From NCBI RefSeq assembly GCF_042100115.1, contig NC_091274.1, positions 2,790,001 through 2,854,000 of the forward strand: a stretch of 64,000 nt of DNA, read 5' to 3'. The notes under the pieces are model-generated. The model was not told the DNA's origin and searched no databases. It worked only from the letters and a program-made list of their open reading frames with translations. The stretch comes from Alternaria dauci. Its lineage: Eukaryota; Ascomycota; Dothideomycetes; Pleosporales; Pleosporaceae. Position 1 is the first letter of the stretch. The number at the start of each line of letters is the position of its first letter. The translations under genes and the position numbers were made by a program. Below, piece by piece: positions 1-64,000 of the stretch.

Positions 1-267
1 GAATTCATCTTCCAAACAACAAAGTATCACAGAATCTGTACCAGTGAATCATCCATCTGACTGACATCTGCTATTGTCTCACTTACCTGCTAGGCCCTGC
101 AATCCACAGAAGAGTAGGCACTGATCATGCGTGAAACAATTATCTGACCCTTCAAAGTTTGAGCTCGCGTTTGTAAGAATGCAAGATACACAAAAGTTAG
201 CTCGAAGCCCGTCACCCTCGCACAACATAAACATTATCATCGTAAGTAATCGTGACGTTCTCCAAGA
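1..267. other. 3' flank of the amino acid permease gene
   Basis: This stretch between the window edge and the permease stop codon shows no convincing gene. It probably holds the 3' untranslated region of the permease. Confidence 0.4.
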
Positions 268-2041
268 CTAGATAATCCACTTCCCCCACCAAGAGAGATT
301 CTGTTCCACCGAGTCCGATATTGCAGCCTTTTCGTCATCGACATCAGCAATCTCTGATAAATCAACGTCTCGTAAAGCAATAATGCCAGACCTCGCGTAG
401 CAGAAACCAGCAACCCACAGAAAGATAAAGATAGCGATATCTATGTAATACGTAAGGAATGTGCTCACGCTCCACCGGCCTGGAAAGAAGACGCTGTAGC
501 CTGAGAACAAGATAACAAGCACGAGCGCGCCTCCGGTGACCCACGCAAGATATGGCTGCAAGGGACTCTTGTATGCAAGACCTGGTCACGTCAGCGTTGT
601 CTTCGGCAAAGAAAATGGCGGTAAACTTACGGTCTCGGCTGATACCTTGAACCTTCAAGGCGTAGTAAAACCTCAAGTAAGTGCCTTCGATGACAAGCCA
701 CCCGATAAGTCCAGCGATAGTCGTGATATTGACGAACCATCCAAATACTACCGAAGAATTGCTACCCAGACTGAGATATACAAGAGGCATGAAGATGAGC
801 GAAGCTCCAATGGCCAAGTATGGTGTTCCAAACCTGTTGGTCCGAAGCAGAACTTTGGGAGCTTGTCCATCCTCTGCTAGCCCGTACAGGGTACGTGATG
901 CGAGGAAAACGCACGCGGAACCACAGCTAAAGGCCGAAGTGCACACAATGGCGTTGATGATCGAGGGAAGGACATTGATTCCAGCGCGCTGGAACGCAAT
1001 CACGAAAGGACTCTGCTGAGCATCACCAGTCGAAATGCCGAGATTCGGGTCGTTGGATGGTACAAGCATGCCAACAATGAGTATGCTGATGACATAGAAG
1101 ACGAGCACTCGCCAGAAAGTCATTCGTATGGCGTTCGGAATGATGACTCTTGGGTTCTTTGTCTCAGCGCCGGCTATGGCGACCACCTGGATGTTGGCGT
1201 AACTGTAGGCCGCTGAGATCAAAGAGCTCCAAAATCCAAGAAACTTGCCAGTATTACCCGGGACGATATATTCGTTGAAAGGTCCGGGGTTATTCCAGTA
1301 TCGAAAGCCGATTCGGTCTCCACTGGGCGATCCTCCCAGGTTTACTACTAGGCCGGCGACAATGAGACCTACAATGAGCAGGATCTTGAGGGCTGCGAAA
1401 AAGACTTCGCTCTGAACTTTGTGAGAAAGAAATCCACAAGCAGCATACGTCGCTACTCACCTCTCCATAAACCTTCACACCACAGAAGTTGATGACTACG
1501 ATGATAACAATAAAGACTGAGTACCAGACGGCAGGGTTGATACTGTTGTCCCAAAAGTTGATCAAGGTTGCAGCGGCGGCGAGCTCAGCTGGCGCCGTAA
1601 TTGCCATGGTGTACCAGAAGTTCCATCCGGTGGCAATGCCGAGTGCAGGCTGCACGAACCGGGTGGCATGGCGAACGAAGCCTCCGGTGACGGGCATGAA
1701 AGCCGACATCTCTCCCGCAGAGAGGGCCACGCCGCAAGCGATCAAACCCATGCACAGGTATCCTAAGAGAGCGCCGGCTGGTCCTGCGGTAGCGATTGCC
1801 TGGCCGGATGCCAGGAATAGTCCGGTACCCTACAGTTTGCATGCGTGAGCATAGGTCCAGGCGAGATGGGTCTGAAAAAGAGAGGACTCACGATCATGCC
1901 GGCTATCGCAATCATGTTGATATGGCGACGCCCAAGGTCGCGTTTGACCTCGTTAGTCGTATCCATGGCCCCGTTTTCAATGTCAGAACTTGATGCAGAC
2001 ATTTGGGCGAGATGCGTAGCATCCTTCATTGGAAGATCCAT
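268..2041 (-). CDS. Amino acid permease (APC / fungal YAT-type transporter)
   Basis: Four exons on the minus strand, 1892-2041, 1461-1829, 631-1411 and 268-581, splice to a protein of about 537 residues with 12 hydrophobic segments, the usual size and topology of fungal plasma-membrane amino acid/H+ symporters. Each intron has a GT donor and AG acceptor, and each join preserves the family pattern: the N-terminal NMIAIAGMI-GTGLFLASGQ segment, then SAFMPVTGGF, and the mid-protein GAETKNPRVIIPNAI loop. The N-terminal tail of about 40 residues is polar and cytosolic, as expected for ubiquitin-controlled permeases. The start is the ATG at 2041; the open frame runs a little further up only from a TTG codon. 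Family membership is clear; the preferred amino acid cannot be read from the sequence. Confidence 0.9.
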
Positions 2042-2446
2042 GATGTTACTCCCAGCATAGAAGCGGGCGGTGGCAATCGTACGTAGCAAAACTCAGCGGG
2101 CAATGTCAAGTACGATCAAGTCTTTGCACTCAGTCGTACGTTCTTGATGTAAAGAAGACCGGCGTTTAACCCAAGCAATGATGTTAGCAGAAGCATAATG
2201 CTTATCTCGCTTGTCAGTTCGGCATTCCATGCTTGTTTCCGTGGCTCCTTGTCACTGATAGCGGGGTTCTACACTCCGATAGGGGCAGGGCGCCCGAAAG
2301 CGGCGATAAGCAGAGGCGTCGTGAGATGCCGGTGGATCTGCCCTGCTAGAATGCCGGTGGCCCCACTCTACTCCAAGCGGGATAATAGAATGCGAGAGAG
2401 TACGAGATAGACGTGGTGTTTATTGCAAAACGTCACCAGCTTACCG
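2042..2446. promoter_or_regulatory. Divergent intergenic region, permease / TIGR04076 gene
   Basis: About 400 bases separate the permease start (minus strand) from the small plus-strand gene. It must hold both promoters. I see no clear TATA box or binding-site array. Confidence 0.35.
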
Positions 2447-2868
2447 ATGCCAGCGGAAGGTTCATCAGACAAGGACGACTCGTTCCAATTGTACGACTTG
2501 CGGGTCGAGGTGGTTTGCCCGCCAGGCGAGCGCATCTTGTGCGGAGCCAAGGAAGGAGACTACTTTACTGTCCAAGGCGAGATGCTGCATCTTCCTGATG
2601 GCCAGGGCATAAGTTTCTACAGCTTAGGTGAGTCGTACACGCAGTTGTCGCACGCTTCCACGACTGATGAACTTGCTTCTTAGCGGCAGTGCTGCCTCTG
2701 CTAGCAGCTAAGCAGCGACCAACTCACGCACATGACTGGATGTCCACGGATGCATTGATCGCATGTCCGGATCCTAATTGCAAATCTCAGCTCAAGATTA
2801 TACGGACTGCGTTGCGGACCTTCAGTCATGCGGAGACCACGGTAGTTGGTCTGGAAGGGAACTCTTGA
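2447..2868 (+). CDS. TIGR04076 family small protein
   Basis: Two exons, 2447-2627 and 2684-2868, separated by a 56-base intron (GTGAGT donor, CTGATG branch region, CTTAG acceptor), give about 121 residues. The protein shows the features I associate with the TIGR04076 family: a DLRVEVV start of the domain, CGAKEGDYF, FYSLAAVLPLLAAKQR, and a cysteine-rich ACPDPNCK segment near the end. Similar short proteins occur in bacteria and fungi; the family has no established function, and conserved cysteines make metal binding possible. The start chosen is the first ATG in frame; the open frame extends a few codons upstream only from TTG. Without splicing the protein would stop just before its conserved C-terminal half. 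Confidence 0.75.
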
Positions 2869-3694
2869 GTGTTGGAACACCGAGCAAGAGCCTGAACGGA
2901 TATGCTCGTGGTATAACGTCTTTCTTTGGTTTTACCAAGCGGGGTGATTAATGCGGAAGAGGACTCGGGAGCCTTGGCGGTGTTGAAGGTATGGCCGTGA
3001 GCTCTTCAAGCGCGCTCTGAGGATGTGGTCCCAGGCAAGTCGCAGCATCAATATATCCAACTTTTGACGCGTCGCAGCGTCGCCAGAAGCTTCACGGGGT
3101 CCTTCAGGTCACCCAAATCATTGTCAACAGTATTATCACGCTTCCCCTCATCACCTCCATCATTGTGCCAAGTCTCGGTCGTAGTTGCTGCAATAGCCAC
3201 GCTGCCCTCAAAAGCGCAGCGATGTTTGCATCACGCTGCAACTCCAAGACACGCAATGGAAAAGTGTGTGGTATCTCGGTAGTCTAGGTCGCGGTGACTA
3301 CGGCGACGGGGGGCGACGACGGACGCTGGTGCGATGGGAGGGTAAGGCGGCGCGTATGTACAGTGGTGACGTCAGCGGTGACAGGACAGATAGGAGCTCG
3401 TGAGCGCACGCCGACGGCGAACACTTCGAAATGAAAACCAATGCATCTGCATAGAGGATGGTTCCAGTGGCATGAGCATCGTGGTCGCGTGTTGGGGTGT
3501 ATGGAGTGATTGCACGGAGCTGGCAGAAGAATAAGGACCGGGCGCACGGGCGGGTCTGTCTAACACGGGCTGGGATGACGCTACTCCCAAGGTCAACACC
3601 AGAACAAATTGCTGTCATAGATTTCTCAGCTACTCTTAAACCCTAGAACAAGATATCCAGATCGACCAGCCGATAAATCTTGTTGGCTAATTCT
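2869..3694. other. Intergenic, no gene seen
   Basis: Several overlapping open frames lie here on both strands, but none has introns, a recognisable domain or a protein-like composition. Treated as intergenic. Confidence 0.4.
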
Positions 3695-5362
3695 CTACCG
3701 ATACTCACTACCGCAATCGCCCATGACATTGAACACCTCTTCCCTTCTGCTCCTCTCGAGGACTTCTTCAATGCGCCTCTGGTCTTCTTCATCAAGTTTC
3801 CATCCGTACGTCTTCAGGTTCTCTTCTGTATGCTCACTGACACCCATTCGCGCACCGATTATGACCGCACCGACGTATGGGAAGTCGAGAACCCATCTCG
3901 CAGCGACGTTGGAGATGGAGACATTATGCTTAGTCGCTATAGCCTTCAGAACCTGCAGCAAGGTCTGGAACAGATCCCAGTCGCCCCATGTTTGGATCAT
4001 CTCGAAGTACTTTCTCTGCGAGGGCGTTGTGTCCGGTCCGAACAGCTGTGGCTCAGGTTTGCCGAGCCACTTCTCAGCAAGAAAGCCTCCACAAAGAGTC
4101 CCGTATGTGAGCAGTTTCACATTGTGCCGTGTGCAGACCTCACCCATCTTGAATCGTGGTCGCGCGTCGATAAGGGAAAATTGAACTTGGTTGGTGACGA
4201 CGTCGACATTGTTGTCTATGATTTCTTGGAGCCGCGCTGTGTCGAAGTTACAGAGTCCCAGATGTCGAACTCGTTCATCCTGCTGCAAGAGTCGCAGTGC
4301 TTCGATGTATTGGTGGTCGTCGTAGTATTGCCAGTGGAACTGCAAAAGATCGATCTTGTCGGCATTCATACGCTGACACCGCTCGGTGACATTTGCGCGG
4401 ACGACCGCAGGGGTCACGGTGATCTTGTGAAACACGCAGTACTTTGTAGCACCGAAGACGGCGTCGGAATTGGATAGCGAGGATCTCAGCCGACCGAAGA
4501 TAACCTCAGCATCGCCGTAATGGTCAGCCATGTCAAACGCAGTGAAGCCGCTTTCGATATATTCGACAAACTGCTTGAACATCTGGGCTTGAGACGCAGT
4601 ACCCCACGATGGGCTTGATAATTGCCAGAGACCTGCGAATAACCTGGGAAGCTCTAGGCTCTTGACACTGAAAGTCTCCAAGAACGTCGTTGTCTTCCGT
4701 GGAAGAATTTGGTCTTGGTGGGAACCATTTTTATGGGCCAGTGCTGGTACATCACTTTCGCGACCAAGTACTGTCGCTATTACTGCAATGCTTCGGTCGA
4801 ACGGAAAGTCCTGCGCAGAAGCAAGCCATCTTTGACGACATCGTAGCAATGAATCGAAAAGTGAGTTGATCGCTGTCCTCTCATCTTCGTTGAGGTCCCT
4901 ACTGCCACTATCAGATAGCAAGCGTTTCTCGATTGCAGTCAACGCCTGCACGATATCGCCGTCTACGGAAACTAGGCATCGGTCGAGCTCAACCGACCGA
5001 CACACATCATGTCCGTCATGGAGGCTCGCGAACTCATCTACAATTTTGTTGAGTATTGGAAGGCTGTTGAGAACCAGGCCGCATCCTATGGCTGAGCGTA
5101 GGCGTTGCTGGGCGCACACGAAGTTCGATGTTGACGCAACCCCCTCTGCCGTCGTTTGGAATAGTTGACCGATTGGTTGATCAGCGGTTCTTCTAAGGTA
5201 GAGTTGCGTTTGCTCTTCGAAGATGCTTGTGACTGATGGCTCCGTTTTCAAGATGACTCTGATTACACTTCGAAGTGCGTCCGCCGGAAGGTTTGCTATG
5301 ACGGTATCCGTCATCATGTTGACGTGTGCCGCCTTGGCTTTCGAACGTGGTGCGACAGCCAT
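3695..5362 (-). CDS. Aldo/keto reductase with a long N-terminal extension
   Basis: A single uninterrupted frame codes for 555 residues. The C-terminal part, from about residue 235, is an aldo/keto reductase (NADPH-dependent carbonyl reductase, TIM barrel). The catalytic tetrad is visible as Asp277 and Tyr282 (FDMADHYGD), Lys307 (GATKY) and His343 (LLQFHW), and the late GAVIIGAR segment fits the cofactor site. Typical members have about 320-350 residues, so the first 230 residues are an addition. That part begins LPADALRSVIRVIL, has a conserved-looking VDGDIVQAL segment and ends near FPFDRS; I recall comparable fungal domains of unknown function that stand alone. The gene could be a true fusion or a read-through of two ancestral genes; no intron or stop separates them. 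The substrate is unknown. Confidence 0.85.
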   Translation of the reverse strand: MAVAPRSKAKAAHVNMMTDTVIANLPADALRSVIRVILKTEPSVTSIFEEQTQLYLRRTADQPIGQLFQTTAEGVASTSNFVCAQQRLRSAIGCGLVLNSLPILNKIVDEFASLHDGHDVCRSVELDRCLVSVDGDIVQALTAIEKRLLSDSGSRDLNEDERTAINSLFDSLLRCRQRWLASAQDFPFDRSIAVIATVLGRESDVPALAHKNGSHQDQILPRKTTTFLETFSVKSLELPRLFAGLWQLSSPSWGTASQAQMFKQFVEYIESGFTAFDMADHYGDAEVIFGRLRSSLSNSDAVFGATKYCVFHKITVTPAVVRANVTERCQRMNADKIDLLQFHWQYYDDHQYIEALRLLQQDERVRHLGLCNFDTARLQEIIDNNVDVVTNQVQFSLIDARPRFKMGEVCTRHNVKLLTYGTLCGGFLAEKWLGKPEPQLFGPDTTPSQRKYFEMIQTWGDWDLFQTLLQVLKAIATKHNVSISNVAARWVLDFPYVGAVIIGARMGVSEHTEENLKTYGWKLDEEDQRRIEEVLERSRREEVFNVMGDCGSEYR

Positions 5363-5937
5363 GTTGCTAGATGTGTAGTGTCCAGATGGGTGTAAACTTG
5401 ATGCCGACTTGCTTGACTGCTCGACCCCTCCTTAGAGCAATGAGGACTATTGAGGGACAGGCGCACGTGCCAGGTCGCCGGCGTCTCAATCTACAGTAGA
5501 ACACCGGCGATGCGCGCGAATGATAATGAAGTGGGCCGAGATCGCAGCAGCTTTACGAACAGAAACTGACGCATTGTCCAGGAGATTGTGCTGAATCGCG
5601 TTGGTGAGAGCCGGGTTGACGTTTCCGAGAGGTTCGCATAACTGTAAGAGCATAGCCCCATCCTCGCTGCCGGCAGTTGGAACACGCATTCGCGCAGTGG
5701 CAGCATCTAGCATACATCATTAAAAAGGAATGGCTGGGGTGGAGAATGTGATAGGTGGTTGGTTGCTGCATTCGAAAATGTGCACGCGCCATTTGTCAGA
5801 AACGAAGAGCCCCGAAATGGTTAGCGTGGAAAGATAACACTGATAAGATACCTCACGCGTTCGACAACACACTACTCAGATGCCATTACAGTATCTATCA
5901 CAGCCTGAACTGACCCCAATGTTCTATCAAAATATTC
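5363..5937. promoter_or_regulatory. Divergent intergenic region, aldo/keto reductase / Zn2Cys6 regulator
   Basis: The reductase and the regulator are divergently transcribed from this 575-base stretch, so the regulator may control its neighbour. That is inference from position only; apart from the small ORF at 5486-5713 I see no defined element. Confidence 0.35.
5486..5713 (-). CDS. Small hypothetical ORF upstream of the aldo/keto reductase
   Basis: An ATG-initiated frame of 75 codons lies on the same strand as, and 123 bases upstream of, the aldo/keto reductase. Its middle (ALTNAIQHNLLDNASVSVRK) looks helical and protein-like, somewhat like a HEAT-type repeat, but I recognise no family. It may be a small gene, an upstream ORF of the reductase transcript, or chance. 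Confidence 0.25.
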   Translation of the reverse strand: MLDAATARMRVPTAGSEDGAMLLQLCEPLGNVNPALTNAIQHNLLDNASVSVRKAAAISAHFIIIRAHRRCSTVD

Positions 5938-8189
5938 ATGATGACGGAGGCTGATGAGGCGCCTGGTCCCCAACCCTCAAATGCCATGTGAGCAAGCCCC
6001 AGATCGACTCTGCAGTTGCGCGTTCACTGATCTGTTTGTTCCAAGACCACATGCGTGCCTGCAATGTCGCAAGGTCAAGATGAAGTGCCACAAGATGGCG
6101 CAAGACACGCGGTGCGTTCGGTGCACGCGCAAGTCATTGCAATGCGACTTCCTTGGGCATCGGCGGGGACGAAAGCACGGCTTCAAGTTAGTCTAACCTG
6201 CTTCGTCAGATCGCAAGACAACTGATGTGCGTTGTAGATTACGAAAAGCAGGTGCAAGGGGTCAGGAAAACGTTGCGACGACATCAGAGAACATTGAAGC
6301 TGTTACCAGGCCTCCAGCGATATCAAACAGGGGGTCTGCGTCTCAGCACATCAACCGTGATATTGTCGAAGATGGCGATGTGGATGCATTCACAGGTACA
6401 CATGCCGCTCAGAGGTCAACTTCGGGACTGTATTCCCGACCCCAGTCAACGCAACGTTCAAGTCAAGATTTCTGGACGGAAAATAGAGGATTTCGACTGT
6501 CTGATATCCTTAATCGGCAGATTACAAGAGGTGACTTCTCTTTGCAAAATGTGCTGAGTACTGAACACGGGCGTGCGCAAGAACAACACACTCAGGATGT
6601 CTCAGATGATGATCCGATCAGCAAAGGTCTAGTCAATCTTCATTTTGCTACCGAACTATTTGGTGGATTCATGAAGCATCTGAATCCTTTCATCAGCCAG
6701 TTGGATCCTTCCCTACATACCTTCCAGTACGTCAGAGAGGCGTCTTCTTTCCTCTTCACCTCCGTTCTGGCGGCATCAGCAAAGCTCTTGCACCCTGCGT
6801 TACAGAAGCCTTTACTTTCCCACGCAGAAGAGCTCTTCGTACAGAGCTTTCGCTGTGGTTCAAAGTCGCCAGAGACCGTACAAGCGATACTTATTCTGAC
6901 CTATTGGAAAGAGCCCCGTGACAACCGTGCATGGCTATCTGTAGGCCATGCCATCAGGATGGCTATCGAGCTTGGTTGGCATCAACTTGGGGGTGATGGA
7001 ATGAGGCCTCCAGAGAACGGGTCTGATCGTCAAGCGATGGAATTCAGAAACATCGAGAGAACTTGGCTGGTCTTGTTTGTCTATGATCGAAGGTAGGAAT
7101 TGACAGGATATTAATCTCATGTGAAGATACTGACCTATGCACAGCATCAGTTTACAGACTGGTAAGCCTTGGATGATCGAAAGAAGCAGCTATCTAGAGT
7201 CAGTAAGCAACTGGCATCTACATCCTCTTGAAGTGGCCAACGACCGGCTACTTTGTGCATTCGTATCCCTACGCCTCATCACTTCCACCCACTTCGAGAT
7301 GATGACGACCCAGTATGCTCAACATCAACGCCAAGAACCCTCGCAGTTCCGATCCTTACTGCGCGTGCTTGACCGAAAGATTATCAACTGGCAAAGAAGG
7401 TGGGCAGAGACAGTGTCTGAGCGGGGCGAGGATTGCCATACATTTTTGATACCGTTCTACGGCAGCTACGCCCGGCTTCTCTTATTCACTTCCTCACTGC
7501 GCGCATCGATCAGGCTGAAGGATATTGAGACGTCAGTTGACACTGAGGCGATCTGGAACAGCTACTCCAGCGCGCTTGATATGCTCAAGCTTGTATCTGA
7601 TCCTTCTTCATCACAACTCGTATACTTTGCGCAAGACTCTGTACATGTCATGATCGCCTACGCAACAGTGTTTCTCATCAAGGTACTTAATCCACATCAG
7701 TGCTATCGAGTTGATGAACTGAATTCAACGTAGATCTTACTCTCGGCGCCATCATATATCCGAGTCGAGATGGAAGTGCCAGCTTTGGACGCTATTCGCA
7801 ACACAGCGGAGGTATTCGACAAGCTTCAAGCCCCGGTCGGCACGAGCTGCGCCTTGCAAGCGGCGTTCTTACACAACGTTCTCATACAACACGAAGCAAT
7901 GAGAGCGCAGCGATTATCCTCGCGTTCGCAGATCCCCGCCACACCCGCCGCACTCACCGGACCTACCACAGCAGTCGACACTGCGGTCTACCAATCTGCT
8001 TCTCGCCATGCGCAAGAGGCACAGGAAACTGATGTCAATTCGGCATACAAAGACCAGAACATGTATCATTATGCATCTGAAGATGCATCGACTTTCGATA
8101 TGAATTTCGTGGATGACGAAGCCTGGGCGTTTATGTTCGCTAATGCTGGCTTCAATATCGGTCAGGGAGCATTCATGTCACCGATCTGA
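5938..8189 (+). CDS. Zn2Cys6 transcription factor (fungal-specific TF domain)
   Basis: Five exons, 5938-5987, 6046-6186, 6238-7092, 7145-7682 and 7734-8189, give about 679 residues. A Zn2Cys6 cluster lies close to the N-terminus (ACLQCRKVKMKC, then CVRCTRKSLQC), spaced C-x2-C-x6-C-x8-C-x2-C-x6-C and followed by basic residues. The middle is the fungal-specific regulatory domain: WLSVGHAIRMAIELGWH and, across the third intron, YDRSISLQTGKP, which is a close match to the family signature. The tail is acidic and polar, as in activation regions. The first intron (5988-6045) is my choice; without it translation would start at 5954 with an unusual leader and the same zinc cluster. The gene is convergent with the GH3 gene. 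Targets are unknown. Confidence 0.88.
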
Positions 8190-8329
8190 ATGCTGGCCTC
8201 AGCTATTGCCTAGTTTGGAAGCGCGACTAGTATCAGTCATAAACCTTTCTACCTCCACCATCGACCATGTCACACGTATAACGACTTCAGCCACAGTCAT
8301 ACGTCTAAGCACGGTTTATTGTAGCATAT

Positions 8330-10930
8330 CTAAAGAAGAATCTTTCCCTCTACCTTTATGTCGCTCGCCGAGAATCCGATCCGGAAGCTATACTCGCCAT
8401 GTACAAAATCCCAATCTTCCTTCTGCTCCGACCATATCCTCAAATCGTCCATTAGCACTTGCAGCAACACCTCTGTACTTTGACCCGCCTCGAGGTAAAT
8501 CTTGGCAAAAGCTTTGAGCAGCTTCGGAGGCTCCTCAGCTGCTTCCGGATAGGAAACATAAAGTTGAACAACTTCCGACGCAGGGATCGTTCCAGTGTTT
8601 GTCAACGTTGTGGAGCAAACGACGTGCTCTGAACCGGATGTCGCTGTAGAGTTCGCTAGGTGCATTGCTACGCCGCTTAACTCAAACGTCGAGTAAGTAA
8701 GTCCATGGCCAAATGAGAACAGCGGATCGACTTTGTGCTCATCGTACCACCTATATCCAACATTAAGCCCTTCTTCATAGGGCATGTCTAGGTCTGACGT
8801 GATCTTGATAGCATCATCCAGTGTCTTGGGGAATGTCACCGGCAGTTTCCCGCTTGGACTGACATCGCCGAACAGCAATCTCTCGAGCGCGAGGCCGATC
8901 TGCTGACCTCCGTACCAAGACTGCATTACGGCATCCACCTCGTCGATCCAGGGCATGAGAATAGCCGAGTTGGTGTTGAGGATAACCACGGTCTTCTTCG
9001 AATGTTTGGCGATTCGGGATATGACGGCATCCTGGTCGCCAGGGAGAGAAAGACCAATGTTGCTGTCCACGCCCTCAGAGTGTCTGTCAGACGCGAAGAC
9101 GATGCTAAGATCGGCCTTCTCCGCAAGCGAAACTGCTTCTTGGTCCCTTGCTTCATTACCTACATCAACGCCTAATGTGACACCATAAGCGCCAGTAGAT
9201 AGCGAGTAGCCCATGGAATAATTTAGGGTCAAGGGCACTTCGTCTCCTGCTGTCAGGTTCGCGATGCCTTGGATGGTGTTCCCGAAGTTTGCTTTGGACA
9301 TGTTGGCGATGGCTTGTCCGTTGATGGAAAGTACGGCATCTCCTTGCCCGGTAAGTGAGAAATGGTATATCCCACTCGTGTTGGCTTTGAAGGTGCCTTC
9401 ATATACACAAGAAAACACCTGTGGCCATGACACCCAAAGCTCTTTGGAGTATGAAGCCGAGGTGATGTTGGGCACAAAATCTGTTTGGTTGATCGGCCCA
9501 GAGAAATCGGTAGTGGTGTAGTATGTCACATTCAGACCATCGTTGACAAACATGCTGGATGGTACTGTTGGAAATTCACCTGTGCCGGGATAGGCCTCCG
9601 CGTAAGTGACTGTCATGTTGCCTTCTCTGCTAGCTCGTTGTTTCAAGGCATCCAACGGCGACTGCACCACCATTGTCGTGTCGATCACAAAGCCTCCGTG
9701 GTTCTCAGTAACCTGGCTTTGGTTGGTTCCATCAACGCCGTATACAGCGACACGCATGTATTTCTGTGGCGAAAGAGGTAGCGTCTGGTTATTGTTCTTC
9801 AGGAGAACAGATCCATCCTCGGCCATCTTCTGGGCCAGATCAAGATGGGCTTGTGTTCTTGCCACAGAGTCCGCATTTCCAGTGACTGGATTATCGACCA
9901 TTCCGAGCTTGAACATATATCGCCATGTTCTTGCAACCATATCGTCGATGCGCGAGGATGGTATCGTTCCATTATCGACAGCCTCGACTAGGAGATCCCC
10001 GTAGTAGGCTGGAAATCCGTATGAAGACTCCAGAGAGCCTCCAGGCATGCTGATGTCTAGACCAGCCATGACGGCTTGAACAGTACTCCGCGTGGAAAAA
10101 TACCAATCGGCGACAACGAAGCCCTGAAACCCCCACTCTTGTCTCAACGTACTGTTTAGAAGCCAGTCGTTTTCGCAGGTGAAGAAACCGTTTAGCATGT
10201 TATAAGAGCACATGATAGAAGCGGCATCAGCCTCCTGGACAGCTGACTTGAAAGCAGGCAGGTAAAGCTCATGAAGCACCCGTTTGTTGATGTGAACGTC
10301 AACAGTGTCCCAATCAGGGCCTACTCCGAACCGATTCGTGTCCTGGTTGTATCCAGCAAAATGCTTAGGACAGGCTAGAGCGCCTTGGCTCTGAACACCC
10401 ATAACACCCGCAACAGCCATTCGAGAGGTCAGCCATGGGTCCTCCGAAAAAGTCTCGGCAGCGCGGGCCCAAAGTGGTGACCGAAGGATATTGATAGTTG
10501 GTGAGAGAACGACGTTGCGACCCTTTGCCATGTGTTCTTGCGCTAGTGCTTGGCCGTAAGCATACTCCAGAGACGTATCCCACGAGGCGGCGGCGGCAAT
10601 CGGGGCAGGGAAGGCGGTGACGTTGTTCATGTTGTTTCCGACACCAGCTGGGCCATCTCCCATGCAGATAGAGGGTATGCCTAGTGTCTCATTGCCGGAT
10701 ATATGTCCTATGCATGCGTTGACACCAGTTCCGTTCTCGTCGAGCTCGGTATCGCCTTGTACCATGGCATATTTCTGGGTGCTGTTCAACTGGTCCAAGA
10801 ATAGCTGGAGTCGCTGTTCGTTTGGCAGAGATGGATCTAGCCATGGCCGATGTGCTAGGGTATGCGGTGATGCGTGTACCTGCATCAAGGTATAGAGCAA
10901 GCCTGCCCATACTGTGGAGGAAACATACAT
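8330..10930 (-). CDS. Secreted GH3 beta-glucosidase with PA14 domain
   Basis: An intronless gene of about 866 residues. It begins with a signal peptide (MYVSSTVWAGLLYTL, cleavage probably near VHA-S). The GH3 (alpha/beta)8 domain follows: GDGPAGVG, KHFAGYNQDTNR, and the nucleophile Asp at about residue 275 in GFVVADW. The second GH3 domain contains the KTVVILNTNSA strand. A PA14-like insert (roughly residues 475-600, INGQAIANMSK) sits inside it, as in Kluyveromyces-type beta-glucosidases, and a fibronectin III-like domain closes the protein (YRWYDEH, then FSFGHGLTY). Many N-x-S/T sites suit secretion. The frame is open 31 codons further upstream (ATG at 11023), but that leader would bury the signal peptide. 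It probably hydrolyses terminal beta-linked glucose or related sugars outside the cell; linkage preference is not readable. Confidence 0.92.
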   Translation of the reverse strand: MYVSSTVWAGLLYTLMQVHASPHTLAHRPWLDPSLPNEQRLQLFLDQLNSTQKYAMVQGDTELDENGTGVNACIGHISGNETLGIPSICMGDGPAGVGNNMNNVTAFPAPIAAAASWDTSLEYAYGQALAQEHMAKGRNVVLSPTINILRSPLWARAAETFSEDPWLTSRMAVAGVMGVQSQGALACPKHFAGYNQDTNRFGVGPDWDTVDVHINKRVLHELYLPAFKSAVQEADAASIMCSYNMLNGFFTCENDWLLNSTLRQEWGFQGFVVADWYFSTRSTVQAVMAGLDISMPGGSLESSYGFPAYYGDLLVEAVDNGTIPSSRIDDMVARTWRYMFKLGMVDNPVTGNADSVARTQAHLDLAQKMAEDGSVLLKNNNQTLPLSPQKYMRVAVYGVDGTNQSQVTENHGGFVIDTTMVVQSPLDALKQRASREGNMTVTYAEAYPGTGEFPTVPSSMFVNDGLNVTYYTTTDFSGPINQTDFVPNITSASYSKELWVSWPQVFSCVYEGTFKANTSGIYHFSLTGQGDAVLSINGQAIANMSKANFGNTIQGIANLTAGDEVPLTLNYSMGYSLSTGAYGVTLGVDVGNEARDQEAVSLAEKADLSIVFASDRHSEGVDSNIGLSLPGDQDAVISRIAKHSKKTVVILNTNSAILMPWIDEVDAVMQSWYGGQQIGLALERLLFGDVSPSGKLPVTFPKTLDDAIKITSDLDMPYEEGLNVGYRWYDEHKVDPLFSFGHGLTYSTFELSGVAMHLANSTATSGSEHVVCSTTLTNTGTIPASEVVQLYVSYPEAAEEPPKLLKAFAKIYLEAGQSTEVLLQVLMDDLRIWSEQKEDWDFVHGEYSFRIGFSASDIKVEGKILL

Positions 10931-13900
10931 CCCGCAGACAAACAATCGTCGTTCAAATGAAGAGGTAGATTTGGGAATGCCCAGAGTTGATTCATCACCC
11001 AGATGATATACCAAGATATGCACCAGGAACCAGTTGATCGGGCGGACTGATTAGCTGGTCGCTCCGCACTCCGCCATCTGTCCAATAGATGTGGTAAAAG
11101 GCCGATAGAAAGGCCAAGATGGCGGTCTGAAAGCTGTCAGTCTTGGTGACTGCCGAAGTGCTGATAAGGTCGGCCGGTGGCATTTCTTGAGCACTATCCC
11201 ATCTCTGTAAAGGATCGGACAATTCGAGTCGGTCTTTTGTTATCGCCTAACGACTCGTGCAAGTGGGCCTGGCCTTAGCGTGGTTGTTAGAACACCGGCG
11301 GTCGACATTGAATGCCGGTGTCCCTGAGCTCGTCAACATCATCTTGCTCCAGCCAATCTCATATGTCCAGGTGCTTTTGGTATGTACACTTCTTTTCGCT
11401 TGTTGTTTGTCGACAGCGGATACGTTTCTCGCTTCAAAGAGAACCTGATGACGCTCTGGCCAATGAGGCTTGTTACAAAAGGTCGCGCCGGAGACGACAT
11501 CGGGCCGGCAAGGCTGAGCGAGCCACGATGAAAAACTACAACGAGGGGAGTATGCCACGAAACCTCCAATGGACAGACGACATGTCAAATAATATAAAGT
11601 ATAGCGATACTGGACGCGTGATATTCAGGTATTACAGGTGTATATTTTCCTTGGGTAGACTATAGCCGAATCGCTATCGAGCCACGGCGCCACAGTAGCG
11701 ATCTGTGGGGTATCTATGCACAGGCCAAGCCAGACCGGATCGGGCTGGGCCGGAACGGGCCGGGTCCTGAAACAAAATAGACATTGCAACATCGACTTTT
11801 GCCCTCATCCGACGATACAGATCGCGCACTAGGAGAAGCAGGCACTGCTAGCGCCAAACCTCGTCAGGGATACACCAAAGCCATACGATCAACCGTTCCC
11901 CAAACCACAACCAATGATGACTGCCATACAAACCTCCACCATGAGACTCAAAAGCAGCTCCACACACTCGTGGCATCTGATCGCGTTCATCGGAGAAACA
12001 GCTATTCAGTCGAAAACGCTACTTATGACAACATATCGAGCCGGTACCTGAGGACTGGGTACGGTGGACAGCGGACAAGTCAATAACGAAGCCGCCGCTC
12101 GGCTGGCATTCGGTGAAGGAACTGGTACGATGCCAGAAACAGATACAAGATTACCTCGAAGCGACGGCGCGCCACTCAGTCGCAAGACGTGCACGGTTTC
12201 CTGCACGCAGCAGGGTGTCACAGCAGGTCGATCGGTCTGCTATGCATCGTGCAAGTCATCTCCATGTTCCTATTGCATATGAAGCAAACACTGACGTTGG
12301 ACACCTATTCAGACATCGCATCCAGGCAACCGCAGACAGCCCGGAGCAGACCTCTTGACGGTCGCTGAAAGTTACACAAGATGTCGCAATGAATACGCAC
12401 TCGATTCCAGCACATACGGTGCGCATGTTCATACACGCACTACACACGATAGCAGAATGTTACATTGATTCTATCTATGTCGACCCGATACCCCACCCGC
12501 AACACTCCGGCCCCTTCGCGCGACCCACGTTCTCCATGCACTTCTTCGCCTAGACCCGTATAACATTGAAGGAAACAGCGTCCCAGAACTTTCTCAAAGG
12601 CTTCAACAACCCAGGCCGGGAAGACAAGATTACCGAAGGTCAGTCTGCCTGTCTCGGGTATTCCTGTGTCGCAGGTTAGCGCTTGACACTTGGAGATATC
12701 TATCCACCGATGTAGTGTAAGGTGGAAGCAACCTACCCAAAACGCTGAATGAGACCCGGTATTGGTTATCTAGAGCGCGACTGTCGTATTACTGTGTGGG
12801 CGACGCTTTCGACATGCCCCTGATCAATTCCAATGGCCTGTTCGTTCTGGTGTGGTCTTCTCTCTACCAGCAAGCTGGAGGCCAACTCTGCCAACTCTGC
12901 CCCGTGCCCCGACAGCCGGGCCATCAGCATGGGTATGCTAACATGATTGAACGCGTCTGTGGTATCTAGTGCGAGAGTTCTGGGGCCGGGAGGAGAGGTA
13001 TTGAGGAGCGGACTGCGATGAGGGTTGGGAGTGAAGGCCCTAATGATCTTCGACTGGCCATGTTGGGTATCGTGGGAGCGGTATGAAATCGCGGATGGGG
13101 TTGGACGCTTCTGGGTTACGAAGAATCTGTAATGGCGATTAGCGATACGTCCATCAGAACCCTGCGGCATTAACACTATGCTCATTGGCTATTGTACTTG
13201 CACCTGGACGCAGTTCGTCCTTGAGCGAATGGGCGCGGTGAAGGTCTGAAGTTTGCGGATGAAGACGGTATATAGGGGAACGGCGGTATGCTGGCTTATC
13301 GTTCATGGCTGGCAAGAGGTCGTCATGGCAACTCTGCACGGCGAAGTCAGCTTGATCAAGGCTACCTGAGTAGCCAGCGTGAAGTTAATATGAGACCGAC
13401 AGTAGAGCCGTGCCGTCGTTACACGACGGCTCGCTGCACGGTCAGGTAAAACGATCGCCGGAGAGGGCAAACGACCTTCGCGGGTTCCAGCATGGCCAAA
13501 TGTTCCAGAAAGAGCATCAGGCGCATTTCGAATTCGTGTTGGATCAGTCGTATGGGTAGTTGAGCGTCTTCGCTGTTCGTGAGGTCTTTGCTGTTCTTGA
13601 GAGGTTGCAATGCGTTCGTGAGGGCGGCAGATGTTTCCAAACACGCACAGGCCTTAGGCTTGGCGGGGTCCCCTGGATCTGCGCACATCATTAGCCGAAT
13701 GGGGACAAGGGTGATAGAAACACGAAACGTGCCCCTTTGCGGAGAGTGCGGGGGTGGCTCTCGCGCAAAACCGTTTACGAGTTACCTCAGGCGGCACGCA
13801 CTGTCCACCACAGTCGCTGTTCAGTCTCGATGGAGGCCTACTGTATCGCATCGTCTTGCAGAAAGTATGGAGCATTTGACAGAAATCATTAGCGAATTTG

Positions 13901-14064
13901 ACTACCTACCTAGGAAGATACACTGAACGGGGAGAAGACAGACGAACAAAATGAGAAAAATCAGGCGAAAATGGCGCTGGTAGTGCGACTCGTACTTTCA
14001 GACATATCCAGACAGCGCGCCGGCGCGCCAGCATGGAGATAATCCGACCGGCCGAGTAGCATAC
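10931..14064. other. Gene-poor 3.1 kb region
   Basis: Many short overlapping frames exist on both strands, none with a clear domain or splice structure. A weak reverse transcriptase relic lies near 12.8-13.0 kb. The stretch looks like decayed repeat and intergenic DNA. Confidence 0.4.
12802..12975 (-). pseudogene. Possible degenerate reverse transcriptase fragment
   Basis: The minus-strand translation contains LALDTTDAFNHVSIPML followed about 20 residues later by LASSLLVERR and then GIDQGHVESV. This order resembles the LINE reverse transcriptase block seen intact at 22-23.5 kb (LSLDITGAFDRVN, ASFLSERST, GIPQGSPLSP), with the catalytic surroundings altered. The rest of the domain cannot be followed in any frame, so at best it is an old relic. 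Chance resemblance is possible. Confidence 0.3.
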
Positions 14065-15477
14065 TTATTCCGTCAAATCCATCACCTGTACTGGTGCTGA
14101 ACCTGCTGATGTGGAACTCGTTCCTCTCTTCGAAATGGTAAAGGCGCTGGAGAGAGTACGCTGGCCTTGCTCCAAAGGGCTGGGCGGGTCGACGGCAGAA
14201 GCGCTGGTGTGACGCGGAGACTGTCCTGTTGAGCGAGCGCTAATGGCTTTCACCATCCTCAGGCGATCCGGATTCATGTGGTCGGGTCCAGACACACCGA
14301 TGACAAAGTCATCTGAGCCTGTCCCGAAAGATGCCGCATCACTAGCGTAGGACCCAGGATGAATCGGGTGCTTGCGTGGTAGCTGAGGACCTTGATGATG
14401 CGTGCGAATGTGCCGACTTGGCCCGCCGCTTGACTGATAAGAATAAGAGGAAGCCGTTCTCTTCGGCCTTGAGAGTTCCACAGCCTCTCTGAGCCATGGC
14501 CTGTTTTCTTTCGCCTTGTACATCTGCTCCACGTAGAGAGGACTAACTTGCTCCAATGTCTTGTTGCGGTGTTTTCCAAATCCGAAGATGAACTTCTCAG
14601 GAGGGCAAAGTCTTTCGCCGTTCTTTCCGAGACCTATACCGTGCTCAATTTCCCATTCCGCAACAATGGTGCAGGGACCGCCGTCAACATTCCTATGTCC
14701 AAGCTGTATGGTGCCATAGTGATACAAGTGGCATAGCCAGTCTGATCGTGTGCGACAGTGTTCCGGTAACATAGTGTCAAGCACTTCTCCGATAAAATCA
14801 CCAGTTTTGATTTTACCATTGTGAGAGATCATGGGGTTCATCGTCAAAGGTCTCCAGTGGCGGCCCTCGGGTGGGTCCAAGAGTGTACCAGCACCATACG
14901 ATGGCTGGGACGATGATGCGTAAACAGACTGCATCAAGCCGCGCGCATTTCCAGTTGCAGGAAGTCGAACACCATCGAGACTAGATCCGGACGTCGACTT
15001 ATCTCCAGGAAAGGTTCGTGTTGGAGACGGCGGGTCAGTAAAAGACGAATCAGAGCCGAGTAAGACTCCGGGCGTCGAGGGGTTGTAATCGCTTGCAGAG
15101 TCGACCTGAGAGGAGCTGGAGAGTAGAGGCAGGTCGTCGTCAACGCTATGAGATGACACCTCAGGACGTCCTTGGTTTGGTAACACGGTGCGTGCTCCAC
15201 TCTTTCCAGCACTGAACCTAGTGTTTTGATATTCGTCGAAGCTTCGCTTCGCTCTCTTGGTGGCTGGCTCATCGGCTGCTGTGTCGAGGGGGTTGGGAAA
15301 GTCGTCGATGTCATCGTATTTGCCGGCTTCCAAAGAAGCTTGCTGCTTTTTGATCTGATGTATCATCTCATCCAAATCAGTGTAGGTAAGTGATTGCGCT
15401 TCTAGGAGACCTTTGATGCGTTCTTGGCGGTGCATTCTAAGGATCTCCCTATCCGCGGATTGCTTCGAAGTTGACAT
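14065..15477 (-). CDS. Conserved hypothetical protein with DUF3820/ExoX-C-like segment
   Basis: One exon of 470 codons. The N-terminus (to residue about 50) is charged and likely coiled (QERIKGLLEAQSL). Residues 50-200 are low-complexity, rich in Ser, Pro and Asp, with a basic KRAKR patch at about 74-78 that could be a nuclear localisation signal. A folded part spans roughly 200-340 and ends with FGFGKHRNKTLEQVSPLYV, which resembles the short DUF3820 / exodeoxyribonuclease X C-terminal motif (FGKxKGKxLxxVxxxYL). The tail is again disordered. I know no function; a nuclear, nucleic-acid-related role is only a guess. No intron is needed to keep the frame open. Confidence 0.7.
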   Translation of the reverse strand: MSTSKQSADREILRMHRQERIKGLLEAQSLTYTDLDEMIHQIKKQQASLEAGKYDDIDDFPNPLDTAADEPATKRAKRSFDEYQNTRFSAGKSGARTVLPNQGRPEVSSHSVDDDLPLLSSSSQVDSASDYNPSTPGVLLGSDSSFTDPPSPTRTFPGDKSTSGSSLDGVRLPATGNARGLMQSVYASSSQPSYGAGTLLDPPEGRHWRPLTMNPMISHNGKIKTGDFIGEVLDTMLPEHCRTRSDWLCHLYHYGTIQLGHRNVDGGPCTIVAEWEIEHGIGLGKNGERLCPPEKFIFGFGKHRNKTLEQVSPLYVEQMYKAKENRPWLREAVELSRPKRTASSYSYQSSGGPSRHIRTHHQGPQLPRKHPIHPGSYASDAASFGTGSDDFVIGVSGPDHMNPDRLRMVKAISARSTGQSPRHTSASAVDPPSPLEQGQRTLSSAFTISKRGTSSTSAGSAPVQVMDLTE

Positions 15478-18120
15478 GCTGAGCTTGCTCGGGCTTGAAC
15501 TCCGTAAACCTGGGGATAGTGAAGTTGGTGAGGAGCAATCTTTGTACTAAAGAGCCATCAACGACTGTCGAGTACCTGGGTACGGAGAAGAAACTCATGC
15601 ACTTACTTCGAGATGGAGTTGCAATGGATGGTTCTGAGGAGTGAGAAGAGAGTGGAAAGAAACACCTGGGTCCTCGGTATGGGTAGTATTCGATGATAGA
15701 GTGCCAATACTGTGAGAACGAGCTATAGGTATGCTTGGTCTCTACAATCGTCCTTGCAGCGCCTTTTATAACTTCTACGTGCGCGCACGCTTCATCTCTG
15801 GATCACCACGCCATCCCTAATCTCGCAGCCACGCGCCCTGCTCTGTGATCTCGAGCGGCTTTCGCTTAACAACCAATCGCTCGCGATATCTGGATCAAAC
15901 ACCTAGACAGGTGTGCGTGCCTCTGGAGAACACTCCGTGATTTGACTGGGGGTGGGATGAAGGTTCGTAGTATGAAACATTAGTGATAACGGCTGGGAGT
16001 AGTGGGACTTGCCGGCCAGGAATTGTCTCATCAAGGCTGTGGGGGTATTTCGGCCGTTCCTGACTAGTAGTCAGAACCTACCTACGTACGCCAATGCCGT
16101 CACGACACCGATGTATTGCCGACTGAAGTTTCACCCGCCGCCTCGGTACACAGCCTTCACTCTACTTGATGACGCCGAGTTCTTAATATTGAGGAGGCTG
16201 GTGGCACTCATACGTTTCACAGGGTCAAAGACGAATCCCACCTGGGCAGGATGCACCTATTGCAACTGTCCAGCTCGGCTCCTCCAAGAACGAGGTCACA
16301 TCGCACTAATCCGCATGTAGTTCTGTGCTTGGCAAATCATGATGCATAGGTCTTGACGGAGGCCACGACATCTATCGTGTCTTGGGTACGTCACATAATT
16401 GATACGTCATGTCCATAGTATTCTCAGTAGGTGCCTAGGTAGGTAACGTCGTTGTATCAATACTTGCTGCTTTTAAGGTCCAAATACTGCTATGAATGGC
16501 AGACATCTATGCCGATACTACTCATGTCTTGAATAAACAAGTAGATCTCGGGTTGTCTTGTCGGGTATACCTAGTTATATCACGGCACCGTCTTGACCTT
16601 GTAATGAAAGTGGTTTTTGCTATTCTAGGTACCAAGGTACTTGTATAGTAACGGCAAGGTATCTCGATGGCTAACGATGCTTCAGTATGTGAAGTGTAAC
16701 ATGAACACTCACAGCTATACACATAGAGTGTATGCGAACGCGACTATATGTCTGTCGTGTAATCGAGGCGGAGATGAAAGCTTTTAGCTCTCTCCAGTAA
16801 GGCGTCGATTACTTTTGAGGCAGTATTCAGTGACATTTAGCGGCCTAAAAAGATTTTGTTCTCGAGCAGTTCGAGTTGTGATTTGTTTTCATACACATCC
16901 ATAACCTTGGCCTTATCGCAGAAGAATGATGATCCGTCTGTCGAACCACTAAGCATGCCATCATCTGTATCTTAGTTCCGACTGTCATCCACCCAGCTGG
17001 AAGCTTTGACTAGCGGTCTCTTATACATGTCGTCTTGCTAGATCATGCTGTATTGAACAAGACTCAATGTCTACGCATACAATCTAGGCTTGTTACAGCT
17101 TTAGAGAGACGAAACGTTGAGATAATAACCTGCTTTCAGAGGAAAGAAATTTAAGACACAAGATTCATAGCTATCTAGATATTCTGCAAGCTGCGTTTGT
17201 TAAATTAAAGTAATGCTACTAGGTAGTTAGTGCTACAAGTATAGAAAGGAAATAGTGTATTAATTATTGTTGTTGTTCAATTTTGTTCTGGCTTTGTACG
17301 TTGGGATACGAAGATATTTTTAAAAGTCTAGTGAAGATATTTAAAGATAATGCAGTTGACAATGTAACCTGTACGTGCTCTCTTACATACTATCAACTTG
17401 GAATTAATTATATCAAGGTACGTCTAAGATTCCACATCATGTGAAAGCCTGGTAAAACTTGTAATAGTTTACAGCACATTTTGCAGTCGTCCGTTCGTAA
17501 AGGCGTGTTTAAGCTTACGTAACTAAGACAATTCTACATAATAGCTAGATTGTATTCTAATCAGACTACTCTAAGAGAAAACGTGCATCAACGCAAAGAC
17601 AATAAGAATTTATGTAGCCAGGTTACAGACGATGCGCTCGTAGTCGCTTGCCCTCTGCCAAATATTTTCGTACTTATATCAATTTCACAAAGCAAAATGG
17701 CTGTAAACTTGATATCATGAGACAAAGAACGTCTTCGAGAACAAATTAATATGATGTCTTCACATTCTGTCATCTACAATCTCAAGGTAGATGAACTGAG
17801 GTTTAGGTGCACCGTATGAAGACGCATCCAGGAGTAATAACGCATGGCATAAATTGGAACACCAATAAAACCAAAACACCCAACCTTAGATACGTGACAT
17901 AGGACAACATTTGACTAACGAGTGGATTCTACAGGAGTTCGCACAGATAGGCGAGATGGAGTTACTAGATACAACAGCTAGAAAGCCGAGCAAATTGTTC
18001 GATCAAAAACTGGAAAGAAGACAAGACCGTGGAAAACATAGAGGGAGCAAAGCCAAGGCAGTACGTAACAAGCTAAAAGCGACCGAATAGACACGCATCC
18101 AACCGCGCAATCACCATCGA
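15478..18120. other. Intergenic 2.6 kb, no gene seen
   Basis: The first part (to about 16.3 kb) has normal composition and probably holds the promoter and 5' leader of the hypothetical gene. From about 16.3 kb it becomes AT-rich. No open frame has gene-like character. Confidence 0.4.
16320..18100. repeat. AT-rich, RIP-like tract beside the LINE-type genes
   Basis: Base composition drops clearly here, with many TA steps (for example around 17.15-17.45 kb) and short broken frames. It borders the ORF1-like gene. This is what repeat-induced point mutation of old transposon DNA leaves behind, but I recognise no element inside it, and the composition was judged by eye. Confidence 0.35.
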
Positions 18121-19737
18121 CTAATCAGAATCAGAATCTCTTGTCTGACGATAGAAGGCTCGAAATGAAGAATGGACCTCTTTCGGTTTTTCTTCCTTCC
18201 GTCTTCGACCGTTGTTACCACCTAACGAGCGAATGCGAGTAGTCTTGAGCCTTGCTTCACTGGCAGAGTCTGATTGCGCTAACTTCAAAGGGGCCAAAGG
18301 TGCTTTGGATGTTTCCGGAATGATACGCGGTATGGGACCCATCTGACGGTCGGAAAATTCGTTTGGTTGTTGGAATCGAGGTGTGGGTGATCGTGACGTG
18401 GGATTCATGACATGGCTAGGAAAGGGGTTATGAGCGTATGGATCCGAAGGCGTTTGAGGAGGCGGAGAGCGTGTCATTGCGTCAACTATGGGCATTGGTG
18501 GCCTGAGTTGTGTGGAAGACTCTGGCGAAATTGGGAGAGCAGAAGTACCCGGTGACAACGACAGCTCTTGAGACTCCAATACCGGTGGGCAGTCATGCAT
18601 CTCGATATCCAAATCGACAGGCGCTGCCGCACCAAATGTAGAGTGCTCTTCAACGTCAGCGTGGTGACGCTTGCGTGCGTCAGATTCTCCGGCCTTTAAC
18701 CAAGTGTTGGTCGTGGGGTCTGAATTCAGAGCAGGAAATCTTTGCCAGAACACCTGTTTTGCGGCGTAGGTACGGCTCTCTTCACGTGCCCTTCGCATTC
18801 TTGGATCCTGGCACAGTGGACTCCATGCGGCATGGTTCCTTCCACAGTTGACACAACACTCCGGCCCTTTGCAACGACCGTCCCATGCATTGTGCTCTTT
18901 CGTCTGCTTCCCGCAACGTAGGCAAAACGGTTTGGAACGATCTGGGCATTGAGTCTTGAGATGGCCAGGCTTTCCACATGCGTGGCACTGTTTCGGTGTA
19001 GAGCGCTTGTCGAAAGCTGCCGCAGTTGCCTGGTAACCGCTGAGCCACACTGTACCGTCTTTGACGAGCTTCTGTGCATCACCAAGGCGATCAAGAGTCC
19101 ATACAAGCTTCTTGTATGTCCATCGGGCGCCAGTAATATGAACCTTGTTCCGCGTGCTCCAATCTTTGATGAATTTTTCGGGACACTTGAATTCGCCATC
19201 TTGTCGAAAGTTGAAGTTGTAGATCTGAACTTGATAGGTTGGTCGTAGTAAGTAACAGTCATCCTTCGCTACCCCGAGCATCGGCCCAATCTCATGTTGG
19301 TGAGCGTGGAGGGCTGCCTCTGCTTCTGGGTTGGACACCATGAGAACTAAGGCAGTCGCATGAACCCGACATGCCTGGACCTGGTCGAATGGAGCCTTGT
19401 GTTGTCTGATCAGGCTTACAATCTCTGCGTTTGTCAACCTGTCGATCACTCCTCCGGCGTCATTGCGGAGGCCGAACTTGATCTCGTATGACTGTTGATG
19501 AGATGTTTTTGCAGGTGCAAGAGGAGAGTTGCGATTGTTCATGTGGAAGTTTCGTTGACTTTCTTCGAGCATACGCAGGCGTGTTTCGACATGCCGCTGA
19601 CCTCTATCATCTGCTGAGACTGGAGGGTGGAGAATGACATCCCGAATGCCTAGCTTCTCAAACAAATGGAGTTGCTCTTCGTTGAGCGAGCCCACAAACT
19701 TTTCGAATTTTGCATGCTGATCAGATGAAGAGGCCAT
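18121..19737 (-). CDS. LINE ORF1-like protein with three zinc knuckles
   Basis: An intact frame of about 538 residues from the ATG at 19737; the frame is open up to 19974 but that leader looks like untranslated sequence. Three consecutive zinc knuckles sit in the middle: CHACGKPGHLKTQC (CCHC, C-x2-C-x4-H-x4-C), CLRCGKQTKEH and CVNCGRNHAAWSPLC. The last, with H-AWS-C, is characteristic of ORF1 proteins of fungal Tad-like LINE elements, which bind element RNA. The N-terminal part (KFEKFVGSLNEEQLHLFEKL) is charged and helical; the C-terminal third is Pro/Ser-rich and disordered, ending in a basic stretch. In a normal LINE this gene precedes the reverse transcriptase gene on the same strand. Here it points away from it. 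No stop or frameshift is seen. Confidence 0.82.
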   Translation of the reverse strand: MASSSDQHAKFEKFVGSLNEEQLHLFEKLGIRDVILHPPVSADDRGQRHVETRLRMLEESQRNFHMNNRNSPLAPAKTSHQQSYEIKFGLRNDAGGVIDRLTNAEIVSLIRQHKAPFDQVQACRVHATALVLMVSNPEAEAALHAHQHEIGPMLGVAKDDCYLLRPTYQVQIYNFNFRQDGEFKCPEKFIKDWSTRNKVHITGARWTYKKLVWTLDRLGDAQKLVKDGTVWLSGYQATAAAFDKRSTPKQCHACGKPGHLKTQCPDRSKPFCLRCGKQTKEHNAWDGRCKGPECCVNCGRNHAAWSPLCQDPRMRRAREESRTYAAKQVFWQRFPALNSDPTTNTWLKAGESDARKRHHADVEEHSTFGAAAPVDLDIEMHDCPPVLESQELSLSPGTSALPISPESSTQLRPPMPIVDAMTRSPPPQTPSDPYAHNPFPSHVMNPTSRSPTPRFQQPNEFSDRQMGPIPRIIPETSKAPLAPLKLAQSDSASEARLKTTRIRSLGGNNGRRRKEEKPKEVHSSFRAFYRQTRDSDSD

Positions 19738-20668
19738 GATGAGATGTCGATGACAGGAAGAGGCGACAGTGTTACAGAGTGCAAGAAGAAACTGGGTATG
19801 TGATTCGAATAGACAAGGAGATGAGGGTGCGTAGAGATGAAGACATCTATTGAGACAGAGATATTGCGAAGATGAATCATCCTTCTTACGAGGCGCATTT
19901 AGTCCATGCTTGCCCTCGATGGGGTTGACGTGAGACTTCAATCCTTCAATCACGGCCATTCTCTCCGCATGCACCTAGGTCCGAAAGCAACAACCACTGA
20001 CTCTCCAATATTGAGTTTCAACCAAGGACATCCATGATCCCGTAAGCCCCTCACATTATCCAAGACAAGAGTGAGCTGTTAGTCGCTTCCGCCGTGCTGG
20101 GCAGTGTCCGGAGTCATGCCGGCGCAACACATTTCTGACACGGAATTTATATTAGTAAAACTACTAGATATGCTTCCAAACCGAATTGGGGATGTGGTTG
20201 ACAACTCGTCCGGCGAGAATGGCGATGCTCGGATGAGGTTGGGAGTGTTGACCGACGTCCCTAGCGGCATTGGAGACAGCGATACGTACCCGTGTGCACG
20301 CGCCGCGCCCGCGCCCCCAGCGACTACTTAGACGGCAGGGACCGCCCCACTTGTGTAGCATGATACTCGGGCGAATCTTAGGTAGCATGTGTTTCAAGAT
20401 AGTCGGATATACAACAACAGGCCGACGATATTGACGCACGAGATGCACGAGATGCACGAGCGCACGCTTGCGCTGGATCACACCTGCGCTGGATCACATC
20501 TGTACTGGATTCCACGCTTGCGCTGGATCACTCACTGCGACCGTATGCCTATACACATTGCCTTGGCCACGCCAAAGCAGAAGCTAGACCACTATCACAA
20601 CATTTGTTCCCACGAACAATGTCAGCAATGGTAGTATATCTTTGTTCTACATTGCGAGATTCTTGAGG
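19738..20668. promoter_or_regulatory. Head-to-head spacer between ORF1-like and EN/RT genes
   Basis: About 930 bases separate the two divergent start codons. The segment must contain both 5' ends and includes the short tandem repeats near 20.45-20.53 kb. I see no further gene. Confidence 0.4.
20441..20531. repeat. Imperfect short tandem repeats in the divergent spacer
   Basis: The hexamer-like unit GAGATGCAC is doubled near 20441-20460. It is followed by three or four copies of a unit containing GCGCTGGATCAC at about 20470-20531; one longer form, ACGCTTGCGCTGGATCAC, occurs twice. Confidence 0.6.
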
Positions 20669-23600
20669 ATGCCGTATCCTCGACAGACTGCCCACAATTC
20701 GTTCAGGCGCACGCCCTCGCCAACACCTTCGCCACTTCGAGCTCTCACTGCGGCCCCGCTGGCCCTCTACGACTTCCCCTCACCATACGTGGACACTGCA
20801 AACGAGCATAATGCAGCCTCGATTAATCAGAGTGAGAGAGCCCCCAACCGGTTTGTAGTTTGCCGCTAAACATATCAGCAGATGCAACTGGCCACACAGC
20901 CACTCTGCGCCCGCAGCAAGCAGTACCTTCACTCAATGCATTCACGCAACTTTACCAGCCGGTCAGCGATGGCTCGGCCAGCGATCCCCAAACCACCGAG
21001 ACCTCGCCTTGCGGTACATGCCCCAAGCCCTTCAACGACATGTATACCGTCAACATGAAGTGTTCATGGAAGAGATACAAGAACTTCAGAGACCATTTGC
21101 TCAGGTTATCAGCCGATTACAAGGCAAGCAAGAAAAGCGAAGCCCGGCGGCCGCCTGCCATCATCTGTGTGCAGGATCCACCACCCCACATCGCCTATCA
21201 CAAGATCTCCGGTTACCGTTGCGAGTTTCACATTCGCCAGCATCTGAAGCCGGCCGATTACCCGTTCTTGTACAGTTTATCAGGACAATTGACTCATCTT
21301 GACAAGAAGAAGGCGAAGAGAGTGGCAAAGGCAGCACAAGTTCATCAGGTGACTCTGTCGACTATCGATCTAGGTGTGCGGAGGGCCAACGAGAGTGTAG
21401 TGTCGCAACTAAGGGAAGAGAGTACAGCCCTCAGTTTCAAGAGGCTGGCTGATCTTATGGGCTTACGACAAGTCGCATTCTTCATACGCGATGATGTACC
21501 GAAGAGGGATACACGCGTCATCCCCCATCGCGGCTTCAACGAACCATACGCCGCCACGCTCGAAGTCGATACCCAGTCAGGCACACTCTGCATGCACAAC
21601 ATGTACAACCACGAGAAGAAGATTAACATAGCAGAGTTGAAGGAGCAATGTATGCAGTCGGACAATGACATGCTTGTTGGGGATTCCAACCTGCATCACA
21701 AACTCTGGGGCGGGAATATCGTTGCCGTCGCAGCTTCAACAGACGCGTTGTCTTCTCAACTAGCTGCAGCCTTGCAAGAGACTGGTATGCAGACCTGTTT
21801 GTCATCTGGGACCATCACGTATGCTCCTGGGCTCCGGACGACCTCAGCACGCAAAACCTCGATTGACATTGTCTTTTCCAGCACGTGTCTACGACCACGC
21901 ATCCATGACTGCGCTCCCATCGAAGTCAGAGGATATGAATCTGACCACGCTGTCATCAAAATGTCTATTGATTTGGAGCCAAGTTCTGCTCCACCTAGAG
22001 CCCGAAAGCTCTACGAGGAGATCGACCATGCCTTCAAACAAGACCTCATCACACGCATCAAGAGTTTTGTGCGACGTCCCAGCGACTTGGTTGTTGAGTA
22101 TGGTGCGCACGTTGTTCAATGTATCGCTGGTGCAGAAGAGCTTGTACCTACCCAGCGTACCATTGCGCGAGTAAAGCCTCCAACCCCCGAGCACTTTGCG
22201 CAGAAGCTTGAGATCGAGCGCAAAGCATTGCTAGCGCTGGAAAGGAGACCAACCGCCGAGAACGTGAAGCGTTTCGAGGAAGCCAGGCGGGATCTCGATA
22301 AAGACATCGCTGCAGAGAGCAGGAAGTCCTTCCGTGATGGAGTGGATCGCTCATCCGAGAAATTGCGGTGGCGCCACTATACCTGGGCCCGGCACGCTCA
22401 AACATGGAATCAACCTCAACAAGCGCCCACTATGCCCGTTCTCCAAGTCGGCGACAAAACCTTCATGACGATCGAAGAGAAAGCCAACTTGTACGCCCAC
22501 ACCATTTGGCCGGAAGTTCGCAATCACACAGATGGTGACGCTAGCTCGCCGACCTTGCCACATTTCCATCCACGGGAGCAATTATCATGCAATCAGTTCG
22601 TCACAGAGAAAGAGGTACTTGGCACCATAAAGGACCTATCGGATCATAAAGCACCCGGTTCCGATCGAATTAGTAACGAACTGCTGAAAACCTGCGCCAA
22701 GGAACTCGCGCCAATTTTGGCAGACCTCTTTACCGATATGTTCATACAGAGTGTCCACCTCAAGGAGTTCAAGCACGCCATTACCACCCTGCTACTCAAG
22801 TCAGGGAAGCATCCAGCTCTCCCGAAGAGCTATCGGCCTGTTGCACTGCTTTCTTGTCTAGGAAAGGTTTTTGAGAAGTTGATTGCGAATCGCTTCAGAT
22901 ATCTTGCCGAGACTCACAACCTGCTTCCAAATTTGCAGTTTGGGGCTCCTGGCCGTGATACGACGAAAGCGTTGCAAGCAATTCTCAGCCCAGTCTATAC
23001 GGGCTGGTGCACAAAGCAAAAGACAACGATATTGAGCCTCGACATCACGGGCGCTTTCGATCGTGTCAACCGAGCAAAGCTGCTTCAGATTCTCGTGGAC
23101 AAAGGCATTCCTGATTGGCTTGTTCGCTTGACTGCTTCGTTTCTCTCAGAACGAAGTACCACACTGAATATGCTTGGAACCATGTCGGAGCCGTTCTGGG
23201 TCGACATTGGCATACCCCAAGGAAGTCCTCTTTCACCTATCCTGTTTCTCTTCTCCGCTGGCGATCTACACTCGCTTTTCGGAAAGAAGGATTACATCCT
23301 GTCCAATGCTAAAGTCCACTGCTTCGCCTACGTCGACGATACCTATCTTATGGTAACCTCTCCCACATACGAGAAGAACATCGAGATCCTCGAGGATATG
23401 CACGCCAAGGTTCTCCGTTGGGCAGAGGATAACGGATACGAATTCGGTGCACACAAATACTCGCTCATGCACTTTCGCAGTCATCATAAAGCGCCAGTGT
23501 GTACTCTACTTCCGAACAACATTCCGAATTTCGGTGAAGGCCGTGACGTGACCGACCCAGTTCTGAGGACTGATACAGAACCAATGAACATCCTCGGTGT

Positions 23601-24780
23601 TTTAGTCGGCCCTCGACTACGTTGGGATCAGCATATCACCGCTATCGAAGAAAAGGTTGGGCATAAACTTCGTGCCCTTTTGCGCATTACTGGATCCACA
23701 TGGGGAAGGTCTCTCCATGACATGCGCGAACTGCATCGCACCACCATCATTCCTATCATTACCTATGGATGCGGAGCCTGGTACGTCAATGTCACCGGCG
23801 AGCGCAGTAAATGGAACATTCCCAAGTGTCTCGTCAAGCGACTCCAAGATTTACAATACTCTTGCTTGATGCAGATGTCTGGAGCTTTCCATAAAACTGG
23901 AAGGAAGATCCTTGAAAAGGAACTCTTCATCGATCCCATTCAAGTCACTCTCGCAAGACTGTCCATTGCGCACCGTGTCCGTTGCTACTACGATGACGTC
24001 AGCGCTCATTGTCGGCTGGCACAGTTGGAGCGGCACAGGAGGGAACAGGTGAAGGACCACCCTTACCAGATCCTGGACCGAGAGGCCTGCAGTGTTGAGC
24101 GAGCCGCACTGGCGTTTCTTTGTCAAAGAAAGTCCAACGAATAGGCCGAGAGAGACTGGGCGAACCGTGACAAGCGTGGGAGAGCCATCAAAGTGTACCT
24201 CCAGCAATGGGCATCCTGCCAGAGTCAATATATCTGGGACGAATACCGCAACTCGCGACTCCTTCGCGGCAAGCGGGTTTGTCCAGCGTTGGATAGCGAC
24301 TTTCACGCCGAATGGGACGATCGAAGCCTTGCATGCTACAAAGGCCTGACGCGTCCTCAAAGCACAATGCTTCTACACATCCGGACTTCCTTCATTGGTC
24401 TCAACTCCCACCTGTACTCGATCAATGTAATTTCTTCTCCTCGTCTTACATCAGTCAACTTGGCTAACATATCTGCATAGTGCTCGGGGACTGAGTACTG
24501 TCCTTGCCTTCGCGAGCGGCAAACGGCAAAACATCTCCTCTTGGACTGCACTCTGCTATCCGAACAACGTGGCGCTTTGGTGAATGCGATTGGTCACCTC
24601 AACCTCCCGGACATGTTGACCAAGGACGCTTTCGAAACGACACGCTGGGCGGTCATGCACTTTGGCATTCCGCAATGGCATCTGGCTAAGACCGATGCGC
24701 AACGATGGAAAGTTCCTGAGCGCAAGGAGAAGAAGAAGAAGAAGCGTAGACCACGTCAAGGCGCTGGAGGTCACTGTTGA
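20669..24780 (+). pseudogene. LINE-type endonuclease/reverse transcriptase gene with spliceosomal introns and one nonsense codon
   Basis: Exons 20669-20831, 20879-24426 and 24481-24780 splice into one frame of 1337 codons, broken only by TAG at 24142-24144. The introns are canonical: GTGAGA...CTAAAC...CAG (47 bases) and GTAATT...GGCTAAC...TAG (54 bases). The N-terminal half is an APE-type endonuclease (GDSNLHHKLWGG, SIDIVFSS, ESDHAVIKM). The reverse transcriptase carries SYRPVALLSCLGKVFEK, LSLDITGAFDRVN, GIPQGSPLSP and the catalytic YVDD box. After the stop the same frame continues (AERDWANRDKRGR, then KGLTRPQSTMLLHIRT) to the CPC...H...C zinc motif of LINE C-termini, completed by splicing. 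No RNase H domain lies between. The TAG could be a CAG-to-TAG change, or could be spliced out with 24049-24144. A strict reading is a recently inactivated or domesticated Tad-like LINE gene. Confidence 0.8.
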
Positions 24781-25039
24781 GGCCCATCAGTAGTTAGTGG
24801 TCGGCTTAGTGAGGCCCATGAACGAGATCACCAATCAATCCTCTTCGACTTCTGTCACGCACTATTCCTTCCTCAATCAGTTATCGCGCTCCACCAGTTC
24901 CTCCGCTACATCTTTTCTACTGCGACAGCCTCTTTGCCACGTTACGCCATCCATTTTGATGCCACTTCTTCTACCACAATCCTCGATGCACTACGACACA
25001 CCTTCCATCACGACACCTTCGACTTTGACACATCTTTCG

Positions 25040-25690
25040 CGACGATAGGTTCTCCCCCTCCTCCCCCTCCTCCTCCTCGCCGTCCTCCTTCTCCTCTGCC
25101 TTCTTATCTGACTCACCTTTCCCCACGACTATCCTTTTACTACGACTCGCCTTTCACCACGACACTTCCTCCGACGACATCTTCTTCTACAACGCCTTCT
25201 TCTGCAACACCGTCTCCTACGACTGTTCTTCTTCCTCCATCTCTTCCAACGACACCTCTTTTGCGATAACTTTTCCTCGATCTCTTCCCACGACACCTCT
25301 TCCCAGGACTCTCTTCCGACAACACCTCCTCCCAGTATTCTCTTCCTCATCTGCCTCTTCCAACGACGCCTCTTTTGCGACCTTCTCCTGCGACACCTTC
25401 TCCTCTATCTGCTCCAACGACACCTCCTCTTGCGACACACCATCCGGCGATGCCTCTTTAGAAGATGCTTTCTTCTACAGCACCTTCTCTCGCCACACCT
25501 CTCCTCCATCTCTCGCAACACCCCTTCATCTCTCCCTACGACACCGCTTCTCTGTCTCTATCGGCGACATTCTCTTTTGCAACTCCTCCTCCTGCGACAC
25601 ATTCTCTCATCTCTCACCACGACAACCCGTTTTCGTTACCCGCTCCGCTCTCTCCACCAAGGGAGCCTTCACAACAATGCCGAATCTTGA
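25040..25690. repeat. Pyrimidine-rich degenerate repeat tract
   Basis: The plus strand is strongly pyrimidine-rich and built from irregular variants of CGACACCTCTTCC and TCCTCCTCC. The purine-rich complement yields long Lys/Arg/Glu frames on the minus strand that are composition artefacts. Confidence 0.7.
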
Positions 25691-26514
25691 GCTTTCTCTA
25701 TAGCGCGGACGAATCCCTGCAGCAAGCGCCTCCCACCTCCGGCTGTCCTCGACTTAGGTGCCCGTATTCACAGCCTAGCACTACCTTTTTGGCCTTCTCA
25801 CCATATCTACATTCATATATGTGTCCTCATTCCACAGTGTTGTAGCCTTCTCAGCGCCACCAGCGGTTACAGCTTTGTTGCTGTCGTCGCACCCACATCT
25901 ATGGCTAGTTACGCCTTGATATTGGTTCAGCACACTAGTGCTGCTACAGTGTTATCTCAGCTCAGCTAGAGCTCTATCAAAAGCATCCTCCCCCCCGGGC
26001 CTTAGGGATGGGGCCTACAGTGTCATCTCATATTGCGTTGTAAGTTCTCCCTACTCACCGCTGGACGGCTCTCATTAACATGATGTGACAGGCCAAGAAA
26101 TTTTGAAACTAAGCCTGAACTGGTACTGCCGACACCCATCCAGTTGGCGAGTGAATACTAACATTGCTTGCCTTGTAGTCCTAGCGTATTCGGAAGTCTC
26201 TTTTTGCCCACAACACCTCTCCGTCCATCCCCCACATCACGCCGTATGCACACCCACATCCTGGATTCTTATCGACCTCGACTGACCTGATGGAGCAGCT
26301 GCACCGCCTCGACGTCCCCACCATCACGATCACTGCTGACACTACCCAGAGATTGAGGTAGGCAGTTCTCACCCGGTCAATGGACAAACGCTCAGCTAAT
26401 GCTAGCAGAAGCTCCATCGCATCACGGCAATCACATTTCAAGAGCGCAAGGTACGGACACTGTCTCGTTTCGTTGACCAGAATCTCCACTGACTTTGGAA
26501 GCAGCACCGCCGCC

Positions 26515-26570
26515 ATCACGGCAATCACGGCAATCACGGTCACGGTCACGGTCACGATTACGATTACAAT
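26515..26570. repeat. Hexanucleotide microsatellite
   Basis: Runs of ATCACGGCA followed by GGTCACGGTCACG and GATTACGATTAC form a short array of 6- and 9-base units. In one plus-strand frame it reads as a His/Gly-rich run, in another as Ile/Thr-Val/Thr. Confidence 0.7.
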
Positions 26571-26715
26571 TCCCTTCGAGCGGCTACGAAGCCCATACAT
26601 GTACGCGATTCTTGACAACTCCACCTTTCCAGTTCTCTGCTTACTCAAGCAGTAGCAGTACCGTCGCCTAAACTCCTCCGCAGCCGCTACGCACCTGAGT
26701 ACGTCATTCCCGAAG

Positions 26716-28212
26716 ATGCCGCACTCTCAAACCCTTGCTCACTCAAGCAGCAGATCCCATCGCGTCGTGTCCCGAGCCTTCCACATCGTCGTCGTCGTTG
26801 TCGAATCGATCGTCAGCCGTGAGTATCCCTCGATCATGTCGCTCTCGTACCGATCATTGACATTGCACAAGGTACCTACTCGATACGATCACAAGATGGG
26901 GATGAGCTGGCCGAGGACCCACCACAGCCATCCATCGTAGTCGTAAGCAGCCGCATTCGACTTGTGCGATCATGGCTAACTTGTCTTAGCCCGCTCATGA
27001 CCATCTTGACATACGCCTCTTGCTCTATCGTGAGCGTGCCCCCAGCCGCTATCATGTCACTCAGCTTCTCGATGCGAACGTTCTGCTCTACAGCAACAGA
27101 TGACCTCGCTTCTGTGTTTATCCCGGTGCTGGCCAGCAAAGCGACGCTGCCCAGGCGAACAAGAGGTACATCTCAAACTCCGCTTGTCTTACTAAGGCTA
27201 ACATCTTAGTCACGGCAAACGGGCCATCCGTGTGGAAGAGAATTTCATATTGGTCCTCAGTGGTATCATCCGACAAGTTCAGAGAGGAGAGGCAGGCGTC
27301 CAGGAAGGGGCTCAAGACACCATGAGGCTTGAGATCATCGTAGTTCAAGCTGATTTGAGTATGTGCTTCCACTCCTTTTGGCTTCTTCACTAATCACTGT
27401 CAGTCCTTGGTGTACCAGTGCTTTGCGTCTGCGTCGGTGTCGACGTTGAGTGCCGTCTGCAACTCCAGGAATGGCCGCTCGACGCGTGAGTTCAACCATG
27501 AACGTGGCCAGAGAACTCTTTCGCTAACGAGCATCCTTTGCAGCCATGACGCGATCGCACGTCACAAGGCGCATGGTGTTGAAGAAGGTGTTTCTCTTTG
27601 GTGGTAAGCTTCGGGATGGAGGTGAGTCTGGGTACCTGAAGTGTTCGCTTGAACCTCGGGCTGACCCGCACCAAGTGTTGAAGTGGAAGTTGAGAAATGG
27701 AAATTTGAAGAGGCAAGACAAAGGCCACCCCTCATCCATGACACCCTCGCTGACTGACCAACCAGCAGTTGCTCAAATATTTCTTCATTCTCGAGTACCA
27801 TGGTTGCGAGCCTGGATGCGAGCCATGGACCATGGTTTGGTACATCATGTCCTCCTTGTCGTCAAACCACAGTGCGCTGATGCGTGTCCAGAAAACTCCT
27901 CTTCTCCCCAACGTCGCCGCGACTTTCCAGAACCGCCTGAGTAAGGTTCCCGTCCCAGCTGATCGACACACGGGTTACTAACCCATGTCCAGAGTTCAGG
28001 GCTTTGGCTTCAACCCATCTATTGTCGAATGTGAGTTCTCAACGCCGCGCTTCGTCTTTTTTCAACTTCCCTCGCTAACGATCCTTCCAGATATACAGCT
28101 GCATACAGTGAAACCAGGTGTTTGGGAAACACACCTTTACCGCGATTTATCACAGTGTCTTTCAACAGTGTTGTGCTTGCGTCTTTTACCAGCACGTTTA
28201 TCATTTGAATAG
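26716..28212 (+). other. Intron-dense candidate gene or decaying gene (frame not closed)
   Basis: Seven plus-strand segments look like fungal introns: 26819-26871, 26943-26989 (GGCTAAC...CTTAG), 27166-27209 (GGCTAAC...CTTAG), 27359-27403 (GTATGT...CACTAATC...CAG), 27486-27543 (GTGAGT...CGCTAAC...GCAG), 27941-27992 (GTAAGG...TTACTAAC...CCAG) and 28031-28090 (GTGAGT...CGCTAAC...CCAG). Exons between them share one frame from about 26.7 to 27.5 kb, giving protein-like text such as YSIRSQDGDELAEDPPQPS and HGKRAIRVEENFILVLSG, but a TGA at 27101-27103 interrupts it. Beyond 27.5 kb the frame cannot be carried into the last exons (VQGFGFNPSIVEY) without a shift. Extra introns at 27622-27675 and a GC-AG one at 27713-27768 are possible. 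No family is recognised. It may be a pseudogene, a non-coding spliced transcript, or a gene I have mis-spliced. Confidence 0.4.
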
Positions 28213-29318
28213 AAAAGTCCCACCCAAACCTCCAACAACAAACCTGAGTGATGTGGTGCATGTGTTGTAATTCGCGTCATCTCGGCGTCGCACAGCCTTT
28301 GCACCCGACACCGACACGAGCCCTGCAACTTTAGCCTCCCAGCAGACCCAAAGGCAACATGTATTTCGTGTTGGTAGCTGTTGAGGGATCGTCCCAGGAT
28401 TTACACAGCGCCAAGTCGGCACACCCCTCACACCCGACATTAGATCGCAGCAATCCGGGTGGAGGGCGGCAGGCGTCGACGGCCATTGGTTGCAGTCGTC
28501 GAAGATCTTCGGGCGACCCGTTTCGCAGATGTTTTCCTGTACCCAGCCGCCGGTCTTCTCGACCCTCCTTTCCAGACACCTTTACACGACTTACTCACTT
28601 TAAACCTCACTGCGACACACATTACACACTGATTTCTTTGTATGCAGCCTTACAGCACGATAGTGACTGCGACTGCGGCCATAGCGCACTTTAAGGGCTG
28701 TTGTATAAGCTTCTTGGAGTTGCACCAGCAAATCCAGGCCAAAGATCTTACCCGCGAAGTTGCTATGATAAGTGAATCGCGATGCTTCCATTCCACCCTT
28801 CGGGATCCAAGCTTTGGCTAGCGAAGGGACTAAATCCACTCAGCGAGACTCTACAGCATTACCCTTTCTAAAACTTGGAACCTGAGCACCAGATACCTGG
28901 GTATTGAGCTGTATGTGCGCTGTGCAGTGGTTCCTGCGGTTGTGCACCATGTTTGTCGAGGAATAGGGTTATGGACACACCTGTATATACCTAGGTATGG
29001 TCACGTATAGATGGTGGCGACGGTAAGTCGCTCATCGTCTATGGGTAATTACCGTACCATGGGTGCGATGGCGTGAACCATGGTATTGCTTCGCGATGTT
29101 TTTTTGAGTCGAAGGTGAGGCCATGTTTGTGGAATATTGTAGCCAGTGAGCGTCTTCCCACAAGAATGCTGACCCGCGGCATGTATGCCGGGACGCCTGG
29201 TACATACCCCACATTCACGTGAGCTGGCTGCTGCCTTCGATCCCTAGAAATATAAAGGTTCCTTTGCAGCACACCTCAACCGCTATCCCCGGACGATCGC
29301 CGTAACACCACGACAAGC
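28213..29318. other. Intergenic, no gene seen
   Basis: Short frames occur on both strands near 28.3-28.7 kb without domains or splice sites that join them. The last few hundred bases are likely the promoter of the LPxELR gene. Confidence 0.4.
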
Positions 29319-30881
29319 ATGGCAGACTTTTACAGCCTTCCCCGCGAGCTTCGGGACCACGTTTACAAATTCTACTTCGAGGTCGACGACGGCTATACAT
29401 ACAACTCCTCGACTAGAAAGCTTACGACTGCAAGTGGGCAACCTATCGAATTAGCCCTTAGGTTCGTGAGTAGACTTATCCGAGACGAAACTCGTGGACT
29501 AGCACTAGAGCTCAATACGCTTCACTTCTCATCGGATTACGACTATTCACTTCAAGAGAGAGCCGGCCACTTCAATGCTCTACTGGGTATTGTTGCAGAA
29601 CGGAAGACTTACTACTTACTCTGGAAAGCCGCGCCTTCAGGTTGCCTCGACGATACAATATATGCCCATGTCGAAGCATGGTATCCCCAATACACGCCTC
29701 TGATCCAAACGTTAAAGACACCAACTTATCTCGAATATCAGGTGAGCAAGTTGTGGAAGGAAACGCCCTCAAGGTCGCGTCAATTTGTTGCGTCAACCCT
29801 CAACGCCATCGCCGCGCATCCGCGATTTCCAAAATCGACGGAAAACGCACCGTTGTGGGCACCACGGAGAACGGGATCTGATGATCCCAGGAAGGTCATA
29901 GCTTACGACTGCAGGCCATGGAAAATTCCAACCGAAGAGGATATCATGACCATGAAGCATGTTATAGGACCAGAAAACAAAATCAATGGCCACCGGTGCG
30001 TTGGATATCTGTATCACGATCGATTGAAGTACCAATTCTCGGCAGCGAGCGTCGCGATATCCTTCCTAGACTCCCTGTCTCTCGACTCACAACTTCAGAT
30101 TCGTAAAGTTGTATTACATGAAGAAAACGCGGCCGTAGCTTGGCCCGAGTGTCATGCGCAGGGCTTGATTCCGTTCTGTCAACGCAACCCAAAGCTACGA
30201 ATTGAGCGAAGGGTCGATCTCTGGAAAGCGATACTACCAGCCGCTTCGTACCCCTTGATCAACAACGATGATCTTCCCCCTGCAGATCTCCACCGAATCA
30301 GGGTTGATCGTGTGCGGGCGGACTCCATCAGCGCAGGGCTTGGCACCCCGGATTGCATTGACAGCTGGATCATGGAGGCAGTGTCTCTACGTTCTCATGG
30401 GATGCCACCTCAATCCTTCCGCCTGGTCATAGACGGTGACCTGACTCCGACACAGTCTACATGTGTCTTCGATGTGGTCAAGCGCCATGCTGCATGGCAA
30501 ACCGCCTTTGAAGCGTGCCTAGCCAATCGTAAGATCTGGCCGTCTCCTCCAAAGTGGCACGAAGTAAGAGAAAGGGAGGTATACATCATGAATGGGTTTC
30601 CGGAAGCTTTGCGCGCTATGACGAAGGGCCAATCACCAGTTAGTTGCAACTTTGACATTGGCCAAATGTCGGATACGGAGTCGCTCGTCGTTGAGCAGGG
30701 CCACACATGGACCTTACGGAAGTGGGATGTTAAGTGGAGAGCTACTGCGCCGGCTGACGTCGACACTGATGTGCCTTCGCGCAGCTGGGTTGACCTTCAA
30801 CGCGAGAACCTGCTACCACCGAACTCAACTCCCTTAATTGGTCCGATGAGACTTAATCCTGGGCTTATTATCATACCTTAG
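29319..30881 (+). CDS. LPxELR-type F-box-like hypothetical protein
   Basis: A single exon of 520 codons. The N-terminus, FYSLPRELRDHVYKFYF, is the short F-box-like start common to a large expanded group of proteins in Dothideomycetes. It is followed by LALRFVSRLIRDE, the usual second helix. The rest is mixed alpha/beta with no motif I can name and no signal peptide or membrane segment. Proteins of this kind are assumed to be adaptors by analogy with F-box proteins, but direct evidence is lacking for most. The last codons (GPMRLNPGLIIIP) are hydrophobic. The start is the first ATG, 12 bases into an ACAAGC context without upstream in-frame ATG. Confidence 0.75.
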   Translation: MADFYSLPRELRDHVYKFYFEVDDGYTYNSSTRKLTTASGQPIELALRFVSRLIRDETRGLALELNTLHFSSDYDYSLQERAGHFNALLGIVAERKTYYLLWKAAPSGCLDDTIYAHVEAWYPQYTPLIQTLKTPTYLEYQVSKLWKETPSRSRQFVASTLNAIAAHPRFPKSTENAPLWAPRRTGSDDPRKVIAYDCRPWKIPTEEDIMTMKHVIGPENKINGHRCVGYLYHDRLKYQFSAASVAISFLDSLSLDSQLQIRKVVLHEENAAVAWPECHAQGLIPFCQRNPKLRIERRVDLWKAILPAASYPLINNDDLPPADLHRIRVDRVRADSISAGLGTPDCIDSWIMEAVSLRSHGMPPQSFRLVIDGDLTPTQSTCVFDVVKRHAAWQTAFEACLANRKIWPSPPKWHEVREREVYIMNGFPEALRAMTKGQSPVSCNFDIGQMSDTESLVVEQGHTWTLRKWDVKWRATAPADVDTDVPSRSWVDLQRENLLPPNSTPLIGPMRLNPGLIIIP

Positions 30882-31248
30882 TATATAGAGATGCCCTTTT
30901 TCGTGTCTTAGATCGACGCTAGACTGAATACAAACCACTCTCACTTTATATGGTCGTCCTCGACAGCAGAAACCCCGTGACTTCAAACAAAGATAGGGAT
31001 CTACACATGTGAAGCATCAGCTAGTATAGCAGCAGCAGCCTTAGACACTGCGTGCTAATCACTTACATTGGCCTTTCTACGCGCCATTCCTGGTGCTAGA
31101 CCAGCTCCGATTCTGCGGGCTAGGTAGCATCTCAGCAGGAGCGCATATCTCAACATTGTGGTATATTAAGACCTCGAACGAGCCCTATCACGCTCCTGTA
31201 AAAGTAGAGATCGATCGCTGTAGCTGTCTAACCAGCCCACCTTTCAAC
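30882..31248. other. Convergent intergenic region
   Basis: This gap between two genes that end towards each other holds only their 3' regions as far as I can see. Confidence 0.4.
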
Positions 31249-33087
31249 CTACGACCCACCAAAACCTTTCTCCAAACCCCGCAACCAAACCCCAGCCGCA
31301 TACGCCCCCGGATCGGGGATCTTGCTTCTCTCACTCCCATCCTCACTGATATATGTCGCCCGTCCAAACTTGGCCTTCATATCCTTTGTGCTATCCGCCT
31401 TCTTCTCCGCAACATCCACACTCTTACTCAAATCCTTGCTCTCAGCCAACGTATTGATGAACGGAATCAACACATCCATGACCGTCCTATCGCCCTCCCG
31501 CGCACTAGTGTACTTCTTCAGGTTCTCGAGCGCAGCAGATGCAGACGACGCCAGTGTCGAAATATCCAGCGGTGCGTTTTGCGACAAGGTAGCTGTTGAC
31601 AGCGCGTTTGTGAACGCGGTAACGAGGATAGACAGAATGGCGCCGAGGGAGCCGCCGACGTCTTCGACGTTCTCACTTATGCTTTCGAGCAGGGCGAGGA
31701 TAGGCGGCGGGTTACTTTCTACAGCGTCGATGTTGGCGAGGATGGACTTGCATACTCCGGCTACGGCTTCTCCGCAATCGCCGTCGCCCATTTGTAGGTC
31801 GTACAGTGTGATTTTTGGTTCTGCATCTAGCGCTGCTTTGCATGCTGTGCGGAGAGCGGGGATGAGAGACGGTGGTGTAGCGGGGCCCTTGTGGAGTGCG
31901 GATTTGTCAGCGGCGGCGGCGTTGGCTTTGTTGCGTAGCGCCTCGGTTTCCTTGTTGATGTTGAGGGGCTGGTAGCCGTTCTTTGGCCATGCCGGAGCGT
32001 TTGTGGGTGCGTCGAGTAGTTCCATGACGTCTTCGTCTTTGAGGTCCATGGCTTTTGCCATGCCGCTCATGTTGCCTAATGTTATGCTGAAGCCTTGGCC
32101 GTTGAGGGACGTTTCTAGTACGCCGGCGTAGATGCGTGTTGGTACAATCCTCCAGTCGCGCTTCAGGACTATCAAAGCGATATTCACTAATGCGTCGAAT
32201 TCGAGGTTGGAGAGGCCGCCGAAGTTGTTGACGAGCATGACGACGTTATCGTTGGGGTTGAAAGTGACGAATGCGCGATCGGAGTCGGACGGGTCGAGGA
32301 GGTAGCGAAGCATCTCCTTGATGACATCTTCGGGGCTGGGCATCGGGGAGATGGTTCGTAGACCCTAGCAGCAATCAGCCTGTGGTACTAGTATAGCAGA
32401 AATCAAGTCGAATGAACTCACAGGCTCGTTGTGGATACCCATACCAACTACACAAGCATCATCCTGCACGCTCTCAAACGCCTCTCGTCCTGGAACATGG
32501 CAATGATCGAGACTCGTACCAATAGTAACCAATTGCGAGTTACCCAGCTCGCCAATCTTCCTACACCGTTCAAAAGCCCAGCCTTTTTGCGATGCAGCGC
32601 CAGCAAGTTTGATGACTAGCAGGTTACCAGCCAAACCCCTCCTACCCACCTTGACACTCTTTTCGCGACCCAGAGCGGCGTCTTCTGCCATGCATACAAC
32701 GTCGACTTTGTATCCTAGTGCTTGGCCCTTTTCTCTAGCAAGACCAAAGTGCAGCATATCGCCCGTATAGTTTGTTATACACAGTATGACGCCCTCGTTA
32801 CTCGGCACGTTTCTTATTCCCGCCATGATCTGCTTGGTACTGGGAGAAGCGAAAATGTCACCGCATACAGCAGCTGACAACATGCCGTCACCGACGAAGC
32901 CGGACCACGCCGGCTCATGACCTGAGCCACCACCCGATACGATAGTGACTTGGTTTGGAGGATGTGCGAGATTGTAAACGACTCGGTGGGCTTCATCGAG
33001 CGCCATGTGTGAGTTACGTGTGCATAGCGAGCGGAGGTTATGGAGGACCACGCCTTCTGGGTTGGGGAAGAAGTGTTTTCTGGACAT
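31249..33087 (-). CDS. DAK1: Dihydroxyacetone kinase
   Basis: Exons 32422-33087 and 31249-32364, with a 57-base intron, give about 593 residues, the usual length of fungal ATP-dependent dihydroxyacetone kinases. The enzyme phosphorylates dihydroxyacetone to DHAP in the cytosol, linking glycerol and methanol-type metabolism to glycolysis and detoxifying dihydroxyacetone. The N-terminal Dak1 domain shows SGGGSGHEPAWSGFVGDGM (from residue 51) and GMGIHNEPG, whose His219 is the residue that forms the covalent hemiaminal with the substrate; the intron falls directly after that motif. The C-terminal DhaL/Dak2 domain carries the ATP-metal site YDLQMGDGDCG and, later, DRTVMDVL. All key residues are present. 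The gene appears fully functional. Confidence 0.95.
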
Positions 33088-34136
33088 CTTGACGGCGCGT
33101 TCGAATGGGTATTATGTATAAAGATCTGAGGTTGTCAGCAATTGAGACCCATGCCGTATGCTGTTTCGCAGCTGTAGTTTACAACCGTAGCTGAAGGGAC
33201 AACATACCTCGGATATATCGAGCACACCAAAAGTATACACAGCTCAGAATACTGAGAAAGGGATCAAAAAATCAAGCCATGCGGCATCCCGCCAATTCAG
33301 CCGGCCATCGTGCCTCTTAAACAATCCCCCGCATCCCCCGCCTCGATCACCACTACGACCGCGGACCCCGCTCGTGGCACCCCATCACGCCTCTCCAGTC
33401 AATTTTTCGGTCCTCATACGCGTCTAGCCACATGTGCACGCGCTCATATTAGCCCGAAGCTTTGTCAGTCTGGATTCGCGCAGCTTGGATATACTGCATT
33501 CAGGCAAGTGGAATACAGGTGGGTTACTGTAACCTGGGGAGGTGGATGTGTTTGCGCCGGGATTGCTGTTTTGGGAATACCGGGTGGGAGCTTGGCTTTT
33601 GTGGAGGAAGCTCGCATCGGTCGAAGCTCCGAGGGCTACGACATGGTACGCCTCGCCTCGAGGCGTCATCAGTACCTGCAGTATGCGCATCCCGCATTCT
33701 AAACCAGGACACTGTATCTGCATTTGTAGACTCAGCGCATCCATGTGCAGTTAGAAGGGCAATCGTTTGATTACCTAGCGTCTGGTCACTGTCGCGTCTG
33801 CAGCTTGACAGACCTCTTCTGCGACATCACGAAGCTCTTCTCTGTATTGGTTGTCACGGCCACAACTTTTCATTTCTCACATACCGTAGCACGCAGAGGT
33901 GATTTTTTGGGCTTTATAGGACGTACCTCCGCACAGTCACCCACTACCCGTCCTCTCGATATAAGGCCTCAAATCCAAAGCGATAGTCGCCAACCCAGTG
34001 TTAGACCCGAGAAGCAACATGAACGGGTATCCTTCCTTGATGGCAATTGTAGTGCGAAGCAGAATCCGAAGCATCTGAAACACCTAGTCAAGCATGATTC
34101 CGATGCCCTTGAAGAGCGCGCCATTGTCCGAGGCAC
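33088..34136. other. Intergenic 1 kb, no gene seen
   Basis: It holds the kinase promoter and, at the far end, the 3' flank of GPI11. Frames of 60-130 codons occur on both strands but lack domains. I see no RNA gene. Confidence 0.4.
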
Positions 34137-35012
34137 CTAGTCAAACATGATCTTGGTACCCTTCAAAAGCGTGCCGCCGAGCAGCTTGCCCACCGCGTAC
34201 CCAATATATGCACCAGTAACGATGGTGACGGGCCACTTCTGCCATTCGCGGTCCCTTGTAGTCAATCAGCCATGTATTCTTGTACCAACGCGCGTGGAAA
34301 CAAGTACTCACCAGTCCAACGGGATGGGTATAGCGCCCAGCCACGCACCAAGTACAGTACCGATCAATCCTCCGTAAACTTCATCCATCGGTAGAAGCAG
34401 CGCGACAATCTGCCTCCAGATCTCGCCATCAACACCGTGTACGTATACCAGCGGCAGTGTACTGAGAAGCGCAATGTGGGCGCCACAGAGGAGAGTGTGC
34501 CAGTAGTGCGAGGAGACGGGCGCGCCGAAGAGAACGAGGGTCGCAGTGAGGAGCGGCGTGGCAGCGATCAGGGCGAGGAGGAGAGATAGGAACGCTGGCT
34601 GTAGCACTTGTCAGTCTTGCTTTCGTAAACATTGGCCGCTGTAGGCCCAGCGTAGGGTGCAATCATCGTAATGTACACGTACCACAAGCTTCGAGTTGCC
34701 TCCTTGCTCCGGTTTGCCGGACGCCTTGGCCTTCTTCTCGGTGGGCTTCCTGGGTGCGCCTCCTGTGGGCGGCAGGCATACGGCCACGAAGGCGATCTGT
34801 AGCACAGCGAGGTATGGAAGGGTGCTAAGGAGCGTCGAGACCGGATCCGCGACCAATGCATTGAACTTGAGGCCATAGACGGAGAGGACGAGCAGCGGGT
34901 GGATATGCGTGTACGTGCGTGCCATGTTGTTCTTCAATGGCTCGATTGGCGGTGCTGTGGATGGTTGGACCTTGGACGTCGCGTTTGCGTTGATGACGGT
35001 GGTGCTGGCCAT
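34137..35012 (-). CDS. GPI11: GPI biosynthesis protein Pig-F / Gpi11
   Basis: Three exons, 34683-35012, 34312-34598 and 34137-34254, give about 244 residues. The protein is a multi-pass ER membrane protein; hydrophobic segments are seen in each exon, from [16 protein letters not shown] to [13 protein letters not shown]. The junction across the last intron, [19 protein letters not shown], is the hallmark of the PIG-F family. Gpi11/PIG-F is required for transfer of phosphoethanolamine to the second and third mannose of the GPI precursor, as partner of Gpi13/PIG-O and Gpi7. A basic, Lys-rich loop ([14 protein letters not shown]) faces the cytosol or lumen between helices. The introns follow the normal pattern; the first acceptor is CTACAG and the last ACAAG. 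Confidence 0.9.
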
Positions 35013-35404
35013 GTTTGCGGATGGACTAAGACGATTGACGATGCGCGGCGTTGTTGATGTAATGGGAATGTCAACAGGTAATGCGAAATTCTATGACAGG
35101 CGTCTAAAGGAGCGGAATGGCGCCTGGCCTGATGGGAGGGTGCAGTCGCGATGGTTGTGGAGGAATGTCGCGGGTCGGAAACTTTCGTGATGTTGTCCGT
35201 GCTGCGCGCTCATTGGACACATGTCACATCACCACGAGAGCACCTCCATGGTTTGTAGCAAAGACTGCACGCGTGTGGACATGAGCAAATTACTAGTCTT
35301 GTATGTAAATCCCTGCCGCTCGCTTTGGCTTCGGGATCTCGTGGGACAGGTATGTGCTTTGTGACAATGGAGGGAGCGCTCTACCGCAACGGCCTGCGGT
35401 CCTC
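35013..35404. other. Intergenic, no gene seen
   Basis: The GPI11 promoter and the 3' flank of the translin gene share this interval. Nothing else stands out. Confidence 0.35.
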
Positions 35405-36383
35405 TTACTGCTTCTGCTCCGTCTTCTTAGGAAGCAAGTTCCTCAGCGACAGATCGTAAACCACATCCTCGACATCTTTGACCCTGTACTTCAATCCATC
35501 GCTACGGCGGCGCAAACTGTCGTTCTTAAGGTTGAGGATCTGGAAGCCCGCGTGCAAATCCTTGACGAACTGGTTGATGAGAAGCGGGCGCTCGTAATCA
35601 CCCAGGGTGACGGCGTTACGTGCAAGGCGTGTCAGTTCCTCGACTAGCGTCATGAGAGAATGGAGGTACTCTTCGAGCGAGAGGTGGAACTCATCGCGGT
35701 CCTTGAGGTTCACAGGAACTGGCCATGTCAGCTGTGCGCAGATGAAGCGGGTATCTAGGCATACTCTTGAAGATCTCGCCGAGCTCCTCGATGGTCAACA
35801 GGCGGCCGCACTGTACTTCGCCACCATCATACTTGAAGCCGCCGAGCCACCCCCAGAACAAAGCGCTCTCACACTATTGTCTTGTCAATTTTTTCGTCGC
35901 GGGTTTTGCGTGCCTGGTGAGCTTACCGCGCCCTGCATCTGCCGGCTCCACATGTTGTTGAACTTGTAGTACGGCATCTTTGACGCAGCCTGGGACAGCT
36001 GGCCGACAGTGGCAATCACATTGTCAATTGGCTCCTGAGCAGCCTTGAGGATGTCAGGTACTGTGGTTGTATTAGTCGTGATATCGATGGACCTGCGACA
36101 AGCGACTCACGCTCGTTCACCGGTGTCGAATGGGCTCTTGACAGCACAAATGAGACATTGCGGTCTACAACTGGTTAGATAACTTCATGCGCCTAGCTTA
36201 GGGAGCCTACTGTGCTTCTCGAGTGCCTGTATGATGTCGCGCAGCTCCTGTCGCGTCGTGAGTACGCTATCACGTGCAGCTTCATCAGGCGCCACTCACA
36301 TCCCGAACGGCCGTGTCTTCGTCTACGCGCGCCTGGAGGTCCTGGAAGATGGCCGGATTGACCATGCCTGACTTGGCTGCCAT
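35405..36383 (-). CDS. Translin
   Basis: Six exons, 36300-36383, 36211-36247, 36111-36164, 35927-36060, 35765-35873 and 35405-35718, splice without a stop to about 243 residues, close to the translin length. Translin is a single-stranded nucleic acid binding protein that forms octamers and, with TRAX, the C3PO endoribonuclease complex. The long helices typical of the family are visible: the N-terminal IFQDLQARVDEDTAVRDEL, the middle FWGWLGGFKYDGG and IEELGEIFK, and the C-terminal SLEEYLHSLMTLVEELTRLA, ARNAVTLGDY and LNLKNDSLRRRSDGLKY. The very small exons of 37 and 54 bases are supported by strong splice sites on both sides. A TRAX partner gene is not in this window. Confidence 0.88.
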
Positions 36384-37002
36384 TTTGACGTGTGTACGCG
36401 TGTAGGGTGTTGTTGCGAAGAAGATTGTGCAGGTGGTGATGTCGTTGTTTGTTCGTTACGACAAGCTACGAAATTTCGGCCTCTCACTGTTCACCAGCCA
36501 TAGTCACCGCTGTCTCATCGCAAGCGCACAATGCATGCTCCCGACCGCTTTGGAAGTATCTACAGAACCTACAGAACCAAGGAGCATATCTTTACGTCTC
36601 ATGAACCAACCGTCCTTGCGTAACAATACATAGGCCGTATGGAGAGGACCAGCGATATGTGCACACGCCACCAACGTTGGTACGAAAGAAAGCGGCCTCA
36701 ATTTGAGCATCTGCAAGCCATACCAGGGAAAAATCGAATACACTACATTAGGCAACTACAGAGGAAGCGTTCGATTTAACGCTTGCATGGCGTTGCTGTA
36801 AATTCCACCTCGACCCTTACATTAACGGAAAAACACAGCCTCGCGTGCCACCGATAACAAGCGCCTCAATGGCATATTCTCATGCTGCAACAGTCTCGAG
36901 CCGCCTGCGCAAGGCATGTCAAGCGCCTTGCTCTCAAACTGTTACACAAAGGAACTCCTTCCTCAAGGTTCTCGCAAGCGAAAACACCCAATGAAAAAGT
37001 TT
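36384..37002. other. Intergenic between translin and U2 snRNA genes
   Basis: It contains the translin promoter and the region downstream of the U2 snRNA. No gene is seen. Confidence 0.4.
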
Positions 37003-37244
37003 GCGTCTGCCGGAGATAGTGCGATACCGGCGACACAGTGCTAGAGAGGATAAGCAAGCCCAGAGCCCCTCCAGCCTGTTTCAAAAATAAGGATAATCTT
37101 GAATTTTCCCGTAGGAAAGTTTCAGAGATTAAACTGAAAAGAACAGACTGGTGTATCGTTAGCGCACGGACGCATTTTGACTTAGACTAAAGTGGGGCCA
37201 GGCTTACTACTACACTTGATCTAAGCCAAAAGGCAAAGAGAGCT
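37003..37244 (-). ncRNA. U2: U2 snRNA gene interrupted by a spliceosomal intron
   Basis: Read on the minus strand, exon 1 (37208-37244) begins AGCTCTCTTTGCCTTTTGGC and ends ATCAAGTGTAGTA, the fungal U2 5' end with the GUAGUA branch-site recognition element. Exon 2 (37003-37147) resumes TCTGTTCTTTTCAG, exactly as in uninterrupted U2. It continues with stem-loop II, an Sm site (ATTTTTGA, 37081-37088), stem-loop III (GCTGGAGGGG pairing with CCTCTCTAGC, 37040-37075) and stem-loop IV (GCCGG...CCGGC, 37009-37031), whose loop closely matches the vertebrate U2 loop bound by the U2A'/U2B'' proteins. Without the intron the RNA is about 182 bases, the normal size. The mature 5' and 3' ends are estimates to within a few bases. 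The snRNA base-pairs with intron branch sites in the spliceosome. Confidence 0.9.
37148..37207 (-). other. mRNA-type intron inside the U2 snRNA gene
   Basis: Sixty bases with donor GTAAGC, branch sequence GCGCTAAC (about 12 bases before the acceptor) and acceptor CACCAG. Removing them restores GTAGTA-TCTGTTC, the invariant U2 sequence. Shifting the donor by three bases would delete one GTA of the recognition element, so this placement is the only one that gives canonical U2. Confidence 0.88.
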
Positions 37245-37278
37245 GAGGAATAGGAAAGGAGGACGAGGGCGGGCGAGG

Positions 37279-37285
37279 TTATATA
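37279..37285 (-). promoter_or_regulatory. TATA box of the U2 snRNA gene
   Basis: TATATAA on the minus strand, centred about 38 bases upstream of the estimated U2 5' end. This fits an RNA polymerase II snRNA promoter. Confidence 0.65.
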
Positions 37286-38068
37286 GACAGTGTGGCCTTG
37301 GCGCGCTAGCGGTCCCGTGACCAGGCACAGCTCTCTGGGGTGGGGCGGTCCGGCAGAACTTCGGGTCCAGGCTCGCCTGTCGGACAGGCGGTGGTGAGAG
37401 TGAACCACGCACATTACCTCTGCTGATTCACACACTTTCCACCAGCCTTCACTGAAAGGGTACAGCAGCGATATCACGGACTGGCTTCACCGTATGCCAG
37501 TGAGACCGCTATCGAGGCACAGGACCCTTGTAGGCGAAAGGGACGGGCAGGGCTTTCACATCCACGTTGAAGGTATCGGTGAGGAGTTTTGTGGCTCATG
37601 GTCACAATCTTTCTTGCACGCTATACAAGATCAGAACCGAACACCCTACCAGACAACTACGGGGCGAGCAAGCGATCTCCGTTGTACGGCGATACTCTAC
37701 CTATCTAGGCAACTATGGGGGTGCCCAGGTGGTGTTGGACTTTACCTTGTATGGCGTGCCTGATCCTTACATGAGTTTTGTGCTGATATCAACGATGGCA
37801 TTACCCTTGTGCACAGGCAAACGTGTTGGGTTATATTTTGATTTCATATATGCTGATAACGAATAGATAGGAGCGTTGTGCAACAGCGACGAGTATACTA
37901 TTTCGCCATTCGAGCGGAGCTCATACCGCAATATCGCGCGCCCAGCACCATACTGAGCTGCCCTGCTTCTTCGCGATGCTGAGACCTCTTCTGAAGGAAA
38001 CTTTATTCCTGTAGCAGACCAGCTCGCCGTCCGCTTGCCTGCCACGACGCGCCTCATTCGCCCTTCTC
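37286..38068. other. Intergenic upstream of U2, no gene seen
   Basis: It holds the upstream promoter part of the U2 gene and the 3' flank of the next minus-strand gene. Short frames here have no gene character. Confidence 0.4.
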
Positions 38069-38732
38069 CTACCTCAGCCGCTTCGTAAGGACAGGCCTGC
38101 CATGGATCATTCGATACCTGATTCTCAACTTGACGATGCGACGCTCCTTCAAGGCCGCGGCCCTTGCACGAGTTTGGCGGACTTCCACCTGCACCGGCTC
38201 AACCACCGCCGGCTTCACATCGACAGCAGTGCCCAGCGCCTCCGACGCGGCCAGCTCGCGAGCGTGAAATTCGCAGCTCAAGAACCTCGCCTCGTCACAG
38301 AACCAGTCGAAGCTTTGCGCACAGTCTGCTCGTTCCGACGTGATATATTGCCGTCCCTCGATGAGCAGGGCTTTGCCGTACAGTAGTTGAGTCGCCCAGC
38401 TATTGTCATCGCGTACGATCATCATGTTTAGCGCGTGTATATTAAAGTCTTCATCCTTCTCACGACTGTCGCCTTTCAGTGGATTTGACGCGTGACGCAA
38501 GCGAGGAGCGATGGCGTAGAGGAAAAGAGGGCTGCGTAAGAGGAAGCAAAGGTCGTCTTCGGTCACTGTCAGTCGCCATACATCTATACGCACTTGGCTA
38601 CTTACCGAGAAGCTGCTTCCGATCGTGTGGTGGTAATTTTCCTGGCAGCCGATCGAGCCAACCGTGGATATGGCTGCGCAGTGGATCTCCTGGTGCACCG
38701 CGCCGTGGCGATAGAATGAGCCGGAGTTTCAT
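38069..38732 (-). CDS. Hypothetical protein
   Basis: Exons 38606-38732 and 38069-38565 with a 40-base intron (GTAAGT donor, CGACTGACAG end) give about 207 residues. The N-terminus is basic and amphipathic (MKLRLILSPRRGAPGDPL), the middle helical (EDDLCFLLRSPLFLYAIAPR, then NDNSWATQLL-like text), and the C-terminus strongly basic (RQTRARAAALKERRIVKLR). A nucleic-acid-binding or mitochondrial role would fit the charge, but I recognise no family. The splice gives a better N-terminus than the unspliced frame, which would start in a sequence with poor composition. Confidence 0.6.
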
Positions 38733-39110
38733 CTTTGTCGTGGTCTTGGTTTGGTTTCTGCGCTCAACCTGAAGGTAGTCTTTGCGTTATCTGGTACTTG
38801 TCTCGGTGATTGCGCTAAGTGAGAGCAGAAGATCGTGGCCAGCGACACCCTCGTGATAGTTTGAGTGGGTCGAGAACTCTCCCCGATGGGGCTATGGTCT
38901 TCAAACGATGATCAGGCTATCTTTCACTACTCGTACTGTGCCTAATCTCTTACGTTGGTCATGCTGGCTTTCACCAGTACTACAAGGTGAGGGCAGTATC
39001 GTTTGATCCACTTCGTGATATCATTGCTTCGGGTAATAGCCACCACTCTTCATGATGCACATCGGGTTTCACGGCCTCACAAGCCTTATCCCACGCCTCT
39101 CCTCATCTGT
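38733..39110. other. Intergenic, no gene seen
   Basis: It spans the promoter of the preceding minus-strand gene and the 3' flank of the first tandem paralogue. Confidence 0.35.
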
Positions 39111-39756
39111 CTAACCCGTTTCCTTTTCCATCTCACGGTAACCGTCAGCAAGGATATGTATGTATTTGGACAGCTCGCTGATCGCTTCTTCCTCCGAGTC
39201 CTCCGCCCCACCCTTTACGAGCGTGTACTCGTCGACTTTGAGCCGAACAATGTAATCGAATCCCCAAGGCTTCATATCCGCAAATACCTCCTTCTCGAGA
39301 TCACTGAAGGAGTCACCAATATCTTGCGTTCCTATGGTGATGACGATACGACCGTGATCCTGTTCCCTGGATGGGTCGAAATCGGCGGGAAAGATGCCGT
39401 CTAGAGATGCATGGTGGGGTAGAGTATTGCCATACGCATCCAGACTTGTAGAGGAGAGCGACTGAGCCAAGGGAGCGGGAGAAGCAGGTGAAGTTGATGG
39501 AGTTGATACGGACCCAGGGGTATCGTCGCGTTTCCAAGGGTAAAATGGTATGTTGCTTTTCTTTGTATCAAGGAGGTAGACAATATCGTCTTCTTGCAGC
39601 GTCAACCATGTACTTGTATCTTGGAACGATGTACTCACCAACGAACCGCTGGCGATCTTCCAGTGCTAAGACTGGAAGCCCGCATTCTGTCACCTTTCCC
39701 ATTAGAAAAGTCTCGAGGGACGACGAAGACTTGACGTTGAGTTGCTTCTTCTCCAT
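39111..39756 (-). CDS. Tandem paralogue A, hypothetical
   Basis: Exons 39639-39756 and 39111-39592 with a 46-base intron give about 199 residues. After a short N-terminal part ending LPVLALEDRQRFV, the protein reads DDIVYLLDTKKSNIPFYPW, has a Ser/Pro-rich linker, then a segment ending FDYIVRLKVDEYTLVKGGAE and a final helix (EEAISELSKYIHILADGY). The same order is found in the next gene (GDIIYLLDVRRAKICDYPW; GYDAWFQVDDLLLREGG; AKDAMKQLFVHIM) and more weakly in the one after it. The three lie in a row on the same strand with an intron at the equivalent place, so they arose by tandem duplication. No known domain is recognised; no signal peptide. Confidence 0.65.
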
Positions 39757-40066
39757 CGATCTCGGAATCTTGCTTTTATTTCTGAGTGTCTGGAGATCTC
39801 CACTTCACAGTATCACACTTGTTATATATCGCCCATGTTTGCTGTCAAACATTATGCATGGCGGCGCTAGTGTGGCTCCACCACCGTCAGCACTGAAAAG
39901 ACGACAGACTAACCAAGTTACCAAACAAGGGCTTTGGATTGGAGAGTCAAGATGACAATGTCTGCAAAAGTCATTCGTCCAAGCTAGCAACTACTACGAT
40001 CATTGACACATACTGGTCCTAGATTCCGGCGGACATTCTGCTCACTCTTCTCGCGTCAGATCGAAC

Positions 40067-40709
40067 CTACCATGTTGTCGGATCCCGGTCCGAATAATTT
40101 GCTGGGTCCAAATCATCTCTCTCCCGCAATATATATGTTGTAAGCGACAAGTTCATGATGTGCACGAAAAGCTGTTTCATGGCGTCTTTCGCAGACTCTG
40201 CTGAACCGCCCTCCCGGAGAAGTAAATCGTCAACCTGAAACCATGCATCGTATCCAATTATCTCAAGCTCGCCATTGTTCTTTTGCATAAACTGCGGCTG
40301 AATCTTGATCGCGATGCGATCCAGACTCTCTTTCTTGGATGCATCGAAGTTCTTCGGGTATGGTTCGTTAGGATCTAATTGTGCTCGCCTCTCTGTTTCT
40401 TCTTCCTTACGTCGCGCGCTTCTACTTTCTTGCAGATCAGTGATCGAGGTGCGTAGACCTGTTTCGGCGAGGATAGGAGTGTCGCCGGCTTCGCGTACCC
40501 AAGGGTAGTCACATATCTTCGCCCTTCTGACATCGAGAAGGTAGATGATATCTCCTTTGCACCGGTTAGGAAAGGAATAATATCACGGATGCTCCATACT
40601 TACCGCAAAATGCCTGGTACTCCTGTGGTGTGAAGACTGGGAGTTTTTCGGTTGTCCAGATATAGTCGAGACACTCCTGGAACAGGGCGTTGGGTCGTTT
40701 TCCGTCCAT
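40067..40709 (-). CDS. Tandem paralogue B, hypothetical
   Basis: Exons 40604-40709 and 40067-40554 (intron with GTAAGT, CCTAAC and CAAAG) give about 197 residues. The N-terminus (LFQECLDYIWTTEKLPVFTP) corresponds to the starts of paralogues A and C, followed by GDIIYLLDVRRAK, a charged linker rich in Glu and Arg (RRKEEETERRAQ) and the C-terminal GYDAWFQVDDLLLREGG segment with its closing helix. The intron position matches that of A. The function is unknown. Compared with A the linker is more charged and the C-terminus is extended by about 25 residues. Confidence 0.65.
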
Positions 40710-41040
40710 GAATACTGAGATCCCGCGGTAGTCCTTGGGTGCCAGGGCGCATGTAGTAGGCGGCGTCTTATGTAATAGCTTCGTTTGCTAACAAGCGGTT
40801 CTGATAGTCACTGTGTGACAACTACTCATTGGTCACGGGAAGGCGGCCAACTGATCTCAACACACATCGGCAAAGTACTTTAGAATTGCTTCTGGCATCG
40901 TTTTTCTGGTTACTCCATAACTGTCGGCTAAAGCCACACTTATTCCACTTCAATCCATGGCCAGAAACAGAAGAGAATGATACATCGACAGCTCTGACAT
41001 CCAACGCACGCCGGTCATCTCAACGTATCCCGCAACCCGG

Positions 41041-41508
41041 TCACTCCCATTGCGCCGCCATCATGACAACCTTCTTCAAGGCAAGGAGCAGGGCATCGGC
41101 AGCCCACAAGGTGCTCCTACCCTTCGCCAGTACATATCCATCCACAGTGATGCAGACTACATTGCCCACAAACACCACCTTGCCACTGGAATCGAGCTCC
41201 TCGCCGACTTCGAGTCGAATATCGAGCTTGGTCTCGCAATCTTCATTGACCTCGGCGTCGAAGTTGGGGCGGCTGACAGGATGCTCGAGTGTCTGTGTTT
41301 CCCAGCCGTGGTCCTTGATGAAGAGCGGGTTTGCGAGGAGTGCTGAGACGGTGGCTAGAGGTGGTCAGTCGGGTTTATCGATGTGGGAACGAGGGTAAGA
41401 TGTACTCAGGAACGAATTGTAGTCCTCAGTTTCGAGTTGCGGAAGACCGCGATCTTTGTTGTCTGCTAGGATCTTCTCAAAGGCCTGTCGGATGGAATTG
41501 GAGGCCAT
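41041..41508 (-). CDS. Tandem paralogue C, hypothetical
   Basis: Exons 41406-41508 and 41041-41354 (intron GTACAT...GACTGACC...CTCTAG) give about 138 residues, the shortest of the three. It begins SIRQAFEKILADNKDRGLPQ, similar to the LFQECLDYIW start of B, and ends with VDGYVLAKGRSTLWAADALL and a helix, parallel to the KVDEYTLVKGGAE and QVDDLLLREGG segments of A and B. The YLLD-PW segment of A and B is replaced. The resemblance to A and B is modest and was judged by eye. Function unknown. Confidence 0.6.
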
Positions 41509-41893
41509 TTCTTATAGGTGAGTTCTTGTGTGTTGGGTTGGTGTATAGTGGATGGTCGGCGTCTTTCGAAGGGGGGGGAAAGGACCTTTTATATGCTTTG
41601 TGCTTGCTGCGATATCTGGCGCCCGTCCACCGCTTCTTCCAGGCATAAGTATTGTTGCTCGTTTGCGATTGCAATGGTGACAGATGTAACATCGCCAATG
41701 ATAGTATCTTCACCCCACGGCATAGAGGTTGATGTCACTCTCCGCCGATGCTTCGGTGAGGATTTTGTCCGTTATCGCACCAACGATACCTCATGTTGAG
41801 CAAGTTTCATGATTGCAAACGAGTAAGCGCGGGATGTACCCGGGGAGGACAGAAAGTCCCTACGCTATGAACACGTATTGCATCGAATCATCC
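41509..41893. other. Intergenic, no gene seen
   Basis: Promoter of paralogue C and 3' flank of the second Zn2Cys6 gene. Confidence 0.35.
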
Positions 41894-43599
41894 TCACAGG
41901 ACAATATACTCGTGCATGGTTTTTTGAGTTCCGTTCGCATCCAGTATCCCGAGCCATCGTGCCGGGATATACTCGACCCAAAACCCGCCACTATGGTCAA
42001 TCCCAGCCTTTATGGTACAGTTCCATAGCCTTGTCTCCTCGACCGGCCAGCCGGTACGTGGGTTAACTTTAGCCTCCTCCAATTCGATCACTCGTTTGGA
42101 TACTACGGCGTGCTGCCGCGCGTCCCAAAGGCCTTCGCGGGGTGGATTACGTTCCAGGAGCGCTACTGCTTCTCGCCGAGTGGTGGGGCAACGACACTTT
42201 GTTGCAACAAAGTATAGCTGTGGGATTATCGCAATGTCAAACGTGAAGTGAGCGGTGTTGGGGCTGGCTGGCGGTGTAGAATCGATAACTTCCCGGGCGT
42301 AATGCACTATTTCCTTGAAATCGTCCGAATAAGCGTCGAAAGCTTTCTCAATCAAGCTTGCTGAGCATGAAACATGGACAAAAGTGGTGTGGTAAGAAGC
42401 TTTGAGTGCGCTAGCAGCCACGCCCTCCTCGTCGGAAAGCATGTTCTGGGATTCAAAGCGCCGCAAATCTTCATACCAACTCTGATGACGTGCCACAAGA
42501 TTGTCCCTTTCGTGATAAGCCTCGGTGCTCAGCTCCTGTTGGAGGATGGCTTTGCGGCCCATGGTATACAGATGGATGATAGTTGCGTTTCGGAGGTCAA
42601 AGTAGACCCGTTGCGCTTCTGAAAGGCTTTGAAACTGCCTATCACTATACACTGCTGGAATTGGACTTGTTATCTCCAGATCATCTTGAATACTCGGCTT
42701 GTATAGCAGAGCTTGCGCCATACCGCGGGTGAAAATTGGTATCACTGTCTCCTCAATCGAACTTGGTGTAGTTATCGAGCAGTTCGAAGATGTCTGACGG
42801 AAAGGCATGCTTGTTGGCCGACCATGGTACTCGGTCAGCCCTTGCCGACGCGCGGCCGCCAGTCTGAACCCGTTTCTCATATGTGTAAGGCCTGTGTGGT
42901 AGTTTCCTTGGAGGAACTCGATGCAAACAAACAGAAGACATGTGATTAGTCCAAGCTCAGGCGAGTACGATGCCTCCCCCATGCGATCGACCAAGCATCT
43001 GACAGATGTGTTGTAGTGGAACAACATGACCTTACGGTCGCGATTGGTAATGAAGCTCGAGCACGCATGCTTCATATCTCCAGGCTCGGTTTGACAAAGA
43101 GCACCCAAAGCTACCAATGCATGACGCACAGCAGGTTCTGAATGCGCCATCTGAATTGATATGCGCGACCAAAATTCCTTGTCGAAGCTAGTCGACAACG
43201 CCGGGCGGGCGCAATGGTAGTAGAATTCCAGAAAGCGCGCGCCATCTCCAAGACCGTCCAAGGCAGTTATCGCGTTTTGGGGACGGGAGGCCTGGCTGGA
43301 ATTCCAAATGTGGACCTTGAAGCCTCCTAGGCTTGCTTCATAGCCTTCGCACTTGCGGCCGGTACTCGTGCACCTAGAAATGTCAGTATACTGCAGCGAT
43401 CTGCAACTACAGGTGCTAGCGCTCACTTAAGACATTTTGGCTTCGTCTCATCGCACTTGACGTGTCGCACTCTGGAAGCAATCAGTTAGTGTCGGCAACA
43501 CAGTGTTGCATCTTCTACATACTTGCAAGTCCGGCAGCCTGTTTTCACTTTGGCATGGTGTTTGCGCGACTGGAATGCCAGACTGCTCTGGGACGACAT
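41894..43599 (-). CDS. Zn2Cys6 transcription factor, short-domain type
   Basis: Exons 43523-43599, 43427-43471 and 41894-43373 give about 533 residues. The zinc cluster lies at the very N-terminus: KTGCRTCK (exon 1), VRHVKCDETKPKCLK (exon 2), CTSTGRKCEGY (exon 3), the classical form KTGCxTCKxRxxKCDExxPxCxxC. The remaining protein is the alpha-helical regulatory region of the Zn2Cys6 family with the usual early motif FLEFYYHCARPALS and VRHALVALGAL. It probably acts in the nucleus. Its target genes are not apparent; the nearest neighbours are the tandem trio and a proline-rich protein gene. Both introns fall inside the zinc cluster, one of them leaving an exon of only 45 bases. Confidence 0.9.
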
Positions 43600-44171
43600 G
43601 TTGGATAAGAGCCAAGGGCGACGGTAGTGGCGAAGGGCAGATCCTTGACGAGGACGCCTGAAGACATCCAATCGGATGCGGTACTGTCCGTGCGCACCTA
43701 AGAAAGGTATAACGCGGTTGTATCACAATATGTTCTTTCATGGCGAAAGTGTATCTTCAGGCATGTAACTTCAATCTATACAGCTATATATACTTGGTTC
43801 AATTGTGATGTCAACAATAGAATGCTATCACGTGCTTTTACGAGTGACTACGTCACAAGATTATTAGCTCTACAGATTGCTCACGCGTGCGATCAATCCC
43901 CTCGAGGAAACACCAGACCACTTGTTAGCGGCGTCTTTCTTCCAACTGGCTACAAAGAGTGTAATAAGACGACTGTAGATATGGAACCTTACCCTGGCTT
44001 TCCGGACAGACTTATTATACCTGGGTATCATTCAAAAGCAAGCTTGCTACGTCTCTACCATTCAGCTCCCATGCAATAAGCAAACGAGCTTCGTCACTAT
44101 TCGTACAAATCCGTTTCGACCAAAGAACGTTTGTCCTCCTGGCCAATCATTCCACCACCTTCGCCCCATGG
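43600..44171. other. Intergenic, no gene seen
   Basis: Promoter of the Zn2Cys6 gene and 3' flank of the proline-rich protein gene. Somewhat AT-rich around 43.75-43.85 kb. Confidence 0.35.
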
Positions 44172-45073
44172 CTACTTGTTCTGGTTCGCCTTCTTTTGAA
44201 GCTCTGCGATGATGCTTTCAAGGAGCTTAGCAAGGCCCTTGTTAAAGCCATCTTTACACATTTCCATCATCTCCTTGTCGTAAACCGGATCCTTTCCGTC
44301 CTTCTCGCATAAGTCGCCCTTGAAGATGATCGCCAGTTCACCGTTTTCTGGTCTTACCGCGAGACACAGATAGCGGCGTGTGCCCTCTCGTCCAATGTAC
44401 AAGTCGATCTGTTTGAGTGACTGGATGCCGTTTGGCCCGAAGAGACCCCTTGGACCACTATAGGTTATAAGAGACGCCAAACGATCTGTTGGTGAACCTG
44501 TCAGTGGAAGAAAGTTATAATTTATGACAGGAGAGGTAACATACGGCATACTTTCTGTAGCGCGTCTGGATTCCTTATCCACCACTCGCTCAGGTTGTCT
44601 CGGAGAACCAAATAAATTCGATCGGAGATCATGTTCAAAGTGATACACCCGAGCGGTTCAGGATGGACCATTGGCTCGTACGCTGGCGGCGCTGATGGTG
44701 GCACAGGAGGCATCTGTAAAGTAAGGGGCGGCATGTGGCTCGCTGGCGGAGTCTGGTAGGCGGAAGCGTATGCGGGAGCATACGCTGTTGGCGGGATATT
44801 CATGCGCGATGGATGGAACTGGGACACAGATGCATTGGGCGGCATCGAAGGGGAAGGGAGGCCAGGGGCAGGCGAGGGGGCTGCTGTTACGGTCGTGGCG
44901 CGAATGGGGTTCTGCTTTTGGAAAGCATCCAGTCTCTGGAGCGCTTCATCGGCGGGACGAGAGTAGGGGTGGCTGCCCACTCCATTTGGTGGTTGATCTG
45001 GGGGAGAATGACTCGCGTTGTAAGCCCTCAAGGCTGTGTAGAGTTGCGACTCAATGCTTGACTTCTCCGACAT
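44172..45073 (-). CDS. Proline-rich hypothetical protein
   Basis: Exons 44545-45073 and 44172-44497 (47-base intron with GTATGT donor and CACTGACAG end) give about 284 residues. Residues 20-145 are disordered, rich in Pro, Ala and Ser, with tracts such as MPPLTLQMPPVPPSAPP. The C-terminal half appears folded: CITLNMISDRIYLVLRDNL, then LKQIDLYIGREGTRRYLCLA and a terminal helix with many charged residues. No signal peptide or membrane segment. I cannot name a family; a proline-rich arm often serves as a protein-protein contact surface, which is inference here. Confidence 0.65.
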
Positions 45074-45982
45074 GAGGACGTATCAGAAAAAAGGACGTGG
45101 AGACTTGAGCAGTGAGTGCTTGTGGTATGCGGTCGCAAAGAGATGTTATTGGTAATTTGATCGTTTGGAGCCGAAATGACTAGAGAAATAGTTTGGCCAA
45201 AAGTGAGGGTGAATGCGAAAGAGACTAGCCCTTGTGTGGGTGATAAGAGACCTTTCGAGACTTGTCACATCGCTTCTTGACAATACCCCAGAGACAAAGG
45301 TGGTCGTCACCCCAGAATTACGACCCGTTGATTGGGTAATGTCGCCTTGCACAAGAACGAGGAATTTGTTAATGTCGTTGATAGAGATGATTCGCCAATC
45401 CATGTTTGACCGTCGTGGACCAATCGCGTATCAGAACTTGGTAAGATTTGGTGGTTCGCAGAATGGTGACGAGGAGTCCAGCAACAAAAAAAATTGCGGA
45501 ACACATCCACAAGTGCTGGCGGACGAAACATGGATAGAAGTGGGCGTGGCCATGCCGCTGTTTAGTAGAGATGTGTTCAGTATGCAAGTGTCAGCACGTG
45601 ATGGGCTTCAATCTACAAAGTCACGAAGTAGCATCGTTGGTGTTGCCCGGGCGGAGAGGAAAAAGCTTGGAAGACGAAAATAGCGTTGCGCTAGCCCCAA
45701 GACGCACATGACCTGCATTGTGGGACTAGTGCGGCTCGGGAAGTGTCAACAGTGCGCATTCACTCCTGACAACCGCCCCCATAGTATCCCTGACCCTCGT
45801 CGCACCCCACCGCGCCTTCTCTCGTTACTGTTTACCTTGCAGACGTTCACTCGCTAGCCGTCTGCACCTTCCTCCGCTATCAAACCTCACTCACTACCGT
45901 CGCCAACACGACGCTTCCGCCCTACACCGCGCCCGACCCGCCGTAATCCGGAGCGACACCGCACGTTTCACCCTCAGCGAAC
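45074..45982. promoter_or_regulatory. Divergent intergenic region, proline-rich protein / CHS7
   Basis: A 0.9 kb gap between divergent start codons. Plus-strand frames in it have no gene character. The last 150 bases before CHS7 are C-rich, as is common in leaders of fungal housekeeping genes. Confidence 0.4.
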
Positions 45983-47086
45983 ATGGGCTTCGGCGACTTT
46001 CAGTCGCTTTGCGAAAAGGCACCGCTGCCGCTATGCGCCCTTGTGGGCCACCAGGATATCAATAATGGCGTGGGCATCCAGACCGAGTGCTATGCGCGGA
46101 CGGTCGAGATTGCGAATACCCTCATTTTCGAGACGGCGAATGACTTTATGCACATCTTGGCCATGGTCATGACAGTGGTCATGATTATCCATGTGCGCTC
46201 CAAGTTTACAGCTGTTGGTACGTTGGCGCATTGCGGGATATCCTCGGGAGCTTCTACTAACGCACCACAGGGCGAAAGGAGATCACGTCCTTTTTCTACA
46301 TCTACCTCTTCCTCACCGTTATATCGCTCGTCCTCGACGCCGGTGTCGCCGCCCCTGGCTCTGCCGCTTACCCATACTTCGCCGCCGCCCAAAATGGTCT
46401 CGTCTCGGCACTATGTACCTGCTTGCTGATCAACGGCTTCGTCGGTTTCCAGCTCTACGAAGACGGCACAACGCTATCAGTATGGCTACTGCGTCTTTCC
46501 ACCCTCGTCATGTTCATCGTCGGCGGTGCTGTGAACCTCTTGACCTTCAAGGGCTGGGCCGGACTGGACCCTAAAAACCCCGTCGGTATCTTCGTCGTTA
46601 CCTACATTGTCAACGCCATCTGCCTCTTCATCTACACGGTCAGCCAGATCATTCTGGTGGTTGGAACACTCGAAGACCGCTGGCCCCTCGGCGATATCTC
46701 GTTTGGCGTCTTCTTCTTCGTCATTGGTCAAGTCATCCTCTACGTCTTCAGCGACACCATCTGCGACCAAGTACAGCACTACATTGATGGCCTCTTCTTT
46801 GCTACCATTTGCAATCTGCTCGCAGTCATGATGGTCTACAAGGTACACTAGCTCTTACCACACCGCATGTTGAACCACACTAACATTCATATAGTACTGG
46901 GACTCCATCACCCGCGAGGATCTCGAATTCTCCGTCGGCGTCAAGCAGCACAACTGGGAGATCAAAGAGCCTCTGGACTACGAAGACAAGCGCGGCACCA
47001 TGTACCAACAATCCGATTACGAGCCATCACTATACCAGCAACCATACCACCCGCGCAACTCGCACTACTCCGCCGTTGGCCATTAA
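45983..47086 (+). CDS. CHS7: Chitin synthase export chaperone
   Basis: Exons 45983-46217, 46271-46842 and 46895-47086 give about 332 residues, the size of Chs7. The family start [18 protein letters not shown] is present. Seven hydrophobic segments follow, among them [36 protein letters not shown] and [18 protein letters not shown], with the conserved [18 protein letters not shown] before the last intron. The C-terminal tail ([14 protein letters not shown]) is cytosolic and ends in a Tyr/Gln-rich stretch. Chs7 sits in the ER membrane and is needed for folding and exit of class IV-type chitin synthase (Chs3), so it controls wall chitin. Both introns are 52-53 bases with CTAAC branch sites. Confidence 0.95.
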
Positions 47087-47829
47087 ACTTACGATAGCCT
47101 CTCGTGCCTATCTCACCCCGAATGATTTTTTGCACATACCTTTATACGCATAGGACGGAGTTTGGCGTATCCATGCTTCGGCAAAACGATTCGGCGCTTT
47201 TTTTTGGAACGACTTGGGAGGATACAGAGCCTGCGAAAGCACCTGATAGTGTGCTTTTCAGCAGCACTACGCACACGCGATTACGACCATTTTTAGCGCT
47301 TATATAGTATATACTAATACAAATCTCTCACAGCGACCGAAGTCGCCGATTTGCGCATCGTGATGTCCGAACCGACGTCTCCTCATGGTTGCGCACGAAG
47401 TGCCATGTTGAAACGTCGCCTACATTTTCCTAGCCCTCGACGCCAGAATCATTGCTTTGGATATCCTTGCTACATTATTGGGGAATAACGTCGACTTCCA
47501 TTTCTTCCCAAATCTTGGGAGAATACATATCCGGCTCCTTCCCCGGATTCGCTGTTGGGTCATGATACGCTAGTGAGTGGGACGATGTGCGTCCCCGCTT
47601 GCCGATGCACCTCCGGATATCGCGTTCGGCAGCCATGCGGCATCTGTTGAGCGACCATCTCAAGGCCTTATCTTATAGCACCGCGGACTGGATGTCGTCG
47701 TCTCTTTTAGGCTTTCGACCATTTGTTCACTGCGCATGATTACTTGTCATCATCACATCATTCACGGGTCCGGACTGCAATTCACCAGAGTCTCAACAGA
47801 GGATAACCGATCATAATTACAACAACACG
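47087..47829. other. Intergenic, no gene seen
   Basis: 3' flank of CHS7 and promoter of the monooxygenase gene. No other feature. Confidence 0.4.
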
Positions 47830-49817
47830 ATGCCAAAGACAGACATTCTCATCGCCGGTTCTGGCTCCGCTGGTATCTTTGCGGCAACTTGGCTCGCGAT
47901 TTTCAACATACCCTTTACCATTCTAGAAAGACGATCCGGGCCGCTAGAGATTGGTCAAGCAGACGGCGTGCAAGTCCGTACAGTAGAGATCTACGAATCA
48001 TTCGGTCTATCAGAAGAGCTGTTGCGGGAAGCATATCACATCCTGGAAGTGTGTTTCTGGGGGGTGGATGAAGATGGCAGCGGAAATGCGAAAGGTGGTA
48101 TCAAGAGGAAGAGCAGATCCGTCGACACAGAGAAGGGTTTAAGTCACTTGCCGCATGTGATACTGAACCAAGCCCGTATGAACGGATTAATGCTAGGCAG
48201 GATCGAGACTGTGATGAGAGAGAGGGGGGCGTGGAAAGAAGGCACAAGCAACGGCATCGAGTATGGATGGGCTGTCAAAGCTGTCGACATTGACGAGATG
48301 AGCAAAGACGACCCAAATGCGCATTGTGTCAAAGTCACTGCAGAGAAAGACGGAAAAGAAAAAGTCTGGGAAGCAAAGTACGTCCTAGGCTGCGATGGCG
48401 CACATTCGACTATCCGAAAAGCACTCGACATCCGCATGCTGGGCGATACTTCCGACACCGTCTGGGGCGTCATGGATGTCTACCCGCTTACTTCCTTTCC
48501 CGACATCCGTCGCAAATGCACCATACACAGCGCCGCTGGCAACCTGCTCATCATCCCGCGCGAGGGTGGCCAGCTAGTCCGTTTCTATATCCAACTTCCC
48601 GCAGGCGTACATCCCAAGGAAGTGAAACTGGCCGACTTGCAAGACCAGGCTCGACAAATCTTTGCGCCGTATACCATGGACTTTGCAGACGTGTTCTGGT
48701 GGAGCGCATATAGTATCGGACAGCGTCTTGCGTCTGCTTTCCACGCTCACAACCGCGTGTTTCTGACTGGCGATGCGTGTCATACGCATTCGCCAAAAGC
48801 AGGACAGGGAATGAATGTGTCGCTTCAAGATGGCTACAACATTGGCTGGAAGCTAGGATTCGTATTATCTGGTCTCTCGCCTCCATCCCTGATCTCGACA
48901 TATGTCACTGAACGAAGCAAGACAGCGGCCGATCTCATCGCGTTTGACAGAGAGCTTGCCAAGATGTTCAGCCGGAAAGAAAAGTACGAGGGTGAGTTTG
49001 CCGACTATTTCACGAAAAGCGGGCGTTATATGGCGGGCTTCACGGCGAGATACGAAGACTCCATGGTCACTAGTGGGATGCGAAGCGATGGTAGTGTGGC
49101 GACCGCAGTCACGGTAGGAATGCGCTTCCCGAGTGCACAGGTCATACGGTTTTGCGACTGCAAGGCTGTGCAGTTACAGAGTGTGCTCAAGAGCGATGGA
49201 AGATGGCGGGTCGTGATATTTGCTGGGGATGTCAATCAGGCAGCGCACCAGAAGCGATTGAATGAGGTATGGTCTCCAACCTTTGAAGGCTACCCACCGT
49301 ACTAATATTGCATAGCTGGCTGAAGCTCTTGAATCAACCGCCCGTCGATACACATCCGCGACGAACCACATCGACAGCGTTATCGAACCTATCCTGGTGC
49401 TGAGTAGCAAGTTCAACGAAACCGAACAAGAACGCATACCGGACTACTTCTGGCCCAAGAGCGGGAAGTGGGGTATACGCGGTATGTTTCATTCTCGCTC
49501 CTGAAACCAAAGCATGCTGACAATTACTTTAGATCTCCACAAGACATACGTCGACGACGAACATTACAACTCCGGTCACGGACGCGCTTACGAGAGATAC
49601 GGTGTCAACCCGGATGTGGGCGCTGTAGTCATTGTTAGGCCAGATCAATGTAAGCGACCATGACTGAATGACAGATGGAAGACGAACATACTAATGCGAT
49701 GTAGATGTTTCCATGGTCACGACTCTGGAAAACTTTGAGGGTATCGCCAAGTTCTTTGCAGGTTTTTTGATTGAGCAGGCGGCAATGTCAAGCGCGGGCG
49801 CAAGCGCGAGACTATGA
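47830..49817 (+). CDS. FAD-dependent phenol 2-monooxygenase-type hydroxylase
   Basis: Exons 47830-49266, 49316-49481, 49533-49649 and 49705-49817 give about 610 residues, near the length of Trichosporon-type phenol hydroxylases. The N-terminal dinucleotide-binding fold is seen in ILIAGSGSAGIFAATWLA and TILERR (residues 6-34). The second FAD motif GDACHTHSPKAGQGMN, near residue 320, is followed by DGYNIGWKLGF, both diagnostic of the PHBH-fold class A monooxygenases. The last 150 residues form the thioredoxin-like C-terminal domain, reached only by splicing three short introns. It is expected to hydroxylate a phenolic ring with NADPH and O2 in the cytosol. The actual phenol is unknown. No other aromatic-degradation gene is adjacent, though an AtuA-like gene lies 3.5 kb further. 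Confidence 0.9.
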
Positions 49818-52800
49818 TAGACATGACTGGTACGGTAGTAGACTTCACGGTACTTGGGTGCTAGTCAAGATTGGTTTCACGTGCAGAGTTGCGAAATCTA
49901 TTAGTATAAATACTCGTCGACATCAAGCTGTCTTTTTGCATCTACTTCTCATTGAGTTCACCAGAAAGGCAAAACTCCAGCTCAATGGCTCCGGAGTTTA
50001 TCATGTCCTAATCATTGATCAAAAGTCATTATGCACAGATTTGCAACTAATTCATCTTACTGTTTGGCGACACGACCCGCGCCCACTGCATCAAAAATTT
50101 AAGCATATCAAAGCCATGTCTTTATTGTTTCCTAGACTAGCGATAAGAAACTTTGGAAAACAGAACTATGTCGCTCTCCACTCGAGAGGAATTACAAAGG
50201 CCAAGCGGACAGAGAGCGAAACCAGTGATTGAAAATACTCATCTTTTCCAAAGTTCGCCTACGCTTGTTTCCATGCAACAAGGGATTTGGAAAACCTCCC
50301 CGCGAGCTCAAAACTGAAGATCAACCACCAATGACTCTGGCTGCTCTGCGAATCATAAATCGATATCAGCTCACTCCATGTCTTGCTCGTCGGAGAAAGC
50401 TGCGCCATATACTATATACTTCAGCTGTGAACAGTACCACAATCATTCTGCAAACTGCAGCTATACATTTTCGTTTACTAGGGAAAGTCTACGGCAGGCT
50501 TGCGTGGCCTTTTACCAGCTGGCGATATAAAAACTCGTTCGCGAAGTACAAGTCTTGTTTATCAAACTCGTCCATTAGAATCAATTATCAAAAAATCTCT
50601 GACGCAAACCATATGTTCTCCTCTGCGTTTAAGACCTCAGAGGTTGCTTCAAAAGAATCATGACGAGTTTTCGTGGCTGAATCTTTCGATGGAAAAAATT
50701 TGGAACGGTGCGACGGAATATTGCTGCGCAGTATTTCCCGAAACGAATCACGCCCACTGTTATATTTCGACAATTTATTCCTGCCCCTGTTCTAGAAAAT
50801 CAAAAACCTCTACTGTTTTCTAGCATGTGTGATGTCGAGGATCGTCAGCCTAGCATGTCTTCATAGGACCCATCACCGTGCTTGTATGACACAAAGTACA
50901 GATGACGATACCATGGTATCTGCCTCGATAAGGCCTTCATTCAAGCCTGAAGCGGGGCGCGTGGCTCCTTCGACCTTCGAAATATTGTGAAGTAACCTGG
51001 CAGGGTCTATGCTCCCTACTGTCGCTTGCGGCTTGTCATAATCAAGTCATGGGTAACAACCTGCATCGTCTGATTCGACCCACACGACGCGGAGCAAAAG
51101 ACCGCAGGACACTACAATCTACACCTCTTCTCTCTTCATACTCTATACAGTAACACGCCTTCGGCCTTTGTTTCCGCTCCATCCTCCTACTTTCCACACT
51201 TACTACAAACAGCCTGTTCCATTACCCACTTCTACGTATTACCTGCCATGACCTGTTGTCACGCCACGATAATGGCCGGGAACTCATACCGCAGCAATCA
51301 GAGCCCGAATTATTGGTTTTCCAAAAGCGGTAATAGGGGACCGTGACGTTTGGTGTTTCGGGGACACATTACAGAGCTGGGCATTGCGCGCCAATCAAAC
51401 GTCGACGCAATCCAAAAAGTTCCGGGTTTCCGGGTAGCATGGCCGAGAAAGATGGACCAATAAGTGGATACTCCGACAACGAAAATGCCCGAGAGCTGCT
51501 TAGCCGATACTCTCGGCTAAACGTGCCTTTCTGTGGTAGGACTCTTGATTCTCGTTGAGGTTGACCTACCAAAATATGAAGTTTTCGCAAACGATGAAAA
51601 GAGGCGGCGCGTTGCACTCTAAAATGTTTGCGTGATCCTGACCAGCATTACGTCATACCTCTCTGTAACCCAGCCCGTGAAGTACGAACATAAGCCCATC
51701 CACTGCTGATCCTCTTATCTTCTCCTTCATCACATACCAAAATGTTGACACCATGTGTTCGCCTAAGGGCCATGTACACATGACATGGCGCAAACAGGTT
51801 CGAGAGACATGCATGTCTTCCACGGCCAGGAACGCGCTACTACATAAACTTATCAGGACCAGTCGATATGCTGCTCTCTAACCCACCATGTCTCTCTCTC
51901 CTGGGAAAAAAATGGCAAAACCTGCATCTGACGTCTCTTTTTCTGCACTTCAAATTAACATGTGCTGACAGCATGGGCCTCTGCGGCTGTTATCCAGGCC
52001 AAGCAGTTATCATTTGTTCTGAAAAAAGCGCAATCATCGCCGGCATGATTGGAAGACGACGATGAGATGTCAACCTTGGAAACTAGAAGCATCGAGGCCT
52101 ACACAAAACTCTCACCCCAAAATACACTCCCCTCTACTCCTCGACCACATAGTTTTGGAAACTAAACTGGTTGGCCAAAGCTGCATATTCGGTGTACTTG
52201 TCTCCTCTTCTCAAAACCTACCTAGGTACTCAACGAAATTCTGAAAAGATCGCTTTTCATGCAAAAAGGAGGTGAATCGTACTTATGCTCTGCTGAAAAC
52301 TCTGTTCCACCAAGCTACGAGCGCTGGCTGAGTGCGGAGTTGCCTAAAACCGTAAATGGCGATGATACGCACATGTCGACTGAGTCGAAAAAGTTGACAT
52401 CGGCAAAAATGTGGGATTGCCCCGAGCCCTTCTTTACAACTTCAAATACCAGACCACAATTGCATGTTGGTAGGCAAAGTCCGCTACAATGAAAACAAAT
52501 GATTAAAGGACACCAAGACCAGAATGTTAGAAGTCAACCGCGGGGTCGTGACATGACGGTCTCACACTCCGAGGTTCAGTTCAAAAAATGCCAATTGTCG
52601 TTCTTAAAAATAAAATATTATGGTAGAATGGCTGCTAGACCCTGTTCAACAGTCTTTACACGAACTTAGGGCACTGAAATCTGTATAAATGCCTCCTTTC
52701 CGACAGGCCCTTGGTCTCCATCTCTCCTACCTATTCTCTCGAAAAGGAAAACAAAAGGATAGAAAAAAACGATAATGTCTGTTGTGCTCTCTTGCTTCCC

Positions 52801-53311
52801 CCCGAAAATCAGATACAACTACTACGATTGCCAAAACCGATCTCCTATGGTCCATTCAATGACACGGTTTCTCAAGGAATCGCAGAGCTGGATTAACCTG
52901 AGCGACAGTGAAACAATTTCTGGCTCTTCTATATCATAAAAGTCTCGAGGAGGTACCATGGGTTCGAAAAGGTCATTGCCCGCTATCCGGAATGTCAGCA
53001 TCATCGCGCAGTGTTTTGAAAACCATTAGATATCTTCTTCGAAACTTTTATGTGAAGAAGAAGACGATTGCAAATCAGTATGAAAGGAATTTTGCTGTTC
53101 GGACATGTGCAATATAATACAGAGTACAAAAACTATGTCAAAACTTCATCGAAAGATTCAGGGTATCACTTCATGGTCGCGGAAAGCAAACTTTTGGCTT
53201 ATCAAAAGCTTTCCTGACAGGGTCATGTACATGGCTCTCATCTTTGTTTATATACACGGAACGACTACGCCGGATTGGCAACAAGCACTAGCCATGTGCA
53301 ATTTCGTTTAC
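49818..53311. other. Gene desert of 3.5 kb, A/T-run rich
   Basis: Three and a half kilobases without a credible gene. The DNA is moderately AT-rich with many AAAA and TTTT runs, especially at 50.0-50.8 and 51.9-53.2 kb. A number of 60-150 codon frames on the plus strand have unusual Lys/Ser-rich composition and no domain. It is not visibly derived from a known transposon. Confidence 0.45.
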
Positions 53312-55262
53312 CTACAACACGCCCCTCTCCACAAACCTCACCGGCAAGTCCACACTCCTCGCCCTCAAATACTCGCAAACGTTCTTCCCCAGAGTATCAT
53401 AAGTACTACACGCGTCATATCCGCGGTCCAAATGGTCATGTAACAGAAAATGCACAGCCCTCAGATTCTTCATTTCAAACCGGTCAATCTTTTTTCCTTT
53501 ATATTCCTCCGGGCCTAATAACTCTTTGATCTTATCAATGGTGAGGAAACTGCGTAGCCACTGCCATTCATCCTCGTGACGTACGAAGAATCCAACGTTG
53601 GCGTCTGAACACTTGTCGCCGGAGCGGCCGAGAACTATGGATCCGAGAGGGAGGCGCACGGTGGGGCCAAAGTGCTCAAGGGATATAGGAGAGTCCGTTT
53701 CATACGAGGGTTGTTGACGGGGGTACTCCTGGAATGTGGGTGCGAGGGGAACATCTACTGTTTTCTTGCTGTGTTTGAAGCCAGACGATGTTTCGCCGTC
53801 CCAGATACAATGAACACGCTGCTTTACCGCTGATTGGGGCAGTAGAGAGGGGTGGTACTCGTAGTATGGTTTCCCCTCTGCTTGTCGGACGTCGTTGCCT
53901 AGTGAGGCGCCGGGACAGGACATCAAGAAGTTTACCATGGATATGCGGAAGAAGCCCTTTGGGTTACGCATGTTGAGTAGTTCCCTATCTTTGGATTGAG
54001 CAAAGACGCGGAAATCGACTGTGGCGACGTCTTGGTTGCGGCAGTCAATGACGGAGGAGCCGTTCTGCATAAACTTGAGGACGTCGAACTTTTTGATCAG
54101 CTCGGGACCGAGCTCGTACCGGATCTGCTCTTCGATCCATTGGCATTTCTCTTCAATGTGGAGCCCGACAAGGTATATGTGGTATTCAGCTTGCCAGCCG
54201 GCGAAGCCTGTGAGGCCAACTTTGGTTGTTGGCGGTGGAGGGAGGCCTTTAACACCGGATACTTTGACTTGGTCTTCGCCAATCTGCTCGAATTTGATGT
54301 TTGTCAAGTCGGCGGTCACGTCGCAGTTGTAGTACAGTGGGCCTTGAATCTCGTAGAGAAGTTGGGAAGTCACAGAGTTGACAGTCATACAGCCGCCGGT
54401 GTTCTTCTCCTTGTACATCACACCCTCCCCCTTGTTGTCGATGGCGCAGATAGGGAAGCCCATATTGATGTGCTTGCCTTGTGCCAGCAGACTACGGAAG
54501 TCTGAGCAGTAGCCTCCGGATACATATGCAGCGCATTCCAGAAGATGACCTTGAGCGCTTAGTATATCGTAGGAGGATGAGAATGAATGACTTACCAATT
54601 ACAAGAGAGCCAGCCAGCTCGTCGAATTGATCATTCGTCCATTCATGCCACCAAGCCGCAGCGCCGATGATAGGTGAAGCGTCTGAAACACGACCCGCAA
54701 TGACAATGTCAGCACCTTCCGTGAGTGCTCTAGCAATACCCAAACCACCAAGATAGCATTGGGCGCAAACAGGTTCCAGTCCCCATTCTGCCACCGACTT
54801 CTCATGCATCAAACTCTTGAACCCCTCGCCTTTATCCAACATGCTCTTGACAGTGCCTGTAACATCATCGCCCTCAATCCAAGCTACCTTCAACGGATAT
54901 CCAGCTTCCTTACATGTCTTATCCACGAGTTGAGCCAGCAGCTCTGTATCTGACGCGCCAGCATTAACACAGACCTTGATGCCGCGGGTAGCAATGTCCT
55001 GTATCGCGGGTGTAAAGCAATCCATAAAGTTCTCAGCAAACATGGCATAGTTGAGCTTTTCCTCGAAAGAACGCGCTTGAAGCATTTGCTCCTTGTTCCT
55101 GAGCTTTCCAGTGCCGTGCATGGTCATTGTCATCTCGGAGAGCCAGTCTCCTACGATGACATCGACGTCGTCTTTTGCCAGAGATGCGATTGCTCGGACG
55201 CGGTCGGAGAAGCCACCTGAGGCACCGCCAACGCGGACTGGTCGACGGACTGCAGGAGCCAT
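53312..55262 (-). CDS. AtuA-like (DUF1446) protein
   Basis: Exons 54596-55262 and 53312-54549 with a 46-base intron give about 634 residues. The N-terminal two thirds match the acyclic terpene utilisation AtuA/DUF1446 family: VRVGGASGGFSDR at the start, VIVGDWLSEMTMT, VCVNAGASDTELL, ADIVIAGRVSDASP, and, across the intron, VIGHLLECAAYVSGGYCSDF. The final 120 residues (LPLGSIVLGRSGDKCSDANV, then LLHDHLDRGYDAC) form the small ferredoxin-fold-like domain often fused to AtuA in fungi. In Pseudomonas, atuA belongs to the citronellol/geraniol catabolism cluster, but its biochemical role is unsettled; extending this to fungi is inference. No signal peptide is seen. Confidence 0.88.
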
Positions 55263-57032
55263 GTTGGGATGGTATCAGGGCTTCTGTCGGTTTGGAGAGA
55301 GTGGTGAGGAGGCGCAGGGTGGTTATGGTACCGAGAGGGAGCCATGGTGAGATGTACTGCTACAGAGATGCAGCAGTCTTCCCCTCATGCCTCTGGCAGC
55401 TGCAAAGGAAGTCGAGAGGCTGTCCATATCCGCACGATGCTCAAGACTATTCGTTGACAACTAAAATGGAGATGTACCCCACCCGGGCCATCTGCCGGGG
55501 CTGAGCAGCGGCTAAGACCTGACCCACTCTCTCCGCTTTGGAGAATCGGTAATGCGTAACCGAGCATACGCGGGCACGGGACTCTTTCAACGTCAAGCTG
55601 GGGTGCGCGATGCTGAGCGGGTCGTGGAGTCGCGGAGTGTCGGAGATCTAGCAGGGACTTGATGTTGAACTTGATCAAGTTTTGTTGGTTAGCGAAGCCT
55701 TCACTGGGTTTTCACGAACCGTTTTGGCGCTGATCGACTGGATTTGCTCGCTAACGATAAAACCTCTCTGAGGTGCAGATTGGGGCCGCAAGTCTTGCAA
55801 AGGGTGGTGATCGCATCTTTGCAAGACATGGTGCGAAGGCCATTGCGCACCCGGTAGGGCTCGTTGCAGCCGCGACTCAAGCGGAGCTTACTACCGTAGT
55901 AGCGGCCTCAGACCGGCTGGGTGGGATATACCGTATACGCGGCAGGTCGGCCCCCACACTGACCTATGCGCTTCTCATACACTCCCACTCTAGCACTTAC
56001 TCAAAGTCTGTTAGCACGATTCCAGGGACTATGACGTGGTACCTATCATACTTTCAGACATTGCATGCTCAGGGCTTTAGGTGATTAAGGGAAGTTTTAC
56101 GCCCATAATTTGGCGATGCATGTTTTGCGACATGTCTTTGAGAAAGCCGCGGTTAACATCTTCTTGTCGTCAGGGACTGTGATCTTTCCGAGGGGGCTTT
56201 CGCGCTCGACGGACTCGATTGTAAGGTCTGGTGTTGACGCTTTCAGAATGATGCATGGGCTGTTCGTTGGTCTTGGGCTTGGTACAGGCGCTGACGGCTC
56301 TGTAGTAGCCATAACAGGGGGTTTCGCATCTCGCGAGGAATGTTTTCGACAGTCAAGGTATCAGAAAGATTGATGACAGGCGGAGGCAGCCGATGGACGG
56401 AACGAAGGCTTGAATTGGCCTTTCCTTTGACTTTGCCAGTTGCCCTTACCTTGCTGCCGCTTCCCAAGGATAGGCGGTTGCTGTGTTAGTGTCGTTGTGT
56501 CGGGTGGAGACGTATCCCGTTGCGTAAATGAACAATCTCAATGATAATCCAGTGTTTCCCGTTGACTTTTGCTGCGCTAGTCTACTTGCGGTAACCGGCT
56601 AGTCTATTACGGTATCACGCCGGGAACCACGGTACAGCAGTCATCCAGACGACAGGCCCCAGCGAAACAATAATTTAACCGTTCCCCAACGCACAACCCG
56701 GTAACTATTGCTGAATCATGGCCCCCTTGAGCTATAAGGCAATTCTACACACTTATGGCATGCAATGCTTACCGCGCTTTCTTGCGAGGATGCAATGGCG
56801 TCTCCCGCCCGTCTAGTCATGATGAGAGCGTGGCACGGTTCCGCCACGGCCCCTAAACCCCCAAAAACCTCTACTTGCAAAAGCCCGACATTCGTAATAA
56901 ACACACATGTCGTGTAACAGAGCCAGAGTCCCACCGCGTCACACAAACCACGTGCGCGCATCCGGCCGAAACTAAAACGGCACACCACCCCCCTAGCCAT
57001 CCCCCCTCCCCGCATCTCCACCCCCAAGACCA
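55263..57032. other. Intergenic 1.8 kb with one possible small ORF
   Basis: Apart from the frame at 56097-56312 no gene-like signal is seen. Frames near 55.4-56.1 kb and 56.7-57.0 kb lack domains. The last part is the promoter of the F-box gene. Confidence 0.4.
56097..56312 (-). CDS. Small hypothetical ORF
   Basis: An ATG frame of 71 codons with protein-like text (SPCIILKASTPDLTIESVER, GKITVPDDKKMLTAAF). The open frame continues about 16 codons upstream, and a GTAAGG donor near 56446 on the same strand could belong to an upstream exon, but no complete model emerges. No family recognised. Confidence 0.25.
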   Translation of the reverse strand: MATTEPSAPVPSPRPTNSPCIILKASTPDLTIESVERESPLGKITVPDDKKMLTAAFSKTCRKTCIAKLWA

Positions 57033-58530
57033 ATGTCGCAGTCACCCGGGCGCTCTAGCGCGACCGTTACGCTACCCTATGCAGCAGCGCCGTCGACGCC
57101 TCGCCGCCAAACCAGCGACGCTCTGCCCCCGTATCTGGGCCGCCACATCCAGCTCGGCTTCACACAAGACGATGTCGCCGCCCTCATCTCGTCCATCGAC
57201 TCGAGCCAGGCGCCGCTGCCCGAGTCTGCACATGGCCACCCAACGCTAGCGCGGCTTCCCGCTGAACTGCTGCTCCAGGTTCTCGAACACGTTCCTGTCG
57301 ATCATGTGCTCGATTGGCGGCTAGTGTGCCGTGGGTTTCGCGACGCGATTGATGGCCGGGTGCTGTATCATTGTGTGCAGAGGACGCAGTTGGTGGGATA
57401 TGTGGGGCCAAGAGATGACCCCCGTATGGACGTTTTGGACGATGAAGAGTATGAGGCTGTGCACTTGATTGAGGCGGATTTTGTGAGCATCGAGCAGGAT
57501 GCGAAGTGTCTGGAGGAAAAAAGACCAATTTGGAGCGGTAAACACGCCGTGTTCAGGATCAAGGATGAATGGTACCGCGCGTTCAGAACGATATGTGGTT
57601 TAGAGACACAACCGGGAGATACGCTTAATGGCGTCGCGCCACAGTGGCTCGGCCTACTCGATCGACTGGCAATGCTACAGAACGAAGAACTTTATGGTTT
57701 ACTGCGCTGGTGCATCCGGCTGGACCACGCCGTCCTGGACCTAGACTTTCCCGTCGACATAAATCGCTTACATTTCGACTTTGACGTCAACCTACGGACG
57801 GGCCTTGTACGTGTAGCATGGAAAGACATGCTCGTCCGGTTCCTCAAAACAGAACGCGCACTACGCATACTAATGGACGAAGTTGGTGCCCCCCACAGAG
57901 CTCTCTCTCTCTCTCTACACACTGCTCTCCAACTAACAAACCCAACAGAAACGCGACTCCAGATTCACATTCTCCCACCACGAAGACTGCCTCCGCTCCA
58001 TCCGCCGCACACGCCTTCTCTCGTCACTAACCACCACCCAACTCGACAACACCATCCGCTGGGCCATGCGCCCCCTCACCCCCCTCTTCGGCATCCCATC
58101 CACTCGCCACGCCTCCTCCCCACTGACCCGCATCGAAAACGTCGCTATAAGCGTGCTCCTCCTCCTGCGCCGCACCGCCGCGCTCTCCCCATCCCAACTC
58201 TCCTACCTCCGCGACTTACATGCGACCTACCAGGCCCTCGAGTCCTCACTCCGCGCGTTAGATGCTACGTACACGGAATTCAAATCGTACATGTCTATAC
58301 CCGGGTTCCAGACGACGATTTTGTTACCGTCCATGATTAGCAATGCGAAGAGTGTGCCAGGGAACCCTGTCGCGTGGAGCGATGAGCTGAGGGTGAGGAT
58401 CGAGTGCCAGGTCGCGAGGTGGAAGCAGCAGGCTGGGGTTATGGAAAAGGTGAGGGGGTTGTTGGAGGGGAGCTGTGAGGCTATGGCTGCGCCGGAGGAT
58501 GGGTTTGATGAGCTTGGGAGTGATTTTTGA
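57033..58530 (+). CDS. F-box protein, hypothetical
   Basis: Exons 57033-57881 and 57949-58530 give about 476 residues. An F-box lies at residues 70-110 (LARLPAELLLQVLEHVPVDH, then WRLVCRGFRDA), the typical LPxELLxxVL...LRLVCRxFR pattern that binds Skp1 in SCF ubiquitin ligases. The rest contains no LRR or WD repeats that I can see; a region with SPSQLSYLRDLHATYQALES is helical. The intron has the weaker donor GTTGGT and contains a CT dinucleotide run before a CTAAC branch and CAACAG acceptor; reading through it shifts the frame and gives an Arg/His/Pro-rich artefact. Its substrate is unknown. Confidence 0.78.
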
Positions 58531-59125
58531 TATGTGGGTGGCTTGCGGCGCGCTGGTGGTATGATGATGGTTCTTTTCTTGGACTTTTTTGTCTGGATGT
58601 ATACATTTTTAGTCGTGTTTCTTATCTTTTTTGCAATGGTTCGAGCAACACAGAGCCAGGAATCTTCCAACTACATCAAGAGCAGTCACGGGACGGGTAT
58701 CACATAGAAAATGATTGTCTCAAACCCATAGGAACATAAACAAAGTATCCAAGTCACACATATCAAGCCAACCCAAGTTCGTAAAGTATTATAATTAAGG
58801 CGTGGACGCTAATCTAAGCTCCATATACCGAATGCGTAACCCATGTGTATCTCAGAGTATCGTCCTCTCTCATCAAAGCCCAAAACAAAAAGCGCCAATG
58901 TCAACCATCAATCATGGCCGCTGACACGCTATCCAAAATAGCCGCGACAACAAGCGCCAGCTGGGTGCGCGCCGTGCCACGATATGCTCGCTAATTGCAA
59001 GTTGAACGGGGTAGTACAAAAGATGCAATACCATGCAGGTATAAACAGAGGCCGAGCGCAGCCCAGCATGCAATGCACGAGTGATGAACAATCTCTCAAG
59101 CAGCGGAGCGGTACAACGCACCGCT
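58531..59125. other. Convergent intergenic region
   Basis: 3' flanks of the F-box gene (plus) and the Pir-like gene (minus). No gene is seen. Confidence 0.4.
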
Positions 59126-59978
59126 CTAAAGCACCAAAGCCGCGCCAAGGAAAACCATGGACGTGCCGAACATGGCAAAGGGAGCCATGCCCATGGACGC
59201 AGCAACGCCCTCAGCAGGAGGCGCAGCCGCGTCGCCAGAGGCCGTTGCATCCGCGCTCTCAGAGCCCGTCGCCGTCGCGCTGTTGGAAAAGGGCGTCGCA
59301 GACGAGAACCCACTGCCAGTCATGGACCTGCTCTCGCTGCTCAGCCCGCTCGTCTCCGTCGCCGAAATCACACTCGTCGACCCCTCGAGCGCACTGCTCA
59401 TGGTACTGCTCGCCTCGGCCTCGCTGCTGCTACGACTGCTGCTCGCCGCTGGCGACTCATCGTAAATGGCCTGGATGCGAATCTCGTGGCACTGGGCGCC
59501 GATCCACTGGTCGTACAGGTTGCCAAAGGCGCCGCTCATGCAGCGCCACCAGCGTGTGCTGCCGCCGATGGCGAGCGAGTCGTTGGCGCAGACGGAGAAG
59601 CCGCCCGTGTAGATGGCGCCGGCCTGTGGTGGGCCGTCGAATTGGAATTGTTGGTTTGCGACAATGGAGCCGGTGCGGCCGTATTGGTCGTGCAGGATGC
59701 CGTCTTCGAGGGTGCAGAGGAGGTCGCCGTCAGATGCCTGGGGTTATCACGTCAATATACTGTGCAGTGGGTGTATGGGGAGGAGGTGGATGTACCTCTT
59801 GAGCGGTCTCGCGCTTCTTCAGAGTGGGGTTCTCGAGCGTGCCGATGCGAAAGGGCGTGTCGACGGTGGTCTTGCAGCCCTCGGGCGCGGGAGCCTCGGG
59901 CGCAATGCCCTCCTCAACCGCCTGGGCGAGGCTTGTGGCCGCGAAGAAAAGCGGAGCGATGATGGTGGAAGCGCGCAT
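59126..59978 (-). CDS. Pir-like cell wall protein with probable GPI anchor signal
   Basis: Exons 59796-59978 and 59126-59737 with a 58-base intron give about 264 residues. A signal peptide opens the protein (STIIAPLFFAATSLAQA). Residues 30-150 contain the Pir-type C-terminal cysteine domain: CTLEDGILHDQYGRTGSIVA, FQFDGPPQAGAIY, then WWRCMSGAFGNLYDQWIGAQC. A Lys-Arg pair before TAQE could be a Kex2 site. The following 90 residues are Ser/Thr/Ala-rich (likely O-mannosylated), and the C-terminus is hydrophobic (MAPFAMFGTSMVFLGAALVL), as for GPI attachment. Classical yeast Pir proteins have internal repeats and no GPI anchor, so this is a Pir-related mould form. It presumably sits in the wall or on the plasma membrane. 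Confidence 0.85.
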
Positions 59979-60711
59979 CGTATCGGTCCAAGGATCCCTG
60001 GCAAAATATATAGTAGACGCACAAGTCAGGCCAAGAAGAGTGCGAGGCTATGTCGTATCGTATTACTCGTGGCGGTGTAAGGTGCAGTGCTTCGTAAAGT
60101 CGTGAGGAATGGCGGGAGGAGAAGAGCAGTGGTGGGAGCAAGGCGGCTGATAAGAGGCTGGACGCAAGGCCCAGCCTAGAATTATTTGTTGGTGTAACGC
60201 TCCGACGCGGCTTCCTCTCCCAAGCAAGGCCGGCGACGCAAAAGCAAGCTGTACCTGCAGATCGGCGGCCGCATCGGGCAAGGCCCAACGCGCGGACGGG
60301 CTGTTAGGGGTCCCTGCGTAGATTGCATTGTTTATCGTTGAGATGATGATAGCTTTGCCGAGATGAAACATGCGCGCCATAGGGATGACGCAGTTGGAAC
60401 ATCTGGGGAACAGCAATATGAGGCTGTCTCACTCCACCGCGCATGCACAGCCCGAGTCGTCGTGTTTCGTGCAACAGCGCCTTTTGCTACGAGTGCCTGT
60501 CGTCGGCGCCAGTGCAGGAACCCGCCGCCGACGTTGGAACTGGCGCCTGTCACAAGCTGCCCACTAAGCTGCACCCGATCTGGGCACTGCAAGCACAAGA
60601 TCTGGGCAAACATCCAAACCGGCTTTCAATTGACTCGCCCCATGGTAGCCAGCCCTCGCGGTTACGGACAACGGCAACACCCCTCGCATTATACACTATC
60701 GAGTGCCCACT
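59979..60711. other. Intergenic, no gene seen
   Basis: Promoter of the Pir-like gene and 3' flank of the Q/P-rich gene. No other feature. Confidence 0.4.
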
Positions 60712-62767
60712 CTACACTAGACTACCATAGTCCACGCCCGGATATCCCTTCGGCTCAGCGGGGCGCGTGTGCGCTCCAGAGACATCGGCGTCGACCGCCA
60801 TCGCAACCTTGGTCTCCTCACAAACACGCCGGACCGCATACGTCTCCAACTCAGCAGCCCTAGCCCGCAGCGCAGGGACGTCTGTCTTGTCCCGCTTGTC
60901 CAGGTCGGGATGGTTCAGCACCCCCGGCTTGTACCAGTCTGCACAGTGTGCTGGTATTAGATCATCAATGTCTTCGGGTGCATGCATCATCTCGAGGAAG
61001 AAGAACTTGTACCATCCCGCTCGGTTCAGCGCTGGCATGTACGTCGTGTAGCCCGTCATTGCTGTCGGCACCTCACCTTTTACTTTTACCTCTTGGGCAT
61101 GCGAGTGCTGGTTGAAGTTCCACTTTGGTGCCAAGTCGGGTTGGCAGGGCACCATCATGTGAGGGATCCCTTCAAGACTCCACATCTTTGCAAACGCGCT
61201 GTAGGACCTGTACGAAAAAAGACCTGACTGCACGTCAACACTGTATCATGTTTCGACAACTCTAACACTTACGACACGCGTCGTCGCTCAATTTCACCCA
61301 GCTCCCGATGATTTTTGTTGCTTCCAACACGCCAGTGTGTCGAGGCTCAAATCTCCGATCCAAAGCGTCGAAAAGCAAGTCTGCCAGTATGTAGAATTCG
61401 CGTGTTGGAACTTCTGTTGCCGGATCGGCAAACCTCCATGGGTCGGCAAGTGGTACTGTACTGCCACTAACAGACCGACGAGGAATGCTAAAACCAGGAG
61501 ACGGCATTCCACTCTGCGACGCCGATGGACGAAAGGCTTGGTACTGCGAACCCGAAATAGACTCTTGCGGTTTCGGCTCGTCAAGACTCAAATTTCCCAT
61601 ATTTGCGGGGAGCTCCGCAGGAAGCTCTGCAATAAACTCGGTTGGCATCGAGTGCGGTGTGGCATCATGTGTTGTGGGCGGTGACGGCTGGCTTGGCTGC
61701 ACAGGCTTGTTTGGCGGCACTTGAGGCGATGCAGTCGTCTGATGTGTAGGTGGGGGGCTGACAGAATGAGGCTGCGTCGGCGACTGTCCGTGGCCTTGTG
61801 AGCCAACTGGAGACGGGCTGCTCCATTGGTGCTGATACACGTTATGAACCTGTGGACTCGTGGAACCGTTCTGTTGTGAGGAATACGGGAGAGTGCCCGA
61901 TTGCTGCTCGGTACTTGCTGGAGGCATCTGTGAGCTTCCCGACTGCTGCCACTGTGGTTGAACGGGCTGTGTGGGTATGACTGGAGACATGCCCGAAGTA
62001 TGGGGAGGTGGCGTGTGTTGAGCCGGATAAGAGCTTCCAACTACGCCCATCTGCTGTCCAGCATATTGGCTCTGTTCATGGACAGACACCTGAGGCTGGC
62101 CTGGCGAAGTCTGTCCATGTTCGTATTGCCCCTGCGCCTGTGTCTGCTCCGCGTTGCCTCCACCTTGACCATATTGCCATGCTGTGTGCGTAGTGCCAGT
62201 GACCGGTGGTTGCGACGCGTATGATTGGTAACTCGGCGCAGGGCTCGTCTGTTGTGGGAAGTAATTGTTCTGTCCCGAGTGGCCTGACACGGGCGTCGAG
62301 CTGTTGAAGTGCTGGTACGGAGACTGCTGCGAAGAGGGGTACGCGTTCGGCGTCTGGGACGGAGGTTGATGCTGCTGTTGGCCCCATTGCTGTGATTGCG
62401 ACTGGGGAGTGAAGCCTTGACCCTGGGGTTGCGGGTACGATTGGTTCTGGTTCTGGTTCTGGTTCTGCTGCCCGTAATGATTCTGGTAGTTGTGGTAGTT
62501 CTGGAGATGCTGGGGTGGGCCTGCTGAAGGCTTGTTTCCGAGCTTGGAGCTTATCGTCTTGCCCAGCTTGTTCAACATTGGCTTGCCTGTCGTGACGGCC
62601 TGCTCATACCGCTGATTAAGCATCTGACCGAATCCGCCAACACCCTTTTGTGATTGACTTGATGCCCCATATGTCGTCGCATTGGGCTGATAGCTCGGTG
62701 GCTGCTGGGTGCCCTGGGCCGGAGGAGCATAGGGCCCTGGCGAAGGCATCGAGTTGTATTGCGACAT
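60712..62767 (-). CDS. Gln/Pro-rich protein with conserved C-terminal domain
   Basis: Exons 61273-62767 and 60712-61223 with a 49-base intron give about 668 residues. The first 430 residues are Gln/Pro/Ser/Tyr-rich with an NQNQNQNQ run and repeated QPP and SQQ blocks, the composition of prion-like or condensate-forming regions. Near the start lies MLNQRYEQAVTTGKPMLNKL, a more conserved helical motif. The C-terminal 220 residues appear folded: PWRFADPATEVPTREFYILA, DRRFEPRHTGVLEATKIIG and, beyond the intron, SYRSYSAFAKMWSLEGIP and MPALNRAGWYKFFFLEMM. I do not know a name for this domain, although it looks conserved. The start is the ATG at 62767 (SQYNSM); the frame is open further up but that part looks like leader sequence. 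Confidence 0.72.
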
Positions 62768-63209
62768 GGTGCCTACGACGCGATATCGGTGAGCTCTTGA
62801 GGGTAAGCAGAGCGCGTCTCCCGTGGACAAGAGACATCCCGATGCTGCGCCCAAGGCCCGCCGCGGCAGATGAGCATCAGCCGCACCGTACCGCATACGA
62901 CGCTTGGCGGCGATCCGTCGAGCCTAGGGTTAGCGAGGTCATTATCGTTAGTACGATGATCAAAATATGTCAACTGTGCGAAGGTATGAAGCAATGTCTC
63001 GATTGAAGTCACGATAGCCGATAGTGGCATGTTTGGTGTTGCCCAGAGATGTGGATTACTTTGCGGAAGTGACGGCATGCTTGGACCCTGGAAGCTGCAG
63101 CGTGCGGACCGAAGCGGCCACCCGTCAGAACACCACCCTGCCATAACATCGTGATTAAGATTAAAACATGGCATTATCGGATATCTTGCATCTACACAAA
63201 ACGACTGCA
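62768..63209. other. Intergenic, no gene seen
   Basis: Promoter and leader of the Q/P-rich gene and 3' flank of the dehydrogenase gene. Confidence 0.35.
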
Positions 63210-64000
63210 TCAATGGATGGCGGAGTCTACACGACTCATACTTCCGACTTCTACCAGAATCTTGACCTGGTTCTCCTTGTCGTGGATCAAAGTCTTAATC
63301 CCGCCTTCGACTAGATCCTCCAGACTGATCTTGCTCGTAATCATCCTCATAGGCTTCAAAGTACCTACAAGTATGTCAGCGACTGGGCATTTTGAATCTT
63401 GCCTACGTTACAACTTACCAGCAGCCAAATGCTCAATAACCGCCTCAAGGTCCTTTCTTTGATAGCCCAAGACGGCAGTATAGTGCGCCTCTCGGACCAC
63501 AAGCATGTTGGGATTGAACGGCACCTCCTTCTCCCAGATCGCCACGTTCACGACCGTACCTCGGGCCCGTACCGATTTGCAAGCAGTCGTAAGACTCGCT
63601 GGTACGCCGGCGCAGTCGAACACCACATCCGGCCCGTCCCTACCGCTAAGCGCCTTGCTCATCTTGACAACGTCGTACGTCTTCGGGCAGAGGACATGAT
63701 GAGCACCAAACTCTCTTGCGTAGCGCTGCCGTGCGCCGGACACCTCGCTCACGATAATCTTCCTTGTGCCGAGTGCGACCAGACATTGAACAATTGCGAG
63801 CCCAATTGGTCCGCCACCAAGAATCATGACGACGGACTCAGGTGTGAGTGGAGCAGCGGAGACGGCATGCCATGCGACACCAAGGGGCTCTACCAGCGCA
63901 CCAACGTCAAGCGGTACGTTGTTGGGTAAATTTAGCACCGCACCCTCAGGCACAACAACGGAGTCGCTCAGGCCGCCACCTCCTCCTGAAAGCCCGATGA
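63210..64000 (-). CDS. Zinc-type alcohol dehydrogenase, butanediol dehydrogenase-like (5' part cut by window edge)
   Basis: Exons 63419 to beyond 64000 and 63210-63364 (54-base intron) give the C-terminal 244 residues of a medium-chain dehydrogenase; the N-terminal catalytic zinc residues lie outside the window. Visible are GLSGGGGGLSDSVVVP, typical of (2R,3R)-butanediol dehydrogenases just after the structural zinc loop, PLGVAWHAV, and the NAD(P)-binding Rossmann turn MILGGGPIGLAIVQCLVALG. The end of the protein, TSKISLEDLVEGGI, is also standard. It probably oxidises acetoin/butanediol or a polyol with NAD. The substrate cannot be decided without the missing part. Confidence 0.88.

Follow-up and report, generated by a model that had tools for sequence, protein, structure and literature searches.

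What kind of gene has 60 bases with the look of an mRNA intron set into a U2 snRNA sequence directly after the branch-site recognition element, and does it still work? We addressed this question for a locus in the window, i.e. the whole stretch of 64,000 nucleotides of Alternaria dauci DNA that was analysed. The single Rfam match in the window at the gathering threshold is that of the U2 family (RF00004). It covers positions 36995-37246 on the minus strand and, with the insert included, attains 92.4 bits, where the gathering score is 46. The Rfam alignment follows exon 1 to GUGUAGUA and then omits stems IIa and IIb, because 60 bases intervene. The complete U2 gene spans positions 37003-37244 of the minus strand (Table 1). 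Its exon 1 reads AGCTCTCTTTGCC...GTGTAGTA in 5' to 3' direction, and exon 2 begins with TCTGTTCTTTTCAG and runs to the end of stem-loop IV. Once the intron is removed, the window copy has GUAGUA, the stems I, IIa, IIb, III and IV, and the Sm site. Its predicted pairing with the genome's own U6 amounts to -13.3 kcal/mol for helix II and -5.3 kcal/mol for helix I. The coordinates, TATA box, Sm site and splice motifs given in the initial annotation all proved correct.

Table 1. Positions of the elements of the split U2 gene in the window, and of a paralogue elsewhere in the genome.
Feature	Position	Strand	Evidence or content
Upstream element TAGCGCGCCAAGGCCA...	37290..37308	-	Pattern scan and reading of its output
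TATA box TATATAA	37279..37285	-	41 nt to the first base of AGCT
U2 exon 1 (37 nt)	37208..37244	-	Rfam alignment; exact block 1-37 of the joined query; 37/37 identical in L002. Contains the approximate 5' end, U2/U6 helix II strand, stem I, helix I strand, GTAGTA
mRNA-type intron (60 nt)	37148..37207	-	Homologous 62-nt intron at the identical site in L002
Intron donor GTAAGC	37202-37207	-	
Branch-site motif CTAAC	37158..37162	-	10 nt from the intron 3' end; kept in L002
Intron acceptor CAG	37148-37150	-	Intron ends GCTAACGATACACCAG
U2 exon 2 (about 145 nt, 3' end approximate)	37003..37147	-	Rfam alignment; exact block 38-182; covarying pairs. Contains TCTGTTC, stems IIa and IIb, Sm site, stem-loops III and IV
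Sm site ATTTTTG	37082..37088	-	Read from the sequence, aligned across paralogues
3' element TTTTTCATTG - hairpin - TTGAGGAAG	36955..36999	-	Present 3' of all four U2 genes
L004, U2 paralogue with two intron-like inserts	G000:C5:528528-528782 and upstream	minus strand of contig	

The assembly comprises 34.9 Mb in 10 contigs, and its protein matches point to the Pleosporales: a beta-glucosidase has 89-90% identity with named Alternaria entries and 88% with Ascochyta rabiei, and a faster-evolving protein has 62% with Alternaria burnsii. Searched throughout, the assembly revealed that the window copy belongs to a small gene family. At least four U2 loci lie above the Rfam cut-off, namely L001 (109.8 bits), L002 (96.6 bits), the window copy (92.4 bits) and L004 (85 bits), where the scores of the latter three include their inserts. 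All copy numbers are lower bounds, since the searches score the best candidates only. With the spliced 182-nt sequence as query the same four loci and no other were retrieved from the whole genome. The intact 15-mer across the exon junction occurs at exactly two sites of the genome, L001 and L004; three more sites have one mismatch and 60 have two, which gives a total of 65 versus 81 for the reversed-pattern control. The window copy and L002 are therefore interrupted at one and the same site, at which L001 and L004 are continuous. L002 has a 62-nt intron that is homologous to the window intron and located at the identical U2 position. In all, four introns at three sites were found in three of the four U2 genes, and L001 is the only uninterrupted one among the loci found.

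The joined exons match the window locus in two blocks that are both 100% identical, with bases 1-37 of the query corresponding to 37208-37244 and bases 38-182 to 37003-37147. In the whole-genome search the break falls exactly at 37/38. When we used a profile of the Rfam consensus line, which is a sequence-only profile and not a covariance model, the gene without the 60 bases gave a continuous match of 48.2 bits, versus 21.7 bits and a separate piece of 11.4 bits with them. GUAGUA and UCUGUUC, which flank the insert, are contiguous in the Rfam consensus. Among the 127,882 60-mers of the window (both strands) only three have the pattern GT...CTAAY...CAG with the branch motif at the usual distance, and a donor of the type GTA[AC]G[CT] is found in this intron only.

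As a reference we took 15 introns from four tubulin genes and a DAK gene. They were picked such that joining the exons restores the conserved peptide, which is a matter of judgement and of known tubulin sequence. These introns are 48-134 nt long (median 56). Their donors are GTACGT and GTGAGT (four each), GTATGT (three) and GTAAGT, GTAAGC, GTATGC and GTGCGT (one each); the acceptor is CAG in ten and TAG in five cases, and a CTAAC branch is present in 4/15. The U2 introns measure 60 nt in the window copy, 62 nt in L002, and 55 and 62 nt in L004. They have the donors GTAAGC (window copy and L002) or GTACGT and GTACGC (L004), a CTAAC or CTAAT branch, and a CAG acceptor throughout. Judged against the 15 reference introns, their length and signals fit those usual for this genome. 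The donor together with the exon end is predicted to pair with the 5' end of the genome's own U1 at -4.5 kcal/mol in both the window copy and L002. For the two L004 introns the predicted values are -1.5 and -3.0 kcal/mol. These are weak, yet like those of the other two U2 introns they lie between the extremes of the 15 reference introns, which are -12.7 and -1.2 kcal/mol (median -4.3).

When the window copy and L002 are compared from the 5' end through the Sm site, the exons differ at 1/104 positions (1/67 within exon 2 to the Sm site), versus 9/59 positions and four gap columns in the intron (Fisher p 0.0005). The two introns are 85% alike, and donor, branch and acceptor are kept. Stem-loops III-IV differ at 21/82 positions with five additional gap columns, and the outer flanks are alike to 49% upstream and 34% downstream. 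Because similarity is higher in the intron than in the outer flanks and in stem-loops III-IV, some gene conversion within the gene, or a constraint on the intron, may apply. Gene conversion may likewise account for some of the identity of the exons in these two copies. The predicted folds of the two introns differ, and their consensus is weak. That the window copy and L002 stem from a recent segmental duplication was considered and rejected. When the four 10-kb neighbourhoods were compared by a translated search, they matched one another in the U2 unit, and since they are alike only there in this search, they do not represent one recent segmental copy.

The four joined RNAs agree in a common U2 fold. 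Its 41 pairs are paired in 97.6% of the 164 cells, and both sides have changed in 19/41 pairs, including 5/5 in stem IIb and 8/10 in stem III. None of 500 shuffles attained any of the five measures, and slid partners pair at 29-48% in this test of four sequences, for which the structure was set from the window copy so that the unslid version is favoured.

Two further introns appear to be present in L004, the first inside stem I/helix II and the second between stems IIa and IIb. The apparent 5' end of L004, as given by the covariance match, does not form the lower stem I. An AGCTCTC motif is located 40 nt from a TATA-like CATATC and directly before a stretch of 55 nt. This stretch, which would be intron 1, lies between AGCTCTC and TTTGCC and has a GTACGT donor, a CTAAC branch and a CAG acceptor. 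Its removal yields the 5' sequence of the window copy exactly, up to one extra A before GTGTAGTA. Intron 1 would interrupt stem I and the U2/U6 helix II strand, following a first exon of only about 7-10 nt. The putative intron 2 comprises 62 nt between stems IIa and IIb, with a GTACGC donor, a CTAAT branch and a CAG acceptor. In a BLAST comparison, the spliced U2 of the window matches L004 in a block that extends from base 8 (after AGCTCTC) to base 64 (adjoining the second insert).

Upon removal of both inserts the L004 profile pieces of 36.3 and 28.8 bits merge into one of 85.5 bits. Most of this gain is due to intron 2, as its removal alone already gives 80.1 bits. Removal of intron 1 adds little (80.1 to 85.5 bits with the window U2 as query, 61.4 to 63.3 with L001, 28.8 to 29.6 with the Rfam line). 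The predicted helix II duplex of L004, on the other hand, reaches -13.3 kcal/mol in the spliced form versus -8.2 kcal/mol in the unspliced one. It is mainly the exact AGCTCTC at the expected spacing, the splice motifs and the disruption of helix II from which intron 1 appears to be an intron. Both L004 introns have an AG between the branch motif and the assigned acceptor, and the acceptor was picked as the one that restores U2. Altogether, the case for the L004 introns seems thinner than that for the window intron. The Sm site of L004 is GTTTTTG.

L001 has retained good stems and an ATTTTTG Sm site. It departs from the other copies in having GACC for GATC in the helix Ia strand, a different stem I loop and a shorter stretch before the Sm site. 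With the U6 core of this genome L001 is predicted to form helix Ib only, with helix Ia lost (-3.2 versus -5.3 kcal/mol). The predicted helix II of L001 (-13.0 kcal/mol) is on a par with that of the other copies. In view of the divergences of L001 and L004, the most canonical U2 sequences are therefore those of the window copy and L002.

U2 is here taken to be a Pol II gene. All four loci have flanking elements in common. The TATA spacing is 40 in L001 and L002, and also 40 in L004 when CATATC and the upstream AGCTCTC are taken. A motif around GCGCCAA is found upstream of the window copy, L004, the U4 gene L013 and the U1 gene L011, and in partial form at the U1 gene L012 and the U2 gene L001; in a pattern scan its GCCAA part was not found at L002 or at the U1 gene L010. 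The 3' element has the core TTTTTCATTGA - hairpin - TTGAGGAAGAAG or near, and by eye the hairpin loop is often CTTG. It also follows two of the three U1 genes (L010 and L011), the U4 gene L013 (as TTGAAGAAG) and both U3 genes, L036 and L037 (in one of them as TCGAGGAAG). Only its first half was seen at the U1 gene L012, and the U5 gene L009 gave no match. This element perhaps signals 3'-end processing at the small RNA genes of this fungus.

We consider it highly probable that the window copy is a functional U2 gene with its own snRNA-type promoter and with one spliceosomal intron that is removed from its transcript. That a U2 gene is split by an mRNA-type intron directly after the branch-site element, as the initial annotation had put it, is upheld by the homologous intron in L002, the conserved exons, the covarying fold, and the promoter-like and 3' elements; the splicing of pre-U2 we infer from anatomy and constraint. 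Pre-U2 would be transcribed from the snRNA-type promoter (TATA box and upstream element), with the common 3' element at its end. In the primary transcript, TCTGTTC would be separated from the branch-site recognition sequence by one intron. This intron would be excised by the spliceosome, itself containing U2, and the exons joined to give the standard U2 RNA. RNA that stayed unspliced would be without the conserved sequence beside GUAGUA. A second good acceptor, TCTTTTCAG, is located inside exon 2, 14 nt downstream, and could compete.

It is thus probable that the spliceosome must splice a component of its own. If pre-U2 is spliced like a pre-mRNA it needs the spliceosome, so that U2 would help to make U2, and the U2 from any copy would presumably serve in splicing the precursors of the other copies. 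Provided that the intron is spliced, U2 would mature its own precursor, as had been claimed earlier; whether this amounts to a closed loop depends on the uninterrupted L001. We can only tentatively suggest that U2 is an intron-invaded family in which a U2 predicted to form the full helix I is provided by interrupted genes exclusively, resulting in an autocatalytic splicing loop, and in which the three sites (helix II with stem I, the branch-site element and the IIa/IIb border) go back to separate reverse-splicing events. In such a loop the seed would be either inherited U2 or the divergent uninterrupted L001.

As three different positions are occupied within the family, at least three intron gains have to be assumed. 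Reverse splicing into U2 RNA and subsequent return to DNA is the mechanism that we cautiously favour, and a reverse-splicing origin of the U2 introns is plausible. The genome searches brought up no source intron for the window intron or for L004 intron 2. An insertion at the catalytic interface had been proposed for the window intron. Its site indeed adjoins the branch-recognition element, but this applies to only one of three positions, the two L004 sites being elsewhere and less clearly at the catalytic centre. The exon bases at the junctions (GTA/TCT, CTC/TTT and AAA/ACT, with a slash for the junction) do not form an AG/G protosplice site in any case. Alternatively, the introns could have been gained as DNA, through an introner-like mobile family or another DNA route, which would leave the gene and its splicing unchanged. 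The presence of several introns in one small gene family would suit such recurrent gain. However, in searches of the genome the window intron had no match apart from its own locus and L002, and a 131-nt L004 query that spans intron 2 hit nothing but its own locus; on these grounds an introner or mobile intron family was rejected as a candidate for these two introns. Moreover, on reading, the three intron types are alike only in their splice signals, and by eye there is no target-site duplication. We therefore regard a gain as DNA as unlikely.

Could the window copy and L002 instead be dead or dying genes, interrupted by inserted sequence, with L001 as the working U2? L001 has no interruption and scores highest with Rfam, albeit in a comparison in which the others were scored with their inserts. 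Four U2 copies leave room for decay, and given L001 expression need not come from the intron copies. The initial annotation had named an intact intronless U2 elsewhere in the genome, with this copy unexpressed, as the mark of a pseudogene. The whole-genome search did find the first half of this pair in L001, which is, however, the divergent copy. It is the interrupted copies that have the canonical core, whereas L001, with its GACC for GATC, loses helix Ia according to the duplex prediction. Furthermore, the window copy and L002 preserve their exons and splice signals, the family covaries, the TATA and 3' elements are present, and the insert has the full anatomy of an intron. Decay of the two interrupted copies is thus improbable. 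For the window copy in particular, a U2 pseudogene was rejected in view of constraint, covariation, intact flanking elements and the Sm site. Some U2 RNAs hold expansions and Rfam scores the unspliced form well above the threshold, but it is hardly conceivable that the 60 bases are retained as an expansion segment of mature U2, because they would part GUAGUA from UCUGUUC, and because donor, branch and acceptor are kept in L002 while other bases of the insert vary.

A functional U2 gene with a spliced intron, the reading that we prefer, has a counterpart in Rhodotorula hasegawae, a basidiomycete yeast whose U6 gene contains several introns. The U2 intron of this yeast is reportedly 60 bp long and located immediately 3' of the branch-site recognition region. 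Going by this reported position, the two fungi share a spliceosomal intron in U2 at the same or nearly the same site, and the window intron is a further case of the R. hasegawae kind, in another phylum. In contrast to the yeast, the host here is an ascomycete of the Pleosporales, the full U6 genes found in it are uninterrupted, and its U2 family has three intron positions. The U2 gene intron of R. hasegawae was described by Takahashi et al. (1993, Mol Cell Biol 13:5613), as cited in PMC2586383. It is the one published U2 intron that we found, by this citation, and none was found for an ascomycete, in a literature search conducted mainly outside the subscription journals. To our knowledge, the ascomycete host is new, as is the occurrence of three intron positions in one U2 family, with two of them in one gene, beside an uninterrupted copy.

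For the U6 introns of Schizosaccharomyces pombe and other fungi, a reverse-splicing origin is favoured by the authors of PMC10484740. As in the window copy, an mRNA-type intron resides in a spliceosomal RNA gene near functional nucleotides. There, however, the interrupted RNA is a Pol III transcript, whereas here it is U2, with a TATA box and a 3' element. Introns in fungal U3 snoRNA genes are spliceosomal and located near the 5' end, and some genomes have a mixture of intron-bearing and intronless paralogues; among small structured RNAs, frequent interruption is said to be known for U3 and U6 only (both from PMC5832005). From this account, the position near the 5' end resembles that of L004 intron 1. 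Since U3 acts in rRNA processing, outside the spliceosome, its introns involve no self-dependence.

Natural clues to intron gain are few, and introns of spliceosomal RNAs are among them because an intron that is reverse-spliced in the spliceosome could land in the spliceosome's own RNAs. Intron-bearing and uninterrupted U2 genes in one genome represent a natural experiment, in which gain, loss and dependence can be compared. A self-dependence would also raise the question whether splicing can restart when U2 is low, and the uninterrupted copy is a possible reserve.

No introns were found in two full and identical U6 genes, one U5, one U4 and three U1 loci. This was judged by Rfam alignment except for the U1 locus L012, which was judged from its sequence; the U1 loci score below the Rfam cut-off and are complete to the eye. 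Within the reach of these searches, snRNA introns of this genome thus seem to be confined to U2. Two further U6-like sequences are without an apparent intron. L007 (G000:C1:5437718-5437778) is a truncated piece of U6 in inverted orientation, some 230 bases away from a full U6 gene (44.4 bits versus a threshold of 44), and L008 (G000:C4:1141949-1142058) is a divergent U6-like sequence of 43.9 bits without the terminal T-run. By eye, L008 showed no convincing pairing with the divergent U2 L001.

Pattern scans of viral contigs for relatives of the gene gave no match, and a scan of genome contigs gave a single bacterial match that was taken as chance, with no Rfam match in 8 kb. A MITE-like inverted repeat lies beside L002 (L002 2045-2190), and blastn with flanks of about 1.5 kb revealed a weak, degraded likeness to it on both sides of the window U2, at about 36714-36793 and 37617-37703; inverted repeats of at least 25 nt were not found in window positions 35500-39000. 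Elsewhere in the window, a long ORF on the plus strand (20860-24144) has endonuclease and reverse transcriptase domains of a non-LTR-type retroelement. On the strand opposite to that ORF, positions 18121-19974 contain a frame with CCHC-like motifs by eye and no Pfam match. Of the two U3 snoRNA genes, L036 has no intron near its 5' end, and L037 (G000:C10:937193-937414 and just upstream) seems to bear one there, with the boundaries GTAATT...CACTAACAGCCGCGCAG.
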